Below the pieces are notes generated by a model that was not told the DNA's origin, ran no database searches, and saw only the letters and a program-made list of their open reading frames with translations. Below, piece by piece: positions 1 to 64,000 of a stretch of 64,000 bases of DNA; within the stretch, counting starts at the first letter, position 1, and each line of letters opens with the position of its first letter. The DNA is from Nitrospirota bacterium (GTDB lineage Bacteria > JACPQY01), in contig JACPAV010000004.1 of NCBI GenBank assembly GCA_016180645.1, positions 95,544 to 159,543 of the forward strand, in the 5' to 3' direction. The position numbers were made by a program, and so were the translations under genes.

Positions 1-117
1 GAGCCTTCCGGAACCACCGCCAAACTCTGGGATGTCCACTTTCCACCCAACGGCCGTACCGGTTTCATCGTCGGCGACAACGGCACAATCCTGAAAATCG
101 AATCGCCCGCGCTCTGA
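1..117 (+). CDS. C-terminal end of a YCF48/BNR-like propeller protein (partial)
   Basis: The reading frame is open from the first base and stops at 115-117, so only the last 38 residues of a larger protein are visible. The sequence contains the blade-like segment GRTGFIVGDNGTILKI. This resembles the repeats of YCF48-like or BNR-type beta-propellers (W-D-V-x-F ... G-x-x-V-G-x-x-G-T-I-L-K). Such proteins are usually exported and often act in assembly or stress roles, but nothing here narrows the function. The N-terminus lies outside the window. Confidence 0.6.
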   Translation, partial: EPSGTTAKLWDVHFPPNGRTGFIVGDNGTILKIESPAL

Positions 118-176
118 GCACCCCGGGCGCGAGGACCGGCACGCAACGGGGGATCCGACGACCCTACGCCCAGCCA

Positions 177-211
177 TGGACAATGCTGCATCAATGCAGT
201 AATATGCTTTT
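177..211 (+). promoter_or_regulatory. vapB promoter with operator palindrome, leaderless layout
   Basis: TGGACA (177-182) and TAATAT (200-205) are separated by exactly 17 bases, and the ATG at 212 begins 6 bases after the -10. The perfect palindrome CTGCAT-CA-ATGCAG (186-199) fills the spacer, as expected for an operator bound by the VapB product. No Shine-Dalgarno sequence lies in the six bases before the ATG, so the mRNA probably starts at or next to the start codon. Confidence 0.6.
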
Positions 212-475
212 ATGCGAACCACATTGGACCTACCCGAGCCGCTTTTGAAACGCGCCAAGATCGCCGCTGTGAAACGCGGCACGACGCTGCGCAAGCTGGT
301 GGGGGCCGCCCTGGAGCGTGAGCTTCGCTCGCCGAACCGGCCCGGCGCCGCTCCTCGACGCGCGCGATTCCCGATTTTCTCATCCGCCGCTCCCGGTTCG
401 CTCCACCTGACCAACGCTGATATTGCTCGCCTGGAGTCCGAAGAGGATCTCCGCCGCCATGGCGGCGCTGTGTGA
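212..475 (+). CDS. vapB: VapB-type antitoxin (ribbon-helix-helix)
   Basis: This 87-residue protein starts MRTTLDLPEPLLKRAKIAA, the typical beta-strand plus helix of a VapB/Arc-type DNA-binding antitoxin. The second half is basic and disordered-looking, as is usual for the toxin-binding tail. It is expected to neutralise the PIN toxin encoded immediately downstream, whose gene overlaps it by 17 bases, and to repress its own promoter. The start is fixed by the -10 sequence 6 bases upstream and by the family N-terminus. Confidence 0.85.
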   Translation: MRTTLDLPEPLLKRAKIAAVKRGTTLRKLVGAALERELRSPNRPGAAPRRARFPIFSSAAPGSLHLTNADIARLESEEDLRRHGGAV

Positions 476-887
476 CGTGAATGTGCTGGTGGCGCTCCTT
501 CATGCGCGCCACGTCCATTCGGCGCGAGCCGTTTCCTGGCTGAGCACCCAGGAAGAAACCGGATCTGTTCTTGTCTGTCGTGTCGTTCAGATGGGAGCGT
601 TGCGCGTGCTCACCAACCGGTCCTGGCTGAAAGAGGAGGTCCTTTCGGCGGAGCAGTTTTGGACAGGATGGGACAAGCTTCTCGGCGATGATCGCTTCGC
701 CATGCTTGCCGAACCGGAGCTTCTTGAAGAGGCGTGGAGGCGAGTGACCGTCCGGATCCCCAAGGGGCAGGCGGTGGAAACCGATGCGTACCTGGCCGCA
801 CTGGCCCTATCGACGAGCCATCGAGTCGTGACGCTCGACCGCGGTTTTCGGCGCTTCCCCGACCTTCAGATCGAGTTTCTGGCCTGA
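459..887 (+). CDS. vapC: PIN-domain VapC-type toxin ribonuclease
   Basis: The protein has 142 residues. The ATG at 459 is preferred over an upstream in-frame start at 423 because it yields the PIN N-terminus MAALCDVNVLVALL. Acidic PIN residues are visible in DVNVL, in VETDAYLAA and in VTLDRGF. The segment CRVVQMGALRVLTN matches the CRxxQxxxxRxLT signature of one VapC subgroup. Members cleave RNA (tRNA or rRNA) when the antitoxin is lost. The gene overlaps the antitoxin gene, forming a standard two-gene operon. The specific RNA target cannot be told from sequence. Confidence 0.88.
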   Translation: MAALCDVNVLVALLHARHVHSARAVSWLSTQEETGSVLVCRVVQMGALRVLTNRSWLKEEVLSAEQFWTGWDKLLGDDRFAMLAEPELLEEAWRRVTVRIPKGQAVETDAYLAALALSTSHRVVTLDRGFRRFPDLQIEFLA

Positions 888-934
888 ATCGCGTCTGGCC
901 TTCCACCAACCGCTCCAAGAACCGCGATGGGCAC

Positions 935-1771
935 TCACTCACGGACCGGGTTGGTTTCTCGCTGCCCCGACTCCGGCTTGGGCGGGATTTCTTCTTTCGG
1001 CGCGCCCTCGAAGCTCAGGCCAAAAGTGGGAAATGCCAAGGAGCCGGAGGTGTCCACAACGGGAAGAAAGGCCAGGACGGGAGAAAGTTCGAAGTTGACG
1101 AAGAGACAAGCCAGGCTGAAGCCGGCCCCGACGATAGGCCCCTGCACGGCCAGGATGGGCTCGGTCATCCGAACACGTGGGTTGCCTATCCAGAGGCTCT
1201 CCAGACCCGCCAACATCTTGATACCCGTGTAGGCGTGCGCGGATGCCCAGATCCAGCGCGAGCGGGCATGTACCATCCGTCCCCGCGCGCCGATGAGGAA
1301 GGGCAGTTGCAGAAGCTGGCTGTCAGCCCGTTTCTCACGGTGGGAGGACTTCAGGATGGAGGCTTCGGCGCCCGCAGAAGCTGCGATCGCACCTTTCCGC
1401 CACACCACCTTCGTCCCTCCGAACCTCCCCGCCCGCCCCGGGCTATGGTCATCCCCACCTTCATCCGTCTGGTCAAATCCATAGTACTCAGCATGGAAAC
1501 GGTACTCACCCCCCAGGAGAAGTTGGCCGTCAATGGCGAGACCTCCGTCTCCCGAAAGATTCGAGCTTGGGTCCGCGCGGCCACCGATTTGTGTGAAGGG
1601 AGAAGCAAAGTCCGGCGCCAACTCTGCACCCATTAGAATCCTGGCGCCCTCACCGTTCTGCGGAGGAGAGTTTTCGGCAATCGGGTGAATCACGCGAAGC
1701 GCCGGCAAGCAGGACGCCAGCGCGAAGACTGCGATGAGATGGGTGATTGCTGACCGGTGGCGGCGACCCAT
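935..1771 (-). CDS. Predicted lipoprotein / outer-membrane protein, unknown function
   Basis: The protein has 278 residues when started at the ATG at 1771, giving MGRRHRSAITHLIAVFALASC, a signal peptide with lipobox LASC. An upstream in-frame start at 1819 would run back into the neighbouring nuclease gene and bury the signal. The body alternates short hydrophobic and polar stretches with many Gly and aromatic residues (for example LAIDGQLLLGGEYRFHAEYYGF), which suggests a beta-barrel or beta-sandwich. It lies 11 bases downstream of the RecB-like nuclease gene and is probably co-transcribed with it. I recognise no family. Confidence 0.6.
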   Translation of the reverse strand: MGRRHRSAITHLIAVFALASCLPALRVIHPIAENSPPQNGEGARILMGAELAPDFASPFTQIGGRADPSSNLSGDGGLAIDGQLLLGGEYRFHAEYYGFDQTDEGGDDHSPGRAGRFGGTKVVWRKGAIAASAGAEASILKSSHREKRADSQLLQLPFLIGARGRMVHARSRWIWASAHAYTGIKMLAGLESLWIGNPRVRMTEPILAVQGPIVGAGFSLACLFVNFELSPVLAFLPVVDTSGSLAFPTFGLSFEGAPKEEIPPKPESGQRETNPVRE

Positions 1772-1782
1772 GCGCCCGCCGG

Positions 1783-2700
1783 CTACACCCTGACCGGGCA
1801 GAGGCGCTGGTAGGGGCACCAGCGGCAGGTGGAGGGATCGGTCGTGCCGGGGAAGTCGTCTTCGACGGCCACGTTCTTCGTCGGATCGCGCAGGAGGGCG
1901 CGCATTTCGCCGGCGGATGCGAGGATTTTCCCCTTCACGTTCGCAATGAGTTCGGCGGAAACGGGAAACGCCTCCTCATTCCGGGTTCGGAGGTTGATCG
2001 CGAAGGTCTCGATGCCGTCCGGAGTGGCGTGCCACAGATGGCTGGCCGCGAGGGCGTAGGCCCCCATCTGAAACCCGATTTCTGCGACGTCATCCTTGCC
2101 CGTCTTCCAGTCGAGGATCCGGATCCGGCGCTCGCGCGTGCGATAGGCCAGATCCATCTTCCCGAGGATCAGCGTCCCCTCCAATTGAAATTTGATCAGC
2201 TCCTCCAGGCTCACCCAATCTTTCGGATCGACTTTCTGGATGGACTTGAAAGCTTGCGATTCTTCGAAAGCGACGAGGCAATCCTGCACCATCCCCGCCG
2301 TCTCTTTCCATTTCTCGTCCGAAAGCTCGATGCCGAACTCGTGCTCGAAGAGAGCGCACGTCTTGGCCTTGCCGGGCTGCCAGTAGGTCTTGCTCCTGGA
2401 GCTCGCGAAATCCCGCCGCATGAGTTCCATCGTGCTTTTTCGCCACGCGGCGGGGTCCATGGGCTCTTTTCGCCGCATGGCCAGAAGGAAACGTTTGATC
2501 GCTTCGTGAACGAGATCACCCATCCACATCGCGCGCGTCATGAGCTTGCTGAGAACGTAGATCTGACGCGTGCGCTCCGGGGCATCCTCCTTCCACCCGT
2601 TCCACATCCCGTGGACGTCGTAGTAGTACTGCCGCCGGCAATCGCGGAACGTCCGCGCACGCGACACGCTCCACGCGAATTCGTTGACGAGTTCGCCCAC
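1783..2700 (-). CDS. Stand-alone PD-(D/E)XK nuclease with Fe-S type cysteines (RecB/Cas4-like)
   Basis: This 305-residue protein has a RecB-family nuclease core: GKMDLAYRT (about residues 178-186) followed by RILDWKTGK, giving the D...D-x-K catalytic motif. It ends with Cys292-x2-Cys295-x5-Cys301, and a further Cys sits near residue 21 (FRDCRRQYYY). This is the four-cysteine pattern that binds a 4Fe-4S cluster in AddB, Cas4 and related enzymes. There is no helicase domain and no CRISPR or AddA neighbour, so it is a free-standing member of the PDDEXK_1 group. A role in DNA end processing or repair is inferred only. Confidence 0.8.
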   Translation of the reverse strand: MGELVNEFAWSVSRARTFRDCRRQYYYDVHGMWNGWKEDAPERTRQIYVLSKLMTRAMWMGDLVHEAIKRFLLAMRRKEPMDPAAWRKSTMELMRRDFASSRSKTYWQPGKAKTCALFEHEFGIELSDEKWKETAGMVQDCLVAFEESQAFKSIQKVDPKDWVSLEELIKFQLEGTLILGKMDLAYRTRERRIRILDWKTGKDDVAEIGFQMGAYALAASHLWHATPDGIETFAINLRTRNEEAFPVSAELIANVKGKILASAGEMRALLRDPTKNVAVEDDFPGTTDPSTCRWCPYQRLCPVRV

Positions 2701-2770
2701 GAAGTGAATCTAGGATGTCTGGTCGGCTTCGTCAACCCAGCGAAAGGCGCTTGCCAAGACGGGTTCCCTC

Positions 2771-5629
2771 GTGCTTAATGATGAAAACGGGGGAGTGAGT
2801 ATCTTGGCCCACAGCACTTGGCGGTTGCTTCCAGTATTGGTTTTCTCGATTCTTCCGGCTTGTGAAGGGGCCGTAACGACCTCCCACCTCGGCACATGTC
2901 CCGGAAATCTCCTGCCGGGCGATCTCGTCATCACGGAGATCATGGCCAACCCGTTCGGGCCGGGACTCTTTCCGGAATGGATTGAGATGTTCAACGCCTC
3001 GGACACACCGATCGCTCTGACAGGTATGGATTTGGTGTCCACCGACCCCGACGGCTCTCGCCGGAGGACACACACGCTGTCAAGAGGCCGGATCGAACCC
3101 GGGGGCACGTGGGTGGTGGGAAACGTCGCGGATGACCGCCGGCCGGACCACATCCATTATGGATATGGCGACGATCTCAGCAATCTTTCCAACAAGTCGG
3201 GGACTCTGACCGTGGGATGCGGAGGCGTCACGCTGGACGAGTTTACATATTCAGACATGCACGACGGCTTTGCCCAGGGCTTCGACGGGTCGTTCTTCCC
3301 GGACAATGTGGCCAACGACGCAAGAGACCGATGGTGTGATGGACAGACGATTTTCGGTCCCTCGGGGTTCGGATCCCCAGGACTGGCGAACGAACCGTGC
3401 CCTGGAACAGGAGGCCGCAACGACGCTTGTGGGAACGAAGACCGGTGCATCGACGATCCTGGTGAGGAGACCTGTGCGGGGGTAGCCGGGCCGAGAGCCA
3501 TGGACCGCCCGCGGGTAGGCGATCTCGTCATCACGGAAATCATGGCCGATCCGCGATTGGCGGAAGACCCGAAGGCGGAATGGTTCGAGATCCATGTCGC
3601 CCGAACCGTCGACCTGAACGACCTCGAGATCGGGCCGGATCCCGGCACGCCCAAAACGATCCTCGGCGGGCCGAATTGCCTGAGAGTTGAGGCAGGGGCG
3701 AATCTCGTATTCGCCCGCTCGCCCGATCCGGCGGTCAACGGCGTGCTGAGCAAGGTCGACTATCTCTTCGACTTCGGTCTCCCGAACTCCGGTGGCTCTC
3801 TCGTCATCGGAATCGGGGGAAGAACATTGGACCAAGCCTACTACCCTTCCGCCCGTTCAGGCGCTTCAACGGCTCTCGATCCGGCGAAAATGACCCATAC
3901 CGACAACGACAACCCGGCGAATTGGTGCGTCTCGATCGGTGTATTCGGTGCGGGCGACCTCGGAACGCCGGGATTCCCCAATGCCCCGTGCGGCACCGGA
4001 ATCGGAAGTGTATGTATCGAAGGGGACGCGAGCCGGGAGATCGTTTCGCCAAAGCCCGATGACCTTGTGATCTCCGAAGTGATGGCCGATCCCAATGCCG
4101 TGCCGGATCGGAATGGTGAATGGTTCGAAGTTTACGTGGTGCGGGCGGTGGACCTGAACGGCCTCGAATTGGGAACCGATCCGGAAGATGTCCTGATGAC
4201 GCTGGGTGGATCGGCGTGCTTGCGAGCGGAGGCGGGCCGAAGCCTCGTCTTCGCCCACTCGAAAGATCCGGCTGTGAACGGTGGTCTGTCTTCGGTGGAC
4301 CATCTATTCAACTTCAGCCTGCCCAACAGTTCCGGGAGTCTTTTCCTCTCGCTGGATGGGAAGCTGCTCGACCGCATCAGCTACGGCTCGGCGACGCCCG
4401 GCGTCGCTTCAGCCCTTGATCCGGCGAAACTCACTCTCGCCGAAAATGATTCGGCCGGCACCTGGTGTCCGGCGACGACGGTTTTCGACACACTTTCTGG
4501 GAGTGCCGATCTGGGGACTCCCGGACAGCCGAACGCCGCGTGCGCGGGAAGCGCCGAGGGCGCCTGCCTCGATACCGGTGTTTCACGCCCCATCATTTCG
4601 CCCGCGGTTGGAGATCTCGTGATTACCGAAATCATGGCCGATCCGAATGCCGTAACGGACGCAAACGGTGAGTGGTTCGAGGTCCAAGCGAATCGGAACG
4701 TCGACCTCAATGGCCTTGAGGTGGGCACGGAAGCCGGCCAGGCCAAAGTAACACTCAAAAGCTCCGATTGCCTTACGGCCTCCGCCGGTGGGCGAACTCT
4801 TTTCGCCCGGTCGAGCGATCCCTCCATCAACGGCGGCCTTCCGGGCGCCCCGTATTTGTTCAATTTCGGATTGGCCAATTCAGCCGGGCGCCTGATCTTG
4901 GGCTTCGGCGGGAGCACGTTGGATCAGGTGACATACAGTTCGGCAGGGGCGGGAACGAGCGCGAGCCTCGATCCCTCAATAATCACGGCCACGGGGAATG
5001 ATGTAGCTGGAAATTGGTGCAAGGGTACGGTCGTCTACGGAACCGGCGACCTGGGCACGCCGGGACAAGCCAATCCACCTTGTGCGGCGGCGTCCAGCAG
5101 CACCTGTCTGGAGAACGGGAGCATGCGAGAAATCCTTTTTCCGAAAACCGGTGATCTGGTCATCACGGAATTCATGGCCGACCCGAACGCGGTGGCCGAC
5201 TCGAACGGAGAGTGGTTCGAGGTCTACGCCGCCCGCGCGGTGCACCTGAATGGATTGGAACTTGGCACCGAACCGGGGACGCCGAAAACCACCCTGGCCG
5301 GAACGGATTGCCTGTCGATCGCGGCCGGAAGCTATCTCGTAATCGCCCGTTCCAGCGATCCGGCCGTGAACGGCGGCCTCCCGGTGGTTCACCACCTTTT
5401 CGGATTCTCCATCGTCAACTCCAACGGTCGCCTCGTACTCGGTTGGGCGGGCGCGGTCATCGATCAAGTCTCATACGTCTCTTCGAGCACCGGGAAAGCC
5501 TCCAGTCTGAAACCGACCATGCTCGATGCCGTGAGCAACGACACCGCCGCCAACTGGTGCTCGGCCTCGGCTTCATTCGGAAAGGGCGACCTCGGTACGC
5601 CGGGGTCCCCCAATGGAGCGTGCCCGTGA
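2771..5629 (+). CDS. Lipoprotein made of five lamin-tail domain repeats
   Basis: The protein has 952 residues. It begins with a lipoprotein signal (hydrophobic run VLVFSILPAC, Cys about residue 31) and then holds five copies of a roughly 180-residue lamin-tail (LTD) module. Each copy starts with a variant of GDLVITEIMADP, at about bases 2918, 3518, 4057, 4609 and 5150. Each copy contains W-F/I-E, a central ARSxDPAVNGG segment and an end such as GDLGTPGxPNxxC. Bacterial LTDs occur on secreted and surface proteins, often beside nucleases. The next gene, overlapping by one base, encodes a thermonuclease lipoprotein, so the two may act together at the envelope. The GTG at 2771 is uncertain; a GTG at 2795 is an alternative. 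Confidence 0.8.
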   Translation: MLNDENGGVSILAHSTWRLLPVLVFSILPACEGAVTTSHLGTCPGNLLPGDLVITEIMANPFGPGLFPEWIEMFNASDTPIALTGMDLVSTDPDGSRRRTHTLSRGRIEPGGTWVVGNVADDRRPDHIHYGYGDDLSNLSNKSGTLTVGCGGVTLDEFTYSDMHDGFAQGFDGSFFPDNVANDARDRWCDGQTIFGPSGFGSPGLANEPCPGTGGRNDACGNEDRCIDDPGEETCAGVAGPRAMDRPRVGDLVITEIMADPRLAEDPKAEWFEIHVARTVDLNDLEIGPDPGTPKTILGGPNCLRVEAGANLVFARSPDPAVNGVLSKVDYLFDFGLPNSGGSLVIGIGGRTLDQAYYPSARSGASTALDPAKMTHTDNDNPANWCVSIGVFGAGDLGTPGFPNAPCGTGIGSVCIEGDASREIVSPKPDDLVISEVMADPNAVPDRNGEWFEVYVVRAVDLNGLELGTDPEDVLMTLGGSACLRAEAGRSLVFAHSKDPAVNGGLSSVDHLFNFSLPNSSGSLFLSLDGKLLDRISYGSATPGVASALDPAKLTLAENDSAGTWCPATTVFDTLSGSADLGTPGQPNAACAGSAEGACLDTGVSRPIISPAVGDLVITEIMADPNAVTDANGEWFEVQANRNVDLNGLEVGTEAGQAKVTLKSSDCLTASAGGRTLFARSSDPSINGGLPGAPYLFNFGLANSAGRLILGFGGSTLDQVTYSSAGAGTSASLDPSIITATGNDVAGNWCKGTVVYGTGDLGTPGQANPPCAAASSSTCLENGSMREILFPKTGDLVITEFMADPNAVADSNGEWFEVYAARAVHLNGLELGTEPGTPKTTLAGTDCLSIAAGSYLVIARSSDPAVNGGLPVVHHLFGFSIVNSNGRLVLGWAGAVIDQVSYVSSSTGKASSLKPTMLDAVSNDTAANWCSASASFGKGDLGTPGSPNGACP

Positions 5630-6132
5630 TGGACCGAACGGTTGGGAGCCTTGGTTTCGCCGTGCTTGCGGGATTTTTCATCCCGGCTTGTGGAGGAGCA
5701 AAACTCGATGCCTCGTGCGGCCCGCCGCAGGGTATCGTCCAATCGGTGATCGATGGCGACACGATTCGGCTCGAATCCGGAGAGACGGTTCGATACCTCC
5801 TGGTCGACGCACCGGAGATCGGAGCAAAATCCCAAGCCTGCTTCGGCCCCGAGGCCCGCGAACTTAACGTCCAGCTCGTCGAAAACCGGACCGTGGATCT
5901 TTCCTACGACAAAGAATGCCGCGACAAATACGGCCGCCTCCTGGCCTACGTCACTCTCAAGCGTCGCAGCATCAACGCACTCCTCATCAAGCGCGGCTTC
6001 GGTTGCGTCATGCAGATTCCTCCGAACGGAGAGTCCCGCAAAGTGGAATTTCTTACGCTCCAGGAAAAAGCCCGCGCCTCCAAACGCGGCCTCTGGGGGG
6101 GGTGCCCGCGTACCCTCTGCCCGGATTCCTGA
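5629..6132 (+). CDS. Thermonuclease-family (SNase) lipoprotein
   Basis: This 167-residue protein starts at the ATG of the TGATG overlap with the lamin-tail gene. The signal peptide ends in the lipobox IPAC. The SNase fold follows: VQSVIDGDTIRLESGETVRYLLVDAPEI carries the Asp residues that bind Ca2+ in staphylococcal nuclease. DKYGRLLAYV supplies the second motif with its catalytic Arg, and ARASKRGLWG the C-terminal motif. It is expected to degrade DNA or RNA outside the inner membrane. The translational coupling suggests function with the LTD lipoprotein. A G8 run lies near the 3' end (6095-6102). Confidence 0.87.
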   Translation: MDRTVGSLGFAVLAGFFIPACGGAKLDASCGPPQGIVQSVIDGDTIRLESGETVRYLLVDAPEIGAKSQACFGPEARELNVQLVENRTVDLSYDKECRDKYGRLLAYVTLKRRSINALLIKRGFGCVMQIPPNGESRKVEFLTLQEKARASKRGLWGGCPRTLCPDS

Positions 6133-6183
6133 AGAGTGAGCGTCTGTTTTATATGTGTCATTGGACATGGTCCGTTGACATAT

Positions 6184-6525
6184 ATGGTTAAGACACAAGT
6201 CTACATGCCGGAGGGAGAGCTTCGGGAGCTGAACCGTCTGGCGCGGCAGAAAGGGCGTCGGATGGCCGACTTGGTTCGCGAGGCCGTGCGCCGAGTGTGG
6301 TTGGAGAAACCCCTCAACGGCCCGGTTGCCCTCTCAAACGGGCAGCTTCGCGGGACATCGGCCGAACACGATGCCGCTTTCGACGACCGGGGAGGCGGCC
6401 AAGCGAGTTTCCTTCGACTCACATTTCGCCCTCGCGGGCTTCCGGTGTATGGGGTGAGGTTCAGGCCGGGGACCAGGCGCCGTCTGGATCGCTTGTGCAG
6501 GCGGTCTGGGCGCTCTGAGCGGTGA
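6184..6525 (+). CDS. Orphan ribbon-helix-helix antitoxin with an altered C-terminus
   Basis: MVKTQVYMPEGELRELNRLA followed by RRMADLVREAVRRVW is a clear ribbon-helix-helix antitoxin N-terminus (CopG/VapB class). The segment GPVALSNGQLRGTSAEHDAAFDD also resembles the toxin-binding tail of this family, which normally stops soon after. Here the frame continues for about 38 Arg-rich residues and overlaps the oppositely oriented lipoprotein gene by 65 bases. The natural stop has therefore probably been lost through a small indel, and no toxin gene follows. Upstream ATATGTGTCA and TGACATATAT form an imperfect operator-like inverted repeat. Treat as a decaying orphan antitoxin. Confidence 0.6.
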   Translation: MVKTQVYMPEGELRELNRLARQKGRRMADLVREAVRRVWLEKPLNGPVALSNGQLRGTSAEHDAAFDDRGGGQASFLRLTFRPRGLPVYGVRFRPGTRRRLDRLCRRSGRSER

Positions 6526-6955
6526 ACGCTCTCCTCCCGCTCCCGTAGTAATAGACCGTGATGTTCTTCTTTGCGTTCTTACACGTGCCGACCAAGCCTT
6601 CGGCCGGGCATGAAGTCACAACGGTTCCGCTGAGATTGGTGGTGCACTGGGTGTTCACGGAGTCGAGCTTGCTCTGGCTCAGCTTCTCGTAAAACTGACA
6701 ATTGCTCGCGGTGGAGCTGTGGCATCCGGTGCTCAGGGATGCCGTCTCGGTCGCCGTCGTTGGAGTGGTTGCGGTCTGCCCCCCGGTTGACGATTGTCCG
6801 GTGCTGCTCGATTCGCCTGCCTGTTGAGAAGCCTCCGCGGGATTCGAAGCGGCGGGCTCCTCATCCTCCTTTCCACACGCGAGGAAGAAGGCGAGCACGG
6901 TCGGGATCGTCGCTTTGAGGAATCCGGGCCGCGCTAAACCTGCCAACACACTCAC
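6461..6955 (-). CDS. Small Cys-rich lipoprotein, paralogue of the gene at 7022-7387
   Basis: This 164-residue protein has a lipoprotein signal ending FFLAC, then a Ser/Thr/Ala/Gly-rich linker of about 60 residues, then a Cys-rich domain. The domain pattern is D-x-V-x-x-Q-C, S-C, G-x-V-G-x-C, an aromatic pair (VYYYG), A-Q-x-A-C and a final G-A-W. The same pattern occurs in the upstream gene at 7022-7387, so the two are diverged paralogues sharing about 85 alignable residues. I recognise no named family. The cysteines probably form disulfides outside the inner membrane. Confidence 0.72.
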   Translation of the reverse strand: MSVLAGLARPGFLKATIPTVLAFFLACGKEDEEPAASNPAEASQQAGESSSTGQSSTGGQTATTPTTATETASLSTGCHSSTASNCQFYEKLSQSKLDSVNTQCTTNLSGTVVTSCPAEGLVGTCKNAKKNITVYYYGSGRRAFTAQSAQTACTSDPDGAWSPA

Positions 6956-6989
6956 CCCACCCCTCGTCTCCGTGGCAGAACCCCGACAT

Positions 6990-7018
6990 CTCCTATAGAG
7001 GTTCGGCCTCTATAGGAG
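6990..7018. terminator. Perfect 12-bp hairpin between paralogous lipoprotein genes
   Basis: CTCCTATAGAGG and its exact complement CCTCTATAGGAG flank a TTCGG loop. The hairpin sits just after the stop of the minus-strand gene at 7022-7387 and before the next gene, so it may end or attenuate transcription between the two. No U-tract follows on the minus strand, so a Rho-independent terminator is not certain; a processing or stability hairpin is equally possible. Confidence 0.5.
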
Positions 7019-7021
7019 CGG

Positions 7022-7387
7022 CTAGAGTGCGGTAAACGTGCCTTGGTTGGATGACATCTGCCCGCAGAAGGTTTGCGCCTGGGTCTTGTCGGCAGGTGAA
7101 TAGATATAGGTCGTATTGGTGCCGCCCGCGTTGCCGAAGGTGCATTTCCCGACGGCGCCGCTCGTGGAACATGTCGAGTCGGACGCCGTGCCGCCACCTT
7201 GGGTGCACTGCGCCATGACTTGGTCCACCACGCTCTTGTCCGCCGTGGATTCCGCGCAATATTTGTACGAATTTTGAACCGTCATGGTACAGCTCTTGGT
7301 TACCAGCGATTCGCTCTTGGAGTCGCTTCCGCAGGCAACCGGCAATAGCGCGAGCGCCATGGCCGCCGCGATTCCAAACCCTTTCAT
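7022..7387 (-). CDS. Small Cys-rich lipoprotein, paralogue of the gene at 6461-6955
   Basis: This 121-residue protein starts MKGFGIAAAMALALLPVACG, a lipoprotein signal with lipobox PVAC. A compact domain follows with six cysteines and the pattern VDQVMAQC, STC, GAVGKC, TYIYS, AQTFC and GTF. It lacks the Ser/Thr-rich linker seen in the downstream paralogue. AGGAGG just upstream of the ATG is a good ribosome binding site. Function is unknown; the conserved spacing suggests a small disulfide-stabilised surface domain. Confidence 0.75.
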   Translation of the reverse strand: MKGFGIAAAMALALLPVACGSDSKSESLVTKSCTMTVQNSYKYCAESTADKSVVDQVMAQCTQGGGTASDSTCSTSGAVGKCTFGNAGGTNTTYIYSPADKTQAQTFCGQMSSNQGTFTAL

Positions 7388-7718
7388 CGTTTCCTCCTCC
7401 CGTCATGGCCTAATGGATCCCGGCCTGTTCGCAGGCAGCAGCACACTCGTTTCCCTGAGACTTCGTGGCACGAGCCAAGAACGCCAATTTCTTCTGCGAA
7501 TCCTGGACCCTTGGTCGCCATGACAGCTTGTCCTATGTGAATCATCCGTGGCGCGAAGTCAAGCGGAAAATCCGGCCTTCGGGCCGCCGGCCGGGCGGGG
7601 GCCGCTCCTTTATCAGAAAGGACGCGGCAGTGGGAGGGGGCTTGAACCCTGCTTCGACTGCTGAGCCAGGACCATCATGGAGTGGGGCCAGGGGAGCGGC
7701 TTTCCAGATCCCTTGGAC
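7388..7718. other. Intergenic region without a convincing gene
   Basis: 331 bases upstream of the small lipoprotein gene and downstream of the propeller lipoprotein gene. It holds GC-rich inverted stretches (for example CGGGCCGCCGGCCGGGCGG near 7579) but no coding frame with a recognisable product. It presumably carries the promoter of the minus-strand lipoprotein pair. Confidence 0.5.
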
Positions 7719-9620
7719 CTACCTCGCTAGGCTTTCAAGTGAGTCGCCGGCCGTGTCAGGGGGTGGCAGGATGACACCGTCACAGCCGATGCCGCCGGAG
7801 TCAAAGAGTCGCCAGATCTCATCGTCGTCTGTTGAACGCATGTCCGGTCCGAACCGGAGAAAGGAAATACCCGGGCATGGCAGGGGGGAATTGAACGACA
7901 TGCCTGCCTTGGAATTGTCCGGGGTAGCGGGGTGCGGTGCGACCGGAATGGATCGGATGAGCGCGTAGCACTCGATCTTCCTATGCGAACAGGACGTCAT
8001 TGCGAGAATCCCGCCTGGGCTGCTGTCAAACGATGCCACGCGGCGGCTGAGCTGCGGGTAGGACACCATCGTTTCGTCATAGGGGTTCCCCGGGTCCAAG
8101 GCAGTCCGACCGAAATCGAGGTAGGTGAACCCGTCATGGGCAATGAGTGCCTCGTGGTCTGAGATGAACTCAATCTGGTACCCGGGCCGAAATCGCTCGT
8201 CCAAGTAGAGCCTGTCGTCACTGGTATCGACGGGGTCCGAGCCATAGTCGAAGAGGTAAATCCCCATCCAACTGGGAAGCCACAGGATATTCTTGCTGTC
8301 GGCCAAAATATCAAGGAGGTGATCGTCAAGGATCCCTTGTCCCTCCGCGAAGGTCGCAAGCCAAGTGAGCGTGTGGCCTGAAAAGTCAGGTCGGAAAACG
8401 CTGACACCGTCGACGCCCGTTCCCTCGGTGGCAGTGACATCGAAAGTGGACGCCCACAGATAGCCTTTCGTATCGAGCGCAATCCCGGACACATCTTTGT
8501 CCGGTAATTTGCCTTCACCCAGTTCTTGGAAGGGCACACTCACACCGGCGGAATCTGAGAAGCGAATGCCGGTGCCGAGCCCACCACTTGCAGTCAGACT
8601 TGGGCCAACCTCCGTCAGGTCTAGAAGGCCACTGTACTCATAGGAAAATGGGAACAAATCTCTCATCTCCGGCGAAATCCGATCGAATGGGACGAGAAAG
8701 GAGAGAGTTCTAGGAGCAGCGGTCGGCCCCAACTTGGCAACTTCCGAGAGCCATGTATCGAAGGGGACAGGGGTCAGAACGTCGTCCGAGGGGGAGACGA
8801 TATCTTTCCCCAAATCCAGCTCGAGAATACCTTGGCGCGCCGTCCCGACCCACAGCACTGTATCGGATTTCCAAAGGACACCGGCTGCATCGAGGATACG
8901 TGCAAAGTAGAGCCGCCGTGCGTGAATCCTGTTCTCCCGATCTGCCCACGCGAGATCCAAGTAGTGTAGACCGTAGGACGCGAGGTCCAGGTTGACAGAA
9001 AGGTATATGGAGAGGGAGGAAACGGCACCCATGGTGCAGATGGGATTTCCGAATGGGTCCAGGATTTCCGACTTGGGGAAGATTGTCGCAGGACCGGACT
9101 GGAGCGAGACGAACCCGCGGTCTCCTTTCACCTCGAAGCTCTCTGTCATGAATGTCTTCTTGTCAACCTGGAAAATCGGGTCATCGTCCACGCTCAGAGA
9201 TATCCGCTTGAACGAATCCAAGTAGAGCAGAAGCGGCAATTCCAATCGGACGGTTCCAGAGATTGTAAGGGGGAGGAAACCAGTGCCGCACCCGGCAGGC
9301 CTTTCCCCCTCTTGGGCCGGGTTGGCCGCCACGCAGTACCTGAAGAACTGGCTGCGAATCCATTCGCCCGGGCTATCCTGGCAATCGGACTCGGCGGGTG
9401 GGCAAAGTGACTTTGAGAACGAAAAAGAGACGGGGAGTTCATTGTCGTCCAGCAACACTGCTGAAGAAGGACTGACGCTCACCGCTGCACCGGGATCTGG
9501 TTTTGGGCAGGAGTTATGGGAGCCGATCGGGCTATCCCCTGATCTGGAGCGGTTAGCGCAACTCGCACCAACGACGACTACCCCGAGGAGGCACGCAAGA
9601 ACAATCCCCCGTGTCACCAT
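7719..9620 (-). CDS. Propeller-type lipoprotein (ligand/regulator-propeller-like)
   Basis: The protein has 633 residues with a lipoprotein signal (MVTRGIVLACLLGVVVVGASC). The second half carries propeller blades of the two-component-regulator type: VSGIALDTKGYLWASTFD and DHLLDILADSKNILWLPS, with the G-x-L-W pattern. The N-terminal half has a jelly-roll-like composition with no family I can name. It is predicted to be anchored in the outer membrane or the periplasmic face of the inner membrane. No kinase or transporter partner lies next to it. Confidence 0.68.
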   Translation of the reverse strand: MVTRGIVLACLLGVVVVGASCANRSRSGDSPIGSHNSCPKPDPGAAVSVSPSSAVLLDDNELPVSFSFSKSLCPPAESDCQDSPGEWIRSQFFRYCVAANPAQEGERPAGCGTGFLPLTISGTVRLELPLLLYLDSFKRISLSVDDDPIFQVDKKTFMTESFEVKGDRGFVSLQSGPATIFPKSEILDPFGNPICTMGAVSSLSIYLSVNLDLASYGLHYLDLAWADRENRIHARRLYFARILDAAGVLWKSDTVLWVGTARQGILELDLGKDIVSPSDDVLTPVPFDTWLSEVAKLGPTAAPRTLSFLVPFDRISPEMRDLFPFSYEYSGLLDLTEVGPSLTASGGLGTGIRFSDSAGVSVPFQELGEGKLPDKDVSGIALDTKGYLWASTFDVTATEGTGVDGVSVFRPDFSGHTLTWLATFAEGQGILDDHLLDILADSKNILWLPSWMGIYLFDYGSDPVDTSDDRLYLDERFRPGYQIEFISDHEALIAHDGFTYLDFGRTALDPGNPYDETMVSYPQLSRRVASFDSSPGGILAMTSCSHRKIECYALIRSIPVAPHPATPDNSKAGMSFNSPLPCPGISFLRFGPDMRSTDDDEIWRLFDSGGIGCDGVILPPPDTAGDSLESLAR

Positions 9621-9774
9621 TGCCAGTCATTCTATCACACAGGCAGATGGATTTACGCACACTTCGGGTGAGAAGAATAGAACCAATCCTTGTAGGGTGG
9701 AGCAGGGGGCGAAAGGAGGAGGGCGAGGGGAATGTCGGGGAGGAGTGATTGTCCGCCAACAAGCGCGGCCGAAT

Positions 9775-10200
9775 CTACCTGACAGCCTCAAGCTCCCGAA
9801 GGAGGTCGGCGGGTGGGAGGATGCGGATTGGGCCGGCGCCGCAGAGCACAAGCAAATCTTGATCGCCGGTTACAAGAACTTCTGTCTTTGCGTTCAGTGC
9901 GGCTGCCAGGATCGCGTCGTCGGTTGGATCCCTGCAAACGCTGCGAATATCATCGGGCGTTTCCACCGATTCGAAAACCTGTCGGACAACGCGCATGGCT
10001 TCCGTCGCGTCAGCCGCCGTGAATTCGAAGGTCGTGCGGAGATGCCGCTCGGTTTCCTCGATGACCTGCGAGCTGACTATTCCGGCGATTTCACGTGCCC
10101 GCGCAAGGCGAAGGAGCCGCCGGCAGGTGCCTTCGGTGATGAAGGCCGAAAGGACAACGTTGGTGTCGAAAAAGACCCTCAGACGCGCAGGGCTCTTCAC
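9775..10200 (-). CDS. PIN-family toxin (PIN_3 type)
   Basis: This 141-residue protein starts MKSPARLRVFFDTNVVLSAF. It has the PIN acidic residues in FFDTN, in VIEETERHL and in DPTDDAILAAALNAK, followed by VTGDQDLL. This arrangement is typical of the 'putative toxin component, PIN family' group near COG1569. The start overlaps the stop of the upstream antitoxin gene by 4 bases (10197-10200). Expected activity is metal-dependent RNA cleavage when free of antitoxin. Confidence 0.87.
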   Translation of the reverse strand: MKSPARLRVFFDTNVVLSAFITEGTCRRLLRLARAREIAGIVSSQVIEETERHLRTTFEFTAADATEAMRVVRQVFESVETPDDIRSVCRDPTDDAILAAALNAKTEVLVTGDQDLLVLCGAGPIRILPPADLLRELEAVR

Positions 10201-10415
10201 GAGACGATCTTGAAGACGTCCTCCTCGGACACGATTCCCCGTTTGGCGGCGTGGTCGCGCATGCGAACAAGGAGTCTCTCAAACTTCTCGTCCGAGAGAT
10301 GTTTCTCAACCGCCTGGCGCACGACCAGGCTCCTGGGTACCCTGAGCCGCTTTGCAAGATGAGCAAGCTCCCTCGCAAGGGGCTTCGGCAGGCTGAGGCT
10401 GATCACAGTCCTCAT
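10197..10415 (-). CDS. Ribbon-helix-helix antitoxin of the adjacent PIN toxin
   Basis: The protein has 72 residues: MRTVISLSLPKPLARELAHLAKRLRVPRSLVVRQAVEKHL is a ribbon-helix-helix DNA-binding domain. The remaining tail (RMRDHAAKRGIVSEEDVF) is a plausible toxin-binding region. Translation is coupled to the PIN toxin by a 4-base overlap. The start follows a strong promoter whose -10 lies 7 bases away, so no separate ribosome binding site is expected. Confidence 0.85.
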   Translation of the reverse strand: MRTVISLSLPKPLARELAHLAKRLRVPRSLVVRQAVEKHLSDEKFERLLVRMRDHAAKRGIVSEEDVFKIVS

Positions 10416-10451
10416 GTATTACAGTGTAGTGCGTCGACACCCCCCTGTCAA
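10416..10451 (-). promoter_or_regulatory. Consensus promoter and operator of the PIN/RHH operon
   Basis: Read on the minus strand, TTGACA (10451-10446), 17 bases, TACACT (10428-10423), then 7 bases to the ATG at 10415. A near-perfect inverted repeat, ATTACA-G-TGTAGT (10418-10430, one mismatch), covers the -10 and is the likely operator for the antitoxin. The layout implies a leaderless transcript. Confidence 0.65.
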
Positions 10452-10551
10452 GGGCACCCATTTTCAATTCCGGGATGGGAGTGAATGGCAGCAGCCAGCC
10501 CCGCGAAGGCCTTCGGCTTCCTTCTTTCACGGCCCAGCCGAAGGATGCGGA

Positions 10552-11673
10552 TCAGAAGCGGGATGGGTCAGGTGGGACGGGGGGCTGGAGGAGGAGGGCG
10601 AGGGGGACGTCCGGGAGGGAGGTGACGAAGGCAATGCGGCCGAGCCAATGATCGATCCAGCCGATTTCGGCGGGATCGCGGGAAAGGAACAACGTGAAGT
10701 GAGGATCCGGGGCCTCGAAGATTTCGAATGGGGCGCTCTCCGCTCCCAGTGTCAGTTTCGCCTCGGTGCTGAGGAGGTCGGGGGTAAGGATTTGGAAGCC
10801 GTGGGCCACAGGATTGGCAAGCACGAGCCGTGGCCCTTTCTTGGTAAGCCCGACGCTCACTGCTTGCGGCGCACCACTCACGGCGAAATCCACGCGGGAT
10901 GTGAGGTTGGAGGAGATCCGCGTGACGGCACCCGACCCCGGCCGTGAGACGTAGACACTGCCGGATTCGCCGACCATCATTCCCGTGGGCTTCGAGCCCG
11001 CCGCAAAATCAAGGGATACGATTTCACGGAGGGGGTCCACTCCCAAAACCAAGACCCGGTCTTTCTCCGGAATGGAAACGAAAAGCCGCTCGTTGGTTTC
11101 ATCCAACACCAAACGCCCCGGCCGGCCGGGGAGGTCGTACGCACCGATGTGGGAGAAGTCCTCGTACGACAGGAGCACCATTTGCGGAGGGCTGAACCGC
11201 GCCACGAATACGATGGAACGTGCCGCCCCGTACTTGGCCTCAACCGGATTGGATAAGCCAAGGTTTACTTCGGATTCAATGTCTCCCGTCGCAGCTCTAA
11301 TCGTGTGCATTCTCCCTGATGCGGAAAGGCCGTGGAAGTACCCTCCATCGGGCGAAAACCATCCGGTCCGGAGAGGTTCCGGGAGTGAAACGTCTGCAAT
11401 GAAACGAGGGGTTGAGCTGTCCGGGGAATGAACCCTGACCAGTGACAGTACCGAAGAATCCTCCTCTCGGTTCCAAATAGTCAGTTGGCCGAGCCCAACG
11501 GCGGGTCGAGTCTCGTAGAGGAGGAAGAAAGGTCGCCACACGGAATCGTTCGCCTGGCCGGAGCAGGAGAGAACGGGCAGACAGATTGACAGGATGAACA
11601 GAACCAGCTTGAGGGCATCCGAAAAATCGTGCGGGTATCGGAGCACCCGCAGGCTGAAGCCTGCGCCTACCAT
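10552..11673 (-). CDS. Propeller-like lipoprotein; start disturbed by a palindromic repeat
   Basis: The hydrophobic run LKLVLFILSICLPVLSC is a lipoprotein signal. The following ~330 residues look like a seven-bladed propeller (repeats such as RLVLDETNERLFVSI and YVSRPGSGAVTRIS), similar to YncE/SMP-30-type surfaces. The frame is open back to an ATG at 11739, which overlaps the barrel gene by 13 bases, but residues encoded by 11640-11712 come from a palindromic repeat. I place the start at the ATG at 11673; a GTG at 11652 is also possible. It closes a three-gene lipoprotein/envelope operon starting near 13.15 kb. Confidence 0.6.
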   Translation of the reverse strand: MVGAGFSLRVLRYPHDFSDALKLVLFILSICLPVLSCSGQANDSVWRPFFLLYETRPAVGLGQLTIWNREEDSSVLSLVRVHSPDSSTPRFIADVSLPEPLRTGWFSPDGGYFHGLSASGRMHTIRAATGDIESEVNLGLSNPVEAKYGAARSIVFVARFSPPQMVLLSYEDFSHIGAYDLPGRPGRLVLDETNERLFVSIPEKDRVLVLGVDPLREIVSLDFAAGSKPTGMMVGESGSVYVSRPGSGAVTRISSNLTSRVDFAVSGAPQAVSVGLTKKGPRLVLANPVAHGFQILTPDLLSTEAKLTLGAESAPFEIFEAPDPHFTLFLSRDPAEIGWIDHWLGRIAFVTSLPDVPLALLLQPPVPPDPSRF

Positions 11674-11712
11674 GGTCCAGACTGGGTTCCCCCGCCCGAA
11701 AGCGGGGGAGCG
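11636..11712. repeat. Palindromic repeat element, outer stem plus hairpins
   Basis: On the plus strand: GCAGGCT-GA-AGCCTGC (near 11651-11666), a small CCAG-A-CTGG hairpin, and CCCCCGC-CCGAAA-GCGGGGG (near 11689-11708). They are bracketed by GCGGGTATCG and its imperfect complement CGAATACCGC. The motif ACCATGGTCCA between hairpins also occurs in the elements at 26.7 and 53.2 kb. It overlaps the start region of the minus-strand lipoprotein gene and has been read in frame there. Confidence 0.6.
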
Positions 11713-11726
11713 ACGAATACCGCGAC

Positions 11727-12689
11727 TCAGAAGCGCCATTCGGGACCCACCACGAATTGGAAGCCGCCGAGATCGAGGTTGTCACCCAGCGCGTTGACGT
11801 TTTTCGCGAGCGCGTAGGTGTAGCGTGCGTCGACGGTCACATGAACCATAGGGGTGACGGCATAGGCATAGCCCAAGCCACCGCCGAAGCCGAAGACGTC
11901 GCGATCTACGTCCGGTTCGGCCACCTCTTGGGACTCGGGGAGGAGGTTTTGGAAACTCACGGTCTTGAGCAGCCCGAACAAACCGGCGCCGACGTAAGGA
12001 TAGAGATCGTGGTCACCGCGGAGGAGGTAGAACCGATGAGACGCGAACAGGACCGTCCGGAAAATCTCCAGGCGGCCCAGCGAGTCATTGTTGTTTCGGA
12101 ATTCCTGGTCGCCCTCTGAAGTACCAAGATCGAAACCCAGCGCCAGTCGCGGCGCATACAGGACGTGATAGCTGAGTTGCAACAGGAATGCGTTGAGTTG
12201 GCCGGGCTTGAAATAGGCTTCGTTTCGATGGAAGTAGGCGCTTTTCGGCGGAACGTGCTCGCCGTATTGGAGGCCGACCACGTGCCTGCGCACCGAGGTT
12301 CGGCGCTCATTGGAAGGAGATGGATACTCTTCTGTGGAGTCCGTCGGAATGAGATCGGCGGAGTATTCCTCCTCAAACGTCGGCGCGAACACCACGCCGA
12401 CGCCGCCGAGCAGCGAATAACTGAATGTTCTCCACGGGTGGGCGCTTAGGCTCTCGGCCCGGATCTCTCGCTCCATGGGCTTGTAGCCTTCTTTTTCCAC
12501 GCGGAGTGTCGCTTCATTGTGTTCGATCGCCGGGAAGTCCCACGCCACCGGTGTCTTTCCGATGGGGATATCGTTCAGGTAGACCTGCGCCTCGGGCGGG
12601 TCCGATTTGAAAAGAACCGGGTAGGTCGTTGCGCAGCCCGCGAGGCCGAGGGCTGCGACCCCGATGGCGAGCCTATGGAGCCTGCGCAT
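11727..12689 (-). CDS. PEGA-domain lipoprotein with C-terminal outer-membrane beta-barrel
   Basis: This 320-residue protein has lipobox LAGC at residues 16-19. Residues about 25-75 form a PEGA domain (FKSDPPEAQVYLNDIPIGKTP ... RVEKEGYKPMEREI), a surface module often found on S-layer or envelope proteins. From about residue 140 the sequence is an eight-strand-like barrel ending in GGFQFVVGPEWRF, a terminal aromatic typical of outer-membrane barrels. A lipid anchor, PEGA and barrel in one chain is an unusual combination. It overlaps the upstream gene by 17 bases. Confidence 0.75.
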   Translation of the reverse strand: MRRLHRLAIGVAALGLAGCATTYPVLFKSDPPEAQVYLNDIPIGKTPVAWDFPAIEHNEATLRVEKEGYKPMEREIRAESLSAHPWRTFSYSLLGGVGVVFAPTFEEEYSADLIPTDSTEEYPSPSNERRTSVRRHVVGLQYGEHVPPKSAYFHRNEAYFKPGQLNAFLLQLSYHVLYAPRLALGFDLGTSEGDQEFRNNNDSLGRLEIFRTVLFASHRFYLLRGDHDLYPYVGAGLFGLLKTVSFQNLLPESQEVAEPDVDRDVFGFGGGLGYAYAVTPMVHVTVDARYTYALAKNVNALGDNLDLGGFQFVVGPEWRF

Positions 12690-13143
12690 TGTAGATTCGG
12701 ACGGCGTCGAAGAGGTCTTGCTGGGCGGAGCGGCCCAAGTTCATGGCCGGATACAAGAGTCCGTATCCCGTGACCGTCACCGCCACGGGGAGGAACATGC
12801 CGACTTTCTCATGCGCGGAGAAGAGGACGAATCCGCCCAAGATTCCGCCGAGCGCAAACCCGCTCAGGATCGAGGCTGTCCGGGAATTCTTGCGGGACGA
12901 TTCCACTTTCATCCTGCATTGGGAGCAATCTTCGAGCATCCGCCGGATGGTACCGCTTTCACTGAAGGATTCCCCGAGGGGAACGGCTTCGTTCCCCTTC
13001 ACAACGATGAATCCCAGTGGCGATAGTAGCGGCGCCCACTCCACACGGATTTTTTCGCGCGGGGGGGCCGCCTCCTCTGCTCCGGCATGAAGGGGTTGAA
13101 TACCGATGATCAGGGAGAGCGCGGCGAGGCCAAACCTTTTCAT
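12673..13143 (-). CDS. Exported protein with C-terminal membrane segments, unknown
   Basis: The protein has 156 residues from the ATG at 13143 (an ATG at 13152 adds three). MKRFGLAALSLIIGIQPLHAGAEE is a signal peptide with likely cleavage after HAGA. A CSQC pair lies in the middle. ASILSGFALGGILGGFVLFS and VGMFLPVAVTVTGYGLLYPAM form two membrane-spanning or glycine-zipper segments. It is the first gene of the operon with the PEGA/barrel lipoprotein. I do not recognise the family. Confidence 0.6.
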   Translation of the reverse strand: MKRFGLAALSLIIGIQPLHAGAEEAAPPREKIRVEWAPLLSPLGFIVVKGNEAVPLGESFSESGTIRRMLEDCSQCRMKVESSRKNSRTASILSGFALGGILGGFVLFSAHEKVGMFLPVAVTVTGYGLLYPAMNLGRSAQQDLFDAVRIYNAQAP

Positions 13144-13201
13144 GGCCTGCACATCATACCAATCCCTTGAGAGCGTTTGAAAGGCGGATTGCCGGTTCGC
13201 T

Positions 13202-13354
13202 TTACCAGGGAGGCAGGAGGTTCTCGACTATTTCGAGTACGGTTTGCCTCGGCGACCAACCGAAAACGAGACGGCAGAAGCCAAAGACCAATATGATCAA
13301 CGCCCCCACGACGCCAATGGCCAAGAGGATCTTTGTAGAGAAGGCTGTAACCAA
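13202..13354 (-). CDS. Possible small one-span membrane protein next to 23S rRNA
   Basis: A TTG at 13354 opens a 50-residue frame containing ILLAIGVVGALIILVFGFC, a convincing membrane span, followed by RLVFGWSPRQTVLEIVENLL and a stop at 13202-13204. An in-frame TGA lies just upstream of a CTG at 13372, so no ATG start is available. There is no clear ribosome binding site. The frame sits 50 bases after the 3' end of the 23S gene. It could be a real small protein or the end of a decayed gene. Confidence 0.35.
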   Translation of the reverse strand: MVTAFSTKILLAIGVVGALIILVFGFCRLVFGWSPRQTVLEIVENLLPPW

Positions 13355-13403
13355 ATCGAGTGCGCTGTCCAGACCTCATGCGGAGGTTGGTTGCGAGATG
13401 AGG

Positions 13404-16522
<3,119 letters not shown>

Positions 16523-16715
16523 CCTCATCGCCGCAAACCCAACCTCCGCACAAGTCCTGGACTGTCAGTCACGGACGCCCGCCCATGCGCCGCGCTTACA
16601 CGCGCGACGCGGGGAAAACGCCATGAGACACAAAAAATTCCGACAAAGCAACACCCATGTGCCGCTCCGGCCGGAATTCCTTTTCCCAGCTTGCACATCG
16701 ACTCGGTTTACAACA

Positions 16716-16834
16716 TCTCGAAATCATGACGATTTCGAGACGCGATGCCTTCTCTATGTCATTTTCAAAGAACAATCCCCGGAAGATTCCGGGGACGACT
16801 CGCTATGTGTATCACGGACCGTGTTTCTTGTCAA
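16716..16834 (-). promoter_or_regulatory. Promoter and leader of the 23S rRNA gene
   Basis: Reading the minus strand: TTGACA (16834-16829), 17 bases, TACACA (16811-16806) preceded by an extended TGA, and then CCCCGGAA-GA-TTCCGGGG hairpin (16777-16794). GTTCTTTGAAAAT (16773-16761) follows, resembling the boxA antitermination element of rRNA leaders, and then a 10-bp hairpin, TCTCGAAATC-ATGAC-GATTTCGAGA (16716-16740). About 190 bases remain before the mature 5' end. This shows the 23S gene has its own transcription start. Confidence 0.6.
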
Positions 16835-16870
16835 CGATCCCCTCTGTATTGTAAGATGGAAGCTGTCCAC

Positions 16871-19800
16871 ATGATGAGGGGGTGGGTGTTATTTCTGTTG
16901 AGGGGACTGGCAGTCATGGTGACGTGTCTCGTCCCTCGTCTTTCCCACGCCCTTCTGAACACCACCTGGTCCAAGACCGACCTCACGGCGCAGACGTATC
17001 CGCGCGGAAAGACCCACGCCGTCGTCCTTCAGATCAAGGCGGACAATCCGGATGCCCTAGCCCAGACGGTCACCTCCATCACGGTCACGCGCGTGAACGG
17101 AGCGGACACAGACATCGCCACGGTTCATCTTTTTCTCGACAACGGCGACGGATCGTTCAGCTCTTCAAGCGACAGCGAGCTCGGGACGGCCGGCGCCTTC
17201 TCGGGAAGCACCAAAACTTTCGGTGGACTTTCCGTCTCCATCCCGGCGGTCACCGGCTCAAAGACTTTTTTCGTGACGTACGATCTCTCGACCTCCGCGA
17301 CGAATGGGGCGACGCTGAGCGCCAAGATCAACGCCACGGGAGATATCGCGCAGAACCCCGACGGCGTTGCCGGCACGTTTCCGCTCTCCTCCCTGGGGAC
17401 GGCGGCCACCGGTGGACACTCCGTCAATACGACGCTTTCCTTCACGCAGACGGCCCAGCCGTCCGGCGGCAAGGCGAGGTCGAGCATCACAGCGCCGTAC
17501 ACCGTAACGTACTCGGATGGGACGGCGGTGAGCGCCTTCAGCACGGATCCGACGATCAAGCTCCGCACGGGGAGCACCGACGCAACGGCGACGCTCGTGT
17601 GGGAGGCCGTCAGCGCGCCCGCCGGCCAGTGGAGAGTCCGATGGACGGTGCCGGACATCCAGGCGAGCGCGACGGACTACAACTTTCAAGTGCAGGCTTC
17701 GACGGCGGCTTCCAATGGCAACTCCGGTCCGGCGGCTGCGGTCACCTCGTCCAACTTCATCATCGACACGGGGATCTCATTCAGCGTGACGGCCCAGCCG
17801 GGGAATGGGATGGCGGGATCGACCATATCCGCGGATGTGACCGCCACGCACAGCCAGGGCGGCGCCGCGGCTACGAACTTTTCGACCGCACCCACGGTCA
17901 AAGTCTTCAAGGGGACGGTTGAGACGGCGGCCGCTACGTGGGCCGCGGCAAATGCGGCGGCCGGGCAATATCGTCTCCAATGGACGGTGCCGAATCTCCA
18001 AGCCTCGGGAACGGACTACAAATTCATCCTTTCAGCCGGCAGCGGCACCGATTCGGGGAACAACGGCCCGGCCGCGGCGGTTTCGAGTAGTACGTTCACC
18101 GTGGATACACAACTCACATTCCAGGTGGCCGCTCAACCTGTCACGGCAGCCGCCGGCGATTCCGCCGCGGCGGATTTCACGGTCACCGTTTCCCTCGACA
18201 ATTCGAAGGTGGCCCAGTTCGACACGGCGCCGACGGTCAAGGTGCTCAGCGGAGCATCCGAGGTGGCCACCGCCACCTGGTCTACGCTGGATTCCACCGC
18301 GGGGAGTTACCGAGCCACGTGGTCCATCCCCGCGGGACAGGCAAGTGGTTCCGACTACTCCTTTCAGATGGCGGCCAATTCCGGAGCGCGGTCTGGAAAC
18401 CAGGGTCCGGCGGCAACGGTAAGCACAAACAAGTTCTCCATCACGAACGCGTCGCTCGTTTGGAAATCTCTACCGATCACACCGCAGAAGATTCCCGGAG
18501 GTCGGAAGGCGATGCCGTTGCTCACGCTGCTGGCGCACAACGATGACGTGAACGGGCACGAGGTCAGGCAAATCGTCCTCACATCGAAGAGCTCGTCCGA
18601 CACCGCCGTGTCGAGCATCCACCTATACCTCGATGACGGGGACCAAACGTTCAAGGCGTCATCCGACCGCGAGCTGGGAACGCCCGGGTCGTTCGAATCC
18701 GGGAAGAAGACGTTCGACTTTTCTACGATCGTGGCTCCAGCGGCCGATGTGGTATTTTTCTTCACGGCGGACTTGGCCGCGGGCGCAAAGACGGGAACGC
18801 AGCTCGGCGCCATCCTCGATCAAAAGGGGCACGTGGGACTTGAAGCAGGCGTTGCGGCAAAAGGCACCTTTCCCATCGGATCGCTGGAGACGGCGCACAC
18901 GGTTGACACGACGTTGACCGTGGCCATACTCCAGCCGCCATCGGCCACCGTGAAAGGCTCAACGGCGCAAATGCAATTTTCGGTGGCGCTGTCGGATGGC
19001 ACGAAGCTCGCCGCGCTCAGCCAGAACCCGACTGTGGAAGTGGTGCAGGGATCGTCTCGCGTGGCCGGAGCCGTGGTGGAGCTGTTGGACAAGGACAAAT
19101 CCATTTTCGTGGCGCGATGGGACACGGCCGCCGGTGATCCGCCGGCGGGAGAGGGCTACACGCTGGTGGTCCGTTCGAACACGGCGAAGGACGGCGAAAA
19201 CGTCGGCCCCGCGGAGGACCTTCGGAGCCCGTCGTTCAGTCTCCGCGCGGACACGGCCTCGCAGATGGGATTCTTCAACGGGAATGGTCTGCTTGGTGGA
19301 TGCGTGGCCTCAAGAATGCCGTTGGAGGTCCGCGTGACCGATGTGCAGGGGAACAGCGTCGAAGGTGTGAGCATCACGTTCACGCTTCCGGCGGGTTCGG
19401 ATCCCAGTGCACGGCTGGAGTCCGGTATCGTCAACACCGCGGGGGACGGTGTGGCGCGGGCCAATCTCGTCATCGCAGAAAAGGTTGGCCGAAACACCAT
19501 CCAGGCCACGCGCGAAAGACTGGCCGGCAGCCCGCTTAATTTTTCTGTCGACGGCACGGCCTGCACAGCGGACGCGGCGACGTCCACCATCGAGGTCGAG
19601 CCGGATTCGATCGGGGCGGACGGCGTAACTCCGGTCCAAGTGGTCGCCACGATTCGGGATGCCTTCGGCAACCCTGTCGGAGGCAAGACGGTGGGCTTCC
19701 GGTCGGATTCCGAGAATGACGTGTTCGTTACGTTGGATGAGCAGCCGCTGTTGACCGATCCCCCCGATGCGGTCACCACCAACCCGGATGGGGAGGCGAG

Positions 19801-20440
19801 GATCGGTCTCACGTCCTTTGAAGTTCACCGCTCGACCATCACTTCCTTTGTGGTTGAGGACGATGTATCGCCCACGGCGGCCGCCGCCGTCGATTTCATC
19901 GCTCTCCCGGAAAATCGGTTGTTTCAGAACTATCCCAACCCATTCGATCCGAGAGCGGAGGCGACGGTGATTCCGTTCAACTTGATGGAAGAGTCGCAGG
20001 CTTCGCTTATCATTTACGATTCAACGGGTCGGCCCGTGCGCACCGTTTTTGAAGGTTCAAGCCGGCCGCTGGGTCCACAGACGGAGAAGTGGGACGGAAA
20101 AGACAGCCGAGGCCGGGCGCTCGGGAATGGGCGCTACACCGCGCTGCTGAAAACCCGCGGTTACGCGGCCTCCATCGACATCGTCCTTCTCGCCGGGGGC
20201 AAGAGCTGTTTCATCGCGACCGCCGTATTCGGATCGAGCACGGCCCCCGAGGTGGTGAGCCTGCGAAGATTCCGTGATGATATTCTGCTGACTTCCGCCA
20301 TCGGTCGTCGTTTTGTTGAATTTTACTACCGAACTTCGCCGCAGATTGCGCGGTGGCTCCAGGACAAACCGGCCCTACGCTCATGCCTGCGATTCCTCCT
20401 CTCCCTTCTCTCACGTCTCCTACATGCAGCGACCGCATAG
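16871..20440 (+). CDS. Large Ig-like surface protein with FlgD-like and CFI-box C-terminus
   Basis: The protein has 1189 residues. The ATG at 16871 has GGAAG 7 bases upstream and gives a signal peptide (MMRGWVLFLLRGLAVMVTCL); starts further upstream lie in the rRNA leader. It contains two related ~150-residue modules (near residues 30-190 and 530-690; compare VHLFLDNGDGSFSSSSDSEL with IHLYLDDGDQTFKASSDREL). Four ~110-residue Ig-like repeats and a BIG1/invasin-like domain follow. After these come a FlgD-type Ig domain (LFQNYPNPFDP ... WDGKDSRGRALGNGRY) and the CFI-box tail (CFIATAVFGSS ... EVVSLRRFRDDILL). The tail is a known C-terminal sorting-type domain on exported proteins. The next gene overlaps it by 17 bases. 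Confidence 0.85.
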   Translation: MMRGWVLFLLRGLAVMVTCLVPRLSHALLNTTWSKTDLTAQTYPRGKTHAVVLQIKADNPDALAQTVTSITVTRVNGADTDIATVHLFLDNGDGSFSSSSDSELGTAGAFSGSTKTFGGLSVSIPAVTGSKTFFVTYDLSTSATNGATLSAKINATGDIAQNPDGVAGTFPLSSLGTAATGGHSVNTTLSFTQTAQPSGGKARSSITAPYTVTYSDGTAVSAFSTDPTIKLRTGSTDATATLVWEAVSAPAGQWRVRWTVPDIQASATDYNFQVQASTAASNGNSGPAAAVTSSNFIIDTGISFSVTAQPGNGMAGSTISADVTATHSQGGAAATNFSTAPTVKVFKGTVETAAATWAAANAAAGQYRLQWTVPNLQASGTDYKFILSAGSGTDSGNNGPAAAVSSSTFTVDTQLTFQVAAQPVTAAAGDSAAADFTVTVSLDNSKVAQFDTAPTVKVLSGASEVATATWSTLDSTAGSYRATWSIPAGQASGSDYSFQMAANSGARSGNQGPAATVSTNKFSITNASLVWKSLPITPQKIPGGRKAMPLLTLLAHNDDVNGHEVRQIVLTSKSSSDTAVSSIHLYLDDGDQTFKASSDRELGTPGSFESGKKTFDFSTIVAPAADVVFFFTADLAAGAKTGTQLGAILDQKGHVGLEAGVAAKGTFPIGSLETAHTVDTTLTVAILQPPSATVKGSTAQMQFSVALSDGTKLAALSQNPTVEVVQGSSRVAGAVVELLDKDKSIFVARWDTAAGDPPAGEGYTLVVRSNTAKDGENVGPAEDLRSPSFSLRADTASQMGFFNGNGLLGGCVASRMPLEVRVTDVQGNSVEGVSITFTLPAGSDPSARLESGIVNTAGDGVARANLVIAEKVGRNTIQATRERLAGSPLNFSVDGTACTADAATSTIEVEPDSIGADGVTPVQVVATIRDAFGNPVGGKTVGFRSDSENDVFVTLDEQPLLTDPPDAVTTNPDGEARIGLTSFEVHRSTITSFVVEDDVSPTAAAAVDFIALPENRLFQNYPNPFDPRAEATVIPFNLMEESQASLIIYDSTGRPVRTVFEGSSRPLGPQTEKWDGKDSRGRALGNGRYTALLKTRGYAASIDIVLLAGGKSCFIATAVFGSSTAPEVVSLRRFRDDILLTSAIGRRFVEFYYRTSPQIARWLQDKPALRSCLRFLLSLLSRLLHAATA

Positions 20441-22232
20441 ACTCGCAGGGTGGACCGTTCCGATCCTCCTCGCTCTCCTCCCGCGGGTCGCCGGGGCCTT
20501 CACCACGGGCGCGCGCTTCCTCACCTTGATGGATCATCCTCGAGCCGTGGCCATGGGCCGGGCCGGTGCCGGGCTGGCCGATGACTCCAGGTTGGTCGGG
20601 CGGAACCCCGCTGCGCTCTCCGCTTCGACTCGATGGGAAGGAGGAACTTGTTTCGCTGTTCCAGCGGCCGACGCGCTGGGAGCCTGCGGTGAGGCCGCGT
20701 GGGGTCATCCCTGGTTGGGATCGTTCGGTGCGTATCTGTACGCGGAGAACGCGGGAGAATTTCCCGTGAAGGAGGACCAAGCCGCCTTGCCGAAGAGCGG
20801 CGGGGAGAATCGGGAAGTCGTTGCCGGCCGATTCGCGCGGGACATTATCCCGACGGTCAGTGTCGGAGGCACCGGAAAACTGTTCAGGCAGGAAATCTTG
20901 TCTGTTTCTTCGTTGGGTGCGGCAGTCGATCTGGGCGGCGTCTATCGTACGCCCGTGGAAAATCTCCAGGTGGGCCTGGCCGCTCTCAACGCGGGGCCGG
21001 CCTTTCGTTCAGGTTCAGCCCGCGAGCTTCCTCCGAGTGAATTCCGGATCGGCCTGGGGTACGGCCTACGCCGTCGCGATTTTCCTTTTCTCGCCGGTGA
21101 TGCCGCACTCGCGGTGGATGGGGCGCTTCCGCTGGAGGGAGGATTCCGCCTCCATGCAGGTGCCGAGTACGTCCTTCTCGAACTTCCGCGCTGGATCGGG
21201 TGGGGCCCCGAACTCTCGGAGACGGCTCGCAATAACTCGGAAGCGTCGTTTCTGGACGAATGGAGACGGATTTCTTTCGCCGCGCGGATCGGGAGCGAAA
21301 TCGCAGCCGACCGGACGGTCCTCAGTTTCGGGGGGGGGGCGGGGGCCGACGGACTGTCGCTCGACTACAGTCTCAGCATCGAGCCGATCGGAAGCGCGTC
21401 CCACCGCATGTCGCTCCGCTACGAGTGGGGGGCGCCGACCCGAAAATCCGCCGCCGACGTTCTCTACACCCTCAAGAAAGAGCGGATGCGGGAACAGAAA
21501 CAGGAGATCATCCGCAAGGCCATCGACAGGACCTCCCGCAAATTCGTCCGGCAAGCCCTCGACCAGGCGGAATATCAGCTCGGTGTGGCGCGCGATCTCC
21601 AGGCGGAAACGCTCGGCTTGGATTCGTACCAGTCGGCGTCCTCGCTCGTCGAGCAGGCCAAGAGTCGGGTCAAGGAGAAGCAATACGATGACGCGTGGAT
21701 TCTTGCCTCTCAGGCGCTGCTTGAGGCCCTGGATCTCAACGAAGATCTTCGGCGGGCGGCAGCGCTCAGCGAGGCGCGATCACAAATACTCGCGGAACAG
21801 AAAACCGAGGCGGAGAAGGCCGATCGGGAGGCGAAAGCAAAGGGGAGGAGAGGGCGAAGGAAGCCGCAGGCGCCTCCCAAGCTTGTTGAACCGCCCGCCA
21901 CGGAGACAACCGTCCAATTGGACGAGGCGCAGGAGAAACGTCACACCGAGGCCGAGCGGTTTTACTCGAAGAAGGACTTCGAGGGCGCCGTCAAGATCTG
22001 GGAGGAAATGGCCCGCCAGATTCGTGGGTTCAAGCCGATCCTCGCGGGTCTCAGTAAGTCCTGCCGATTTCTTGGGCTGGCGGCCTATCGATCCGGAAAT
22101 TACAGTGAGGCCGCGGAATGGTGGCAAAGAGGGTTGAAGCACGATCCTCTCAATCCGGAGATGAAGACGTTTCTGGCCAATGTGGAGACCAAAATTGAAA
22201 CCATCCGATCCATTGAAGCCAAGACCCGGTAG
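20424..22232 (+). CDS. PorV/PorQ-like outer-membrane protein with helical repeat C-terminus
   Basis: The protein has 602 residues from the ATG at 20424, which provides the signal peptide MQRPHRLAGWTVPILLALLP. Residues about 28-330 resemble the PorV/UPF0164 barrel family (FLTLMDHPRAVAMGRAGAGLADD ... GRNPAAL at the N-terminus). The C-terminal ~230 residues are helical, with a coiled segment around KKERMREQKQEIIRKAI and a TPR-like tail (FYSKKDFEGAVKIWEEMARQ ... AAEWWQRGLKHDP). A G10 run lies at 21330-21339. Being overlapped by both neighbours, it belongs to a three-gene operon, perhaps for display of the Ig-like protein. Confidence 0.75.
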   Translation: MQRPHRLAGWTVPILLALLPRVAGAFTTGARFLTLMDHPRAVAMGRAGAGLADDSRLVGRNPAALSASTRWEGGTCFAVPAADALGACGEAAWGHPWLGSFGAYLYAENAGEFPVKEDQAALPKSGGENREVVAGRFARDIIPTVSVGGTGKLFRQEILSVSSLGAAVDLGGVYRTPVENLQVGLAALNAGPAFRSGSARELPPSEFRIGLGYGLRRRDFPFLAGDAALAVDGALPLEGGFRLHAGAEYVLLELPRWIGWGPELSETARNNSEASFLDEWRRISFAARIGSEIAADRTVLSFGGGAGADGLSLDYSLSIEPIGSASHRMSLRYEWGAPTRKSAADVLYTLKKERMREQKQEIIRKAIDRTSRKFVRQALDQAEYQLGVARDLQAETLGLDSYQSASSLVEQAKSRVKEKQYDDAWILASQALLEALDLNEDLRRAAALSEARSQILAEQKTEAEKADREAKAKGRRGRRKPQAPPKLVEPPATETTVQLDEAQEKRHTEAERFYSKKDFEGAVKIWEEMARQIRGFKPILAGLSKSCRFLGLAAYRSGNYSEAAEWWQRGLKHDPLNPEMKTFLANVETKIETIRSIEAKTR

Positions 22233-23979
22233 CGCCGCGGAGGGGAAAGCCCCCCACGGCGATCCCGCGCCGGGGTCGCCCGCCCGCGCCGCCGTGAATG
22301 CCGCGCCTCCCACCGTGCGCTTCGGGCTTCGCGCAAAATTCTCCCTTTTCATGGCTGGCTTCACGGCGGTCCTCGTCGGGTTGATGGCGGCCTTGGTCAT
22401 GCGACATGAGTCGCGTCTGCTCGAGCGCGAACTGCGATCAAGGGCGCAACTCGTGGGGCATTACCTGGCGGAGAACAGCCGGGATGCGCTCCTCATTCCC
22501 GACGACCTGAACTTGAAGCTGGCGCTCGATTCGTTCGTGGCCTCTCTCTCCAAAGAGGAAGACGTTCTGTTCGCCAACGTCCTTAACCACCAAAACGAGA
22601 TCGTGGTTCCCATGTCGGAAGAGGGCGCGGCGAAGCGGTATGTCGAACCGCCGGGGGTTCAAGCCCGAGCATCAGCGGGAGTCGCCGAGGTGGAGGTGGC
22701 GCGGTGGGGCCGCATCTACCTCGTTGCCGCACCAGTGGCGGAGGGGGGAAAAACCATCGGCAGCGTGCGCGTCGGATTCAGCCGGGAAAAAATTCGCAAG
22801 GCTATTCGGGAATCGCTGGCCGTCCTCGGCGCCATCCTGGCCGTCCTTCTCGTGTTCGGCTTGGTCGCGGCGACTTCCCTGGGCCGTTTGCTTTCGACGC
22901 CGATCATCCGCATCTCTCAGACCTTGGAAAAAGTAGGGCGGGGCGACCTCAACGTCCGCGTATCGCAGAAAGGGCGGGATGAACTCGGTCAACTGGCCCT
23001 CACGGTCAACACCATGATCCAAGGCCTTCAGGAGAAAGAACTGATGCGCGATGCCTTCGGGAGCTACGTCGCTCACGAAGTGGCCGATGAGATACTCAAG
23101 AAGAAGAACAAGCTCCTCGGGGAGAATGTCGAAATCACGGTGCTGTTCTCCGACATCCGAAACTTCACCCCGCTGAGCGAATCCATGGACGCGCCCAGGC
23201 TGGTTGGCCTCCTCAACCGTTATTTCACTCGCATGGTAGAGGTTATCCACGCACACGGCGGGATCGTGGACAAGTTCATCGGCGACGCCATCATGGCCAT
23301 CTACGGGGCGCCCCTTCCGAAGCCCGATCACGCCGAGCGCGCGGTGCAGACGGCGGTGGACATGATCGCCGCACTCAAGGAATTGAACGCTCATCTCAAC
23401 GGCGATGGTCTGCCCACGCTCCGGATCGGTGTGGGCATCGCCACGGGGCCGGTGGTTGCCGGAAGCATCGGATCGCAGGATCGGATGCAGTACACCGTCA
23501 TCGGCGACGACGTGATCCTCGCCTGGCGACTTCAGGATCTCACCAAGGCGCTGAAGGCTCAGATCCTCATTTCATCAAGGACGAAGGCTTTGATTTCCGC
23601 AGGCTTTGCCACGCGTCTCCACCCGGCCCAGTCGGTGAAAGGGAAAAAAGCCGCCACTGATGTATATGAAATTCTTCCGGAGGGGGAGGGCGCGGCCGTG
23701 ACTCCGACCCCTGAAGTTGAGCCCGTGATCAGTCCGGACGATTCGCCGTCTCGCACCGTTTCGGAATCGGGCGCCCGTTCCGAGTACGAAAAGGCCAAAT
23801 CCCGGCTGGCGGAGTGGCAGAAACGATTGCCCAACCCCATGGCCGATCCCACTTTTGCCAAGTCTGTCGCCCTGCTGCGGGAGGCCAAGGATCTCTATTT
23901 GAGGAAGGACTACGGAGCCTGCGTGGAAGCTTCGCGGCAGGTCACGCAGAACTTTCGAGCTGATTCAGGAGCGAATTGA
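22180..23979 (+). CDS. Membrane class III adenylate/guanylate cyclase with HAMP
   Basis: The protein has up to 599 residues. The first membrane span is about residues 52-74 (FSLFMAGFTAVLVGLMAALV), followed by an extracytoplasmic sensor region, a second span near 217-240 and a HAMP linker. A class III cyclase domain follows: VLFSDIRNFTPLSE and VDKFIGDAIMAIYG contain the two metal-binding Asp residues, and IGVGIATGPVVAGSIG is also present. The substrate-specifying position reads Asp in YTVIGDDVILAW where Thr is common in guanylate/adenylate cyclases of this group. It has a ~100-residue C-terminal helical extension. The ATG overlaps the barrel gene by 53 bases; a GTG at 22294 is an alternative start. 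Confidence 0.88.
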   Translation: MWRPKLKPSDPLKPRPGSAAEGKAPHGDPAPGSPARAAVNAAPPTVRFGLRAKFSLFMAGFTAVLVGLMAALVMRHESRLLERELRSRAQLVGHYLAENSRDALLIPDDLNLKLALDSFVASLSKEEDVLFANVLNHQNEIVVPMSEEGAAKRYVEPPGVQARASAGVAEVEVARWGRIYLVAAPVAEGGKTIGSVRVGFSREKIRKAIRESLAVLGAILAVLLVFGLVAATSLGRLLSTPIIRISQTLEKVGRGDLNVRVSQKGRDELGQLALTVNTMIQGLQEKELMRDAFGSYVAHEVADEILKKKNKLLGENVEITVLFSDIRNFTPLSESMDAPRLVGLLNRYFTRMVEVIHAHGGIVDKFIGDAIMAIYGAPLPKPDHAERAVQTAVDMIAALKELNAHLNGDGLPTLRIGVGIATGPVVAGSIGSQDRMQYTVIGDDVILAWRLQDLTKALKAQILISSRTKALISAGFATRLHPAQSVKGKKAATDVYEILPEGEGAAVTPTPEVEPVISPDDSPSRTVSESGARSEYEKAKSRLAEWQKRLPNPMADPTFAKSVALLREAKDLYLRKDYGACVEASRQVTQNFRADSGAN

Positions 23980-24082
23980 AGCGCGTTAAGGCGGCCGGGA
24001 GTTCGCGGTAGATGCGATCCGCGAATCGATCAACCGCTTGGCGAAGTGCCGAGCGCTGCCAGCGCAGTCGGTCAGCGGTCAT
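23942..24082 (-). pseudogene. Stub of a HEPN-like partner downstream of the MNT gene
   Basis: The ATG at 24082 overlaps the stop of the nucleotidyltransferase gene by 11 bases, a typical coupled arrangement. The frame encodes MTADRLRWQRSALRQAVDRF and ends after 46 residues at 23942, inside the 3' end of the convergent cyclase gene. HEPN partners of MNT enzymes are usually 110-145 residues and start with a similar amphipathic helix. This is most simply a truncated partner, although a very short partner cannot be excluded. Confidence 0.4.
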
Positions 24083-24368
24083 TCAGCGGCCGGCCGGTGG
24101 TGAGGACGGCCTCTCGAAACGATGGGGAAACGTTCCCGAGATCGACCAAATCAACCTTCTGGAGGATCGGAAGGTCCTCCAGGTCGCCGCGGATGCCGGA
24201 CAACACGGCGAGATCAATGGGGTGGTCCGCCCAAATGCCCACGTCATAGTCCGATCGGACCGTAGCCCCTCCCACTGCGCGGGATCCAAACAGAAACAGA
24301 CGGTAGGGCTGCGAGGGCATCCTGTGCGCCACCACCGCGGCGATTTGGCGTTCCGGGTCCATAGTCAT
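24072..24368 (-). CDS. MNT-type nucleotidyltransferase (antitoxin-like)
   Basis: This 98-residue protein contains the pol-beta-type signature RLFLFGSRAVGGATVRSDYDVGIW, that is G-S-x(n)-D-x-D. These small enzymes are often the antitoxin of HEPN-MNT pairs and act by AMPylating the HEPN RNase. TACAAT lies 6 bases before the ATG, another leaderless-type layout, though the -35 is weak. The expected HEPN partner downstream appears truncated, and none is seen upstream. Confidence 0.8.
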   Translation of the reverse strand: MTMDPERQIAAVVAHRMPSQPYRLFLFGSRAVGGATVRSDYDVGIWADHPIDLAVLSGIRGDLEDLPILQKVDLVDLGNVSPSFREAVLTTGRPLNDR

Positions 24369-24680
24369 TCCGGCATTGTATCACAGCTCCCACCCCGCAT
24401 TCAGCGAGGTCGTCAGGCGCGTGTGACACGGTGGAAGGACTTCGGGATTCGATGCGCGGCCAGTCCGCCCGGAGGGCGGATCTGCGGATCACACGGGCAT
24501 CGGCAGGGCGCCGGTGGCACCCCGCCCCGGTGGCCCGAACTCGCCCGGCGTTGCGCTTCGGCGGAGCCGATTCGGTTTCAAATCGCCAGGGTTGTCCGTT
24601 GTCTATTGACCCCCCCCCCGTTTCCACTTGATCGCTCGGCCGACGCCGTTGCGGCGTCGAGAAAAATGCAGCCTCATCGG
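24369..24680. other. Intergenic region with a C10 tract
   Basis: 312 bases between the MNT gene (promoter side) and the 3' end of the histidine kinase gene. It holds a run of ten C at 24610-24619 and a GCCGACGCC-GTT-GCGGCGTCG-like inverted repeat near 24642-24661 that could end transcription of the kinase gene. No gene was recognised. Confidence 0.5.
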
Positions 24681-26579
24681 CTAGTGCACGTCCAGAGTTT
24701 CGCGGACTTTTTGGGAGAGGAGATCGAGGCTGAAGGGCTTTTGGAGAAACGCGGCGCCAGGCTCGATACCCTCCAACGAGGCTGCGCCCCGCTCGGTGTA
24801 GCCGGACATGTACAGCACGCGGATCTCCGGTCGGAGTTTCCGGATACTCACCGCCAACTCGCGTCCGTTCATTACCGGCATGACCACATCCGTCAGCAGC
24901 AGGTGAATCCTCCCCGCCTGGCTCTCGACCAGCTTGATGGCCGATGGCCCATCCGCCGATTCCAGCACCGTGTAACCCTTCGTCCGCAACAACTGGCGGG
25001 TCAGGTCTCGAACCATTTCGTCATCCTCGACGAGCAGAATCGTCTCGTTCCCACCGGCGGCGCTCCGCTTCACTCCCGGAACTTCCGAAGGGAGGGCGTC
25101 GCCCGCGAGGGGGAGGTAGACTTTGAAGGTCGATCCCTTTCCGCGTTCGCTGTAGGCCCCGACATTCCCGCCCGCCTGCCGGACGATGCCGTACACGGTG
25201 GCCAGCCCCAGCCCGGTTCCTTCCCCCGGCGCCTTGGTCGTAAAAAACGGCTCGAAGAGATGGGCCATGACTTCCGGCGTCATCCCGAGGCCGGTATCGC
25301 TCACGGAGAGCATCACGTAGGGGCCCGGACGAGCTCCTTCATGTTCCCGCGTGTAGGCCTCATCCAGATCCACGTTCGTCGTGCCCACTTGGATTCGGCC
25401 GCCGGTCGGCATGGCGTCACGGGCGTTGACGGCGAGGTTCATGACGACCTGCTCCAACTGACCAGGGTCGATTCGCACCTTCGCGCGATGCGCCTTGAGA
25501 TCGGTGGCCAGGTCCAAATCCTCTCCGATCAGTCGTTTGAGCATTTGGGCAATGGCTTTCAGCGATTCGTTCAGGTCGACCACTTTGGGTCGGATGACCT
25601 GCTGTCGGCTGAAGGCGAGCAGTTGGCGCGTGAGGGAAGCGGCGCGGACGCCCGCCGCTCGCACCCCTTCGATATCCTTTCGGATGGGATCATCCTGACG
25701 CATCGTGCGGAGTATGATTTCGGTGTGACCCAGAATCACGGTCAGAAGATTGTTGAAATCGTGAGCCACGCCGCCGGCCAATCGGCCCACCGCCTCCATT
25801 TTCTGGGCCTGCCGGAGCTGGGCCTCGAGACTGCCGCGCTCCGAAGTATCCATGAACGCCACCACGGCTCCCCGCACGACCCCATCCTCCCGCATCGGAG
25901 TGCAGATGAATTCGACGGGCAGGGGGGTCCCGTCCTTTTTCCAATAGACCTCGTTCCGGCCACGTCGGGTCTGGCCCTTCCGCAGCACATTTAGGATCGG
26001 GCACTGGTCCGCCGGGTAAGGCGATCCATCGACGTGGGAGTGGTGGACCGTGGCGTGCAGGGGCCGGCCGCACAGCTCGTCCTCTTCATACCCGAGCAAG
26101 TTTGCCGCCGCAGGGTTCACCAGCGTGATGGCCCCGGTCAGGTCGATGCCCACGATCCCTTCGCCGACGGAGTCGAGTACCAGCCGGTTCTGCTTCCGGA
26201 GGGATTCGGCTTCCCGGTGCGCCTGACTTTCGGATCTTCGAGTGCGTACTTCCCTGTAGAGGTCACGCATCCAGCCGGAGCCCACGCCGACGACGATCCA
26301 GCTCACGATGGCCGGCCACGCTTCCGTGAAAACGCCGACGGCTTTCACGCCATGACTCTGGAAAAGCCAGGCATTGAGGGGGACAGCCAGTACTCCGGCC
26401 GCGAGCCCGCCTCTCCATCCGAATAGGAAAGCCGTGACGAGGATGGGGAGATTGACCAGGGCAGCCGTGGCGTCCCCCACCCTCGGATAGAAAAAGGCGA
26501 AGAGGGCCACGTACGCCCCGGCGGCAGCCACCGAGGCCGCCCATCGGCGAAGGGGGCGGGTGGGAGGACTCTCTGTCAT
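24681..26579 (-). CDS. Membrane hybrid sensor histidine kinase (PAS-HisKA-HATPase-REC)
   Basis: The protein has 632 residues. Residues about 10-110 hold several membrane spans (VAAAGAYVALFAFFYP, ILVTAFLFGWRGGLAAG). A PAS domain follows (VLDSVGEGIVGIDLTG ... NLLGYEEDELCGRPL), then HisKA with the phospho-acceptor His in GGVAHDFNNLLTVILGH. Next is the ATPase with N-box NLAVNARDAM and G-boxes DTGLGMTPE and GTGLGLATVYGIV, and finally a receiver domain (ILLVEDDEMVRDL; acceptor Asp in LLLTDVVMP; Lys in FLQKPFS). A separate response regulator is not encoded nearby, so the signal output is unknown. Confidence 0.93.
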   Translation of the reverse strand: MTESPPTRPLRRWAASVAAAGAYVALFAFFYPRVGDATAALVNLPILVTAFLFGWRGGLAAGVLAVPLNAWLFQSHGVKAVGVFTEAWPAIVSWIVVGVGSGWMRDLYREVRTRRSESQAHREAESLRKQNRLVLDSVGEGIVGIDLTGAITLVNPAAANLLGYEEDELCGRPLHATVHHSHVDGSPYPADQCPILNVLRKGQTRRGRNEVYWKKDGTPLPVEFICTPMREDGVVRGAVVAFMDTSERGSLEAQLRQAQKMEAVGRLAGGVAHDFNNLLTVILGHTEIILRTMRQDDPIRKDIEGVRAAGVRAASLTRQLLAFSRQQVIRPKVVDLNESLKAIAQMLKRLIGEDLDLATDLKAHRAKVRIDPGQLEQVVMNLAVNARDAMPTGGRIQVGTTNVDLDEAYTREHEGARPGPYVMLSVSDTGLGMTPEVMAHLFEPFFTTKAPGEGTGLGLATVYGIVRQAGGNVGAYSERGKGSTFKVYLPLAGDALPSEVPGVKRSAAGGNETILLVEDDEMVRDLTRQLLRTKGYTVLESADGPSAIKLVESQAGRIHLLLTDVVMPVMNGRELAVSIRKLRPEIRVLYMSGYTERGAASLEGIEPGAAFLQKPFSLDLLSQKVRETLDVH

Positions 26580-26682
26580 GTCGGACCCTTCATAACGCCA
26601 AAATCGGAAAATGCCAACAGGGAGTCACCCCAGCCATGGAGGGCGAGCGCCGAAGATCGGCGGCACGAGCCCCATTCCTCAC

Positions 26683-26800
26683 CTATCGAGGCTAAACCTC
26701 CACAGCGGCTATCGAGGCCATGGTCCATGCCGTGCCCTCCATGGCACGGCGACATTGCATGGCCCCATACCGTCCTCGACATGGGGTTTAGCCTCGATAG
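26683..26800. repeat. MITE-like element with 16-bp terminal inverted repeats and internal hairpins
   Basis: CTATCGAGGCTAAACC (26683-26698) is the exact reverse complement of GGTTTAGCCTCGATAG (26785-26800). A second copy of the arm, CTATCGAGGC, starts at 26709. Inside are CATG-GTC-CATG, TGCCGTGCC-CTCCAT-GGCACGGCGA, and CCCCAT ... ATGGGG hairpins. A close relative with compensatory base changes lies inside dnaE2 at 53161-53247. There is no room for a transposase. Confidence 0.7.
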
Positions 26801-26808
26801 AATTATGG

Positions 26809-26820
26809 TAGAATCCGCGG
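26809..26820 (+). promoter_or_regulatory. -10 element of the lipid A/Kdo operon
   Basis: TAGAAT (26809-26814) lies 6 bases before the ATG at 26821. The expected -35 position falls in the right arm of the repeat element (GTTTAG), a poor match, so the repeat may supply or disturb the promoter. Confidence 0.4.
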
Positions 26821-27482
26821 ATGCTTGCCGCCGTTACTCGCTGGTTCCAGGAATCCCTCCTGCCGTGGCTGGGTGCCTTGTTGATTCGATCCTTGCGGCT
26901 CACGCTCCGGTTGCACATCGCCGGCGAGGAGCACGTGCGGCCCTACATGGAGCGGAACAGGCCCATCATCATCGCCTTCTGGCACGGCCAGCTTTTGATG
27001 ATGCCCTATGCCTATGCGAATCGACAGGCGTCGGTTCTGGTCAGTGAGCACCGCGACGGGCGTCTGATCGGAAACGTCATTCGCCACTGGGGTTTCAATG
27101 TAGCGCACGGGTCCCGCACGCGGGGGGGACTCGGCGGCTTCATGTCCCTCGTCCGCTCCCTCAAACACGGCGTAACGGTTGCGATTACGCCGGACGGCCC
27201 ACGCGGGCCGGCTCGTAGAGCCGACCCCGGCACGATCATGCTGGGCAAGGCCGCCGAGGTGCCCATTCTTCCCCTGGCGTTCGGTTGCTCAAAAAAAAAG
27301 TCCTCCGCACGTGGGACGGCTTCACCCTTCCCCTTCCATTCTCCCGCGCCGTGCTTCTCTGGGGCGAACCCCTAGTCGTTTCCAAGAACGCCGGGAAAGA
27401 AGATCTCGAAATCGCTCGCGGACGCCTGGAGAGGGCCCTGAACGAGCTCACGTCCAAGGCTGACTCCCTGTGCCGATCCTGA
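26821..27482 (+). CDS. DUF374 lysophospholipid-acyltransferase-like protein, needs a -1 frameshift
   Basis: The first frame (26821-27299) encodes the DUF374/LPLAT core: IIIAFWHGQLLMMPY, VAHGSRTRGGLGGF, VAITPDGPRGPA and VPILPLAFGCSKKK. At A9 (27291-27299) followed by G the similarity continues in the -1 frame with VLRTWDGFTLPLPFSRA and ends at 27482. In frame 0 the site reads tcA AAA AAA AAG, so it contains A AAA AAG, the dnaX-type slippery heptamer. The joined product is about 220 residues, the usual DUF374 length. Without the shift a garbled 184-residue protein results. A sequencing error at the A9 run is also possible. It precedes waaA with a 13-base overlap, and is probably an acyltransferase of lipid A/outer-membrane synthesis. 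Confidence 0.8.
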
Positions 27483-28780
27483 TTTTCGCGTACAACGTTC
27501 TTTGGGGCCTCGCCCTGGTGCTGCTCCTGCCGGCCTGGTGTTTCGCCGCGCTTTTCTCATCCAAACTCCGGAAGGAATTGGTGGGGCGATTCGACGTCCT
27601 GAGAACGCTCGATCCTGGTTCGCTCGACCTCCAGGCCGGTGGATTCTGGGTTCACGCGGCGAGCGTGGGGGAGGTGGTCACCGTGATGCCGCTCCTCCGC
27701 CAATTGGAGGCGCGCGGCCGCGCGTGCTCGCTCCTCACCACGTCCACCTTGAGAGGATCCGAAATGGGCAGACGCGAATCCCGCGGCCGGTTTCCCTCCC
27801 TCGTCCTACCGCCCGATCTCTATCCGCTTGTTCGGCTCCTCTTCGCAGCCGCCCGCCCGAAGGCGCTCATCCTGGTCAACAGCGAATTCTGGCTGAATCT
27901 GATTTATCTCGCCCACGTTCGGCGGGTCCCGGTCCTCCTCGTCAACGGGAAACTCTCCGAGCGTTCGTTCCGGTCTTTCATGCGCTTCCGGTTCCTCCTC
28001 GCGCCGATCTTTCTGGTCCCCCGGCTATACTTGGTGAGAACCGTGGAGGATCGCGACCGCTTCTGCGCGCTGGGGGTGCCCGCGGAGCGGGTTCACGTGG
28101 TGGGAAGCCTCCGGTTTGCGGCCGCTGTCCAACGGGTGCGGCAGGGGTCGCCGGATTCTTCTCCGCTGGCGTGGCTTTCCACGCACAAGTTCGTGATCGG
28201 CGGCAGTACGCGTGCCGGGGAAGAACCGGTTCTCCTCGACGCCTTCGCAAAGCTCCGAAAAAGTTTCGACGACCTCAAGCTCATGATCGTCCCCCGCGAG
28301 TTGGAGAGAGTAGGGGAGATTGTACGGATGGCCACCGATCGGGGATTCGAACCGGTGCGCGCCTCCGGACTGATGGAGGCGGCCGGGTCCGCTCCTCCCT
28401 CCTGGACCGCACCCGTGCTGATCTGGGATCGATTCGGCGAACTGGCCCATCTTTATCCGCATGCCCGATTGGCGTTCGTCGGCGCCAGCCTTGTGAATCT
28501 GGGCGGCCACAATCCTCTCGAGAGTGCCCTCTGGGGAGTTCCCACTTTGTTCGGTCCGTCGCGTTTCAACGTAGTGGAGGAGTGCCAATTCGCCGAATCG
28601 CGTGGTCTCGGCTACGTGATCCGGAACGCCGATGAGATGTCATCCACCGCCGAGCGGCTTTTGCGGGCCGGGAACGGCCGACCGGCCAACGATTCCTACC
28701 GCCTGTTGGAGGACGCCGAAGCGCACGCCGAGAGCCTCGAACGCACGCTGGAGAAGCTGCGGGCGTATCTTCCGGCTTGA
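27470..28780 (+). CDS. waaA: 3-deoxy-D-manno-octulosonic acid (Kdo) transferase
   Basis: The protein has 436 residues, starting at a GTG that overlaps the end of the frameshifted DUF374 gene. It has the N-terminal membrane anchor (IFAYNVLWGLALVLLLPAW). The GT30 domain follows, with FWVHAASVGEVVTVMPLL (catalytic Glu), TTSTLRGSEMGRR, and the C-terminal donor-site motif GGHNPLESALWGVPTLFGP. It transfers Kdo from CMP-Kdo to lipid IVA at the inner face of the inner membrane. One copy of each Kdo/lipid A gene lies together here. Confidence 0.95.
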   Translation: MPILIFAYNVLWGLALVLLLPAWCFAALFSSKLRKELVGRFDVLRTLDPGSLDLQAGGFWVHAASVGEVVTVMPLLRQLEARGRACSLLTTSTLRGSEMGRRESRGRFPSLVLPPDLYPLVRLLFAAARPKALILVNSEFWLNLIYLAHVRRVPVLLVNGKLSERSFRSFMRFRFLLAPIFLVPRLYLVRTVEDRDRFCALGVPAERVHVVGSLRFAAAVQRVRQGSPDSSPLAWLSTHKFVIGGSTRAGEEPVLLDAFAKLRKSFDDLKLMIVPRELERVGEIVRMATDRGFEPVRASGLMEAAGSAPPSWTAPVLIWDRFGELAHLYPHARLAFVGASLVNLGGHNPLESALWGVPTLFGPSRFNVVEECQFAESRGLGYVIRNADEMSSTAERLLRAGNGRPANDSYRLLEDAEAHAESLERTLEKLRAYLPA

Positions 28781-28805
28781 CGGATCTCTTTCCCCATCTT
28801 GGGGC

Positions 28806-29888
28806 ATGGGATACGATGCCCCCGCCATGGCCGTGATGCGATCTCTTCTGCCGAGGCTCACTTCCATGAATGCCGTGAGCATCTGGCTTCTTCCCCTCTA
28901 CCTGCTTTATCGCGCGGGCTGGTGGATCCATTTCGCCTGGAAGAAGCTCGCCGCCCCCCCCTTGGTGGAGACCCGGGCGAAGGTCATTTCGATCGGCGGC
29001 GTCGAATGGGGCGGAAGCGCCAAGACCACGTTGGCCATCGAACTGGCCCGCTACCTCATCGGAAAGGGAAAGCGGGTGGCGGTCCTGTCGCGCGGGTACG
29101 GACGGTCTTCGGCTGGGGTCATGGAGGTTGATGCCGGGGACCCTCGGGCGGCGGAGATTTTCGGGGACGAGCCCACGCTCATCGCCAGAGAAGTGCCCGG
29201 CGCCGCGGTCTGGGTCGGCGCAGATCGCGCGGAGTCCGCGCGCGCCGCGGAAGGGGCCGGAGCCGTTGACGCGATCGTTTTGGATGATGGACTCCAAGTC
29301 ATGAGTCTCCGGAAGGATCTCGATATCGTCGCGCTTGATCCCGACCTGACTCTGCGATCTCCCGGATGGCTGAGGCAACTCTTTCTTAGAACTCCGCTTT
29401 GGATGGTCCGTGGCGCGCGTGTGAGAATCTACCTCGGCAGCACATCCCCCGGGCAAACGCCGGGCGTCCGAGGCCTTCGAGTGGGTTACCGCCTCCAAGG
29501 CATGATCAACCTGTGGACCGGCGACCCCGTGCCCCTCGAAGCGATGCACGGTGCCACGATCGTCCCGTTCTGCGGGATCGCGCGTCCGGATCGATTCATC
29601 GAAACTCTCCAGGAGGGGGGACTAAGCGTTGCAGGCTCCATGGTCTTTCCCGACCATCATCTGTATCGGCCGCGGGACTTCGATGCCCTGACCGCCCTGG
29701 CGGAAAATCAGGGCGCCACCACTCTTGTAACCACGACGAAAGACGCCATCCGCTTCACCCCCGTGCTCCGATCAAAAGGCGGGAACGACACCGGCCGGTA
29801 TCGATTCCTCGCGGCCCGGACTGAACTCTCCTGGCATCCCAATCGGTCGATGCTTGAAATCGAACTCGACTCGCTATGGAAATCGTGA
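28806..29888 (+). CDS. lpxK: Tetraacyldisaccharide 4'-kinase
   Basis: The protein is 360 residues from the ATG at 28806; ATGs at 28827 and 28836 are alternatives and no strong ribosome binding site decides. It has an N-terminal membrane-associated segment (VSIWLLPLYLLYRAGWW). The LpxK P-loop region follows with SIGGVEWGGSAKTTLA, in which GSAKT replaces the common GTGKT. VLSRGYGR, GDEPTLIA, VLDDGLQ and FPDHHLYRPRDFD are further LpxK signatures. It phosphorylates the 4' position of the lipid A disaccharide. A C8 run (28954-28961) lies in the N-terminal part. Confidence 0.93.
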   Translation: MGYDAPAMAVMRSLLPRLTSMNAVSIWLLPLYLLYRAGWWIHFAWKKLAAPPLVETRAKVISIGGVEWGGSAKTTLAIELARYLIGKGKRVAVLSRGYGRSSAGVMEVDAGDPRAAEIFGDEPTLIAREVPGAAVWVGADRAESARAAEGAGAVDAIVLDDGLQVMSLRKDLDIVALDPDLTLRSPGWLRQLFLRTPLWMVRGARVRIYLGSTSPGQTPGVRGLRVGYRLQGMINLWTGDPVPLEAMHGATIVPFCGIARPDRFIETLQEGGLSVAGSMVFPDHHLYRPRDFDALTALAENQGATTLVTTTKDAIRFTPVLRSKGGNDTGRYRFLAARTELSWHPNRSMLEIELDSLWKS

Positions 29889-30775
29889 GGCGCTCCCTCT
29901 GGCGGGTGGAATCGTACCTTCTGCAGGGCCTCCTGTGGTTTTTTCGTCTTCTTCCTTTGGCGGTCAGCCGATCGCTCGGCGCTGCTCTCGCGCGCGCTCT
30001 GTTTGGAATCGTTCCCTATCGAGTGAACATGATCGAGCGACACCTCGGCCAAGTGATTTCAGGTCGAGTGGAGTCCCGGCTCATGCGCCGGCGCGTCCTT
30101 TCCGGCGTGGGACACACCCTCGCCGAATACGCGCACCTGCCCAGGATCCGATCGGACAATCTGGAGCAGTACATCCGGTTTGAAAACGAACACCACTATG
30201 CCGAGGCGATACGAGCCGGAAAGGGCGTCATCGGATTCAGCGGACATTTTGCATGCTGGGAGTGGGTCGCCTGCCACACCCTCCGATATCCGACGATGAA
30301 CGTCGGCGTCATCGTGCGTCCCATCAAGAATCCGTATGTGGACCGGTACGTCAACTCTCTTCGCCGATCCAAAGGTCTCCAGGTGTTCGACATGAGGGAT
30401 TCCTTCAAGCCCATGCTCGGCCATCTACGAAACGGCGGCCACGTCGCGTTTTGGATCGACCAGAACTGCCTCCGTGGAGAGGGAATCTTTGTGGACTTCC
30501 TGGGAAGGCCGGCTTGCACATTCAAGGGGTTCAGCCTGCTTTCGCTGCGGTCCGGATCTCCGCTGATGCCCCTGTTCGCGCTCCGCGATCCGTCGGATGG
30601 ACGGATGATCATCCGCTACGAGCCGCCGATCTTCCCCTCTCGGGAGGGCGGCCTCGATCGGGCGACACACGACCTCACGCAGAGATGCACGGCGGTCATC
30701 GAGCGCTTCGTCCGTCAGTACCCCGAACAGTGGTTTTGGCTCCACAACCGCTGGAAAACCAAACCCGAGCCCTGA
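29876..30775 (+). CDS. Lipid A late acyltransferase (LpxL/HtrB family)
   Basis: The protein has 299 residues and overlaps lpxK by 13 bases. It has an N-terminal membrane span (SYLLQGLLWFFRLLPLAV), and the HxxxxE catalytic pair is seen in FSGHFACWEW. The later motifs VIVRPIKNPYVDRYVNSLRR and VAFWIDQNCLRGEGIFVDFLG are typical of the family. It adds a secondary acyl chain to Kdo2-lipid IVA or a related acceptor. With the DUF374 protein, waaA and lpxK it forms a compact lipid A/Kdo operon. Confidence 0.9.
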   Translation: MEIVRRSLWRVESYLLQGLLWFFRLLPLAVSRSLGAALARALFGIVPYRVNMIERHLGQVISGRVESRLMRRRVLSGVGHTLAEYAHLPRIRSDNLEQYIRFENEHHYAEAIRAGKGVIGFSGHFACWEWVACHTLRYPTMNVGVIVRPIKNPYVDRYVNSLRRSKGLQVFDMRDSFKPMLGHLRNGGHVAFWIDQNCLRGEGIFVDFLGRPACTFKGFSLLSLRSGSPLMPLFALRDPSDGRMIIRYEPPIFPSREGGLDRATHDLTQRCTAVIERFVRQYPEQWFWLHNRWKTKPEP

Positions 30776-30814
30776 TACCATTCCAAGCCGGGGGACGGGA
30801 AACCGGAGGTGTTT

Positions 30815-31030
30815 ATGCAAGATTTCGGTCAAGAACTTCGAGCGATTCGCAAAGTTCTGTGGGTCCTGGCCGCGTTATGGCTGGTGCAGATCATTCTCAG
30901 CCACGGAACGGTCTTCGCACCCGGCAGCGTGGTCGCCGAAGAGCCTGAAAACACCGTCAGCGTCGACATCGTCAAGATTGCGGGCCACACGATCGTTGGG
31001 CGAAAACTGCCGGTCGAAACCCAGGAGTAG
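30815..31030 (+). CDS. Small single-span membrane protein, unknown
   Basis: This 71-residue protein starts at an ATG 5 bases after a strong GGAGG (30805-30809). MQDFGQELRAIRKVLWVLAALWLVQIILSH contains one membrane span; the remainder (ENTVSVDIVKIAGHTIVGRKLPV) is probably outside. Its stop codon TAG is part of the left arm of the palindromic repeat at 31027-31085, so the repeat may have supplied the end of the gene. I recognise no family. It follows the lipid A operon by 39 bases. Confidence 0.6.
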   Translation: MQDFGQELRAIRKVLWVLAALWLVQIILSHGTVFAPGSVVAEEPENTVSVDIVKIAGHTIVGRKLPVETQE

Positions 31031-31085
31031 GGGAGGGTCTTCAGACCCTCCCGGTGGGAGGGAGCATCTAAAGATGCTCCCCTAC
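31027..31085. repeat. 59-bp palindromic repeat element
   Basis: GTAGGGG (31027-31033) and CCCCTAC (31079-31085) bracket two hairpins, GGGAGGGTCT-TC-AGACCCTCCC and GGGAGCATCT-AA-AGATGCTCCC. The imuB gene carries a second copy of exactly the same length (51237-51295), with the second hairpin nearly identical and the first changed by paired substitutions. Confidence 0.75.
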
Positions 31086-31141
31086 GATCCCCTCGTCGCT
31101 CGGAGCTAAAGGCCTCCGCCGGACCGTCCGATTTACCTCCT

Positions 31142-31684
31142 ATGTGGCACCGCCATCTCCTGCGTCTGGCGCCCTGCCTGTTCGCCCTGCTGGCCCTGCG
31201 CTGTGGAACAAGTGAGTTCGATGTCCGAATCAGCGGTGTGACTCCTCTCTCCAAGTCCGCTGTCTCGCCCAGGACGACGACGAACAGCGATGTAGTGGAA
31301 GCGGATGGCTCAAGCCTCCCGGATGAGGTTTCCGTTACGATCGAGAACTTCATGGAGTTCCCTACCCTTGAACTTCGGATCGAGCAGTACCGGGTGGACT
31401 ACCGACGGCTGGATGTGGAATCCGTGGAGGGCATCACCACCCCCCACAACATTGCCAACGTCCCGATCCTGGCCGTGGTCCCCGCAAAGAACAGCACCAG
31501 CATCGATGTGGAGATCGTCAAGGCCAATGAGAAACAGCAGCCTCCGCTCGCTGCGCTTCGTTCGGGCGGCGATCGGATCGAAGTCGTCGCCGAAATCACT
31601 TTCTTTGGCCGAGTCCTGGGGCGCTCGGCGGTGGTGTCCCTCACCACCCGCCACTTGATTACGTTCGCCGACTTCCCGGACTGA
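31142..31684 (+). CDS. Predicted lipoprotein, unknown function
   Basis: The protein has 180 residues with a signal ending FALLALRC, so lipidation at that Cys is likely. The mature part is mostly beta-strand with charged residues (EVSVTIENFMEFPTLELRIEQYRVDYRRLDVE), resembling a single immunoglobulin-like or LEA14-like fold. It converges with the glycosyltransferase gene at 31690, only five bases away. No family recognised. Confidence 0.65.
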   Translation: MWHRHLLRLAPCLFALLALRCGTSEFDVRISGVTPLSKSAVSPRTTTNSDVVEADGSSLPDEVSVTIENFMEFPTLELRIEQYRVDYRRLDVESVEGITTPHNIANVPILAVVPAKNSTSIDVEIVKANEKQQPPLAALRSGGDRIEVVAEITFFGRVLGRSAVVSLTTRHLITFADFPD

Positions 31685-31689
31685 CCTTC

Positions 31690-32772
31690 TCAAGCTCCAG
31701 GTAAGTGGGACTCCTCCAGCAACTCTCGGTAGATTCCGGCCGTTTTCTCCACCATGGTTTCCGGAAGAAATCCGGATCTCACCTGCCGTTGAGCTTTCTC
31801 CGCAATGTGGGAGCGAATGTCCGGATTCTCGATGAGCTTCCTGAGCGCCAGAGCCAATGCCGCAACGTCCCCGCTCGGATAGAGCAACCCGGTCTCTCCA
31901 TCGTCGAGGATCTCGGGCACCCCGCCCACGCGGCCGGCCACGGCCGGAACGCCGGCTGCCATTGATTCGAGGACCACATTTGGTAGTCCCTCTCCATCGG
32001 AGCAAAACGCCAGGACATCGATGTCGCCGAAGAACTGCCGGAGGTCCGCCTGATACCCCAGAAGCGTCACGACCTCCCGCAGCCCCCTGGCCTGCACCTC
32101 ACCCGCAATGCGGTCCTTCATTCCCCCCCCACCCGCCATCCGCAAAGTGACGTTCAATCCTTCCTTTCTCAGCCGTTCGACCGCCTCGATGGCATCGAGG
32201 GGCCGCTTGTTGTTTTCAAGGCGACCGGCAAATCCGACAACAAAGGCACCGCTCCTTGCCGAGCGGACCACGGGCTGACCGGCATTCCCAGCGCAGGAAT
32301 AGACGACCGACACGCGCGCCGCCGCCACGCCTCCCCGCACCAGCGTGTTCTTCACGGCTTCGCTGACGGCGATGTAACGCTCCACTCCAAATCGATATTT
32401 CAGCCGGCTGAATCCGTTTCGGCGAATCGGGTAGTTCACACGCCGTGAGACCACGAGCCTGAAATCTGGAAATACGAGTTCCGCAAGCCGGGCTATAGCG
32501 TGAGAACGCGACGTGTGTGCATGCACGATGTCGGGCTCCTCTTTCCGAACAGTTCGGGCCAAGTGGAGGGCGGAGAGCATGTCCCCTTCAAAGCGAGGCC
32601 GGAACGCGCGCGTACCGGCCCGAATCGGCTGCAACCTTTCGCCCAGCGGGCTCCTCGGCCGGCAGAAAACCACGGATTCATGCCCCCGGTCGATCAGGCC
32701 TCGGTGGAGCAGGGTCAACTGGTTCTCGGCCCCGCCCCAGACGGTGGATTCATCCAAGTGAAATATCTTCAT
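31690..32772 (-). CDS. GT4-family glycosyltransferase
   Basis: This 360-residue protein has a GT-B fold. The N-terminal domain starts MKIFHLDESTVWGGAENQLTLLHRGL. The donor-binding half carries FVVGFAGRLENNKRPLDAIEAVERL and the E-x7-E motif in FCSDGEGLPNVVLESMAAGVPAVA. Retaining enzymes of this group add sugars to lipid-linked glycans; the sugar cannot be read from sequence. Its start overlaps the O-antigen ligase gene by 4 bases, placing it in an LPS or O-antigen unit. Confidence 0.9.
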   Translation of the reverse strand: MKIFHLDESTVWGGAENQLTLLHRGLIDRGHESVVFCRPRSPLGERLQPIRAGTRAFRPRFEGDMLSALHLARTVRKEEPDIVHAHTSRSHAIARLAELVFPDFRLVVSRRVNYPIRRNGFSRLKYRFGVERYIAVSEAVKNTLVRGGVAAARVSVVYSCAGNAGQPVVRSARSGAFVVGFAGRLENNKRPLDAIEAVERLRKEGLNVTLRMAGGGGMKDRIAGEVQARGLREVVTLLGYQADLRQFFGDIDVLAFCSDGEGLPNVVLESMAAGVPAVAGRVGGVPEILDDGETGLLYPSGDVAALALALRKLIENPDIRSHIAEKAQRQVRSGFLPETMVEKTAGIYRELLEESHLPGA

Positions 32773-33971
32773 GCGACCGTCTCGTTCGAGCGCCGGCCCG
32801 CCAGCGCCAAGACCGCACAGAAAACGATGAAGGGTTCATCGCGGATCGGATATTCCACCAAGCCGTGAATCGCAAGCGCGCCCCAAGCCAGTAGCGCAGC
32901 CTCCGCCCCCGGTTCTCTGCGACGCTTCCAGAGCGCCCAAGGGATCGCGCCGACGAACGCGACCACACCGATCAATCCCGCAGGCCCTGCCTCAAACAGG
33001 CCGGCAAGGAAGATATTGTGAATGTGCCGATAAACCGAGGTGGACCAGCCCGGATCCAACTGCTTCGAGAAAGCTCCCAGCCCATAGCCGGTCCACGGCC
33101 GTGTCCGGTAGAGTTCCCACGCATCCACCCACACGTCCCGCCTCCATTGGAGACTGGATTCTTTGAAGCCGGCCCTGATGTCCGTCGTAAAACGCTCGCC
33201 CCCCCCCCCCGGAATGGCCAGCCAGACACCCAGGAGAATCAGCACGGGAATAACCCACCGCCGGCTCCGCTTCGACCATCGAAAGAGGGCATACACAAAC
33301 GTGAGCGCCATGACCACGAAGCCGACTCGGGATAGCGTCAAGGCGATCCCCAGTGCAAGGACGGACCCGAGCAGCGCTGAGATCCAGGGCGCGCGGCGCC
33401 CAGGCGATTGGACGAAGTGCAGGATCGCCACAGGGAGAAGGAATTCCAAGTAGATTGCCGATGAGCTTTGGGCCACCGCGAAGATGGGGATTCGCTCCTG
33501 CGGGGTTGAGGCCAGATGCCGCCCCGAGGCCAAGAAAGCAACGATGGCGGCAAGCTCGACCGCGGCTGTGCAAGTGAGAAGCGACCATCCCAGCGTTCGA
33601 CCCGCCCTGGGCGCCACGCGGAGGAGTCTGGAGAACATAAACAACACAAGCAGTCCCTGTGCGGTCTTCCACCACCACTTCAGCGTCAACGCCCGGTCCG
33701 GCGTGGAGAAGAGCGACAAGCCGAACCCTACGGCCAGCGCCAGCGACCCCGCATCCAGAAGAGAAAATGGGCGCGTACGGATACGCCCGGTTGTCCACAG
33801 CCCCAGGAAGATGATCGCTATCATCCCCAGGACGACGTTCTTCGGCCACTCCGCCCAGGGCAGGAAAAAGGCCAGCAGCGCAAAGACGACGGCGAGCACA
33901 TTGTCCACCGACCTTGGGAGCGGTGCGGGCACCGTGCTCAATGCGCCGATGGGACTTGGCCGACCCGCCAT
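32769..33971 (-). CDS. O-antigen ligase/polymerase-like membrane protein with G12 tract
   Basis: The protein is 400 residues from the ATG at 33971, which leaves 4 bases after the methyltransferase stop; an ATG at 34010 would overlap that gene. About ten membrane spans and a large periplasmic loop are present, and that loop contains the Wzy_C-type segment (WRRDVWVDAWELYRTRPWTGYGLGAF ... HNIFLAGLFEAG). It ligates or polymerises O-antigen on the periplasmic side. Twelve consecutive G on the coding strand (33199-33210) encode four Gly at the start of that loop; a change of tract length would truncate the protein. Confidence 0.85.
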   Translation of the reverse strand: MAGRPSPIGALSTVPAPLPRSVDNVLAVVFALLAFFLPWAEWPKNVVLGMIAIIFLGLWTTGRIRTRPFSLLDAGSLALAVGFGLSLFSTPDRALTLKWWWKTAQGLLVLFMFSRLLRVAPRAGRTLGWSLLTCTAAVELAAIVAFLASGRHLASTPQERIPIFAVAQSSSAIYLEFLLPVAILHFVQSPGRRAPWISALLGSVLALGIALTLSRVGFVVMALTFVYALFRWSKRSRRWVIPVLILLGVWLAIPGGGGERFTTDIRAGFKESSLQWRRDVWVDAWELYRTRPWTGYGLGAFSKQLDPGWSTSVYRHIHNIFLAGLFEAGPAGLIGVVAFVGAIPWALWKRRREPGAEAALLAWGALAIHGLVEYPIRDEPFIVFCAVLALAGRRSNETVA

Positions 33972-33975
33972 CGGT

Positions 33976-34569
33976 TCAATTCCGGACGAGGAGCGAGAGC
34001 GTTTGGGCATGGACGAGCGGAAGCACCCTCTCCGTCCGCGTCACGCTGAATCCATGCGTCTCCGCCTCCTTCTCAAACTGACCGGGGGCCAGCATGTTGA
34101 TCCGCACCCTCTTGCTGAATCGGCCCCCGATGCGGCGCGACAAGGCATGGAGTCCCGCCTGCCGGTAGTGCGAAACAAGGGCGTAGCGCGTCGAGACTCT
34201 TCCCAGCTCCTCCATCACGGCGGCCCGCACTTCCGCATCCCGCAAGTGGTGCCAGAGCCGGACCACGCAGACGAGATCGAAGGAGCCGCTTCGAAAGGGC
34301 AGGTGCCGTATGTCACAGCACACTCGAGGACCAGAACCGTCAGCCGCGTGGACCAAGGAGAGAATTTCCGCCGATCGATCAGCCTGGACCATGAAATTCG
34401 CCACCGCGCCGGCCTCACCGGCAATCCGGCCATATCCGCATGGTACGTCCAGGACTCGGAATGGACCGCGTGGAGCGATCTCCGAAAGGATGGACCGGAT
34501 CGCCCTCCTCTCTAGAAGGTCGACGATTCTCTGATCCCGTTTGAAACGCTTTAGATAGGCTCGATTCAT
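33976..34569 (-). CDS. Class I SAM-dependent methyltransferase
   Basis: The protein has 197 residues. Motif I is FRVLDVPCGYGRIAGEAG, followed by the acidic residue of motif II in MVQADRSAEIL, and motif IV is SFDLVCVVRLWHHLRD. The fold is of the UbiE/Methyltransf_11 type. Lying first in a unit with an O-antigen ligase and a glycosyltransferase, it may modify a sugar or lipid intermediate, but no substrate is evident. Confidence 0.85.
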   Translation of the reverse strand: MNRAYLKRFKRDQRIVDLLERRAIRSILSEIAPRGPFRVLDVPCGYGRIAGEAGAVANFMVQADRSAEILSLVHAADGSGPRVCCDIRHLPFRSGSFDLVCVVRLWHHLRDAEVRAAVMEELGRVSTRYALVSHYRQAGLHALSRRIGGRFSKRVRINMLAPGQFEKEAETHGFSVTRTERVLPLVHAQTLSLLVRN

Positions 34570-34578
34570 TCAGTGGTC

Positions 34579-34607
34579 CTGACAAGGCGTTCTGCGGCAG
34601 GTATCAT
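34579..34607 (+). promoter_or_regulatory. Promoter of the heptosyltransferase-like gene
   Basis: CTGACA (34579-34584), 17 bases, TATCAT (34602-34607), five of six matches to each consensus hexamer. The ATG at 34617 is 9 bases after the -10, leaving a leader of about 0-4 bases. The divergent methyltransferase gene begins only 10 bases before the -35. Confidence 0.6.
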
Positions 34608-34616
34608 AGTCCCCCC

Positions 34617-35672
34617 ATGCCCACGTTGAAAGCACAGCGCACGACCGACGAATCGATCCACCTACTCTCTGGTCAGAAAGTCCTTCTGGTCCAGACGGCC
34701 TACCCGGGCGATGTTCTCTTCTGCCTACCTCTCGCGGTGGCCCTCAAGGCGAAGGAGCCGGGCATTCGATTGATCGGGGTAACGTCCCGCGAGGCGGCGG
34801 ACGTCTGGCAAGGCCAGCCCTGCTTCCAAGATGTGGTCGTATGGGACAAGCGCGGCAAGGAACGAAATCCAGTGGACATGATCCGATTGGCCGGTCGGCT
34901 TCGACGCATGAGGCCGGACATCGCCGTCGTGGCGCACACTTCCGCCGCCTCGGCCGTCCTTGCTCGACTCAGCGGCGCGGCGGAACGAATCGGGTTTCGC
35001 AAAGGGCCGGGTTCTTTCCTGCACACCCGGCGGCTGGAGTTTCCCAAGGACACTTTTGAAGGCCGGTATCGAGACTTCTACCCGCTGCTCGGTCTGAGGT
35101 TGCCCCCCGACGGCATGATTTTCACCGTGAGCGATGTCCCACTGGGGCGCGCACGGAAGATTCTCTCGGAAGAAGGCTGGTTTGAAGCCAAGCAACGAAT
35201 CGCCATCACCTTCGGGAGCAAGATCGCGACGAAGAAATGGCCGGACGAGAAATGGGCCGATTTGTTGAAGCGATTATCCGGCGAGCCGTCGACGAGAATG
35301 ATCCTCCTCGGAACTTCAGGTGAAACCGAAGAAGCGGAGCGAATTCGTTCCGGAGCGCCGAACCACGTGACCAACCTGACCGGCCTGACCGTGCAAGAAT
35401 CCGCCGCGGCTTTGCAGTCCGCAACGTGGGTCATTGGCGTGGACAGCTTCGGCCTGCACCTCGCCAGGTTCCTCGGCGTACCCAGCATTGGTATTTTCGG
35501 TCCGACCGATCCAAAGGCCCTTACCTGGCGTCCCAACCAGAAACCCGTCTTCGTTGAAGACCTCCCCTGCCGCCCCTGCACCGTCTTCCATGCGCCCCAT
35601 CGCTGCCCGAAAGGCCATCACAACTGCATGAACCTGCTGGAAGCGACCCAAGTTGTCAGGGTTATGTTCTGA
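34617..35672 (+). CDS. GT9-family (heptosyltransferase-like) glycosyltransferase
   Basis: The protein has 351 residues. KVLLVQTAYPGDVLFCLPLAVALK at the N-terminus and GVDSFGLHLARFLGVPSIGIFGPTDP at the C-terminal donor site are the hallmarks of the ADP-heptose:LPS heptosyltransferase (GT9) family. It probably extends the LPS inner core. Whether it corresponds to WaaC, WaaF or another member cannot be decided. The next gene starts in its stop codon (TGATG), so the DUF pair that follows is translationally coupled. Confidence 0.9.
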   Translation: MPTLKAQRTTDESIHLLSGQKVLLVQTAYPGDVLFCLPLAVALKAKEPGIRLIGVTSREAADVWQGQPCFQDVVVWDKRGKERNPVDMIRLAGRLRRMRPDIAVVAHTSAASAVLARLSGAAERIGFRKGPGSFLHTRRLEFPKDTFEGRYRDFYPLLGLRLPPDGMIFTVSDVPLGRARKILSEEGWFEAKQRIAITFGSKIATKKWPDEKWADLLKRLSGEPSTRMILLGTSGETEEAERIRSGAPNHVTNLTGLTVQESAAALQSATWVIGVDSFGLHLARFLGVPSIGIFGPTDPKALTWRPNQKPVFVEDLPCRPCTVFHAPHRCPKGHHNCMNLLEATQVVRVMF

Positions 35673-35995
35673 TGCCATGGGAAAAATCCTACTTCATCTC
35701 CCTCTCGGAAAACGGGGAAGACCGACTGCGGGTTCACGTGTGGACCGAGAAGGGTCAAGTTCGAGGTTTCGCGGTTCAGCATGAGGCCCACTCGCGGGGG
35801 AAATGGCGCCCCGTAGTTCGATACGACACGGCGCACCCATTTGCCCACAAAGACATCCTTCACCCCGATGGTTCGCAGGACAAGCAACCGGTCTACTTTC
35901 CCAGTTTCAACATTGCACTTTCATTTGCTATCAAGGACCTCAGAACAATATGGCGATGGTATCGATCGGCCTATGAGCAGGAGATGAAGAGATGA
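35672..35995 (+). CDS. DUF7718-like small protein
   Basis: This 107-residue protein contains RLRVHVWTEKGQVRGFAVQHEA and GKWRPVVRYDTAHPFAHKDILHPDG, which I associate with the DUF7718 family. It is soluble, and the D-T-A-H ... H-K-D motifs are striking. It shares a 1-base overlap with the glycosyltransferase gene and a 4-base overlap with the next small gene. Two tiny coupled genes of this type resemble a toxin-antitoxin pair, but no toxin activity is established by sequence. Confidence 0.65.
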   Translation: MPWEKSYFISLSENGEDRLRVHVWTEKGQVRGFAVQHEAHSRGKWRPVVRYDTAHPFAHKDILHPDGSQDKQPVYFPSFNIALSFAIKDLRTIWRWYRSAYEQEMKR

Positions 35996-36249
35996 AGCGG
36001 TTTGGCGCAGTGGAAAAGAACTTGGATCTGGCGCATTTGTTTCTTCTCTACACCCTCGAACATCCTGACCTGTTGGATCTCATCCCGCCCGGTGCTGAAG
36101 TGGTTTTCCTTCCCGCGCAGGATAGGAAATTGCTGGCCATCAACAAACGACTTGCGCAAAGTTTGAGAAGGAAGGGGCGGAGGGTCGTGACCTTTCATGT
36201 TCGCCCGGTCAGGCGGGAGACAGCCGAGTTCCTTCCGGAGGCCGCATAG
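35992..36249 (+). CDS. DUF5647-like small protein
   Basis: This 85-residue protein matches what I know of DUF5647: NLDLAHLFLLYTLEHPDLLDLIPPGAEVVFLPAQD, then INKRLAQSLRRKGRRVVTFHV and a short tail. It starts within the last codons of the DUF7718-like gene (ATGA overlap), so the two products are probably made in fixed ratio. Function is unknown; see the candidate toxin-antitoxin finding. Confidence 0.65.
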   Translation: MKRFGAVEKNLDLAHLFLLYTLEHPDLLDLIPPGAEVVFLPAQDRKLLAINKRLAQSLRRKGRRVVTFHVRPVRRETAEFLPEAA

Positions 36250-36363
36250 GACACTGCTCCGCTCTTGCCGTTTCGGTTGCACTCGAAGAAAAGTTCCCCG
36301 TGGTCCGCGGTCACGCGGTGGATGCGAATCCAATAGGACCGCCCTATCAAGCGACCACGTTCC

Positions 36364-37752
36364 ATGCCAAGATGGGACATGGCAGTAGTTGCCCGGAGCG
36401 CCGCCTTTGAGCCACGACCCCTGAAGGCGGTTGCCCTGATCCTCTCGCTGGCGGCCGTCCTGCGGCTACCTCTGTTTGCCACACCGTTCAACAACGAGCA
36501 CGCCTGGAACGAAGGCCACTATGCAACGACGGCCCTCAATTTCGACCAGTACGGACCTTGGACGCAGATGAACGACCTCGGTGAAGACCACACGACAACG
36601 CCGTTGTATCCTTGGATCATCTACGCGAGCTTCAAGCTTTTCGGCGTGAGCGAAGCGGCGGCCCGCTTGCCCGGTTTCCTGTTCGGACTGCTCTCGGTCT
36701 ATCTTGTCTTTTCCATAGGGAGAAAACTTCAGGACAGGCGAGTCGGCCTCCTAGCGGCACTGTGCGCCGCGGCAGCCCCCTCCATCATCTACTTCTCCAG
36801 GAACGTCCAGTTGGAGTCTATGTCCGGCTGCTTCGGACTCCTTGCCTTCTCGCTGCTCCTTTCCTGGCGGCAGAAGCTCGCGAACCGCTCCCTAGCCTGG
36901 GCGACTTCAGCCCAGGCGCTCTCGATCTTGACGAAACAGACGATGGTCCTTGCTTTTGTGCCTTTTTATTCCCTTTTCTTCAAGAGGGAGCCGAAGAAAT
37001 TCGCGTGGTTCATGGGGCTCTCGGTTCTCCCCTCTGCGACATGGGTTGTCTTGAACTACCTTGACACGGGAGGCGGCACGGGTTGGTACTTCTCCAGACC
37101 GGGGGAGCACAACCTGCATGGAATTGTTCCGGCTCTGGCAAAGGGTTTCCTGTGGCTGCCTGAACATGTTGGCCCCCCCATTTTCCTTTTTGTCGTGATC
37201 GGTCTGATGAAGCCGCTTCCGGAGAAACGCCATCTTCTTGCCTACAGCTTAATTTGGCTTGCCCTGGCGGTCCCCTATCCCATAGCGTTCATGGGGAACA
37301 GGTACTACGACTATCCTGGCCTCTACGGTCTCTGCCTGATTGCGGGCAGCGGCCTCGCAACCCTGAGAAAGCAAAACATCCTCGCCGTGGCCGTGGCGGC
37401 AATTGTCTGCTTCGGTGGGGCGAAGGTCGTTCTGAGATACCGGGCCAACCGTTTCAGCCAGATGGCGAAGTCGGAAACGGTCCCGTTCTTCTCCGCCAAG
37501 GAGGTTCGGCGGATCAACTTGGACGGCGGGAGGGTTCTGGTCGACTATCCCCAAACGGCTTTCTATGCGGGGGGAGACCCAGCGTACATTCAGTGCGCCC
37601 ATGGGGACGTTCGCTCCGGCGTCGACGGGAGTCACCCATACGTCATCGCAAACTATTTCGGCAAGTTCTACACCGCGGAAGAGTTCGATGCATTCATGAC
37701 AGAACGCGGTTATGCAAAGATTCTACCTCTTGCCTATTCCAATATGAGATGA
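36364..37752 (+). CDS. GT39/ArnT-like membrane glycosyltransferase
   Basis: The protein has 462 residues (an ATG at 36379 would give 457). About 10-11 membrane spans are present. The first periplasmic loop carries the acidic residues expected for polyprenyl-phosphate-sugar transferases (FNNEHAWNEGHYATTALNF and MNDLGEDHTTTPLYPWI), as in ArnT/PMT_2 proteins. It likely transfers a sugar from a lipid-phosphate donor to lipid A, O-antigen or a protein on the periplasmic side. It lies downstream of the heptosyltransferase-like gene. Confidence 0.85.
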   Translation: MPRWDMAVVARSAAFEPRPLKAVALILSLAAVLRLPLFATPFNNEHAWNEGHYATTALNFDQYGPWTQMNDLGEDHTTTPLYPWIIYASFKLFGVSEAAARLPGFLFGLLSVYLVFSIGRKLQDRRVGLLAALCAAAAPSIIYFSRNVQLESMSGCFGLLAFSLLLSWRQKLANRSLAWATSAQALSILTKQTMVLAFVPFYSLFFKREPKKFAWFMGLSVLPSATWVVLNYLDTGGGTGWYFSRPGEHNLHGIVPALAKGFLWLPEHVGPPIFLFVVIGLMKPLPEKRHLLAYSLIWLALAVPYPIAFMGNRYYDYPGLYGLCLIAGSGLATLRKQNILAVAVAAIVCFGGAKVVLRYRANRFSQMAKSETVPFFSAKEVRRINLDGGRVLVDYPQTAFYAGGDPAYIQCAHGDVRSGVDGSHPYVIANYFGKFYTAEEFDAFMTERGYAKILPLAYSNMR

Positions 37753-37979
37753 AACCGAAGCCCTCCGGGGTCAACCGAGGACCTGTTCGTACGCCTTCAC
37801 GGCCCCTCCGACCATGGCATCCGGAAATTCCCGGGACAGGATCCTTCATTCACGGATAGGTATGGTGTCCCCCCATTACCCCGATCACAACAATTGCATA
37901 GGCCAACTGCCGCCGGACACCGTTCTTGAGGCCGCGAGGCGTTTGCTGTAGACCATTACTGCAAATACGGGCACCTGAC
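37753..37979. other. Intergenic region, possible gene remnants
   Basis: 227 bases between the GT39 gene and the ABC transporter. On the minus strand short frames such as REFPDAMVGGAVKAYEQVLG (stop near 37781) look protein-like but are cut by stops. They could be remnants; no intact gene, terminator or element is recognised. Confidence 0.35.
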
Positions 37980-38897
37980 ATGAACACCATTGAGACCCAC
38001 GCGCTGACCAAAACGTTCGGGGCATCCGCCGCCGTCGATCGGCTCAACCTGTCCATCTCGGAAGGAGAAGTTTTCGGGTTCCTCGGCCCGAATGGGGCGG
38101 GGAAGACGACGACGATCCGGCTGCTGGTGGGAATTCTTGCGCCCTCTTCAGGCGAGGCGAAAGTGCTAGGCTTCGATGTCGTGCGCCAATCCGAGGAAGT
38201 GAAGAAACGGATCGGCTACGTCGCGCAGGCGTTCGGACTCTATCCCGATCTCACCGTGGAGGAAAATCTCGAATTCTACGCCTGGCTCTACAACCATTCC
38301 GATAAATCGCGCTTCAACGAGTTGATCCGTGCCTACGGGTTCGAGGAACACCGCAGGAAACTCGCCCGCGAACTATCGGGTGGTTATAGGACTCGGCTGG
38401 CGCTCATCACGGCCTTGGCACACAAACCTTCGCTCCTATTCCTGGACGAACCCACGGCGGGGGTCGACCCCGTCACCCGGAAAGAACTCTGGGACATGTT
38501 TTATGCCCTGAAAGGGCAGGGCACCACGCTCTTCGTGACCACGCACTACATGGAAGAGGCCGAACGGTGCGACCGTCTCGCTTTCATCTACAAAGGGAAA
38601 CTCATCGCGCTTGGAGCGCCGCGCGAAATGAAGAGCCTCCTCGCCGACCGGGACGTTTTCGAAATCCGAACGACCTTCCGTCCCGATGTCGTTCAGGCCG
38701 TGAAGAATTGCCCCGGCGTCGAGACCTTCAACCAATTCGGAAACACCCTGAAAGTGGTTTTACGAAAGAGCCGGGAGAACGGCACCGCGCTGGCGAAGGC
38801 CCTGAAACCCTGTGGATTGGACCCCGCGAGCGTGGCAACCGCCGAACCGACGATGGAGGATGTTTTCGTGGCGCTCACCCATCGCGGAGGATCCTGA
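37980..38897 (+). CDS. ABC-2 type exporter ATP-binding protein
   Basis: The protein is 305 residues, started at the ATG at 37980 because MNTIETHALTKTFG is the usual N-terminus. Walker A is GPNGAGKTT, the Q-loop YVAQAFGLYPDLTVEEN, and the signature ELSGGYRTRLALITAL (GGYRTR instead of the more frequent GGMKQR). Walker B is LLFLDEPTAGVDP and the H-loop VTTHYMEEAERCD. It resembles the YbhF/CcmA drug- or polysaccharide-export ATPases. The permease gene starts in its stop codon. Confidence 0.93.
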   Translation: MNTIETHALTKTFGASAAVDRLNLSISEGEVFGFLGPNGAGKTTTIRLLVGILAPSSGEAKVLGFDVVRQSEEVKKRIGYVAQAFGLYPDLTVEENLEFYAWLYNHSDKSRFNELIRAYGFEEHRRKLARELSGGYRTRLALITALAHKPSLLFLDEPTAGVDPVTRKELWDMFYALKGQGTTLFVTTHYMEEAERCDRLAFIYKGKLIALGAPREMKSLLADRDVFEIRTTFRPDVVQAVKNCPGVETFNQFGNTLKVVLRKSRENGTALAKALKPCGLDPASVATAEPTMEDVFVALTHRGGS

Positions 38898-40018
38898 TGC
38901 GAATGCTTCGCGCGGTTGTCCGCAAGGAATTCATCCACATCCGGCGGGAGAGGCGGATGCTCGTCTTCATCTTCGGCGCTCCGCTCCTCCTCCTCGCCCT
39001 CTTCGGCTACGCCCTCCGGCTCAAGGTGGACAACTTGAACGTCGCGATCCTCGACGGCGACACCAGCATCTTCAGCATGCAGATCCGCGACACCATCATC
39101 TCCGAGGCGGGATTCCGCCTTATCGACGTGCGCGACGAGGATGAGATCCGCGAGCTGCTCTACAAAGGCAAGGCCCGGCTGGGACTCGTCATTCCCGACG
39201 ATTTCTCGGACAAGCTGACGAACAATGAGACGGCCACGCTCAAGCTCTTCGTGGACGGGAGCATGCCCGTGCTTGCGATGGCCGCGATGAACGGCGCGAA
39301 CGTCCTGACCGGGGAGGATCTCGCGGCCAACCTTGTCTTCGAAGATCCCGAGAAGGAGTCCCCCAAGTTTCGCCCACCGCCGGTGCGTGTGGACAAAGAG
39401 ATCCTCTTCAACCCGGACCTCAAGGACACAGACTTTTTCCTGCCGGGCATCATCGGCATCATCATCATGCAGGTGACCCTCATCCTCGCTTCGCTGAGCA
39501 TCGTGCGCGAGCGTGAGCAGCGTACGATTGAACAACTTATGGCCACACCCATCACCCGCCGGGCGCTCATCGTGGGCAAGATGATTCCATATGCCGTCAT
39601 CGCCGCGGTGGATTTCGCCGTCATCATCGGGGCGGGGCATCTCCTGTTCGACCTCCCGTTCAAGGGCGCCCCCATTCTCATCGTGCTCCTCGCGGCGCTC
39701 TACATCTGTTCACTCCTCGCCCTCGGCGCCCTGATATCGTCGTTCTCACAGACTCAACCGCAAGCCGTGTTCCTCGCGGTGTTCATTCTCATCCCCTCGG
39801 TCCTTCTCTCCGGTTTCATTTTCCCCATCGAAGCGATGCCCACGTGGCTCCAGCCCGTCCCACGGCTCCTCCCGCTCACGTACTACATGGATGGCATCCG
39901 CGCGCTCACGATCAAGGGGACCGGCTTCGGGACGGTTGCCGTGGACTTCGCCGTCCTGGCCGGCTTCATGATCATCTTCACGCTCCTCGGCATCCAGAGA
40001 TTCAAGAAAACCCTCTGA
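38897..40018 (+). CDS. ABC-2 type exporter permease
   Basis: The protein has 373 residues and is translationally coupled (TGATG) to the ATPase gene and to the hydrolase gene after it. The first span follows KEFIHIRRERRMLVFIFGAPLLLL. A ~150-residue periplasmic domain and five C-terminal spans follow, with the ABC-2 signature EREQRTIEQLMATPITRRALIVGKMIPY. It is of the YbhS/YhhJ type, exporters of drugs or unknown lipophilic compounds. A second permease is absent, so it may work as a homodimer. Confidence 0.92.
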   Translation: MRMLRAVVRKEFIHIRRERRMLVFIFGAPLLLLALFGYALRLKVDNLNVAILDGDTSIFSMQIRDTIISEAGFRLIDVRDEDEIRELLYKGKARLGLVIPDDFSDKLTNNETATLKLFVDGSMPVLAMAAMNGANVLTGEDLAANLVFEDPEKESPKFRPPPVRVDKEILFNPDLKDTDFFLPGIIGIIIMQVTLILASLSIVREREQRTIEQLMATPITRRALIVGKMIPYAVIAAVDFAVIIGAGHLLFDLPFKGAPILIVLLAALYICSLLALGALISSFSQTQPQAVFLAVFILIPSVLLSGFIFPIEAMPTWLQPVPRLLPLTYYMDGIRALTIKGTGFGTVAVDFAVLAGFMIIFTLLGIQRFKKTL

Positions 40019-40827
40019 TGAGCACGTCGAACGGTCTCTACAGCCGCGATGCCTTCGCGGGCCTGCCCACCGCCTCGGTTTGGGTCGGCCACTCCACATT
40101 CCTTTTCAAGATCCGAGACAAGATCTTCATCACCGATCCGGTCTTTTCGAAGCGGGTCACCATTCTCCCGCGCCTCAAACCACCCGCAATCTCGATCGAT
40201 CAGATCCCGCAGCTGGACTACATCCTCGTCTCCCATACACACTTCGATCATCTCGACCGACCGAGTCTGAAGACGCTGGCCTCAGCTTTTCCCCTTGCCC
40301 GGCCTATCTTCCCGGCGAGGGCCCAGTCCTACGTGCGGGATGTGGCCATGGGAAGGAGCCTTTTCCTCGAAGTGGGTGAGTCGTATTCGCTGGACGGTCT
40401 GCGGATCACCCGCGTCCCTGCCCAGCATTTCGGCGGGCGCTATGGCTTCGATCAGCTCTGGAAACCGACCTACGGGGGGCTGATCGCGGAGTATGGCGGC
40501 ACGGCGGTCTACTTCGCCGGCGACACCGGCTACTGCCGCGCCATGTTCGAGGAAATTGGAGCGAGAGCGAAACTGGATCTCGCCCTTCTGCCCATCGGGG
40601 CCTATTCGCCGCCCCCCATCCGTCATCACCACATGAATCCGGAGGATGCGGTGAACGCGATGACCGATCTCGGCGCCCGCGCGATGATCCCGATGCACCA
40701 CTCGACGTTCATTCTCTCTGCGGAACCGACCAAGGAGCCGATCACGCGGCTCCGATCACTCGCCGCCCGCCGCCCCGAGCTGAAAATTCACTTTCCCCGC
40801 TTCGGCGAAATCCTGCCCGTGCCGTAG
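40018..40827 (+). CDS. MBL-fold metal-dependent hydrolase (UlaG/NAPE-PLD-like)
   Basis: The protein has 269 residues. The zinc motif HxHxDH is present as VSHTHFDHLDRPS. Further ligands are likely in PAQHFGGRYGFD, YFAGDTGY and MIPMHHSTF. The sequence WVGHSTFLFKIRDKIFITDPVFSKR is typical of COG2220 (L-ascorbate-6-phosphate lactonase / N-acyl-phosphatidylethanolamine phospholipase D-like). It starts in the stop codon of the ABC permease, so it may hydrolyse a lipid or lactone handled by the exporter. Confidence 0.9.
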   Translation: MSTSNGLYSRDAFAGLPTASVWVGHSTFLFKIRDKIFITDPVFSKRVTILPRLKPPAISIDQIPQLDYILVSHTHFDHLDRPSLKTLASAFPLARPIFPARAQSYVRDVAMGRSLFLEVGESYSLDGLRITRVPAQHFGGRYGFDQLWKPTYGGLIAEYGGTAVYFAGDTGYCRAMFEEIGARAKLDLALLPIGAYSPPPIRHHHMNPEDAVNAMTDLGARAMIPMHHSTFILSAEPTKEPITRLRSLAARRPELKIHFPRFGEILPVP

Positions 40828-40924
40828 CCTGACCCCAGTACTCGCCCCATCGCAAGGATACAGCTTCAGGAGGTATACGTGCCCGGCTTCTTGCAATGCC
40901 CAACGGCCCTGCTAGAAATGCGAC

Positions 40925-41236
40925 ATGGAGGCCGTGCTGGTAGAAATCAAGCGGCTTGTGCGGGCCGGACGTTTTCTGTTCACGGACAAGGCGGGGCTTG
41001 AGATGGAAGTGGATGGCATCGATGAAGACGACGTTAAAGAGTCGATTCTCAACGCCTCAGCCATCAAGAAAACGATCCGTTCGCGAAGTTCGCGGCGAAA
41101 CAAGCCGGGTGAAAAGCTTTACGTCATCCATGGCCCGACAAATCATGGCGTGTGGATTTACACCAAGGGCACGATTCGTGGGGAAGGGGAGGCCGCGATC
41201 TACTATTTTCTGATTTCATCGAAGGTGCTAGAATGA
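40925..41236 (+). CDS. DUF4258/MqsR-like toxin candidate
   Basis: This 103-residue protein starts LVEIKRLVRAGRFLFTDKAGLEME and continues DGIDEDDVKESILNASAIKKTIRSRSS, then KLYVIHGPTNHGVWIYTKG. This is the layout of DUF4258, a family related to RelE/MqsR RNase toxins. TAGAAA lies 6 bases before the ATG with TTGCAA at 40891-40896, consistent with a leaderless start. The next gene, one base away, encodes a zinc-finger MqsA-like partner. Confidence 0.78.
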   Translation: MEAVLVEIKRLVRAGRFLFTDKAGLEMEVDGIDEDDVKESILNASAIKKTIRSRSSRRNKPGEKLYVIHGPTNHGVWIYTKGTIRGEGEAAIYYFLISSKVLE

Positions 41237-41237
41237 A

Positions 41238-41516
41238 ATGGGTTGTATGGTGTTGAGTCGATGCCCGTCCTGCGACAGTCGGCGCGTGAAATACGTGATC
41301 TCCGAGTACACGGTGAGATTGAACCCCATGCACGGGGTCACCGTTCCGGCGCTGAGGCGTCTTCGGTGCATGAAGTGCAAGGGCGAATTTTTCGACGCCG
41401 AGGCGATGGCCGTGAAATCTCACTACCTCAGAAATGACCCCGTTTGGCGGGAGCGGCGTCGTGCGCTGTTCCAAAAAGTAGCCTTGCGTCGAAAGACGAC
41501 GGCCCAGGCCGCGTAG
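41238..41516 (+). CDS. YgiT/MqsA-type zinc-finger antitoxin candidate
   Basis: This 92-residue protein has CPSCDSRRV near the N-terminus and LRCMKCKGEFFDAEA about 35 residues later, a two-CxxC zinc ribbon as in the N-terminal domain of MqsA. The usual C-terminal helix-turn-helix is missing or very short (MAVKSHYLRNDPVWRERRRALFQ is basic and helical). It follows the DUF4258 toxin candidate by one base, in the toxin-first order typical of mqsRA. Confidence 0.78.
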   Translation: MGCMVLSRCPSCDSRRVKYVISEYTVRLNPMHGVTVPALRRLRCMKCKGEFFDAEAMAVKSHYLRNDPVWRERRRALFQKVALRRKTTAQAA

Positions 41517-41586
41517 CATCCGGGGCCGCTTGAGGCGGGTAGTTTCTCCCGGGAGTCAATCAATATTCAACTTTGACCCCCAAGCA

Positions 41587-41979
41587 TTACTTCCCCCATT
41601 CGACACCACCCAGCGCCTTCAACCCAACTTTCATAACATACAGTTCGTCCGGGGTCGGGGGCGTGCTGCATTCATTTGGGTCCGAAGTGTCGAGCTTCCC
41701 CCCTTCGCCCAGTCTCACATAGACACAGTAGCTGTTCCGAATCATCGCCCCGAACGAGTTCTGAGCATCTACGACCACATGAACGATATATTGCGGGGGA
41801 GCTTGGTCCGCGATGGAAGCCGACACCCATCTTGCGGTCGAAGGTGCCTTCAGATACTCCGAGACCACTTTCTTCGCTTCAACCACCGGTCCACTTTCAG
41901 TCTTGCCACGACACCCTTGAAGCAGGACCAGCAGCACTGCTGTGAGCGACCTTCCGACGATGGATTCAAACCGATCCAT
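41587..41979 (-). CDS. Small lipoprotein with 'APSTARW ... DAQNSFGA' motif
   Basis: The protein has 130 residues with signal and lipobox VLLQGC. The mature part has EYLKAPSTARWVSA and IVHVVVDAQNSFGAMIRNSYCVYV. This combination of a 'LKxPSTA' and a 'VDxQNxFGA' motif is shared by many otherwise uncharacterised small exported proteins. It ends a three-gene minus-strand cluster that begins at the divergent Xre promoter. Function unknown. Confidence 0.65.
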   Translation of the reverse strand: MDRFESIVGRSLTAVLLVLLQGCRGKTESGPVVEAKKVVSEYLKAPSTARWVSASIADQAPPQYIVHVVVDAQNSFGAMIRNSYCVYVRLGEGGKLDTSDPNECSTPPTPDELYVMKVGLKALGGVEWGK

Positions 41980-41988
41980 ATTGTTTTC

Positions 41989-42777
41989 CTACTCCTTCAG
42001 CCAGAAATTCGCCGCCGTTCTATCCGCGTTGGTGTAGATCGTTATCTTGTGGAATGGCATGATGGGAATATCTTCCTTTGTGAGATCCCGCTCTGGAACG
42101 TTGTTCACCAGCATTTGGGCCTGATTGAAGATGAACTGCGTCGCCGTGGGTGACCCCGCCGCGCCCGTGGTGCGAAACAGATTCTGCATGGGCTCGGGCA
42201 GCTTGGCAAAGGCTTCCGGTGGGTTCGTTGATGTTTCCCCGGTCAACGCACGAATTAGTTTAACGAACTTGGGGCCACTCTTATCCGCAGGAAGGCTCAC
42301 CTCAATGAATTCTAGATCGTTAGGATTTCCTGCCAGTTGAACGTGAAATCCCTCTATCCCGACCTTTGATCCCCAGTGGATCACGTTCGGCTTGTTCGGA
42401 TAGCTCTCATCGGTATCGATGGGCAGTTCCTCGCCGGGAGGCAGCGCAGGCAGGCCAGCACTCTTGTAGGCCTGATAGAACCGCTCGCGGCTCCAGCCGC
42501 TTTCCTGAACTTGCGCTACCTCGCCTTGGTCGGCGTCTTTTTCGGTCGCGTAATTGGTGTAGACGTAAGCGGCAAAGAGGAGGCCGAAGACAACGGTCAT
42601 CAGGAGCTTCCGCGCCTTGTCCCAGATTTGACCTCCCTTCTTGGATACATCTCCAGTCCAAGCAAGGATCAGCCCGATGGGGAAGAAGAGGAAAAGCATG
42701 AGAACAACAAACCACGAACGTCGGAACCATCGCCCTTGTCTTGGCGAGGCTGTTTGGGTGTTTTGATTCTCAGTCAT
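41989..42777 (-). CDS. Membrane protein of unknown function
   Basis: The protein has 262 residues. After a polar N-terminus there are two spans (WFVVLMLFLFFPIGLILAW and LLMTVVFGLLFAAYVYTNYA). A ~180-residue domain follows in which GSKVGIEGFHVQLAGNPNDLEFIEVSLP and NADRTAANFWLKE suggest a beta-rich fold. GGAGG (42783-42787 region, minus strand) is a clear ribosome binding site. It lies between the small lipoprotein and the 481-residue protein. No family recognised. Confidence 0.62.
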   Translation of the reverse strand: MTENQNTQTASPRQGRWFRRSWFVVLMLFLFFPIGLILAWTGDVSKKGGQIWDKARKLLMTVVFGLLFAAYVYTNYATEKDADQGEVAQVQESGWSRERFYQAYKSAGLPALPPGEELPIDTDESYPNKPNVIHWGSKVGIEGFHVQLAGNPNDLEFIEVSLPADKSGPKFVKLIRALTGETSTNPPEAFAKLPEPMQNLFRTTGAAGSPTATQFIFNQAQMLVNNVPERDLTKEDIPIMPFHKITIYTNADRTAANFWLKE

Positions 42778-42792
42778 GGTGATCCTCCTTCG

Positions 42793-44238
42793 TCAAAACA
42801 GGCACCCGGCGGAAAAGGCCTTCCGCTTGAGCGTCTCCAACTCCGGGACGGTTCCCCCTCTCCGGTCTCCACCGTTGACCCATTCGTCAAATTCATTTCT
42901 GATTGGGCTCAGTTGCCCGTCAATGTCCTGCAATTGATTTATTGCCGTGCCCAATTCAGCCGGAGGACATCCATGTTTCTTGCACTTCTCAAGCTTCTTC
43001 ATGAGGGCCCGCTCTTTGCCGGTGAGGCTGGCGCATTTGGCAATTTTCGGATTCAAGAGTTTGGTGATTCTCTGTGTGCGGACCTTCTCCGCACGCTCAC
43101 GAGTCGTTGCTGCGGCAGCCTCCAGCCATGCTTTCGTTTTCGGAAAGATGGGCTTTTCTGAATGATAGAAATTACTGTCAGAAGAACTATAAATCCGCCG
43201 GCTCTCTTGTTCGACTTCCCAGTCCACATCGTTCATCTTGCACAGGATGTCATCCATCGTGCACTGGTTGTCATTGCGATCCCCCCCTTCCAGCGGCATC
43301 TGAGCGACCTGACTCTCCACGGCTTTGAACTTCGCCGTCCAAATTGGTTCCAGGACCTTCTTGACTAGAGCATCCGCCGGCTCGATAGCCTTCCGGGCCG
43401 CCTCGGGCAGTTCCTCGCGAGAATCCAGCAGGTTTTCATTTGCCTTCAGAAATGATGTCAGACTCTCGTAAGCCGCATCGGGTTTCCCCTCCTGCATCAG
43501 CGGCCCCACCAAGGATTCCAAGGACGTTCCGAATTCTTTGATCTGTTTCTCACGATCCATCTCCTGTCTCTCCAGATCCAATTGGGCAAGACCGTCGAAT
43601 GGGAAGCAATAGTTTCCCGGCCACTTCTTCGAGATGATTTCTCCCGCTTCTTTACTGAGAAGCTGGATCTCTCCGGCCTTGCATTCGTTCTTCAGTCGGA
43701 CCAAGTCCTTTACCGACTTGATTTTCTCGCCGCAGAAGGAATACATCACCAGTGACTGCCTCTGGATGCCCCTGTCGGCGTCGGCGCAGATATTCCGCTT
43801 GTGGTCGTCGTTGGGGCAGGGCCCCTCTTTCGGCTGAGGCCAACGCTCCCAATGACAGACGAGCGGGGAATCCCCGAGGTCTCCAGTCATCCGGTCAACT
43901 TGGACACGCATGGCCTGCTTGACTTCTTGTTCTTCCAGCGAACTGATTCGACCCCTGAAATTGGAGTGGAGGGCTTGGAAGTGTTGCTTGGCGTGATACT
44001 CGTCCATGCCAAACTGAACGGGAGATTCTTCGCAATCCTCCCTGAATTCTTCGAGCGCCTCAGTAGCCCCCGCCACCTCTCCTTTGGTAATGGCCTCTTC
44101 GACCCTTTTTGCCGATTTGTCTACCGACCAGCAGAATCCGGAAAACACGACCCAGGAGAGCGCGAGAGCAGTGAGAACTCGGATGTCACCGATATTCACG
44201 GCGGGCAGTATTCCAATATCTGTATATGTTGTCAACAT
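42793..44238 (-). CDS. Large exported or anchored coiled protein, unknown
   Basis: The protein has 481 residues. A hydrophobic segment near the N-terminus (VLTALALSWVVFSGFCWSV) should be a signal or anchor. The rest is charged and helical, with many Glu/Lys and ten or more Cys (for example CHWERWPQPKEGPCPNDDHKRNIC). The ATG at 44238 lies inside the palindrome ATGTTG-T-CAACAT, so the true start may be a GTG about 14 codons later. Base composition is less GC-rich than the neighbours, which hints at transfer. I recognise no domain. Confidence 0.55.
   Translation of the reverse strand: MLTTYTDIGILPAVNIGDIRVLTALALSWVVFSGFCWSVDKSAKRVEEAITKGEVAGATEALEEFREDCEESPVQFGMDEYHAKQHFQALHSNFRGRISSLEEQEVKQAMRVQVDRMTGDLGDSPLVCHWERWPQPKEGPCPNDDHKRNICADADRGIQRQSLVMYSFCGEKIKSVKDLVRLKNECKAGEIQLLSKEAGEIISKKWPGNYCFPFDGLAQLDLERQEMDREKQIKEFGTSLESLVGPLMQEGKPDAAYESLTSFLKANENLLDSREELPEAARKAIEPADALVKKVLEPIWTAKFKAVESQVAQMPLEGGDRNDNQCTMDDILCKMNDVDWEVEQESRRIYSSSDSNFYHSEKPIFPKTKAWLEAAAATTRERAEKVRTQRITKLLNPKIAKCASLTGKERALMKKLEKCKKHGCPPAELGTAINQLQDIDGQLSPIRNEFDEWVNGGDRRGGTVPELETLKRKAFSAGCLF
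44226..44238. promoter_or_regulatory. Palindromic operator candidate between divergent genes
   Basis: ATGTTG-T-CAACAT is a perfect 6-1-6 palindrome in the short interval between the Xre-family gene and the divergent envelope cluster. Its position over the first codons of the minus-strand gene and about 40 bases before the regulator start fits a site bound by the Xre protein. Confidence 0.5.
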
Positions 44239-44280
44239 CTACTTCTAATGATTCATCAGATTCAGGGGTTCGTAATACTA

Positions 44281-44655
44281 ATGGTTGTGGGGAAGAAGGG
44301 AGACCCTGAGTTGAGCCGCATTTTCGGCAAGAACGTCCGCCGGGCCCGGCTGTCGGGGGGGTTGACTCAAGAAGATCTTGCTGAGCGGGCGAATCTTGCC
44401 GTCAATTACATATCCGACCTGGAGGCCGGCAAGCGGAACCCCGGATTGGACGTAGTTGCAAGGCTGGCACGCGCCCTTGACCGTCCTATAGAGATTCTTT
44501 GTAATGAGCAGAGGAAAGAGTCGTCAATGCCTCGCGCAACACAGACTCCGTGGGCGATCCGGATCAACAGCCTTGTCGGTTCCCTTGATCCGCGGACAGC
44601 TAGACAGATTTGGCAATTCCTGAACTTGGCCTTTGGCCGTAGGCGATCTTCGTAG
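44281..44655 (+). CDS. Small Xre-family transcriptional regulator
   Basis: The protein is 124 residues from the ATG at 44281 (ATG 44248 and GTG 44287 are alternatives). LSRIFGKNVRRARLSGGLTQEDLAERANLAVNYISDLEAGKRNPGLDVVARLARAL is a complete helix-turn-helix_3 domain. A ~55-residue tail follows (WAIRINSLVGSLDPRTARQIWQFLNLAF), perhaps for dimerisation. It is divergent from the three-gene envelope cluster and is the likely regulator of it and of itself. Confidence 0.85.
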   Translation: MVVGKKGDPELSRIFGKNVRRARLSGGLTQEDLAERANLAVNYISDLEAGKRNPGLDVVARLARALDRPIEILCNEQRKESSMPRATQTPWAIRINSLVGSLDPRTARQIWQFLNLAFGRRRSS

Positions 44656-45022
44656 GCCGCCACGGTTCCGTGAACGAGCGCGTGATCCGGTTCCTGGGGG
44701 GTATGGGGTCGAATCCAGGCATCGTACGTTTCATCATGCCGCCTGTTGAGGCCAAGCGGAAGGATGGGGATGAATTGTCAGGGGCCGCACTCGGCGTGAG
44801 CCTCGTTTGTGTTGGCGAAAAGACGGGATATCGGCGCCACGCAAGAGTTTCGTCCGGATTATCGCGGAATTTACCCTGAGCGGCGAATGAGCGATTCTTC
44901 GGCTACGCCTCGGAATGACGAGCGAGGTGCTCGGAATGACGCGTGGCGAAGGGATCAGGATGACAAGGCGGGGGATCTCTTGCCGACGGATTCAGGGCTT
45001 GACGGAACCCCGGGTGGATATG
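44656..45022. other. Intergenic region with short direct repeats
   Basis: About 370 bases between the Xre gene and an RHH antitoxin gene. CTCGGAATGAC occurs twice (near 44910 and 44930) within a dispersed-repeat-like stretch around 44890-44970. A 69-residue frame starting at 44670 has no recognisable similarity and no ribosome binding site, so I do not call it. Confidence 0.45.
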
Positions 45023-45043
45023 CGACATATGTGATATATGTCG
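45023..45043. promoter_or_regulatory. Operator palindrome of the RHH/PIN operon
   Basis: CGACATAT-GTGAT-ATATGTCG, an 8-bp perfect inverted repeat, ends 3 bases before the ATG at 45047. TATATG within it (45035-45040) is at the -10 distance seen for other leaderless starts here. It is the likely binding site of the antitoxin. Confidence 0.55.
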
Positions 45044-45046
45044 ATT

Positions 45047-45292
45047 ATGGTCAAGACGCTTGTTTACCTTGAGGAAGATCAGCGCCTCAGATTGCTTCGG
45101 GAGGCGAAGCGGCAGGGGAAAACCGTTTCGCAACTGATGCGGGAGGCGGTCAATCTGCGCGTTCCTGCGCCGATAGACCGGAAGCGAGGAATGGGAATCG
45201 TTGGTCTGTTCAGTGGAGGTGGTGACAATGTCTCCGAGCGCCACCACGAAGTTCTGGGAGAGATTTTCAGGAAGAAGAATCCCCACGAATGA
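45047..45292 (+). CDS. Ribbon-helix-helix antitoxin of the PIN toxin at 45289
   Basis: The protein is 81 residues from the ATG at 45047. MVKTLVYLEEDQRLRLLREAKRQGKTVSQLMREAV is the ribbon-helix-helix fold, similar at its N-terminus to the orphan antitoxin at 6184. The C-terminal half (IVGLFSGGGDNVSERHHEVLGEIF) is the toxin-binding part. It overlaps the toxin gene by 4 bases. An ATG at 45038 lies in the operator palindrome and is less likely. Confidence 0.82.
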   Translation: MVKTLVYLEEDQRLRLLREAKRQGKTVSQLMREAVNLRVPAPIDRKRGMGIVGLFSGGGDNVSERHHEVLGEIFRKKNPHE

Positions 45293-45705
45293 TCTTCGTG
45301 GACGCCGGCGCCTTGTACGCATTGGCGGACGACGGCGACATCCACCACACCGCTGCGAAGGCGCTCCACGAATCAGAAATCGAAAAGGCTTCCTTGGCCA
45401 CGTCAGCGCTCATCCTCACAGAGGTTTGGTCTCTGATCGAACACCGAGCAGGCATCAAACCAGCCTTCCTCTGGTGGGAAGCCATCATGGCCTCCTCCTA
45501 TGAACTTCTGCCCGTCGAGCCGTTCGATCTCACGGAAGCGCTGAAGATTCGGAAGAGGTACCGGGACCAGAACTTTGGCTTGGTCGATTGCTCCACGTTC
45601 GCACTTTGCGAGAAGCACCGCATCAGCAGCGTCTTCACCTTCGACCGAAAGCACTTCTCCGTCTACCGACCCTCCTTTACGCCGCGCCTCGATCTCTTGC
45701 CCTGA
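45289..45705 (+). CDS. PIN-domain VapC-type toxin
   Basis: The protein has 138 residues. MIFVDAGALYALADDGDIHH holds the first PIN Asp, SALILTEVWSLIE the conserved Glu, and FGLVDCSTFALCEKHRISSVFTFDRKHF the remaining acidic residues in D-C-x-x-F and F-D. This is the PIN subgroup with 'TFDRHF' ends. It is coupled to the antitoxin gene. Expected to be an RNase. Confidence 0.87.
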   Translation: MIFVDAGALYALADDGDIHHTAAKALHESEIEKASLATSALILTEVWSLIEHRAGIKPAFLWWEAIMASSYELLPVEPFDLTEALKIRKRYRDQNFGLVDCSTFALCEKHRISSVFTFDRKHFSVYRPSFTPRLDLLP

Positions 45706-45721
45706 TTCGCCGGAACCGGCC

Positions 45722-48700
45722 TCACGACAGCAGGATTTCGAGGTCCGCCCGGGTGAGGCGGTGCAGGGAGGCGTTGTCCTCGGTGAGGATGGCGTCGGCG
45801 ATCTCCTTCTTCCGGCCCTGAAGCTCGATGACCTTCTCCTCCACGGTGCCGCGAGCGACGAGCCGGAAAGCAAAAACGTTCTGCGTCTGGCCGATCCGGT
45901 GCGTCCGGTCGATGGCCTGCGCCTCCACGGCCGGGTTCCACCACGGATCGAGCAGGAACACGTGGCCCGCCGCCGTCAAGTTGAGTCCCTGACCCCCGGC
46001 CTTCAAGCTGATGAGAAAAAGCGGACACTCCGGATCCGATTGAAACCGTTTGACGCGTTCCTCCCGGTCTCTCGTCTGGCCGTCGAGGTATTCATACCGG
46101 AGGCTCTTGCGCTCCAGCCACGGCCGCAGGAGGGCGAGAAAGCTGGTGAACTGCGAGAAGATGAGCGCCTTGTGGCCTTCCTCGACGATTTCAGTCAGCC
46201 GCTCAAGCAGCACGTTCAGTTTCGTGCTCAAATCCTCCTTGTACTTTGGATTCAGGAGTCCCGGATGGCACGCCGCCTGGCGGAGCCGAAGCAATCCTTC
46301 CAGAACGTGAATTTTCTCCCGACCCGACAGCTCCCGGCCCTTCCCCAGAAATTCCCTGCGGTAGTGCTTCTTCAATTCCTCGTACAGCGACCGTTCATGG
46401 CCTTCCAAATCGAAAAGGATCGTTTGCTCCACTTTTTCCGGCAGATCCTTCGCCACCTGACTTTTCGTTCGCCGCAGGATGAAAGGCCGCAGGATCCGTC
46501 CGAGCATCCGCGCGTTTTCGGTGTCGGCCCGTTCCGCGGACCCGAACTCCCTCTTGAAGTGCGTCACCCGCCCCAGCATCCCGGGATTTAGGAATTCGAA
46601 GAGGCTCCAGAGTTCGCCCAGGTGGTTCTCGACCGGTGTGCCGCTCAGCGCGAGCCGGTGCCGGCTTTTCAAGAGACGCGCCGCCTTCGACGAGGCCGTG
46701 CTCGCATTCTTGATGGCCTGGGATTCGTCCAAGATGACGTAATCGAATTCGAAATCCTTGATCCCGGTGATATCGCGCCGCAACGTGCCATAGGTCGTGA
46801 GCACCACGTCAAATTTCCTCGGATGGTTCAGCCCCCGCTCCCTCGATGGCACGCTGTGGTCCAGCAGTCGCAGCTTCGGCGAGAACCGCTCCGCCTCGGC
46901 CTTCCAGTTGAAGATCAGCGAGCGCGGGACGACCACCAGCGACGGCCGCGCGGCGTCCTTCTTCCTCGCCGCGAGCAGGGCCAAAACTTCGACGGTCTTC
47001 CCGAGGCCCATGTCATCCGCCAGGCAACCGCCGAAGCGGAAATCGCGGAGGAAAGTCATCCATCCCAAGCCCTGCTTCTGGTACGGGCGAAGATTCCCAT
47101 GAAAATCCGCGGGTGGTTCCACCGGCGCGATCCCATCGAACGCGGCGAGGCGCGAGCGGAGCTGTGAGAAGGCTTCATCGCACGTCGCCTGCTCGCCCGA
47201 CGCAAGCAGCGCGTCGAGCAGAAGCGCCTGGCTGGGCTTGAACCGGATCGCTTCGCCGTGGATCTCCCCCGAATCCAAAGCGAATCCCATCCGCGTCATC
47301 CACTCCTCCGGCAGAAGACCGACGCTCCCGTCTCCCAGCCGAACAAAGTGCTGCCCGTGGCGGACGGCTTCCAGCAGCCTCGGCAGCGGCACTTTCTCAT
47401 CGCCGAAATCCACCGCGCCGTTCAACTCAAACCAGTCCACGCCCGAACTGACGTCCATCCGAAATGTTCCCGCGCGGCGGAGGAGTCCGCCCTCGGCTTC
47501 CACTTTCCAGCCCGCCTCCATCGTTGCGCGCACGAGGGGAAGGAATCGGCCCGAGGAGACGGTTAAGCCCTCGTATGCTTGCTTCGCCCCCGCGTCCAGG
47601 AGCTTCTGCCGGGCGGCCTGTTCGAATTCCATGTCGCGCACCAGCACGCGGCCCGACTCGACCATTCGCGGGCGGGGCTCGTTCGCCAGGACCTTGACGC
47701 CCAAATAGTCGAAGGAGACTTCAAGCAACAAGTAGTTCTCCCGATCAGTCGCCTTCGCGGCGCGCAACAGAGGAACGGGCCGTGGTCGTTCTTCGGAAAG
47801 CCTCAGGGTCTCCGGCCACTCGATCCGCGGAGGATCGGACATCTCGATCGCCTGCTTCCGGAACACCTCGACTTCGCGTCCCGGCACCCGGATTTCCCTC
47901 CCTTGGCGAAGGGCCAGGACCCACGACCACGGACCTTCCAGGCGGAGGCGCGAGACGATCCCCGGCCTGAAGAGGAAGCCTGATGCCAGGATGAGGGGCG
48001 GATCGGACAGGATCATCCGTTCAGAATCCCTGACGATTTCCCCGCGGACCAACCAGGCTCCTTCCGGCGTCGGCGACAACTCGTAAACGACGCGCCACGG
48101 CGCACCCTCATCCCAGGTCAGAGGCTCGGACAACTCGCTCAGCTCCATCCCGGTGTCCCAGGCAAAGAATCGCTTCGTCCCACAGAGAAGCGGGAGGAGG
48201 GCGTTGAGTTGGGCCTCGTTCAGCGGGAAGGTCCCTTCATCGTACTCCCAGTATCGGGCTCCGTACGAGCGAGACGGCAGGAGAAGGCCAAGGACAGAGT
48301 GGTCCTCCTGGGTCATGGGAGCCGCCCCATACGGGTAGTCACGCAGCTTCAACGACCCCAGGCTCCAGCCTCCGTTCTTGAGGCGTTTGCGCAGGCCGGC
48401 GTGAAGGCGAAACTGGCCGCTATTCCTAACGTCGTCCGCGTTCATCCAATAGAAGACTTGGCGTTCGCCGCGCTGACTTTGTGCCTCGCGCGCCGCCTGT
48501 TGCGAGGGATACGTCTCGTGAAAAAGCGATCTCCAGGAGGCACTCTGGGGATTGCGGGGCTGCTGTGAGGGCGAACGAGATTCCGGCGGCATCCGGCTTC
48601 CCGGACGCATCTGTTCCACCAAGTCCGACTCATCGTCCCCCCAATCGCCCTCGTCGCCCGGGCCCTCGAAAACAGGACGATACCCGGGCCGAAGCAGCTC

Positions 48701-48976
48701 TGAAAGGTGACCGTTCTGTGCGGCCACCACCATGGCGGCCCAGAGGTGCTTGCAGAATTCACCGCCGGCGTAGAACTCGCAATCGCAGGAGAGGAGCGCT
48801 TTGCGTTGCGTGGCCTGAATGGAGACCACGTACGGATGGGTGCCTCTGACATAGGCAACAAGAGCGTTCGCGGAGGCCTTGGCGATCCTGACTCGCCCGG
48901 AGAGGGCGTAGTCCCATCCGCGTTGCTTGACCCCCGGCGAAAACCAATCGCGACAGAACGGAAACGGTTCCATCAT
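45722..48976 (-). CDS. SNF2-family helicase with N-terminal SWIM zinc finger
   Basis: The protein has 1084 residues. The SWIM motif CxC-x(n)-CxH is present as SCDCEFYAGGEFCKHLWA (about residues 63-80). The SNF2 core begins near residue 630: DDMGLGKTVEVLALLAA (Walker A), YVILDESQAIKN (Walker B) and LALSGTPVENHLGELWSLFEFL. The second RecA lobe has ALIFSQFTSFLALL, SLKAGGQGLNLTAAGHVFLLDPWWNP and the arginine-finger region DRTHRIGQ. These bacterial HepA-like proteins are thought to remodel nucleic-acid complexes, and some sit in defence or repair neighbourhoods. GGGAAG precedes the ATG. No methylase or nuclease partner is adjacent. Confidence 0.93.
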   Translation of the reverse strand: MMEPFPFCRDWFSPGVKQRGWDYALSGRVRIAKASANALVAYVRGTHPYVVSIQATQRKALLSCDCEFYAGGEFCKHLWAAMVVAAQNGHLSELLRPGYRPVFEGPGDEGDWGDDESDLVEQMRPGSRMPPESRSPSQQPRNPQSASWRSLFHETYPSQQAAREAQSQRGERQVFYWMNADDVRNSGQFRLHAGLRKRLKNGGWSLGSLKLRDYPYGAAPMTQEDHSVLGLLLPSRSYGARYWEYDEGTFPLNEAQLNALLPLLCGTKRFFAWDTGMELSELSEPLTWDEGAPWRVVYELSPTPEGAWLVRGEIVRDSERMILSDPPLILASGFLFRPGIVSRLRLEGPWSWVLALRQGREIRVPGREVEVFRKQAIEMSDPPRIEWPETLRLSEERPRPVPLLRAAKATDRENYLLLEVSFDYLGVKVLANEPRPRMVESGRVLVRDMEFEQAARQKLLDAGAKQAYEGLTVSSGRFLPLVRATMEAGWKVEAEGGLLRRAGTFRMDVSSGVDWFELNGAVDFGDEKVPLPRLLEAVRHGQHFVRLGDGSVGLLPEEWMTRMGFALDSGEIHGEAIRFKPSQALLLDALLASGEQATCDEAFSQLRSRLAAFDGIAPVEPPADFHGNLRPYQKQGLGWMTFLRDFRFGGCLADDMGLGKTVEVLALLAARKKDAARPSLVVVPRSLIFNWKAEAERFSPKLRLLDHSVPSRERGLNHPRKFDVVLTTYGTLRRDITGIKDFEFDYVILDESQAIKNASTASSKAARLLKSRHRLALSGTPVENHLGELWSLFEFLNPGMLGRVTHFKREFGSAERADTENARMLGRILRPFILRRTKSQVAKDLPEKVEQTILFDLEGHERSLYEELKKHYRREFLGKGRELSGREKIHVLEGLLRLRQAACHPGLLNPKYKEDLSTKLNVLLERLTEIVEEGHKALIFSQFTSFLALLRPWLERKSLRYEYLDGQTRDREERVKRFQSDPECPLFLISLKAGGQGLNLTAAGHVFLLDPWWNPAVEAQAIDRTHRIGQTQNVFAFRLVARGTVEEKVIELQGRKKEIADAILTEDNASLHRLTRADLEILLS

Positions 48977-49066
48977 TTCTGCTTCCCTGCGTCCTTGGCG
49001 GGAGCCTAGTGCGAATCGCGCATCGTTACAAGATCAGTTGAGGGGGACCGCCAACCTGCCCACGGT

Positions 49067-50119
49067 CTACCCGTTCGTTTCCGCTTTCGTGATTCGAAGA
49101 TAGAGATCGCCGAGTTCAGCACTGGGTTCAATTTCCGTGCCCTCGTGCCATTCGTTGAAGCTCGTGATGAGGATCCACGGCGCGCCGGAGGCTTTGGCCG
49201 CTTTCCACATTTCGCGGTAAAGTTCGCCGCCGCGCCGGTCCAAATCGAATGCGTAGGGCCGGCCGATCTGTGTGTCGTTGTATCCCGGCACAATGGTGAC
49301 GGCCGGAAGGCGACCCGATGCTTTCACCTCCTGCACATACCCCGAGAGATGTTTATCCAGATTCGATTGCAGGTAGCTCATTTCCGCAGACGGGTTGTAG
49401 ATGTGGACGCCGGCGAAACCGTTTGCGATCACGCGGTGCACTCGCTTCGTCACCGGGCTGAGGCCGAGAGCGTCGCCGGTCAAGAATGCTGAGTCCCTGA
49501 GCCGTTCCATGTAAGGCGCCCAGTCTACCTCCACAGGCTGATCCGCCGGGCAGTTTTCCGCGAAACAGAAGAACGGCGGGAAGATTACGCGGCCGTAGAA
49601 GAAAATCACGGGCTTGCCGTCCTGTTTGTAATACGAGGGTCGCGCGCCGTATTCGCTCACGATGCGCTCGATCTCCGCCACGCCGTTTTCGATCCGGTCC
49701 TCGGGGAAACGTTCGTAGTAGATCACCACCCGGATTCGCCGTTGGTCCCTCTCGATCACATCGGTCAACTTCTTGAACGACTGGTCTTCGAACGATCCGA
49801 AGCCCCACCACGTGGCGATGAGAACGTCGATTCCGGCGGCCTCTGCGAGATCCAGGTGTCGGCGGATAACGGCATCGTCGTTCGAGTCGTACAGGCCTTC
49901 GGCGGGATGCCGGAGTGCGGCGATGTCGGGCAGACCTTGCACATCGAGTTTCGTCGGATCGTGCCCGGCGTCGGCCCAGTGCACCCATCGTCCTGAAACC
50001 TCCGGCGTTCCGTACCAGCCATAATAGAAGGCAAACGTGGTGAACGGCCTGGGTGCGGGTGAATCTGCGGACGCGCATGACGCCATGGCCAGCGCGATCA
50101 GCCGGGTGACACACCTCAT
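49067..50119 (-). CDS. GH99/WbsX-like glycoside hydrolase lipoprotein
   Basis: The protein is 350 residues from the ATG at 50119, which gives the lipoprotein signal MRCVTRLIALAMASC; the frame is open further upstream but runs antisense to imuB. FAFYYGWYGTPEVSGRWVHW, IDVLIATWWGFGSFEDQ and ILITSFNEWHEGTEIEPS (paired acidic residues) match the endo-alpha-mannosidase-like (GH99 and WbsX) barrel. It probably cleaves or binds a polysaccharide outside the inner membrane. The SNF2 gene follows 90 bases downstream. Confidence 0.85.
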   Translation of the reverse strand: MRCVTRLIALAMASCASADSPAPRPFTTFAFYYGWYGTPEVSGRWVHWADAGHDPTKLDVQGLPDIAALRHPAEGLYDSNDDAVIRRHLDLAEAAGIDVLIATWWGFGSFEDQSFKKLTDVIERDQRRIRVVIYYERFPEDRIENGVAEIERIVSEYGARPSYYKQDGKPVIFFYGRVIFPPFFCFAENCPADQPVEVDWAPYMERLRDSAFLTGDALGLSPVTKRVHRVIANGFAGVHIYNPSAEMSYLQSNLDKHLSGYVQEVKASGRLPAVTIVPGYNDTQIGRPYAFDLDRRGGELYREMWKAAKASGAPWILITSFNEWHEGTEIEPSAELGDLYLRITKAETNG

Positions 50120-50204
50120 TCTCACAGCGCGGGATTTTGACAGAACTGCACGGATTCCCCAATCGAGATCGCTGCGCCCGGGGGTCCTTCCCCACCACGC
50201 CGGC

Positions 50205-50239
50205 TGGTCATGGATACCATACTGGTGTATGCTATCGGT
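50205..50239 (+). promoter_or_regulatory. imuB-dnaE2 promoter with putative SOS (LexA) box
   Basis: CATAC-TGGT-GTATG (50218-50231) is a 5-4-5 palindrome also found upstream of lexA. TGGTCA (50205-50210), 17 bases and TATGCT (50228-50233) form a possible promoter whose -10 lies in the right half of the palindrome, with the ATG at 50240 following after 6 bases. LexA bound here would cover the -10. Confidence 0.6.
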
Positions 50240-51553
50240 ATGTTTCGGCAGATCGTTCACCTTGATCTTCCCCGCTTTATCGCCTCCATCGAGGCGGCGA
50301 TCGAGCCGATGCTGAAGACCAAGGCCTTTGCCGTTGTCCCCACCGTTTCGCCCCGGGCGCCCGTGGTGGACGTCTCCCTTGAGGCGTGGCGGGACGGCGC
50401 GCGCAAGGGCATGAGGTTTCACGAGGCAAAAAAACTCATTCCGCAGCTGCGGGCCGTGCGGCCGCATTGGGGGGCGGCCCGGTCGGCCGGCGAGCGGCTC
50501 TTCGAGATCGCGCACGGCCTGTCGCCTTTCGTCGAGCCTGCCGGCCATGGCCATCTCTTTGCCGACGTGACGGGCGGCGAAGTTCCCCATGCCGATTCTG
50601 CTCGCCGTCCCCGTAGCGAAGCGGAGTGGGGGGGCGATGCGATGGCGAATCGGCTGCTGTCCGAAGTTCGGAGTCTGCGTATGTTCAACTGCGTACTGGG
50701 GGTGGCGACAAATAAACTGGTGTCAAAGGTGGCCGATCGGGCCTTCAAGCTTTGGCAGCCCTGTGGAGACGGGATCCTTCGCGTCGAACCGGAAAGAGAA
50801 GAAGAGTTCCTGGCGCCGTTACCCGTGACGTTGCTCCCTGAGATGCATTCCAAAACGGCCGGCCTCTTTGATCTGTTGAACATCCGGTTCATGCGCGATC
50901 TCGCCGGCCTCGATCCGGTGCAGGCCCACTCCGTCCTCGGAAAGAAGGGGCCCGTTCTCGTGCGGGGGGCGCGGGGGATCGATGATTCCCCGGTACGTCC
51001 TTATACGGAGGGAGCGGATGCGATCGACGAGCGGGTGATCTTTTCACCGGACACGAATGACTGGAGCCTCATCCGCGCGAAGCTGTTCGTGGCCGTGGAG
51101 AAACTGTCCGTCCTCTTGTACGAGCGGGGACTTGCGGCCCGCTCTTTGAGTGTGGAGGTGACCTACACGGATCTCGATACGGCGCGAAGGCACCGGGCCA
51201 TCAAGCTGGAGAATGAGAGCCTATCCCAAAACCCGTGTAGGGGCGGACCTTTGGGTCCGCCCATGAAGAGGGAGCATCTGAAGATGCTCCCCTACATGCC
51301 TGGGAGTCTTGGTATAGGCTCCAAGCACTCTTTATTCACGGAGGCGGATGCGGCCCTGGAAGCGGCCTGTACACGAAGAGTGCGCGTCAAATGTCTTGTC
51401 GTCGAGGTTTCAGACCTCAAGCCCGCGAGCCGGCAGATCGGTTTGTTTCGAGACCCGCAGGAGGAGAGAAGACAACGGCTGGCCGGCGCCGTTCACGCCG
51501 TGCGATCCCGGTTCGGGTTCGACGCCATCCGGTTCGGCGCTTCGATCGTATGA
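50240..51553 (+). CDS. imuB: ImuB-like inactive Y-family polymerase, with an in-frame palindromic insert
   Basis: The protein is 437 residues from the ATG at 50240. The Y-family fold starts MFRQIVHLDLPRFIASIEAA and continues with the helix-hairpin region FMRDLAGLDPVQAHSVLGKKGP. The position of the catalytic S-x-D-E-x-F-x-D motif reads GHGHLFADVTG, without the Asp-Glu pair, as expected for ImuB, which bridges the mutasome rather than polymerises. It is coupled by ATGA to dnaE2. A 105-bp inverted-repeat element (51217-51321) adds 35 codons in frame in the little-finger region. No imuA/sulA-like gene precedes it. The SOS-like palindrome upstream suggests LexA control. Confidence 0.85.
   Translation: MFRQIVHLDLPRFIASIEAAIEPMLKTKAFAVVPTVSPRAPVVDVSLEAWRDGARKGMRFHEAKKLIPQLRAVRPHWGAARSAGERLFEIAHGLSPFVEPAGHGHLFADVTGGEVPHADSARRPRSEAEWGGDAMANRLLSEVRSLRMFNCVLGVATNKLVSKVADRAFKLWQPCGDGILRVEPEREEEFLAPLPVTLLPEMHSKTAGLFDLLNIRFMRDLAGLDPVQAHSVLGKKGPVLVRGARGIDDSPVRPYTEGADAIDERVIFSPDTNDWSLIRAKLFVAVEKLSVLLYERGLAARSLSVEVTYTDLDTARRHRAIKLENESLSQNPCRGGPLGPPMKREHLKMLPYMPGSLGIGSKHSLFTEADAALEAACTRRVRVKCLVVEVSDLKPASRQIGLFRDPQEERRQRLAGAVHAVRSRFGFDAIRFGASIV
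51217..51321. repeat. Palindromic element inserted in frame inside imuB
   Basis: The arms GAGCCTATCCCAAAACCC (from 51217) and its imperfect complement ending GGTATAGGCTC (to 51321) enclose the 59-bp core 51237-51295. The core has GTAGGGG/CCCCTAC ends and hairpins GGCGGACC-TTT-GGGTCCGCC and GGGAGCATCT-GA-AGATGCTCCC. The core matches 31027-31085 in length and structure. Total length is 105 bp (35 codons) and the reading frame stays open. The flanks KLENE and SKHSLFTEAD would join well without it. Confidence 0.75.
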
Positions 51554-54500
51554 CCGGCCTCGGCTCGTTCGTTCATCTTCAAGTCCACAGCGGCTACAGC
51601 CTTCTGCGCGGGGTGAACCTCGTCGAGGAGATCGTGTTCTCGGCCCGGGAGCGTGGGTACAAGGCCCTCGCCCTTACGGATGTCAACAACCTGTACGCGT
51701 GCGTCCGGTTCTGGGATCTCGCGAAACAGGCCGGCCTGCATCCGATCTTGGGAGCCAAGGTCTGCCATGCGTCGGGAAACGCGGTCCTCCTGGTGGAGTC
51801 GAAAGCCGGATACGCCCGCCTGTGCGAAATCCTTTCGGCCGTCCATCAAATCCCGGGTTTCGACTTGGTCGAAGCCCTGCGAGAGGACGCCGGCGGCTTG
51901 GTGATCTTGTCGAAAAATCCACGGCTCTTGGAGGCGCTTCGCGTCGTCGTTCCTCCCTCCCACCTGTTCGGCCTCGTTACGCCTGGATGCGGACCGACGC
52001 CATATCCCGATCACTCTTCCACTCGTCGTCCCGGTGCCGGCCCCCACAAAGTTCCTATCACCGTCCCCGAAGGGGGTTGCAGCGAGGCGGAAAGGGCGAC
52101 GTGGATCCGCCGTCTTGAAGCGATGAGGCTCCGGCCGGTGGCGACGACCGAAACCACGTTTCTTGATCCTGGAGAGCATTGGATCCACAAGATCCTCCGG
52201 GCCATTGATCTGAATACTTCACTGTCGCGCATGGCGGGAGCCGATATCGCACCGGAAACCGCCTGGCTGACGCCACCCGACGAGATCGGCAAGGTTTTCA
52301 GGGCCGTTCCCGCTGCGATCGAGAACTCCTTGGAGATCGCCGAGCGCTGTGTTCTCGATTCCCCACCGTGGGGCGAGACGATCTTCCCCTCGTTCGACGG
52401 TCTATCCGGAACGGATACTTTTGCCCTGCTCGAACGGTCTTGTCTCGAAGTGGTCGATTCGAGGTATCCGGGGCGCCCTCCGGAGGTTCTGGCGAGGCTG
52501 AGGCGCGAGTTGGAGATCATTCGGGACAAGGGATTCGCGGGCTATTTCCTGATCGTCCGGGACATCGTGCGAAGAGCAACAAGGAGCTGTGGGCGCGGCT
52601 CCGGAGCGGCGAGCCTCGTGTCCTACCTGCTGGGCATCACGGCGGTGGACCCGATCCGGCACAACCTTTTCTTTGAACGGTTCCTGAATCCTTCGCGAAA
52701 AGATCCTCCCGACATCGATGTCGATTTTGCATGGGACGAGCGGGACAACATTCTAAGCTACGTTTTCGAAAAATACGGAGCCGCACACAGTGCGATGGTC
52801 GCCAACCACGTCACGTTCCAACCGCGCATGGCCGTGCGCGAGGTGGCGAAGGTGTACGGGTTGGCGGATGACGAAATCGGCGCGGTGACGGAGCGGATCG
52901 GAGGTGTTTTTGAATCCACGGGGATGCCGACGGAGGCGGTTCGAGGAGCGAGAGATCTCGGCCTCAAGGAGCCCTGGCCCGAGATTTTGAAGATCGCCGA
53001 CCGCCTTGTGGGTTTGCCGCGCCACCTGTCGGTCCATCCCGGCGGCGTGATCCTCACGCCCGGTCCCATCACCCGGCACGTGCCCATTCAAACGGCCCGA
53101 AAAGAAGTGCCGTGCCGTGAAGGGTTTCATAGGACTTCCGTCCTCCACCCTCCGGGTAGCCGCAAGCCATGGTCCATGCCGCGCCCTCCTGGGCGCGGCG
53201 ACATATCATGGCCCCATTCCCTCCGCGGAATGGGGCTTCAGCTTGCGTCCCAGTGCCAAGCAGAGTCGCAGAAGGTGGCCATCATCCACTGGGAAAAGGA
53301 CCAGGCGGAGGACGCCGGCCTCGTGAAAATCGATCTGCTGGGGAACCGAAGCCTGGCTGTCATCCGAGACGCCACCCAAATGGTGCGGGAGAAGGATGGC
53401 GTGCCGACCGAATTCCTCCGAACGAACCCTATCGATGATCCCGGCGCGCAGGAACTCATGCGCACGGGCCGCACGATGGGATGCTTCTACGTGGAATCCC
53501 CGGCGATGCGGCTTCTACTCAAGCGTTGCCGCAAACCGGATTACGACCATCTTGTGATCGCCTCGTCCATCATCCGCCCGGCGGCGAACGACTACATCAT
53601 GGAATACATCGCCCGCGTGCGCGGCGAAAAGCCGGCCACGCCGATCCATCCGCTCCTGGAGCCGGTGCTGTCGGACAGTTACCAGATCGCCGTCTATCAG
53701 GAGCACGTCATGTTGATCTCCATGGCGTTCGCGGGATTTTCCATTGTCGAAGCGGACGGCCTCCGCAAGGCGCTCGGCAAGAAGGATTACTTCGTTCGGC
53801 TCGGGCAGTTCCGGGACAAATTCTTCGCCGGCGCCAGGGCAAAGGGCATCGCGGAGCAACAAATCCTCGAAGTCTGGAAGATGATCGAATCCTTTTCCGG
53901 CTACAGCTTCTGCAAGCCTCACAGCGCCAGTTACGCCATGGTGTCGTACCAGTCGGCGTTCATCAAAGCGCACCATCCGGCGGAGTTTTACGCGGCCGTC
54001 ATCTCGAACCAGGGCGGCTACTACCACTGGTGGGCCTATCACAACGACGCCATCCGCGAGGGGCTGCGCGTTCTCCCACCGAGCATCAACCTGAGCGAGT
54101 GGAAGTGGCGGGGATGGGAACGGACGCTCCGCATGGGTTTCATGCAGATCAAGGGTCTGAAAAAGGAATCGGTGGACGTGCTTGTGGAAGACCGCCGGCG
54201 AGGTGGGCCTTACGGATCGCTACGGGAGTTCCTAGACCGCGTTCGCATCGACCCGTCCGACACGATTCTCCTCATCAAGGCCGGAGCCTTTGACAGAGTA
54301 AGCGTCAGCGTAACGCGAGCGCAGATGATCTGGTCCGTGCTAAGCGACGGGAATCGTGACGCGAGAACGAACGGGAACCTGTTTCCGTCCGCCGAACGAC
54401 TGCCTGCGCTCAGCGCCTATGACGAACAGACGATGCTCCGGCACGAGGCGGACGTGCTCGGCTTTCTGGTGAGCCGCCATCCGCTCACGCTGTATCAGGA

Positions 54501-54888
54501 CGAAATCCGCCGTTTGAACGCCATACCGGCGAAGGATCTGGACCGGTATGCCGGCAAGGACGTGACGCTCGTCGGCTGGTGGGTCACGTCGAAGCCCGCC
54601 GAAACGAAACGCGGCGAGCGCATGGAGTTCGTTTCCTTCGAAGACACAACGGCCCTCTTTGACGCGACGCTGTTTCCGAAAGTCTATGCGCGGGCCGTTC
54701 CGTATCGCCACCGCCCCGTGCCCTACGTCATCCGTGGAAAAGTCGAGGAGCAATTCGGCGCCTGCACCGTCACCGTCTCTTCCATCGCGCCCCTGAGTCC
54801 CATCCGAAGCGGCGCTTCAAGGCGATCCGGCTCGCGCCGCGGGCTGCCGGACGCCTCTCCGGAGGAGAACTCGTACCTTGCCGGATGA
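51550..54888 (+). CDS. dnaE2: Error-prone DNA polymerase III alpha subunit, with an in-frame palindromic insert
   Basis: The protein is 1112 residues from the ATG in the ATGA overlap with imuB. The N-terminal PHP domain begins FVHLQVHSGYSLLRGVN. The polymerase core has SCGRGSGAASLVSYLLGIT, the catalytic Asp pair in PPDIDVDFAWDERD, and SGYSFCKPHSASYAMVSYQSA. The OB-fold near the end reads VTLVGWWVTSKPAETKRGERM. It lacks the beta-binding/tau tail of DnaE1, as DnaE2 does. Between TARKEVP and KVAIIHWEKDQAEDAGLVKID, where family members are directly joined, about 45 extra residues are encoded by a palindromic repeat (53107-53265). It performs SOS translesion synthesis with ImuB. Confidence 0.94.
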   Translation: MTGLGSFVHLQVHSGYSLLRGVNLVEEIVFSARERGYKALALTDVNNLYACVRFWDLAKQAGLHPILGAKVCHASGNAVLLVESKAGYARLCEILSAVHQIPGFDLVEALREDAGGLVILSKNPRLLEALRVVVPPSHLFGLVTPGCGPTPYPDHSSTRRPGAGPHKVPITVPEGGCSEAERATWIRRLEAMRLRPVATTETTFLDPGEHWIHKILRAIDLNTSLSRMAGADIAPETAWLTPPDEIGKVFRAVPAAIENSLEIAERCVLDSPPWGETIFPSFDGLSGTDTFALLERSCLEVVDSRYPGRPPEVLARLRRELEIIRDKGFAGYFLIVRDIVRRATRSCGRGSGAASLVSYLLGITAVDPIRHNLFFERFLNPSRKDPPDIDVDFAWDERDNILSYVFEKYGAAHSAMVANHVTFQPRMAVREVAKVYGLADDEIGAVTERIGGVFESTGMPTEAVRGARDLGLKEPWPEILKIADRLVGLPRHLSVHPGGVILTPGPITRHVPIQTARKEVPCREGFHRTSVLHPPGSRKPWSMPRPPGRGDISWPHSLRGMGLQLASQCQAESQKVAIIHWEKDQAEDAGLVKIDLLGNRSLAVIRDATQMVREKDGVPTEFLRTNPIDDPGAQELMRTGRTMGCFYVESPAMRLLLKRCRKPDYDHLVIASSIIRPAANDYIMEYIARVRGEKPATPIHPLLEPVLSDSYQIAVYQEHVMLISMAFAGFSIVEADGLRKALGKKDYFVRLGQFRDKFFAGARAKGIAEQQILEVWKMIESFSGYSFCKPHSASYAMVSYQSAFIKAHHPAEFYAAVISNQGGYYHWWAYHNDAIREGLRVLPPSINLSEWKWRGWERTLRMGFMQIKGLKKESVDVLVEDRRRGGPYGSLREFLDRVRIDPSDTILLIKAGAFDRVSVSVTRAQMIWSVLSDGNRDARTNGNLFPSAERLPALSAYDEQTMLRHEADVLGFLVSRHPLTLYQDEIRRLNAIPAKDLDRYAGKDVTLVGWWVTSKPAETKRGERMEFVSFEDTTALFDATLFPKVYARAVPYRHRPVPYVIRGKVEEQFGACTVTVSSIAPLSPIRSGASRRSGSRRGLPDASPEENSYLAG
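53107..53265. repeat. Cloverleaf-like palindromic element inside dnaE2
   Basis: The core 53161-53247 has the outer stem CGCAAG/CTTGCG. It contains CATG-GTC-CATG, TGCCGCGCC-CTCCTG-GGCGCGGCGA and CCCCATTCC-CTCCGC-GGAATGGGG hairpins. The core aligns along its length with 26709-26800; most differences fall in stems and are compensated on the partner strand. It is translated (residues such as RKPWSMPRPPGRGDISWPHS) without a stop. Outer limits are approximate, set by where DnaE2 similarity resumes. Confidence 0.7.
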
Positions 54889-55023
54889 CGCGAATGGCAG
54901 TTCTCGCTACCACCTTGCAGGGCGATCGAAGGTGATGGGTATGCTGGAAATCGTCAGGTAATTTGGCGGGTGGGTGTCTGGTGGAAGCTTTTCGGTCGCG
55001 AAGCCGGGAGGTGGAACCGGAGT

Positions 55024-55356
55024 CTATCTCCGGGCATTCTCCAATTGAAGCCAGACGCGGAGATTTTTGTCCAACTCCAATAGATCGCCAGTGGAAAGCG
55101 CTCCGATCCGCTTCCTCACGAGACGGCTTTCGATGGTGGCGATGTGTCCCTTGATCCCGCTGGCCACATTGAGCCCCGCGAATCTCCAGTCCTTGAGGGT
55201 GAATTCGCTGTTCTCAAGGCGTGAAGTTATCGGGACAACGATCAAATCTCCCGTTGAACGAAATTGACCTACGACAATCGCGGGCCGGACTTTCTTGCTT
55301 TCGAGATTGGAAAACGGGATGGGAAGAAGGACAGCCTCACCCTTGGAGAAGTTCAT
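55024..55356 (-). CDS. MazF/PemK-family toxin
   Basis: The protein has 110 residues. GEAVLLPIPFSNLESKKVRPAIVVGQ and DLIVVPITSRLENSEFTLKDW are the conserved first half of the MazF/PemK fold, including the KxRPAxV motif with its catalytic Arg. SRLVRKRIGALSTGDLLELDKNLRVWL is the C-terminal helix. It is an mRNA endonuclease when free. The upstream antitoxin gene overlaps its start by 20 bases. Confidence 0.88.
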   Translation of the reverse strand: MNFSKGEAVLLPIPFSNLESKKVRPAIVVGQFRSTGDLIVVPITSRLENSEFTLKDWRFAGLNVASGIKGHIATIESRLVRKRIGALSTGDLLELDKNLRVWLQLENARR

Positions 55357-55558
55357 TGTAAACGTCGTCGTCGGGATTGTCCCAGACCTGCGTGAGCGAT
55401 TGCTCGGATTCTCTCAGCCAGATCTTGCGTTCATCGTCATTCATCTCCTTCGGAGAATCCTCGACGGTGACGTAGACGCGTGCCTGCTCCGCAAACGGTA
55501 GCGGCTCGGCCAATTTGAGGGTGCCGTTTTCGTACACGGCCTCCGTTTTCCGTTTCAC
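55337..55558 (-). CDS. DUF104-like antitoxin of the MazF toxin
   Basis: The protein is 73 residues from the GTG at 55558. MKRKTEAVYENGTLKLAEPLPFAEQARVYVTVED is the short beta-domain of the AF2212/PG0164 (DUF104) antitoxin family. The acidic tail (NDDERKIWLRESEQSLTQVWDNPDDDVYNELL) should wrap the toxin. TATCCT lies 6 bases before the GTG and TTGCCT 17 bases further upstream, the same leaderless layout as other operons here. The start is supported by this promoter and by the family N-terminus. Confidence 0.8.
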   Translation of the reverse strand: MKRKTEAVYENGTLKLAEPLPFAEQARVYVTVEDSPKEMNDDERKIWLRESEQSLTQVWDNPDDDVYNELLQG

Positions 55559-55702
55559 AAGAATAGGATACGACTCCAGGAGCGTAAAGGCAATGACGGA
55601 TCGGGAGCGGTATGTACAGGAGGATCGTGAGGGGCGCGAGGGGAAATTCGACCTTCGCGCCTTCCACGATAATGACCTCAAATCCTGTCAACAGAGCCAT
55701 AA

Positions 55703-57397
55703 CCTATCTTCCAAGCAACGTCCCTCAACACCCAACCGAAACGTCAGGACCGGGACACCTTGACTCCGGACGTCCTCGCCAAGAGTCTTTCCGAGGACTT
55801 CAAGATTCCAACCGACCAAATCGCCATCGCCACCGGGCAGACACGGGGCGTGGAAGACGTCAACCTGTTCGCCCGGCAATGTCCTATCCGGTTCATCATT
55901 ACGATCCAGGCGCTTCGGGAGGGATGGGATTGTTCGTTCGCATACGTTCTGTGCTCTGTCGCCGACACGGGATCGCAACGGGCGGTGGAACAGGTTCTCG
56001 GACGTATCCTCAGATTGCCCGGAGCCAAACGAAAGCGGTCGCCGGAATTGAATAATGCCCACGCATTCGCAACCTCCCCCCGATTTATCGAGGCTGCGAA
56101 AACTCCGAAGGATGCCCTTGTCGATAACGGCTTCGAGCGATTCGAGGCAGAACGGTTCGTAACGCCCGCAGGCGATACGATACCCCTGCTCGAGGGAAGC
56201 AAGATCAAAGTGAAACTCACCGAAGCCCCGGACCTCTCCAAGCTCGCACCCGAAATGCGGCAAAGCGTGGAATACGAAAGCTATTCCGGCACGCTCGCCG
56301 TGGACACACACCTTCTGGACAAGTTCTCCCCCAAGAAGCTGTATCAGTGCCTAAAGAACGATCCCGACCGTTCGGCCCTCGAATCCGCACTGCATGGGCT
56401 GAAACCGGCGGGGGCGATGGAGGATCCGCAGCGTCTGCTCCCGTTCAAGGTCCCACTCCTCTGCATTCGCGTAAACGGGCAGCTTGAATTGTTCGAGGAC
56501 AGTCACTTTCGCGAGAGGCCCTGGAATTTGGCGGAGTGCGATCCGACGCTCACAGACGCGGATTTCCCGGCTGATTCCACGGGCGGCTCCGCCGGAGAGA
56601 TTGATGTGAGCGAAGCCGGTCAAGTGGAGTTCAGGCAGTTTGTTGACCGGCTACACGAGCAGCTCAGTTTGGTGACATCGGAACCGGGATGGACCGTGCA
56701 GGGGCTGGCGAACTGGCTGGACCGGCAGATTCCACACCATTACAGTCGGCAAGCCCATTCGAGGCTCGTCATGCACAAGGTCCTCACCGCGCTGATCGAG
56801 GGTCGCGGCATTTCCATCGAACAACTCGCCCGGCGCAAATTCCGGCTGAGAAATGCCATCGAGAAGAAAATCCAGGAGCATCGGGCGGCCCAGGCCAAGA
56901 AGGAGTACAACGGGCTGCTGTTTGGGGTGGGGAAAGCTGCCATCGAGGTAAGCCCGGAGATCTGCTTCAGCTACGATGCGGATCGGTACTCGCCGAACTG
57001 GTACTACGATGGCGGGTACCGCTTCAACAAGCACTACTTCCCCGAGCGAATCGGGGAACTGAGATCAGACGTGGAAGAATTCGAATGCGCCCAGTTTATC
57101 GACCAACTTCCGGAGGTGAAGTTCTGGGTCCGAAATCTGGAGCGCCGTCCTGAGCATTCCTTCTGGCTCCAGACCTCCACCGACAAGTTCTACCCGGATT
57201 TTGTCGCCCTCCTGAACGACGGGCGGATTCTCGTAGTCGAATCAAAGGGGGAGCATCTCTGGAGCAACGACGACTCCAAGGAGAAACGCGCCGTCGGCGA
57301 CCTCTGGGCCGATCTCAGCGGCGGTAGGTGCCTTTTTGTGATGCCGAAGGGCAAGGATTGGGGCGCCATTACGGATGTGGTCAGGAACTCAAGGTGA
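55703..57397 (+). pseudogene. C-terminal part of a type III restriction endonuclease (Res) subunit
   Basis: Similarity starts near 55709 (TQPKRQDRDTLTPDVLAKSL). It continues with superfamily II helicase motifs V and VI (IQALREGWDCSFAYVLCS and QRAVEQVLGRILRLPG). The nuclease domain ends in KFYPDFVALLNDGRILVVESKGEHLW, a D ... E-x-K motif. The N-terminal part with Walker A/B motifs, several hundred residues, is missing. The frame upstream is closed by TAA at 55700-55702, and no Mod methylase gene is present. A TTG at 55760 could start translation, but the enzyme would lack its ATP-binding lobe. The left side of the original gene has been replaced by the MazF module. Confidence 0.85.
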
Positions 57398-57473
57398 CGA
57401 TGACCCCTCAGGTGTCTGGACCAAGTGAAGGATCGAGTATGGGAGTACGAGGAAGCGTGGCGGATACCCAAGC

Positions 57474-57653
57474 GTGGTCATCCTGGCCGGGCCGAACGGG
57501 GCGGGAAAATCGACGGTCGGTCCGTCGCTTCTGAAGGAAACGCTCAGGGTGACGGAACTGGTCAACGCCGACGTGATTGCCCAAGGATTATCGGGCTTTC
57601 GGCCGGAAGGCGCGGTGTTTCAGTTCCTCGACAACCGGTTGAATCAGGCGTAA
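57474..57653 (+). pseudogene. Truncated zeta-toxin-like P-loop fragment
   Basis: From the GTG at 57474 the frame encodes VVILAGPNGAGKSTVGPSLL, with the P-loop of zeta toxins/UDP-N-acetylglucosamine kinases. LVNADVIAQGLSGFRPEGAVF follows, with the conserved N-A-D. It ends at TAA 57651-57653 after 59 residues, whereas intact proteins have about 190 or more. No epsilon-type or other antitoxin is attached. It is a remnant between the Res fragment and the RelBE-like pair. Confidence 0.65.
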
Positions 57654-57663
57654 TGTTTCTCCC
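57628..57663 (+). promoter_or_regulatory. Promoter of the RelBE-like operon
   Basis: TCGACA (57628-57633), 17 bases, TAATGT (57651-57656), then 7 bases to the ATG at 57664. There is no typical ribosome binding site in the seven bases (TTCTCCC), again consistent with a leaderless mRNA. Confidence 0.5.
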
Positions 57664-57873
57664 ATGCAGTCCCACTACGAAACCGCCGTGTCCGTTGCGA
57701 GAAAACTTCAGGGTAAGGACCGCATTCGTTTTCTCCAAACGCTTGCACGACACAGGGTATATCGCACGGCGATGGAAGACCTCGTTGATGGTCTCCTGAT
57801 CGAGGAGCGTAGAACCGAGCCCAGCCGACTTCTTTCCGAGTACATTGCCGAGCATCGCCGAAGAAGGCGGTAG
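57664..57873 (+). CDS. Small antitoxin candidate upstream of a RelE-like toxin
   Basis: This 69-residue protein, MQSHYETAVSVARKLQGKDRIRFLQTLARH ... EDLVDGLLIEERRTEPSRLLSEYIAEHRR, is helical throughout with a basic end. It is short, precedes and overlaps a RelE/ParE-family gene by 29 bases, and has its own promoter, so it is probably the antitoxin. No DNA-binding fold is obvious, and the assignment rests mainly on context. Confidence 0.6.
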   Translation: MQSHYETAVSVARKLQGKDRIRFLQTLARHRVYRTAMEDLVDGLLIEERRTEPSRLLSEYIAEHRRRRR

Positions 57874-58132
57874 GGTCTCCGCCTACACGGTCCGACTCAA
57901 GAAGTCGGCGGAGAAGGAGCTCGATTCGATTGTTGATCCCAACCACAGGCGGATCGTCAAGCGGTTGGAGCAATTAGGTTTAACCCCTCGTCCACCCGGG
58001 ACCAAAAAGCTTCAGGGAAGCGACGGATACCGGATCAGGGTTGGTGACTTCCGCATTCTCTATCTGGTCGATGACCAAGCGAAGGCAGTGGAGGTCACCG
58101 CAGTAGGCCACCGCCGCGAAGTCTACCGCTGA
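57845..58132 (+). CDS. RelE/ParE-family toxin
   Basis: The protein is up to 95 residues from the TTG at 57845. AYTVRLKKSAEKELDSIVDPNHRRIVKRLEQL, then LQGSDGYRIRVGDFRILYLVDDQAKAVEVTAVGHRREVYR, match the RelE fold including the C-terminal H-R-R-E-V-Y-R end. These toxins cut ribosome-bound mRNA (RelE) or act on gyrase (ParE); the G-Y-R-I-R-V-G-D-F-R-I segment favours RelE. No ATG start exists in the right place. The gene overlaps the antitoxin candidate. Confidence 0.85.
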   Translation: MPSIAEEGGRVSAYTVRLKKSAEKELDSIVDPNHRRIVKRLEQLGLTPRPPGTKKLQGSDGYRIRVGDFRILYLVDDQAKAVEVTAVGHRREVYR

Positions 58133-58253
58133 GCACCGTGCGGTTCGTCTTCCAAGTGCTGACGCATATCGCTCTTTTCGTCAGATCGAGCGCATCGGGC
58201 GAAAGAGGTCGATCAGCGGCCTGAGTGGGATCGATTCTGGATGGGATGGGCGA

Positions 58254-60335
58254 TCAGGGCGGCGTGGGCGACGGCAGGGGCGCTGACGGTAAAGTGGTCC
58301 CCACCCGGGTATCCGCGCGGCGGGAGGGCGCTTGGACCCGCCCCGGGCCACCGGCGCGGAGTGATTCCACGAACGCGACCGCCAGATCCTGGACCATCTC
58401 GATGGGATTATCGACCCGCTCCGGCTGGGACAGGGAGATGAACGGGGGGAAATCGGGCTGATAGCGGCGGTCGCCGATGAAGCTCGAAAACATCGTGTGG
58501 AGCGCCGGCGCAATCTGGACCACGGCGATGGTGTTTTCGCCGATGCCGGCCTGATATGGCGCCCGCAAGGTGGGGAGATCGACGAACCGAAGCGGCTCAC
58601 TCATTGACGGGAGGGTCACGAAAGTTGCGCCCATGGCGCGCGCGAGGAGTTCGGTAGCCTGATTTGGAATCAGTTCGTCTGAGCGGGCCTGCAAGACGAG
58701 GACGTTCCGTTTCCTTTCTGCGATCAGCGGCGCGAAGGAAAGCGGATCTCCAGGCGAGATGGCCGCGTCGAGAAGAGACAGCGATCGCTGCGCTTCCGCG
58801 GGAAGAGAAGCCGGATCTGAAACGTCAATGTACGGATCAAAAATCGACCGGATGAACGGGGAGAGCATCCCGGCAAACAAGGGCGACGCCGAGTACATCG
58901 GAAGGAAGACGCCCCCTCCGGCGACGGAAAGCACCGCCCCGGCGAGATCGGGTGAGACCGTGACGACGCTCGCGCCGAGGACCGACCCGAACGACTCGCT
59001 CGTGTAGACGATATGCCGGGTGTCGAAATCGAGTCCGGCGAACGCCGGACTAGACTTGGCAATCGCGGAAAGATCGCCGTGTCGAAGGAGCCGCGCCAGT
59101 TCCGTGAGATCAATAATGGCCTGGCGGAAATTGTCGCGCACGTAGCGGCCGTCGAACGGGCCGATACCCTGCTCGGGATCGCCGGCAAAGTCGAAGAGGT
59201 TCACGGAGGCACCGAAATCGTTGGCGTCGGCCAGCCCGTCGGGGCCGGGCGCTCCGGAAAAGTTGTGGACCGCGTCCGTCTTCTCGCCGGCGCGATCGCC
59301 GTGCCAGATCGCATCCACGCCGATCGTGGCGTAACCGGCGCGCGCATAGGTGTTCGCGCACGAAAGGACCTGTGAGCGTCCTGCGTTGAGCCCGTGTTGA
59401 TAGATGAGGATGGGCAACCCCCCGAGGGCCGCAGGGTCTTTTGGCAAGGCCAGCAGAAACGGAATGGCCTCCGTACCCTTGATGATGGGAATGCCTTGGG
59501 TGTCCACTTCCACGCGACCGAGACGCGGGGGTGTGGAGGACAAGAATGAGGGGGCATCGAAGGTTCCGAGGACAATCGCGCCGAGCGAGTCGTGTACGAT
59601 GCCCTTGGGGTCCCCGAGGCCCGGACGCGTCGTTGCCGGTGTGCCGGCGAACGCATCGAGTTCTGCGCCGCGCAGGACCCGGCTTACTTTTGCGACGGGT
59701 GGAACCAGGCCGGCCGCCACCTCCCGCATGAGGTCAACCCTTGTCGTGGGGTGACCCACGGTGAACACCGTTGCGGCACCTATCGTTCCACGGGGCACGG
59801 TCCGAACGAGCGGCGCGTAGATGGCGGCGAAAGGCCCGCGACCCTCGATGGCGTCCCGCATGGCGGGGGAGGGATCGACGCGCGGACTTTCCACCCAGAC
59901 TGCATATCGGTGCCCCGCCGTCAGGGTCTCGCCGCGTGGCGCGAGCGCGACAAGATCGCCCGTCCGCGCGCGAATCCAAAGCCCGGTCTCGAACGTTCGA
60001 TCGGGCGCGTCGAGATCGATCCATGTCGCTTTCCCCGGCACGGCTCCGTCTTCAAGGTCACCGCTGACGGGGAAAAAGACCGAGCCGTAGACAGGAGCGC
60101 CGTCCATTTCCGAGAGTGTAAGCGCCAGCGCGTCGAGCGGTCCACGTTGACCATCGAGAGGAATCGACTCCACAAGGATGTGTCCGTCCTGGAGGAAAAC
60201 GTCGGAGGGCCACGGCGTGTCCTTCATCGAAGTCCCGCCCAGCAGCGCCTCGATGGTGGGTGCCGACCGAGGGGAATTGGCCCCGGAGGAGCAGGCGAGG
60301 CACACCATGACAGGTAGAAAGACGGCGCGCCTCAT
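58254..60335 (-). CDS. Alpha/beta-hydrolase (esterase-like) lipoprotein
   Basis: The protein has 693 residues with lipoprotein signal MRRAVFLPVMVCLACSS. The N-terminal ~230 residues are beta-rich. An alpha/beta hydrolase domain follows, with QHGLNAGRSQVLSC (oxyanion region) and the nucleophile elbow S-E-S-F-G in VYTSESFGSVLGASVV. The acid is in LQARSDELIPNQAT and the His in IAPALHTMFSS. Together these supply a Ser-Asp-His triad. A lipase or esterase at the cell surface is likely. The gene is coupled to the DUF72 gene by a 4-base overlap. Confidence 0.8.
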   Translation of the reverse strand: MRRAVFLPVMVCLACSSGANSPRSAPTIEALLGGTSMKDTPWPSDVFLQDGHILVESIPLDGQRGPLDALALTLSEMDGAPVYGSVFFPVSGDLEDGAVPGKATWIDLDAPDRTFETGLWIRARTGDLVALAPRGETLTAGHRYAVWVESPRVDPSPAMRDAIEGRGPFAAIYAPLVRTVPRGTIGAATVFTVGHPTTRVDLMREVAAGLVPPVAKVSRVLRGAELDAFAGTPATTRPGLGDPKGIVHDSLGAIVLGTFDAPSFLSSTPPRLGRVEVDTQGIPIIKGTEAIPFLLALPKDPAALGGLPILIYQHGLNAGRSQVLSCANTYARAGYATIGVDAIWHGDRAGEKTDAVHNFSGAPGPDGLADANDFGASVNLFDFAGDPEQGIGPFDGRYVRDNFRQAIIDLTELARLLRHGDLSAIAKSSPAFAGLDFDTRHIVYTSESFGSVLGASVVTVSPDLAGAVLSVAGGGVFLPMYSASPLFAGMLSPFIRSIFDPYIDVSDPASLPAEAQRSLSLLDAAISPGDPLSFAPLIAERKRNVLVLQARSDELIPNQATELLARAMGATFVTLPSMSEPLRFVDLPTLRAPYQAGIGENTIAVVQIAPALHTMFSSFIGDRRYQPDFPPFISLSQPERVDNPIEMVQDLAVAFVESLRAGGPGRVQAPSRRADTRVGTTLPSAPLPSPTPP

Positions 60336-61360
60336 TGCGAAGCCTCTTGCAGATCTCGTTTTTCCGATGGAGACGCGAGAAACCGCTCCTTGATGCGGCG
60401 AGCGATTTGAGGGGCATTTCCGCCGGCACGATTGTTCACCGTGACCCAGGCCTCGACTTCTTGCTCAATGGCCTTCTTGGCGAGGGCCACGGTGTCATCG
60501 AACATCTTGGGGTCTTCGTCCTTCAATTCAGCGAACGGAAAATAGCGGCGGTAGGCGTCCTCGTATTTCACCCCGCGGGGTGTGAGCAGCCGGATGATGG
60601 CCGTACGGGGATTCGTGAAGCCTCCGGCCTGTTCGAGCTGCCGATCAAGCGCAGGAAGGAACGACCAGTGCGAGAAGACATTGCCGATCCCCCGCTCTCG
60701 GAGGAAGCGGAAGTAGTCGCCTGATTTCAGCCGATCGGTTCGTTCTTCAATGTGGTAGCGGGAATCCTGCGGAATCCTTCCAAAAAACGTCTCGTGCACT
60801 TTGATGTTTTCGTTCGGGGGGGGGCAGGTGGCGGTGCGCTGGTATTCATGCTCGAAGATGAATCCACTGAGCTTGGGACCGAGGAGGGCGTTTGCAGGTC
60901 TGTAAAACTGTTCGGTGAATACTTCAGGATCATGGAAGCGAGGGTTATCCGCAAAGTTTCGGGACTTCTCGGCGGGGTCGAAGACCCACGTCTTGTGGGC
61001 GGTGACGATCTGGGGAACCTTGAGCGTAACGCGTGCGTCCGAGGGCATGAAATCTGCGTAGGTGGCGAGGGTACGGTGCGTCCTTGTCGGCCGCCCCGTT
61101 CGGTCCAGCAGCGGTTCGTAAAAGGTGAAGTCCAGCTCGACGAATTCAAAGTGCTGGAAAAACTCCCGCGTACTCCTGACCTCCACGGTCTGTTCGGTGA
61201 CCTTTTCAGCACCGACGGATTTCGAGCGCTTGGAAATCTTGTACTCTTCCAAATAGATCTGTCCCATCCAACCGGCATAACGGTCGGAGGCCGCGCCGAG
61301 GTGAACCTTCGGGTGGATCCCGCGAAACATGAAATCTTGTGAAGAGGCGCCCTCGGTCAT
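60332..61360 (-). CDS. DUF72-family protein
   Basis: The protein is 342 residues from the ATG at 61360 (ATG 61330 possible). It has the DUF72 TIM-barrel landmarks: HLGAASDRYAGWMGQIYLEEY, FEFVELDFTFYEPLLD, DARVTLKVPQIVTAHK, FSHWSFLPALD and a terminal VTVNNRAGGNAPQIARRI. This last resembles the usual 'N-N-x-x-x-G-x-A-P' end. It is longer than the usual ~240-270 residues. The biochemical role of DUF72 is not settled. TAGAAT lies 8 bases before the start. A C9 run on the coding strand lies at 60826-60834. Confidence 0.85.
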   Translation of the reverse strand: MTEGASSQDFMFRGIHPKVHLGAASDRYAGWMGQIYLEEYKISKRSKSVGAEKVTEQTVEVRSTREFFQHFEFVELDFTFYEPLLDRTGRPTRTHRTLATYADFMPSDARVTLKVPQIVTAHKTWVFDPAEKSRNFADNPRFHDPEVFTEQFYRPANALLGPKLSGFIFEHEYQRTATCPPPNENIKVHETFFGRIPQDSRYHIEERTDRLKSGDYFRFLRERGIGNVFSHWSFLPALDRQLEQAGGFTNPRTAIIRLLTPRGVKYEDAYRRYFPFAELKDEDPKMFDDTVALAKKAIEQEVEAWVTVNNRAGGNAPQIARRIKERFLASPSEKRDLQEASQ

Positions 61361-61451
61361 CCAGGCCCATTCTAGCAAGGGTCGCCGCAAGGTTGAATCG
61401 TGGCGACGCGGAGGCCGTCCGGTAGACGCCGATGGCCGGAGCGGTGCCGTC

Positions 61452-61486
61452 TTGACGCCCATACTATTGTATGGTAACTCGTAGGC
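61452..61486 (+). promoter_or_regulatory. lexA promoter region with putative SOS (LexA) box
   Basis: CCATAC-TATT-GTATGG (61459-61474) is a perfect 6-4-6 palindrome directly after TTGACG (61452-61457), a good -35. At 17 bases the -10 would be TAACTC (weak), followed after 6 bases by the GTG at 61487. Alternatively TATGGT inside the palindrome serves as -10. The same palindrome core occurs before imuB. Confidence 0.65.
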
Positions 61487-61492
61487 GTGGAA

Positions 61493-62095
61493 ATGACGGA
61501 GAAACAGCGCAAGGTTCTCGCTTTCATCCGCAGTTTCATTCAATCCGAGCGACGGCCTCCCACCATCCGGGAGATCGCGGCTCATTTTCGCTACGCCTCG
61601 AATCGCACCGTGCAGGATTACCTCGCCGCGCTGGAACGGAAAGGTTTTCTCAAGGTATTGAAGGGGCTTTCTCGCGGCATTGATCTCACCGCCCAAGCCA
61701 TCGGAATCCCCGTGGTGGGACGCGTTCCCGCCGGCGTACCGTTTTTCGCGGAGGAAAACGTGGAGCAATGGCTGGATCTTTCTTTGGGTTACTTCAAGGG
61801 CGGGGAGCCTCTGGACCGGATCGGTGGGCGGGTCTTCGCCCTTCGCGTGGTGGGCGATTCCATGGAGGGCGCGGGGATCGTCGATGGCGACCTCGTGATC
61901 GTTCGGAAGCAGCCCTCCGCTTCGCATCGGGACATCGTCGTCGCGCTGGTGAACGGACAGGCCACCGTGAAGCGCCTCACGGAAAAAGGCGAGCGCCGCA
62001 CGCTTCTGCCCGAGAACCCGAAATACGCCCCCATCCCTCTTGGCGCCGACAGCGCCATCCTCGGCAAAGTCCTCGGCGTCGTCCGGCGATACTGA
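61493..62095 (+). CDS. lexA: LexA repressor / S24 peptidase
   Basis: The protein is 200 residues from the ATG at 61493 (a GTG at 61487 would add Met-Glu). The winged helix is MTEKQRKVLAFIRSFIQ ... PTIREIAAHFRYASNRTVQDYLAALERKGFL. The self-cleavage site Ala-Gly is in VVGRVPAGVPFF, the catalytic Ser in VVGDSMEGAGIVDGD and the catalytic Lys in GQATVKRLTEKG. It represses SOS genes until RecA-driven cleavage. The nearby palindrome suggests autoregulation, and the shared site before imuB-dnaE2 names its first target. Confidence 0.95.
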   Translation: MTEKQRKVLAFIRSFIQSERRPPTIREIAAHFRYASNRTVQDYLAALERKGFLKVLKGLSRGIDLTAQAIGIPVVGRVPAGVPFFAEENVEQWLDLSLGYFKGGEPLDRIGGRVFALRVVGDSMEGAGIVDGDLVIVRKQPSASHRDIVVALVNGQATVKRLTEKGERRTLLPENPKYAPIPLGADSAILGKVLGVVRRY

Positions 62096-62147
62096 ACTCT
62101 CCGATGAGCCTCCGCCCGGGATTCAATAAATTCGCGTAACCACCCAG

Positions 62148-62179
62148 TGCGCCTGGACTCCTTCCCGGGTCCAGGCGCA
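62148..62179. terminator. Stem-loop after lexA
   Basis: TGCGCCTGGAC (62148-62158) and GTCCAGGCGCA (62169-62179) form a perfect 11-bp stem with a 10-base loop, 50 bases after the lexA stop. The next bases are GCCTTCCT, only weakly T-rich, so it is a probable but not textbook terminator. Confidence 0.5.
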
Positions 62180-62251
62180 GCCTTCCTAGAGTGCCAAACT
62201 GCCATCCGCCGCCTAATGCGGCAAGTCCTGCCGACGATAGAGCCTATTGTC

Positions 62252-62287
62252 TTGGCATTCTGACATGCCGATGATACGAATTGATAG
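62252..62287 (+). promoter_or_regulatory. Promoter and operator of the orphan vapB
   Basis: TTGGCA (62252-62257), 17 bases, TACGAA (62275-62280), then 7 bases to the ATG at 62288. GGCAT-N6-ATGCC (62254-62269) is an inverted repeat overlapping the -35 and spacer, in the place expected for antitoxin autorepression. Confidence 0.45.
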
Positions 62288-62545
62288 ATGCGCACGACGA
62301 TCCGGCTCGACGACGACCTGCACTGCCAAGCCAAAGCATACGCCGCGAAGCACGGCCTCACGCTGACCTCACTTATCGCAAACGCCCTCCGCGAGATGAT
62401 GGCCAATCGCGGGAATCCTGAGCCGCGGATGCGCACCCATCTGCCAGTTTTCCGGGGCGGCGGGCTCATGCCGGGTGTGGATTTGGACGACAATGCCGCT
62501 CTTCTGGATCTTATGGAAGGCCGCGGTGCCCCGCTTCGACGCTGA
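62288..62545 (+). CDS. vapB: Orphan VapB-type antitoxin
   Basis: The protein has 85 residues. MRTTIRLDDDLHCQAKAYAAKHGLTLTSLIANALREMM is a ribbon-helix-helix domain. LPVFRGGGLMPGVDLDDNAALLDLMEG is the conserved VapB tail that contacts the PIN toxin. The expected vapC gene, normally overlapping the stop, is absent. Instead the lipoprotein gene starts within its last codons, so a deletion or insertion has removed the toxin. Confidence 0.82.
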   Translation: MRTTIRLDDDLHCQAKAYAAKHGLTLTSLIANALREMMANRGNPEPRMRTHLPVFRGGGLMPGVDLDDNAALLDLMEGRGAPLRR

Positions 62546-63821
62546 GGCCGCCGGCTCCCCCTTTCGCGCTGCACGAAGCGCAATCCCCGGGGCCGTAATC
62601 GCTCTCCTGATCGCCTCCTGCGGAGGAACCTCGCGGCCCGCGGAGCTTAAGGCCGCCGAGTGCGGAGACAGTGCCGCACCCGGTTCAGTCGCCGCCCTGC
62701 CTCGGTGGCCGTACGTGCAGTGGGTCACCGAGACGGGCGCCGTCGTCGCCTGGGGAACCGGAATAGATACGAAACAGGGGCAACTTCGCTACGGGCGGGA
62801 TACGTCCTATGTATCGGCGGTCGACGCCGATGTTAAGCTGCTCTCCATCGGCGAGGGATCGACTCTCCACCTCTTCAGCGCGTCGCTCTCCGATCTCGAA
62901 CCCAATACAGAATACTGCTATCAAGTGCGCGCGGCCGGCGCGGAACTCGCCGGGGGATTGAAGTTCCACACCGCGCCCAAGGAGATGAATGCAACCGTCC
63001 GCTTTCTTGTCATGGGCGACTACGGCAGCGGCTCCCTCCCGCAGGTCATGGTGCGCGATCAGATGCTGGACTACCTGGACCGCACCGACCTCATTCTTAC
63101 CACCGGAGACAACGCCTACTCCGCCGGAGCGTACGTGGAATTCCAAAAGAAAGTGTTCGAAATCTATCCCTCGCTCTTCGCGCGAATTCCCGTGTTCCCC
63201 TCCATCGGCAATCACGATTTCGCGTCGTCCGCCGCCCAGCCCTACCTGGATAATTTCTTTCTCCCTGAAAACGCGTGGCGCGAGACGGACCGGGAACGTT
63301 ACTACTCGTTTGACTGGGGGCCGCTCCACGTCACGGTCCTCGACAGCGAATACGCCCTCTATGGGATCCGGGACGAGGAGACCGACGACATGGTGGATTG
63401 GCTGGAGGCCGATCTCTCAACCACGAATCGGCCTTGGAAAATAGTCACGTTTCACCAGCCCGGCCATACGAACAACCCCAAGCGAAGCCCGAATCCCATC
63501 GTCGTCTTGAAGATTGTTCCCGTTCTGGAGAAGTTCCGCGTGCCGCTCGTGCTCTCGGGGCATGAGCACTTCTACGAGCGGTTCCATCCCATTCTGAAAG
63601 GGCAACGCGCCACAACCTCCGAGGGTGGCGTGACGTATCTGACCTCAGGTGGAGGCGGTGCGTCTCTCTACGACATCAATCTGGGAACAGATCCTCTCCA
63701 GGCCTTCGGAATGAAAATCCACCATTTTCTCGCCGGCGGAGCTGACGACTGCACCCTTTCCGCCCGCGCGATCGACTTCACCGGCCAGGAAATCGACCGC
63801 TTCTCGCTCACCCGTTGCTAG
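62526..63821 (+). CDS. Purple-acid-phosphatase-like metallophosphoesterase lipoprotein
   Basis: The protein is 431 residues from the GTG at 62526, which provides a signal ending LLIASC; starts upstream would be inside vapB. It has an N-terminal fibronectin-like domain (SDLEPNTEYCYQVRAAG). The metal-binding motifs follow: VMGDYGSGS, TTGDNAYSAGAY, SIGNHDF, TFHQPGH and LSGHEHFYERF. These correspond to the GDxG, GDNxY, GNHD, H and GHxHxYER set of purple acid phosphatases. It is probably a surface-anchored phosphatase for phosphate scavenging. Translation may depend on the vapB promoter, a likely product of rearrangement. Confidence 0.88.
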   Translation: MPRFDAEAAGSPFRAARSAIPGAVIALLIASCGGTSRPAELKAAECGDSAAPGSVAALPRWPYVQWVTETGAVVAWGTGIDTKQGQLRYGRDTSYVSAVDADVKLLSIGEGSTLHLFSASLSDLEPNTEYCYQVRAAGAELAGGLKFHTAPKEMNATVRFLVMGDYGSGSLPQVMVRDQMLDYLDRTDLILTTGDNAYSAGAYVEFQKKVFEIYPSLFARIPVFPSIGNHDFASSAAQPYLDNFFLPENAWRETDRERYYSFDWGPLHVTVLDSEYALYGIRDEETDDMVDWLEADLSTTNRPWKIVTFHQPGHTNNPKRSPNPIVVLKIVPVLEKFRVPLVLSGHEHFYERFHPILKGQRATTSEGGVTYLTSGGGGASLYDINLGTDPLQAFGMKIHHFLAGGADDCTLSARAIDFTGQEIDRFSLTRC

Positions 63822-64000
63822 CCGTTGGCCAGAGGGTCGATGAAGCGGCGCTTGATCTCGGCGAGGTCATCTTTTGTGGCGCGGTGGTACCAGACGTTGT
63901 CCGGCATGATGGCGATATTCGGACCGAGGGCGCACTGGCCGAGGCACATGACGCGGGAGACGCGCAGCCGCCCTTTCAGGCCCTTCGATTTGGCGTAGGC
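63818..64000 (-). CDS. 2Fe-2S ferredoxin-like (thioredoxin-fold) protein, partial
   Basis: The frame is open from the right edge and ends at TAG (63818-63820), giving the last 60 residues: RVSRVMCLGQCALGPNIAIMPDNVWYHRATKDDLAEI. The C-x3-C in CLGQC followed by a proline-rich segment and W-Y is the second half of the NuoE-like or stand-alone 2Fe-2S ferredoxin domain. The first Cys pair lies outside the window. It converges with the phosphatase gene, overlapping it by 4 bases. Confidence 0.8.
   Translation of the reverse strand, partial: AYAKSKGLKGRLRVSRVMCLGQCALGPNIAIMPDNVWYHRATKDDLAEIKRRFIDPLANG

Follow-up and report, generated by a model that had tools for sequence, protein, structure and literature searches.

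The dnaE2 gene at this locus carries palindromic DNA within its reading frame, which raises the question of what that DNA is and how it came to lie inside a conserved gene. The window is the whole stretch of DNA analyzed (64,000 nucleotides), and it belongs to a 4.7-Mb genome that is 97% complete (G000); the sole other genome of the same phylum that we compared (G001) is from a sister genus of the same family. The question concerns two features:

51391–54888, forward strand: dnaE2 ORF, a C-family DNA polymerase III alpha with PHP, pol3_alpha, finger, and HHH_6 domains (Pfam; ORF)
53107–53265, forward strand: in-frame insert of 53 codons in dnaE2, between the pol3_alpha and finger domains (homolog alignment)

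A first-pass annotation had described a palindromic element inside dnaE2, and the sequence is as it described; the element is one member of a large family of repeats. The insert is bounded by TARKEVP and KVAIIHWEKDQ and gives DnaE2 53 to 56 extra residues at this position relative to 12 homologs (mafft). In all 39 of the 39 unrelated relatives searched, the alignment with the DnaE2 homolog flanked the insert on both sides and never ran through it. The annotation had held that residues shared with DnaE2 proteins of unrelated lineages would speak against an insert, and the insert is indeed absent from other DnaE proteins. It is probably tolerated because it is located between domains and the frame is kept. 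No DnaE2 ortholog was found in G001, where the search returned only matches to the repeated core described below.

The insert consists of a repetitive extragenic palindrome (REP) and a smaller two-hairpin core, which is set into the REP close to its apex:

53155–53247, forward strand: host REP GGTAG-CCGCAAGC-TTCA-GCTTGCG, broken by the core (sequence; reconstructed empty site; the same REP lies beside a Y1 transposase gene)
53166–53234, forward strand: nested two-hairpin core, net insert 69 nt (covariance model match 53166–53235, 93.9 bits)
53167–53211, forward strand: core arm 1, an outer stem CCATG/CATGG enclosing hairpin H1 (53178–53199, loop NTCCNN)
53212–53235, forward strand: core arm 2, hairpin H2, CCCCATTCC-ctccgc-GGAATGGGG
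26709–26800, forward strand: second copy, with its core at 26717–26786 in an unrelated host palindrome, CTATCGAG^GTTTAGCCTCGATAG (sequence; model, 86 bits)
11648–11671, reverse strand: uninterrupted REP CGCAGGC-TGAA-GCCTGCG-CCTACC, the 11.6-kb element

The host stem, CGCAAGC-TTCA-GCTTGCG after GGTAG, occurs uninterrupted in 78 copies in G000. The annotated limits were correct for the insert (53107–53265) but not for the repeated core, which is 53166–53234 or 53235, the surrounding 53155–53247 being host REP. The dnaE2 insert is a GTAG REP with a nested second element and hence is not separate from REPs. It could have arrived whole as a REP–core composite, or the core could have entered a REP already present.

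The relative reported at 26.7 kb was confirmed, its core being 84% identical to that at 53.2 kb over 73 nt, and both elements fold stably (z-scores of −4.9 at 53.2 kb and −6.2 at 26.7 kb). The proposal that the fold is conserved while the sequence changes was likewise borne out by compensatory changes, for example, inner TGCCGCGCC versus TGCCGTGCC. The covariation read from the outer stems (CTATCGAGG/CCTCGATAG versus CGCAAG/CTTGCG) was an artifact of comparing two different host palindromes; the outer stems of the two copies differ because their cores occupy different hosts. The 11.6-kb element, which had been counted in the family, is an ordinary REP, and the best model matches there have E values of 0.68 and 5. 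The window contains no stand-alone NTCC hairpins besides the two cores.

The adjoining gene of the cassette carries a palindromic insert too:

51237–51295, forward strand: plain REP doublet GTAGGGG...CCCCTAC, without a core, in an ImuB-like ORF (50210–51553; IMS domain) (sequence; Pfam)
31027–31085, forward strand: further copy of the GTAGGGG REP doublet (sequence)

The doublet at 51237–51295 lies in frame within the ImuB-like ORF, and therefore both genes of the mutagenesis cassette have palindromic inserts. The annotation had judged this unlikely by chance; intragenic REPs in dnaE2, uvrA, and other DNA-repair genes were already reported in 2013 (PMC3733652; also PMC3116915 and PMC8266576 on REPs), and the coincidence loses its force.

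We then asked how widely the core occurs. BLAST with the element found at least 42 places, and a degenerate core pattern found 67 places in G000 (30 + 37) versus none with a reversed-pattern control, as well as 15 copies in G001. A covariance model built from 44 cores gave ∼70 matches in G000 and 46 in G001 at E ≤ 1e-8, diverged subfamilies included. The annotation had named a covariance search without further copies as grounds for abandoning the insert; with this many copies, the insert claim survives. The high copy number, dispersal, and palindromic form of the core (67 copies; fold) are those of a REP. At E ≤ 1e-4 with stricter filters, the model had no match in 384 other genomes, and the core had none in phage, plasmid, and viral collections. 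An exact-pattern scan of 84,980 species matched only the record to whose contigs the G001 copies correspond (JACPQY01, Nitrospirae bacterium NC_groundwater_665) and one Planctomycetota contig. On that contig (JACPTZ010000178.1; L126:3225–3388), a 164-bp composite with a core is 98% identical to a G000 locus (L079), with no similarity beyond the 164 bp, and sits in a HisZ-like gene (an identification by eye from the translation). This may be a horizontal transfer or a local misassembly; because the HisZ-like gene, read across the junction, seems to be without an internal part, misassembly is possible and we do not take the composite as proof of transfer.

The copies fall into several forms. A subfamily of 66 to 67 nt has H1 as YGGCCC-NTCC-TGGGCCR; another, of 78 to 79 nt, has an extra palindrome, TCCGCCGCGGCGGA, within the H1 loop; and in a third form (L204–L207), all three stems are altered. 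In four G001 copies (L200–L203), the H1 loop bears the small palindrome TCCGCCGCGGCGGA, which is nesting one level deeper. Separately, three composite repeats (G000 L118, around 783–842; L231; and L232) have a normal H1 and an H2 replaced by CCTGGCC-CAGGAC-GGCCTGG, which suggests that hairpin modules are exchanged.

The fold of the core is under constraint. Its helices are the outer stem (2–6/42–46), H1 (13–20/27–34), and H2 (47–55/62–70), and across 70 distinct core sequences 94.2% of cells pair, with both sides changing in 13 of 22 pairs. In this alignment, which is fitted to the model, there were 113 compensatory cells versus 24.2 ± 3.9 when shuffled and 3 to 16 in slid controls; the unfitted first alignment gave 30 versus 8.2. 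Both loops read NTCCNN; in the first alignment, the T and C never vary and the N positions are some of the most variable sites. Such fold conservation with an invariant TC in both loops would also suit a structured RNA or cis-regulatory element selected for an RNA-binding protein, with UCC loops on one strand and GGA on its complement, similar to CsrA/RsmA or anti–Shine-Dalgarno hairpins. We regard this as highly improbable, given that copies occur in many contexts, some within genes, and that no Rfam 15 family scored above its gathering threshold (below threshold, matches included ar14 with 25.1 bits where 58.8 were required and PrrB/RsmZ with 16.7 where 44 were required). A CsrA sponge, hinted at by the GGA loops of the complementary strand, was considered and set aside, given variable outer loop bases and the lack of an Rfam match.

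Taking the core out restores unbroken palindromes, such as GGTAGCCGCAG^GCTTCAGCCTGCG, GACGCACCCGTAAAG^GGTGCG(N)CTACC, GGGAGGACCTTCAG^GTCCTCCC, and CCCTCTCCCTGAAAG^GGAGAGGG, and further GCGGACAG^GATGTCCGC, ATGCCCGCGCAG^GCGGGCAT, and GCCCCGCAG^GATGCGGGGC. In both genomes, the palindromes that hold a core close to their apex are many and unrelated. With a clustering threshold and scoring of our own choosing, a junction stem score of 6 or more was reached by 15 of 36 distinct site classes, compared with 4.9% of (A/G)G^(G/A) sites taken at random (p ∼4e-11); ∼40% of the classes had no good hairpin at the junction, which counts against apex targeting as the explanation. AG precedes the junction in 22 of the 36 classes, corresponding to CT on the opposite strand. 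Beside the left end, only (A/G)G is conserved, and a conserved tetranucleotide of the IS200/IS605 type was not seen there. CCATG...CATGG lies near the core ends, where a MITE of a DDE insertion sequence would have terminal inverted repeats and a target duplication of fixed length. Duplication at the junction is at most 1 to 2 nt, usually GG and in four copies GA (L099, L112, L228, and L230), and is indistinguishable from none because the flanks and core ends are G-rich. That the net inserts of 69, 66, and 78 nt are divisible by three was considered as a signal and set aside, since most copies lie outside clear genes.

The usual GG at both junctions raises the main rival explanation, in which the core would be the miniature form of an IS110-like (bridge-RNA) element or of another recombinase exchanging at GG, inserted into REP-like palindromes by a trans-acting enzyme. 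IS110 genes are present in the genome, among insertion sequences that target REPs the IS110 family was the most frequent in one survey, and the position of ISPsy8 (IS3 family) coincides with the symmetry axis of the REP (PMC1525189). However, the host palindromes have almost no common sequence, a poor fit to a sequence-guided enzyme; several junctions are GA rather than GG; and around the single full-length IS110 gene found (L109) we saw no core-like ends. We therefore consider this explanation unlikely. Downstream of that IS110 gene lies an AT-richer palindromic cluster (L109:3025–3095; G000:C15).

Whether the core moves by itself or is only copied with its hosts was addressed by comparing copies. 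Near-identical cores occupy unrelated hosts (L033/L035 differ by 1 nt, L002/L128 by 1 nt across genera, and L037/L040 by 2 nt), and therefore the core appears to move independently. At the same time, nearest-neighbor cores share a host class in 62% of cases versus 15% when shuffled, and therefore REP–core composites multiply too. The latter result, together with the 34 and 33 of 122 copies found in two REP host classes and the long self-complementary loops of some GTAG REPs (PMC3733652), would suit an immobile core, which would be a long-loop variant of several REP families, multiplied only together with its REP and shuffled between palindromes by gene conversion or template switching. That is quite improbable, in our estimate, in view of exact junctions in more than 10 unrelated palindromes and of near-identical cores in unrelated hosts that include non-REP palindromes such as CCCTCTCCC-TGAAA-GGGAGAGGG.

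Orthologous sites gave further evidence. A TldD/PmbA-like gene (L037; G000:C16:103300–105400) contains a palindrome and core in frame, and its G001 ortholog, 58 to 67% identical, has neither. In-frame insertion into a conserved protein, as known from Rickettsia, is thus seen in both DnaE2 and TldD. No empty/filled pair for the core alone was obtained at an orthologous site, the comparisons at TldD and dnaE2 missing host palindrome and core together. In addition, a MacB-like ORF (L032; G000:C8:85700–87800) has its ATPase and MacB domains separated by a complete REP-core-REP unit that leaves the frame open, and the MacB-like ORF of G001 has a different linker there; the L032 ORF may be two adjacent genes read as one.

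On balance, we favor the conclusion that the core is a non-autonomous mobile two-hairpin element of ∼66 to 78 nt (69 nt here) that inserts near palindrome apices and multiplies together with its host REP as well. The core would insert near the apex of an existing palindrome, mostly directly after AG and with a duplication of no more than 1 to 2 nt; it would move between unrelated palindromes; and REP–core composites would multiply as units, probably via the RAYT transposase that serves the REPs. Cleavage of single-stranded REP DNA by TnpAREP enzymes occurs at CT (PMC8266576), and because the preferred AG^ is CT opposite, a Y1/HUH enzyme is the leading candidate for moving the core. Tentatively, then, a nuclease of this RAYT type might move it by acting on single-stranded hairpins and cutting CT on the complementary strand, and the NTCC loops may be its recognition feature. 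G000 has seven Y1 transposase genes. Two are RAYT genes (L106 and L107) flanked by REP types that host cores, although the REPs there are plain; the other five either end in terminal inverted repeats that bear no relation to the core or show no visible connection with it. No Y1/RAYT gene bounded by cores was found, so the core does not share the REP habit of flanking a RAYT, and among the Y1 and IS110 families searched there was no autonomous parent with core-like ends. The core consensus also has no GTAG or CGTC tag, which is present in the host REP at 53155.

The core shares with GTAG REPs and REPINs, which RAYT (TnpAREP) serves and which are its hosts here, a short, palindromic, and non-autonomous form, but it is untagged, fits two hairpins into 69 nt, is nested in other palindromes, and has no RAYT with matching ends. 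REPs nested in palindromes are known as GTAG-23 of T. roseum, GTAG-15 of A. variabilis, and CGTC-1 of H. neapolitanus (PMC3733652). These are likewise palindromic repeats within palindromes, but they are tagged and have one target consensus each, whereas the core is found in many palindromes unrelated to one another. YPAL/RU-2 of Yersinia is also miniature, and YPAL targets span or flank dyad symmetry (PMC2229807), but it is about 168 bp with 3- to 26-bp duplications, compared with 69 nt and 0 to 2 nt for the core. ISPsy8, IS1397, ISPa11, and IS621 also enter REPs, ISPsy8 at the symmetry axis (PMC1525189); unlike the core, they are complete transposons that carry a gene of their own and enter one REP type each. 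Rickettsia palindromic elements, which similarly add in-frame residues to conserved proteins (PMC2229807), are a further parallel. At 105 to 146 bp they are larger and not described inside other repeats, a comparison made by description rather than by sequence. The SDR4-6 repeats of Nostoc are reportedly small and mobile, with a shared fold, compensatory change, and nested insertion; they are cyanobacterial, 21 to 27 nt long, and found mainly in heptamer repeats or in themselves. Small mobile hairpins are therefore known; relative to the open-licence literature, what appears new is one small untagged element that uses many unrelated palindromes, riding inside others with its fold kept while its letters change.

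A broader reading, which we hold to be rather doubtful, is that these are lineage-specific tiny mobile elements defined by their fold, in which an undescribed structure-reading enzyme would bring an NTCC-loop two-hairpin module to the tip of nearly any DNA hairpin, so that the module would parasitize other mobile palindromes and spread on their transposases. If the core is mobile as we propose, REP-type repeats would themselves offer insertion sites to a second mobile element, smaller than they are and guided by hairpin structure, and therefore bacterial palindromic repeats could evolve by nesting. The family would then provide ∼120 fold-conserved natural substrates for learning how hairpin-binding transposases choose their sites, and would show a route by which REP–core composites enter conserved proteins in frame.
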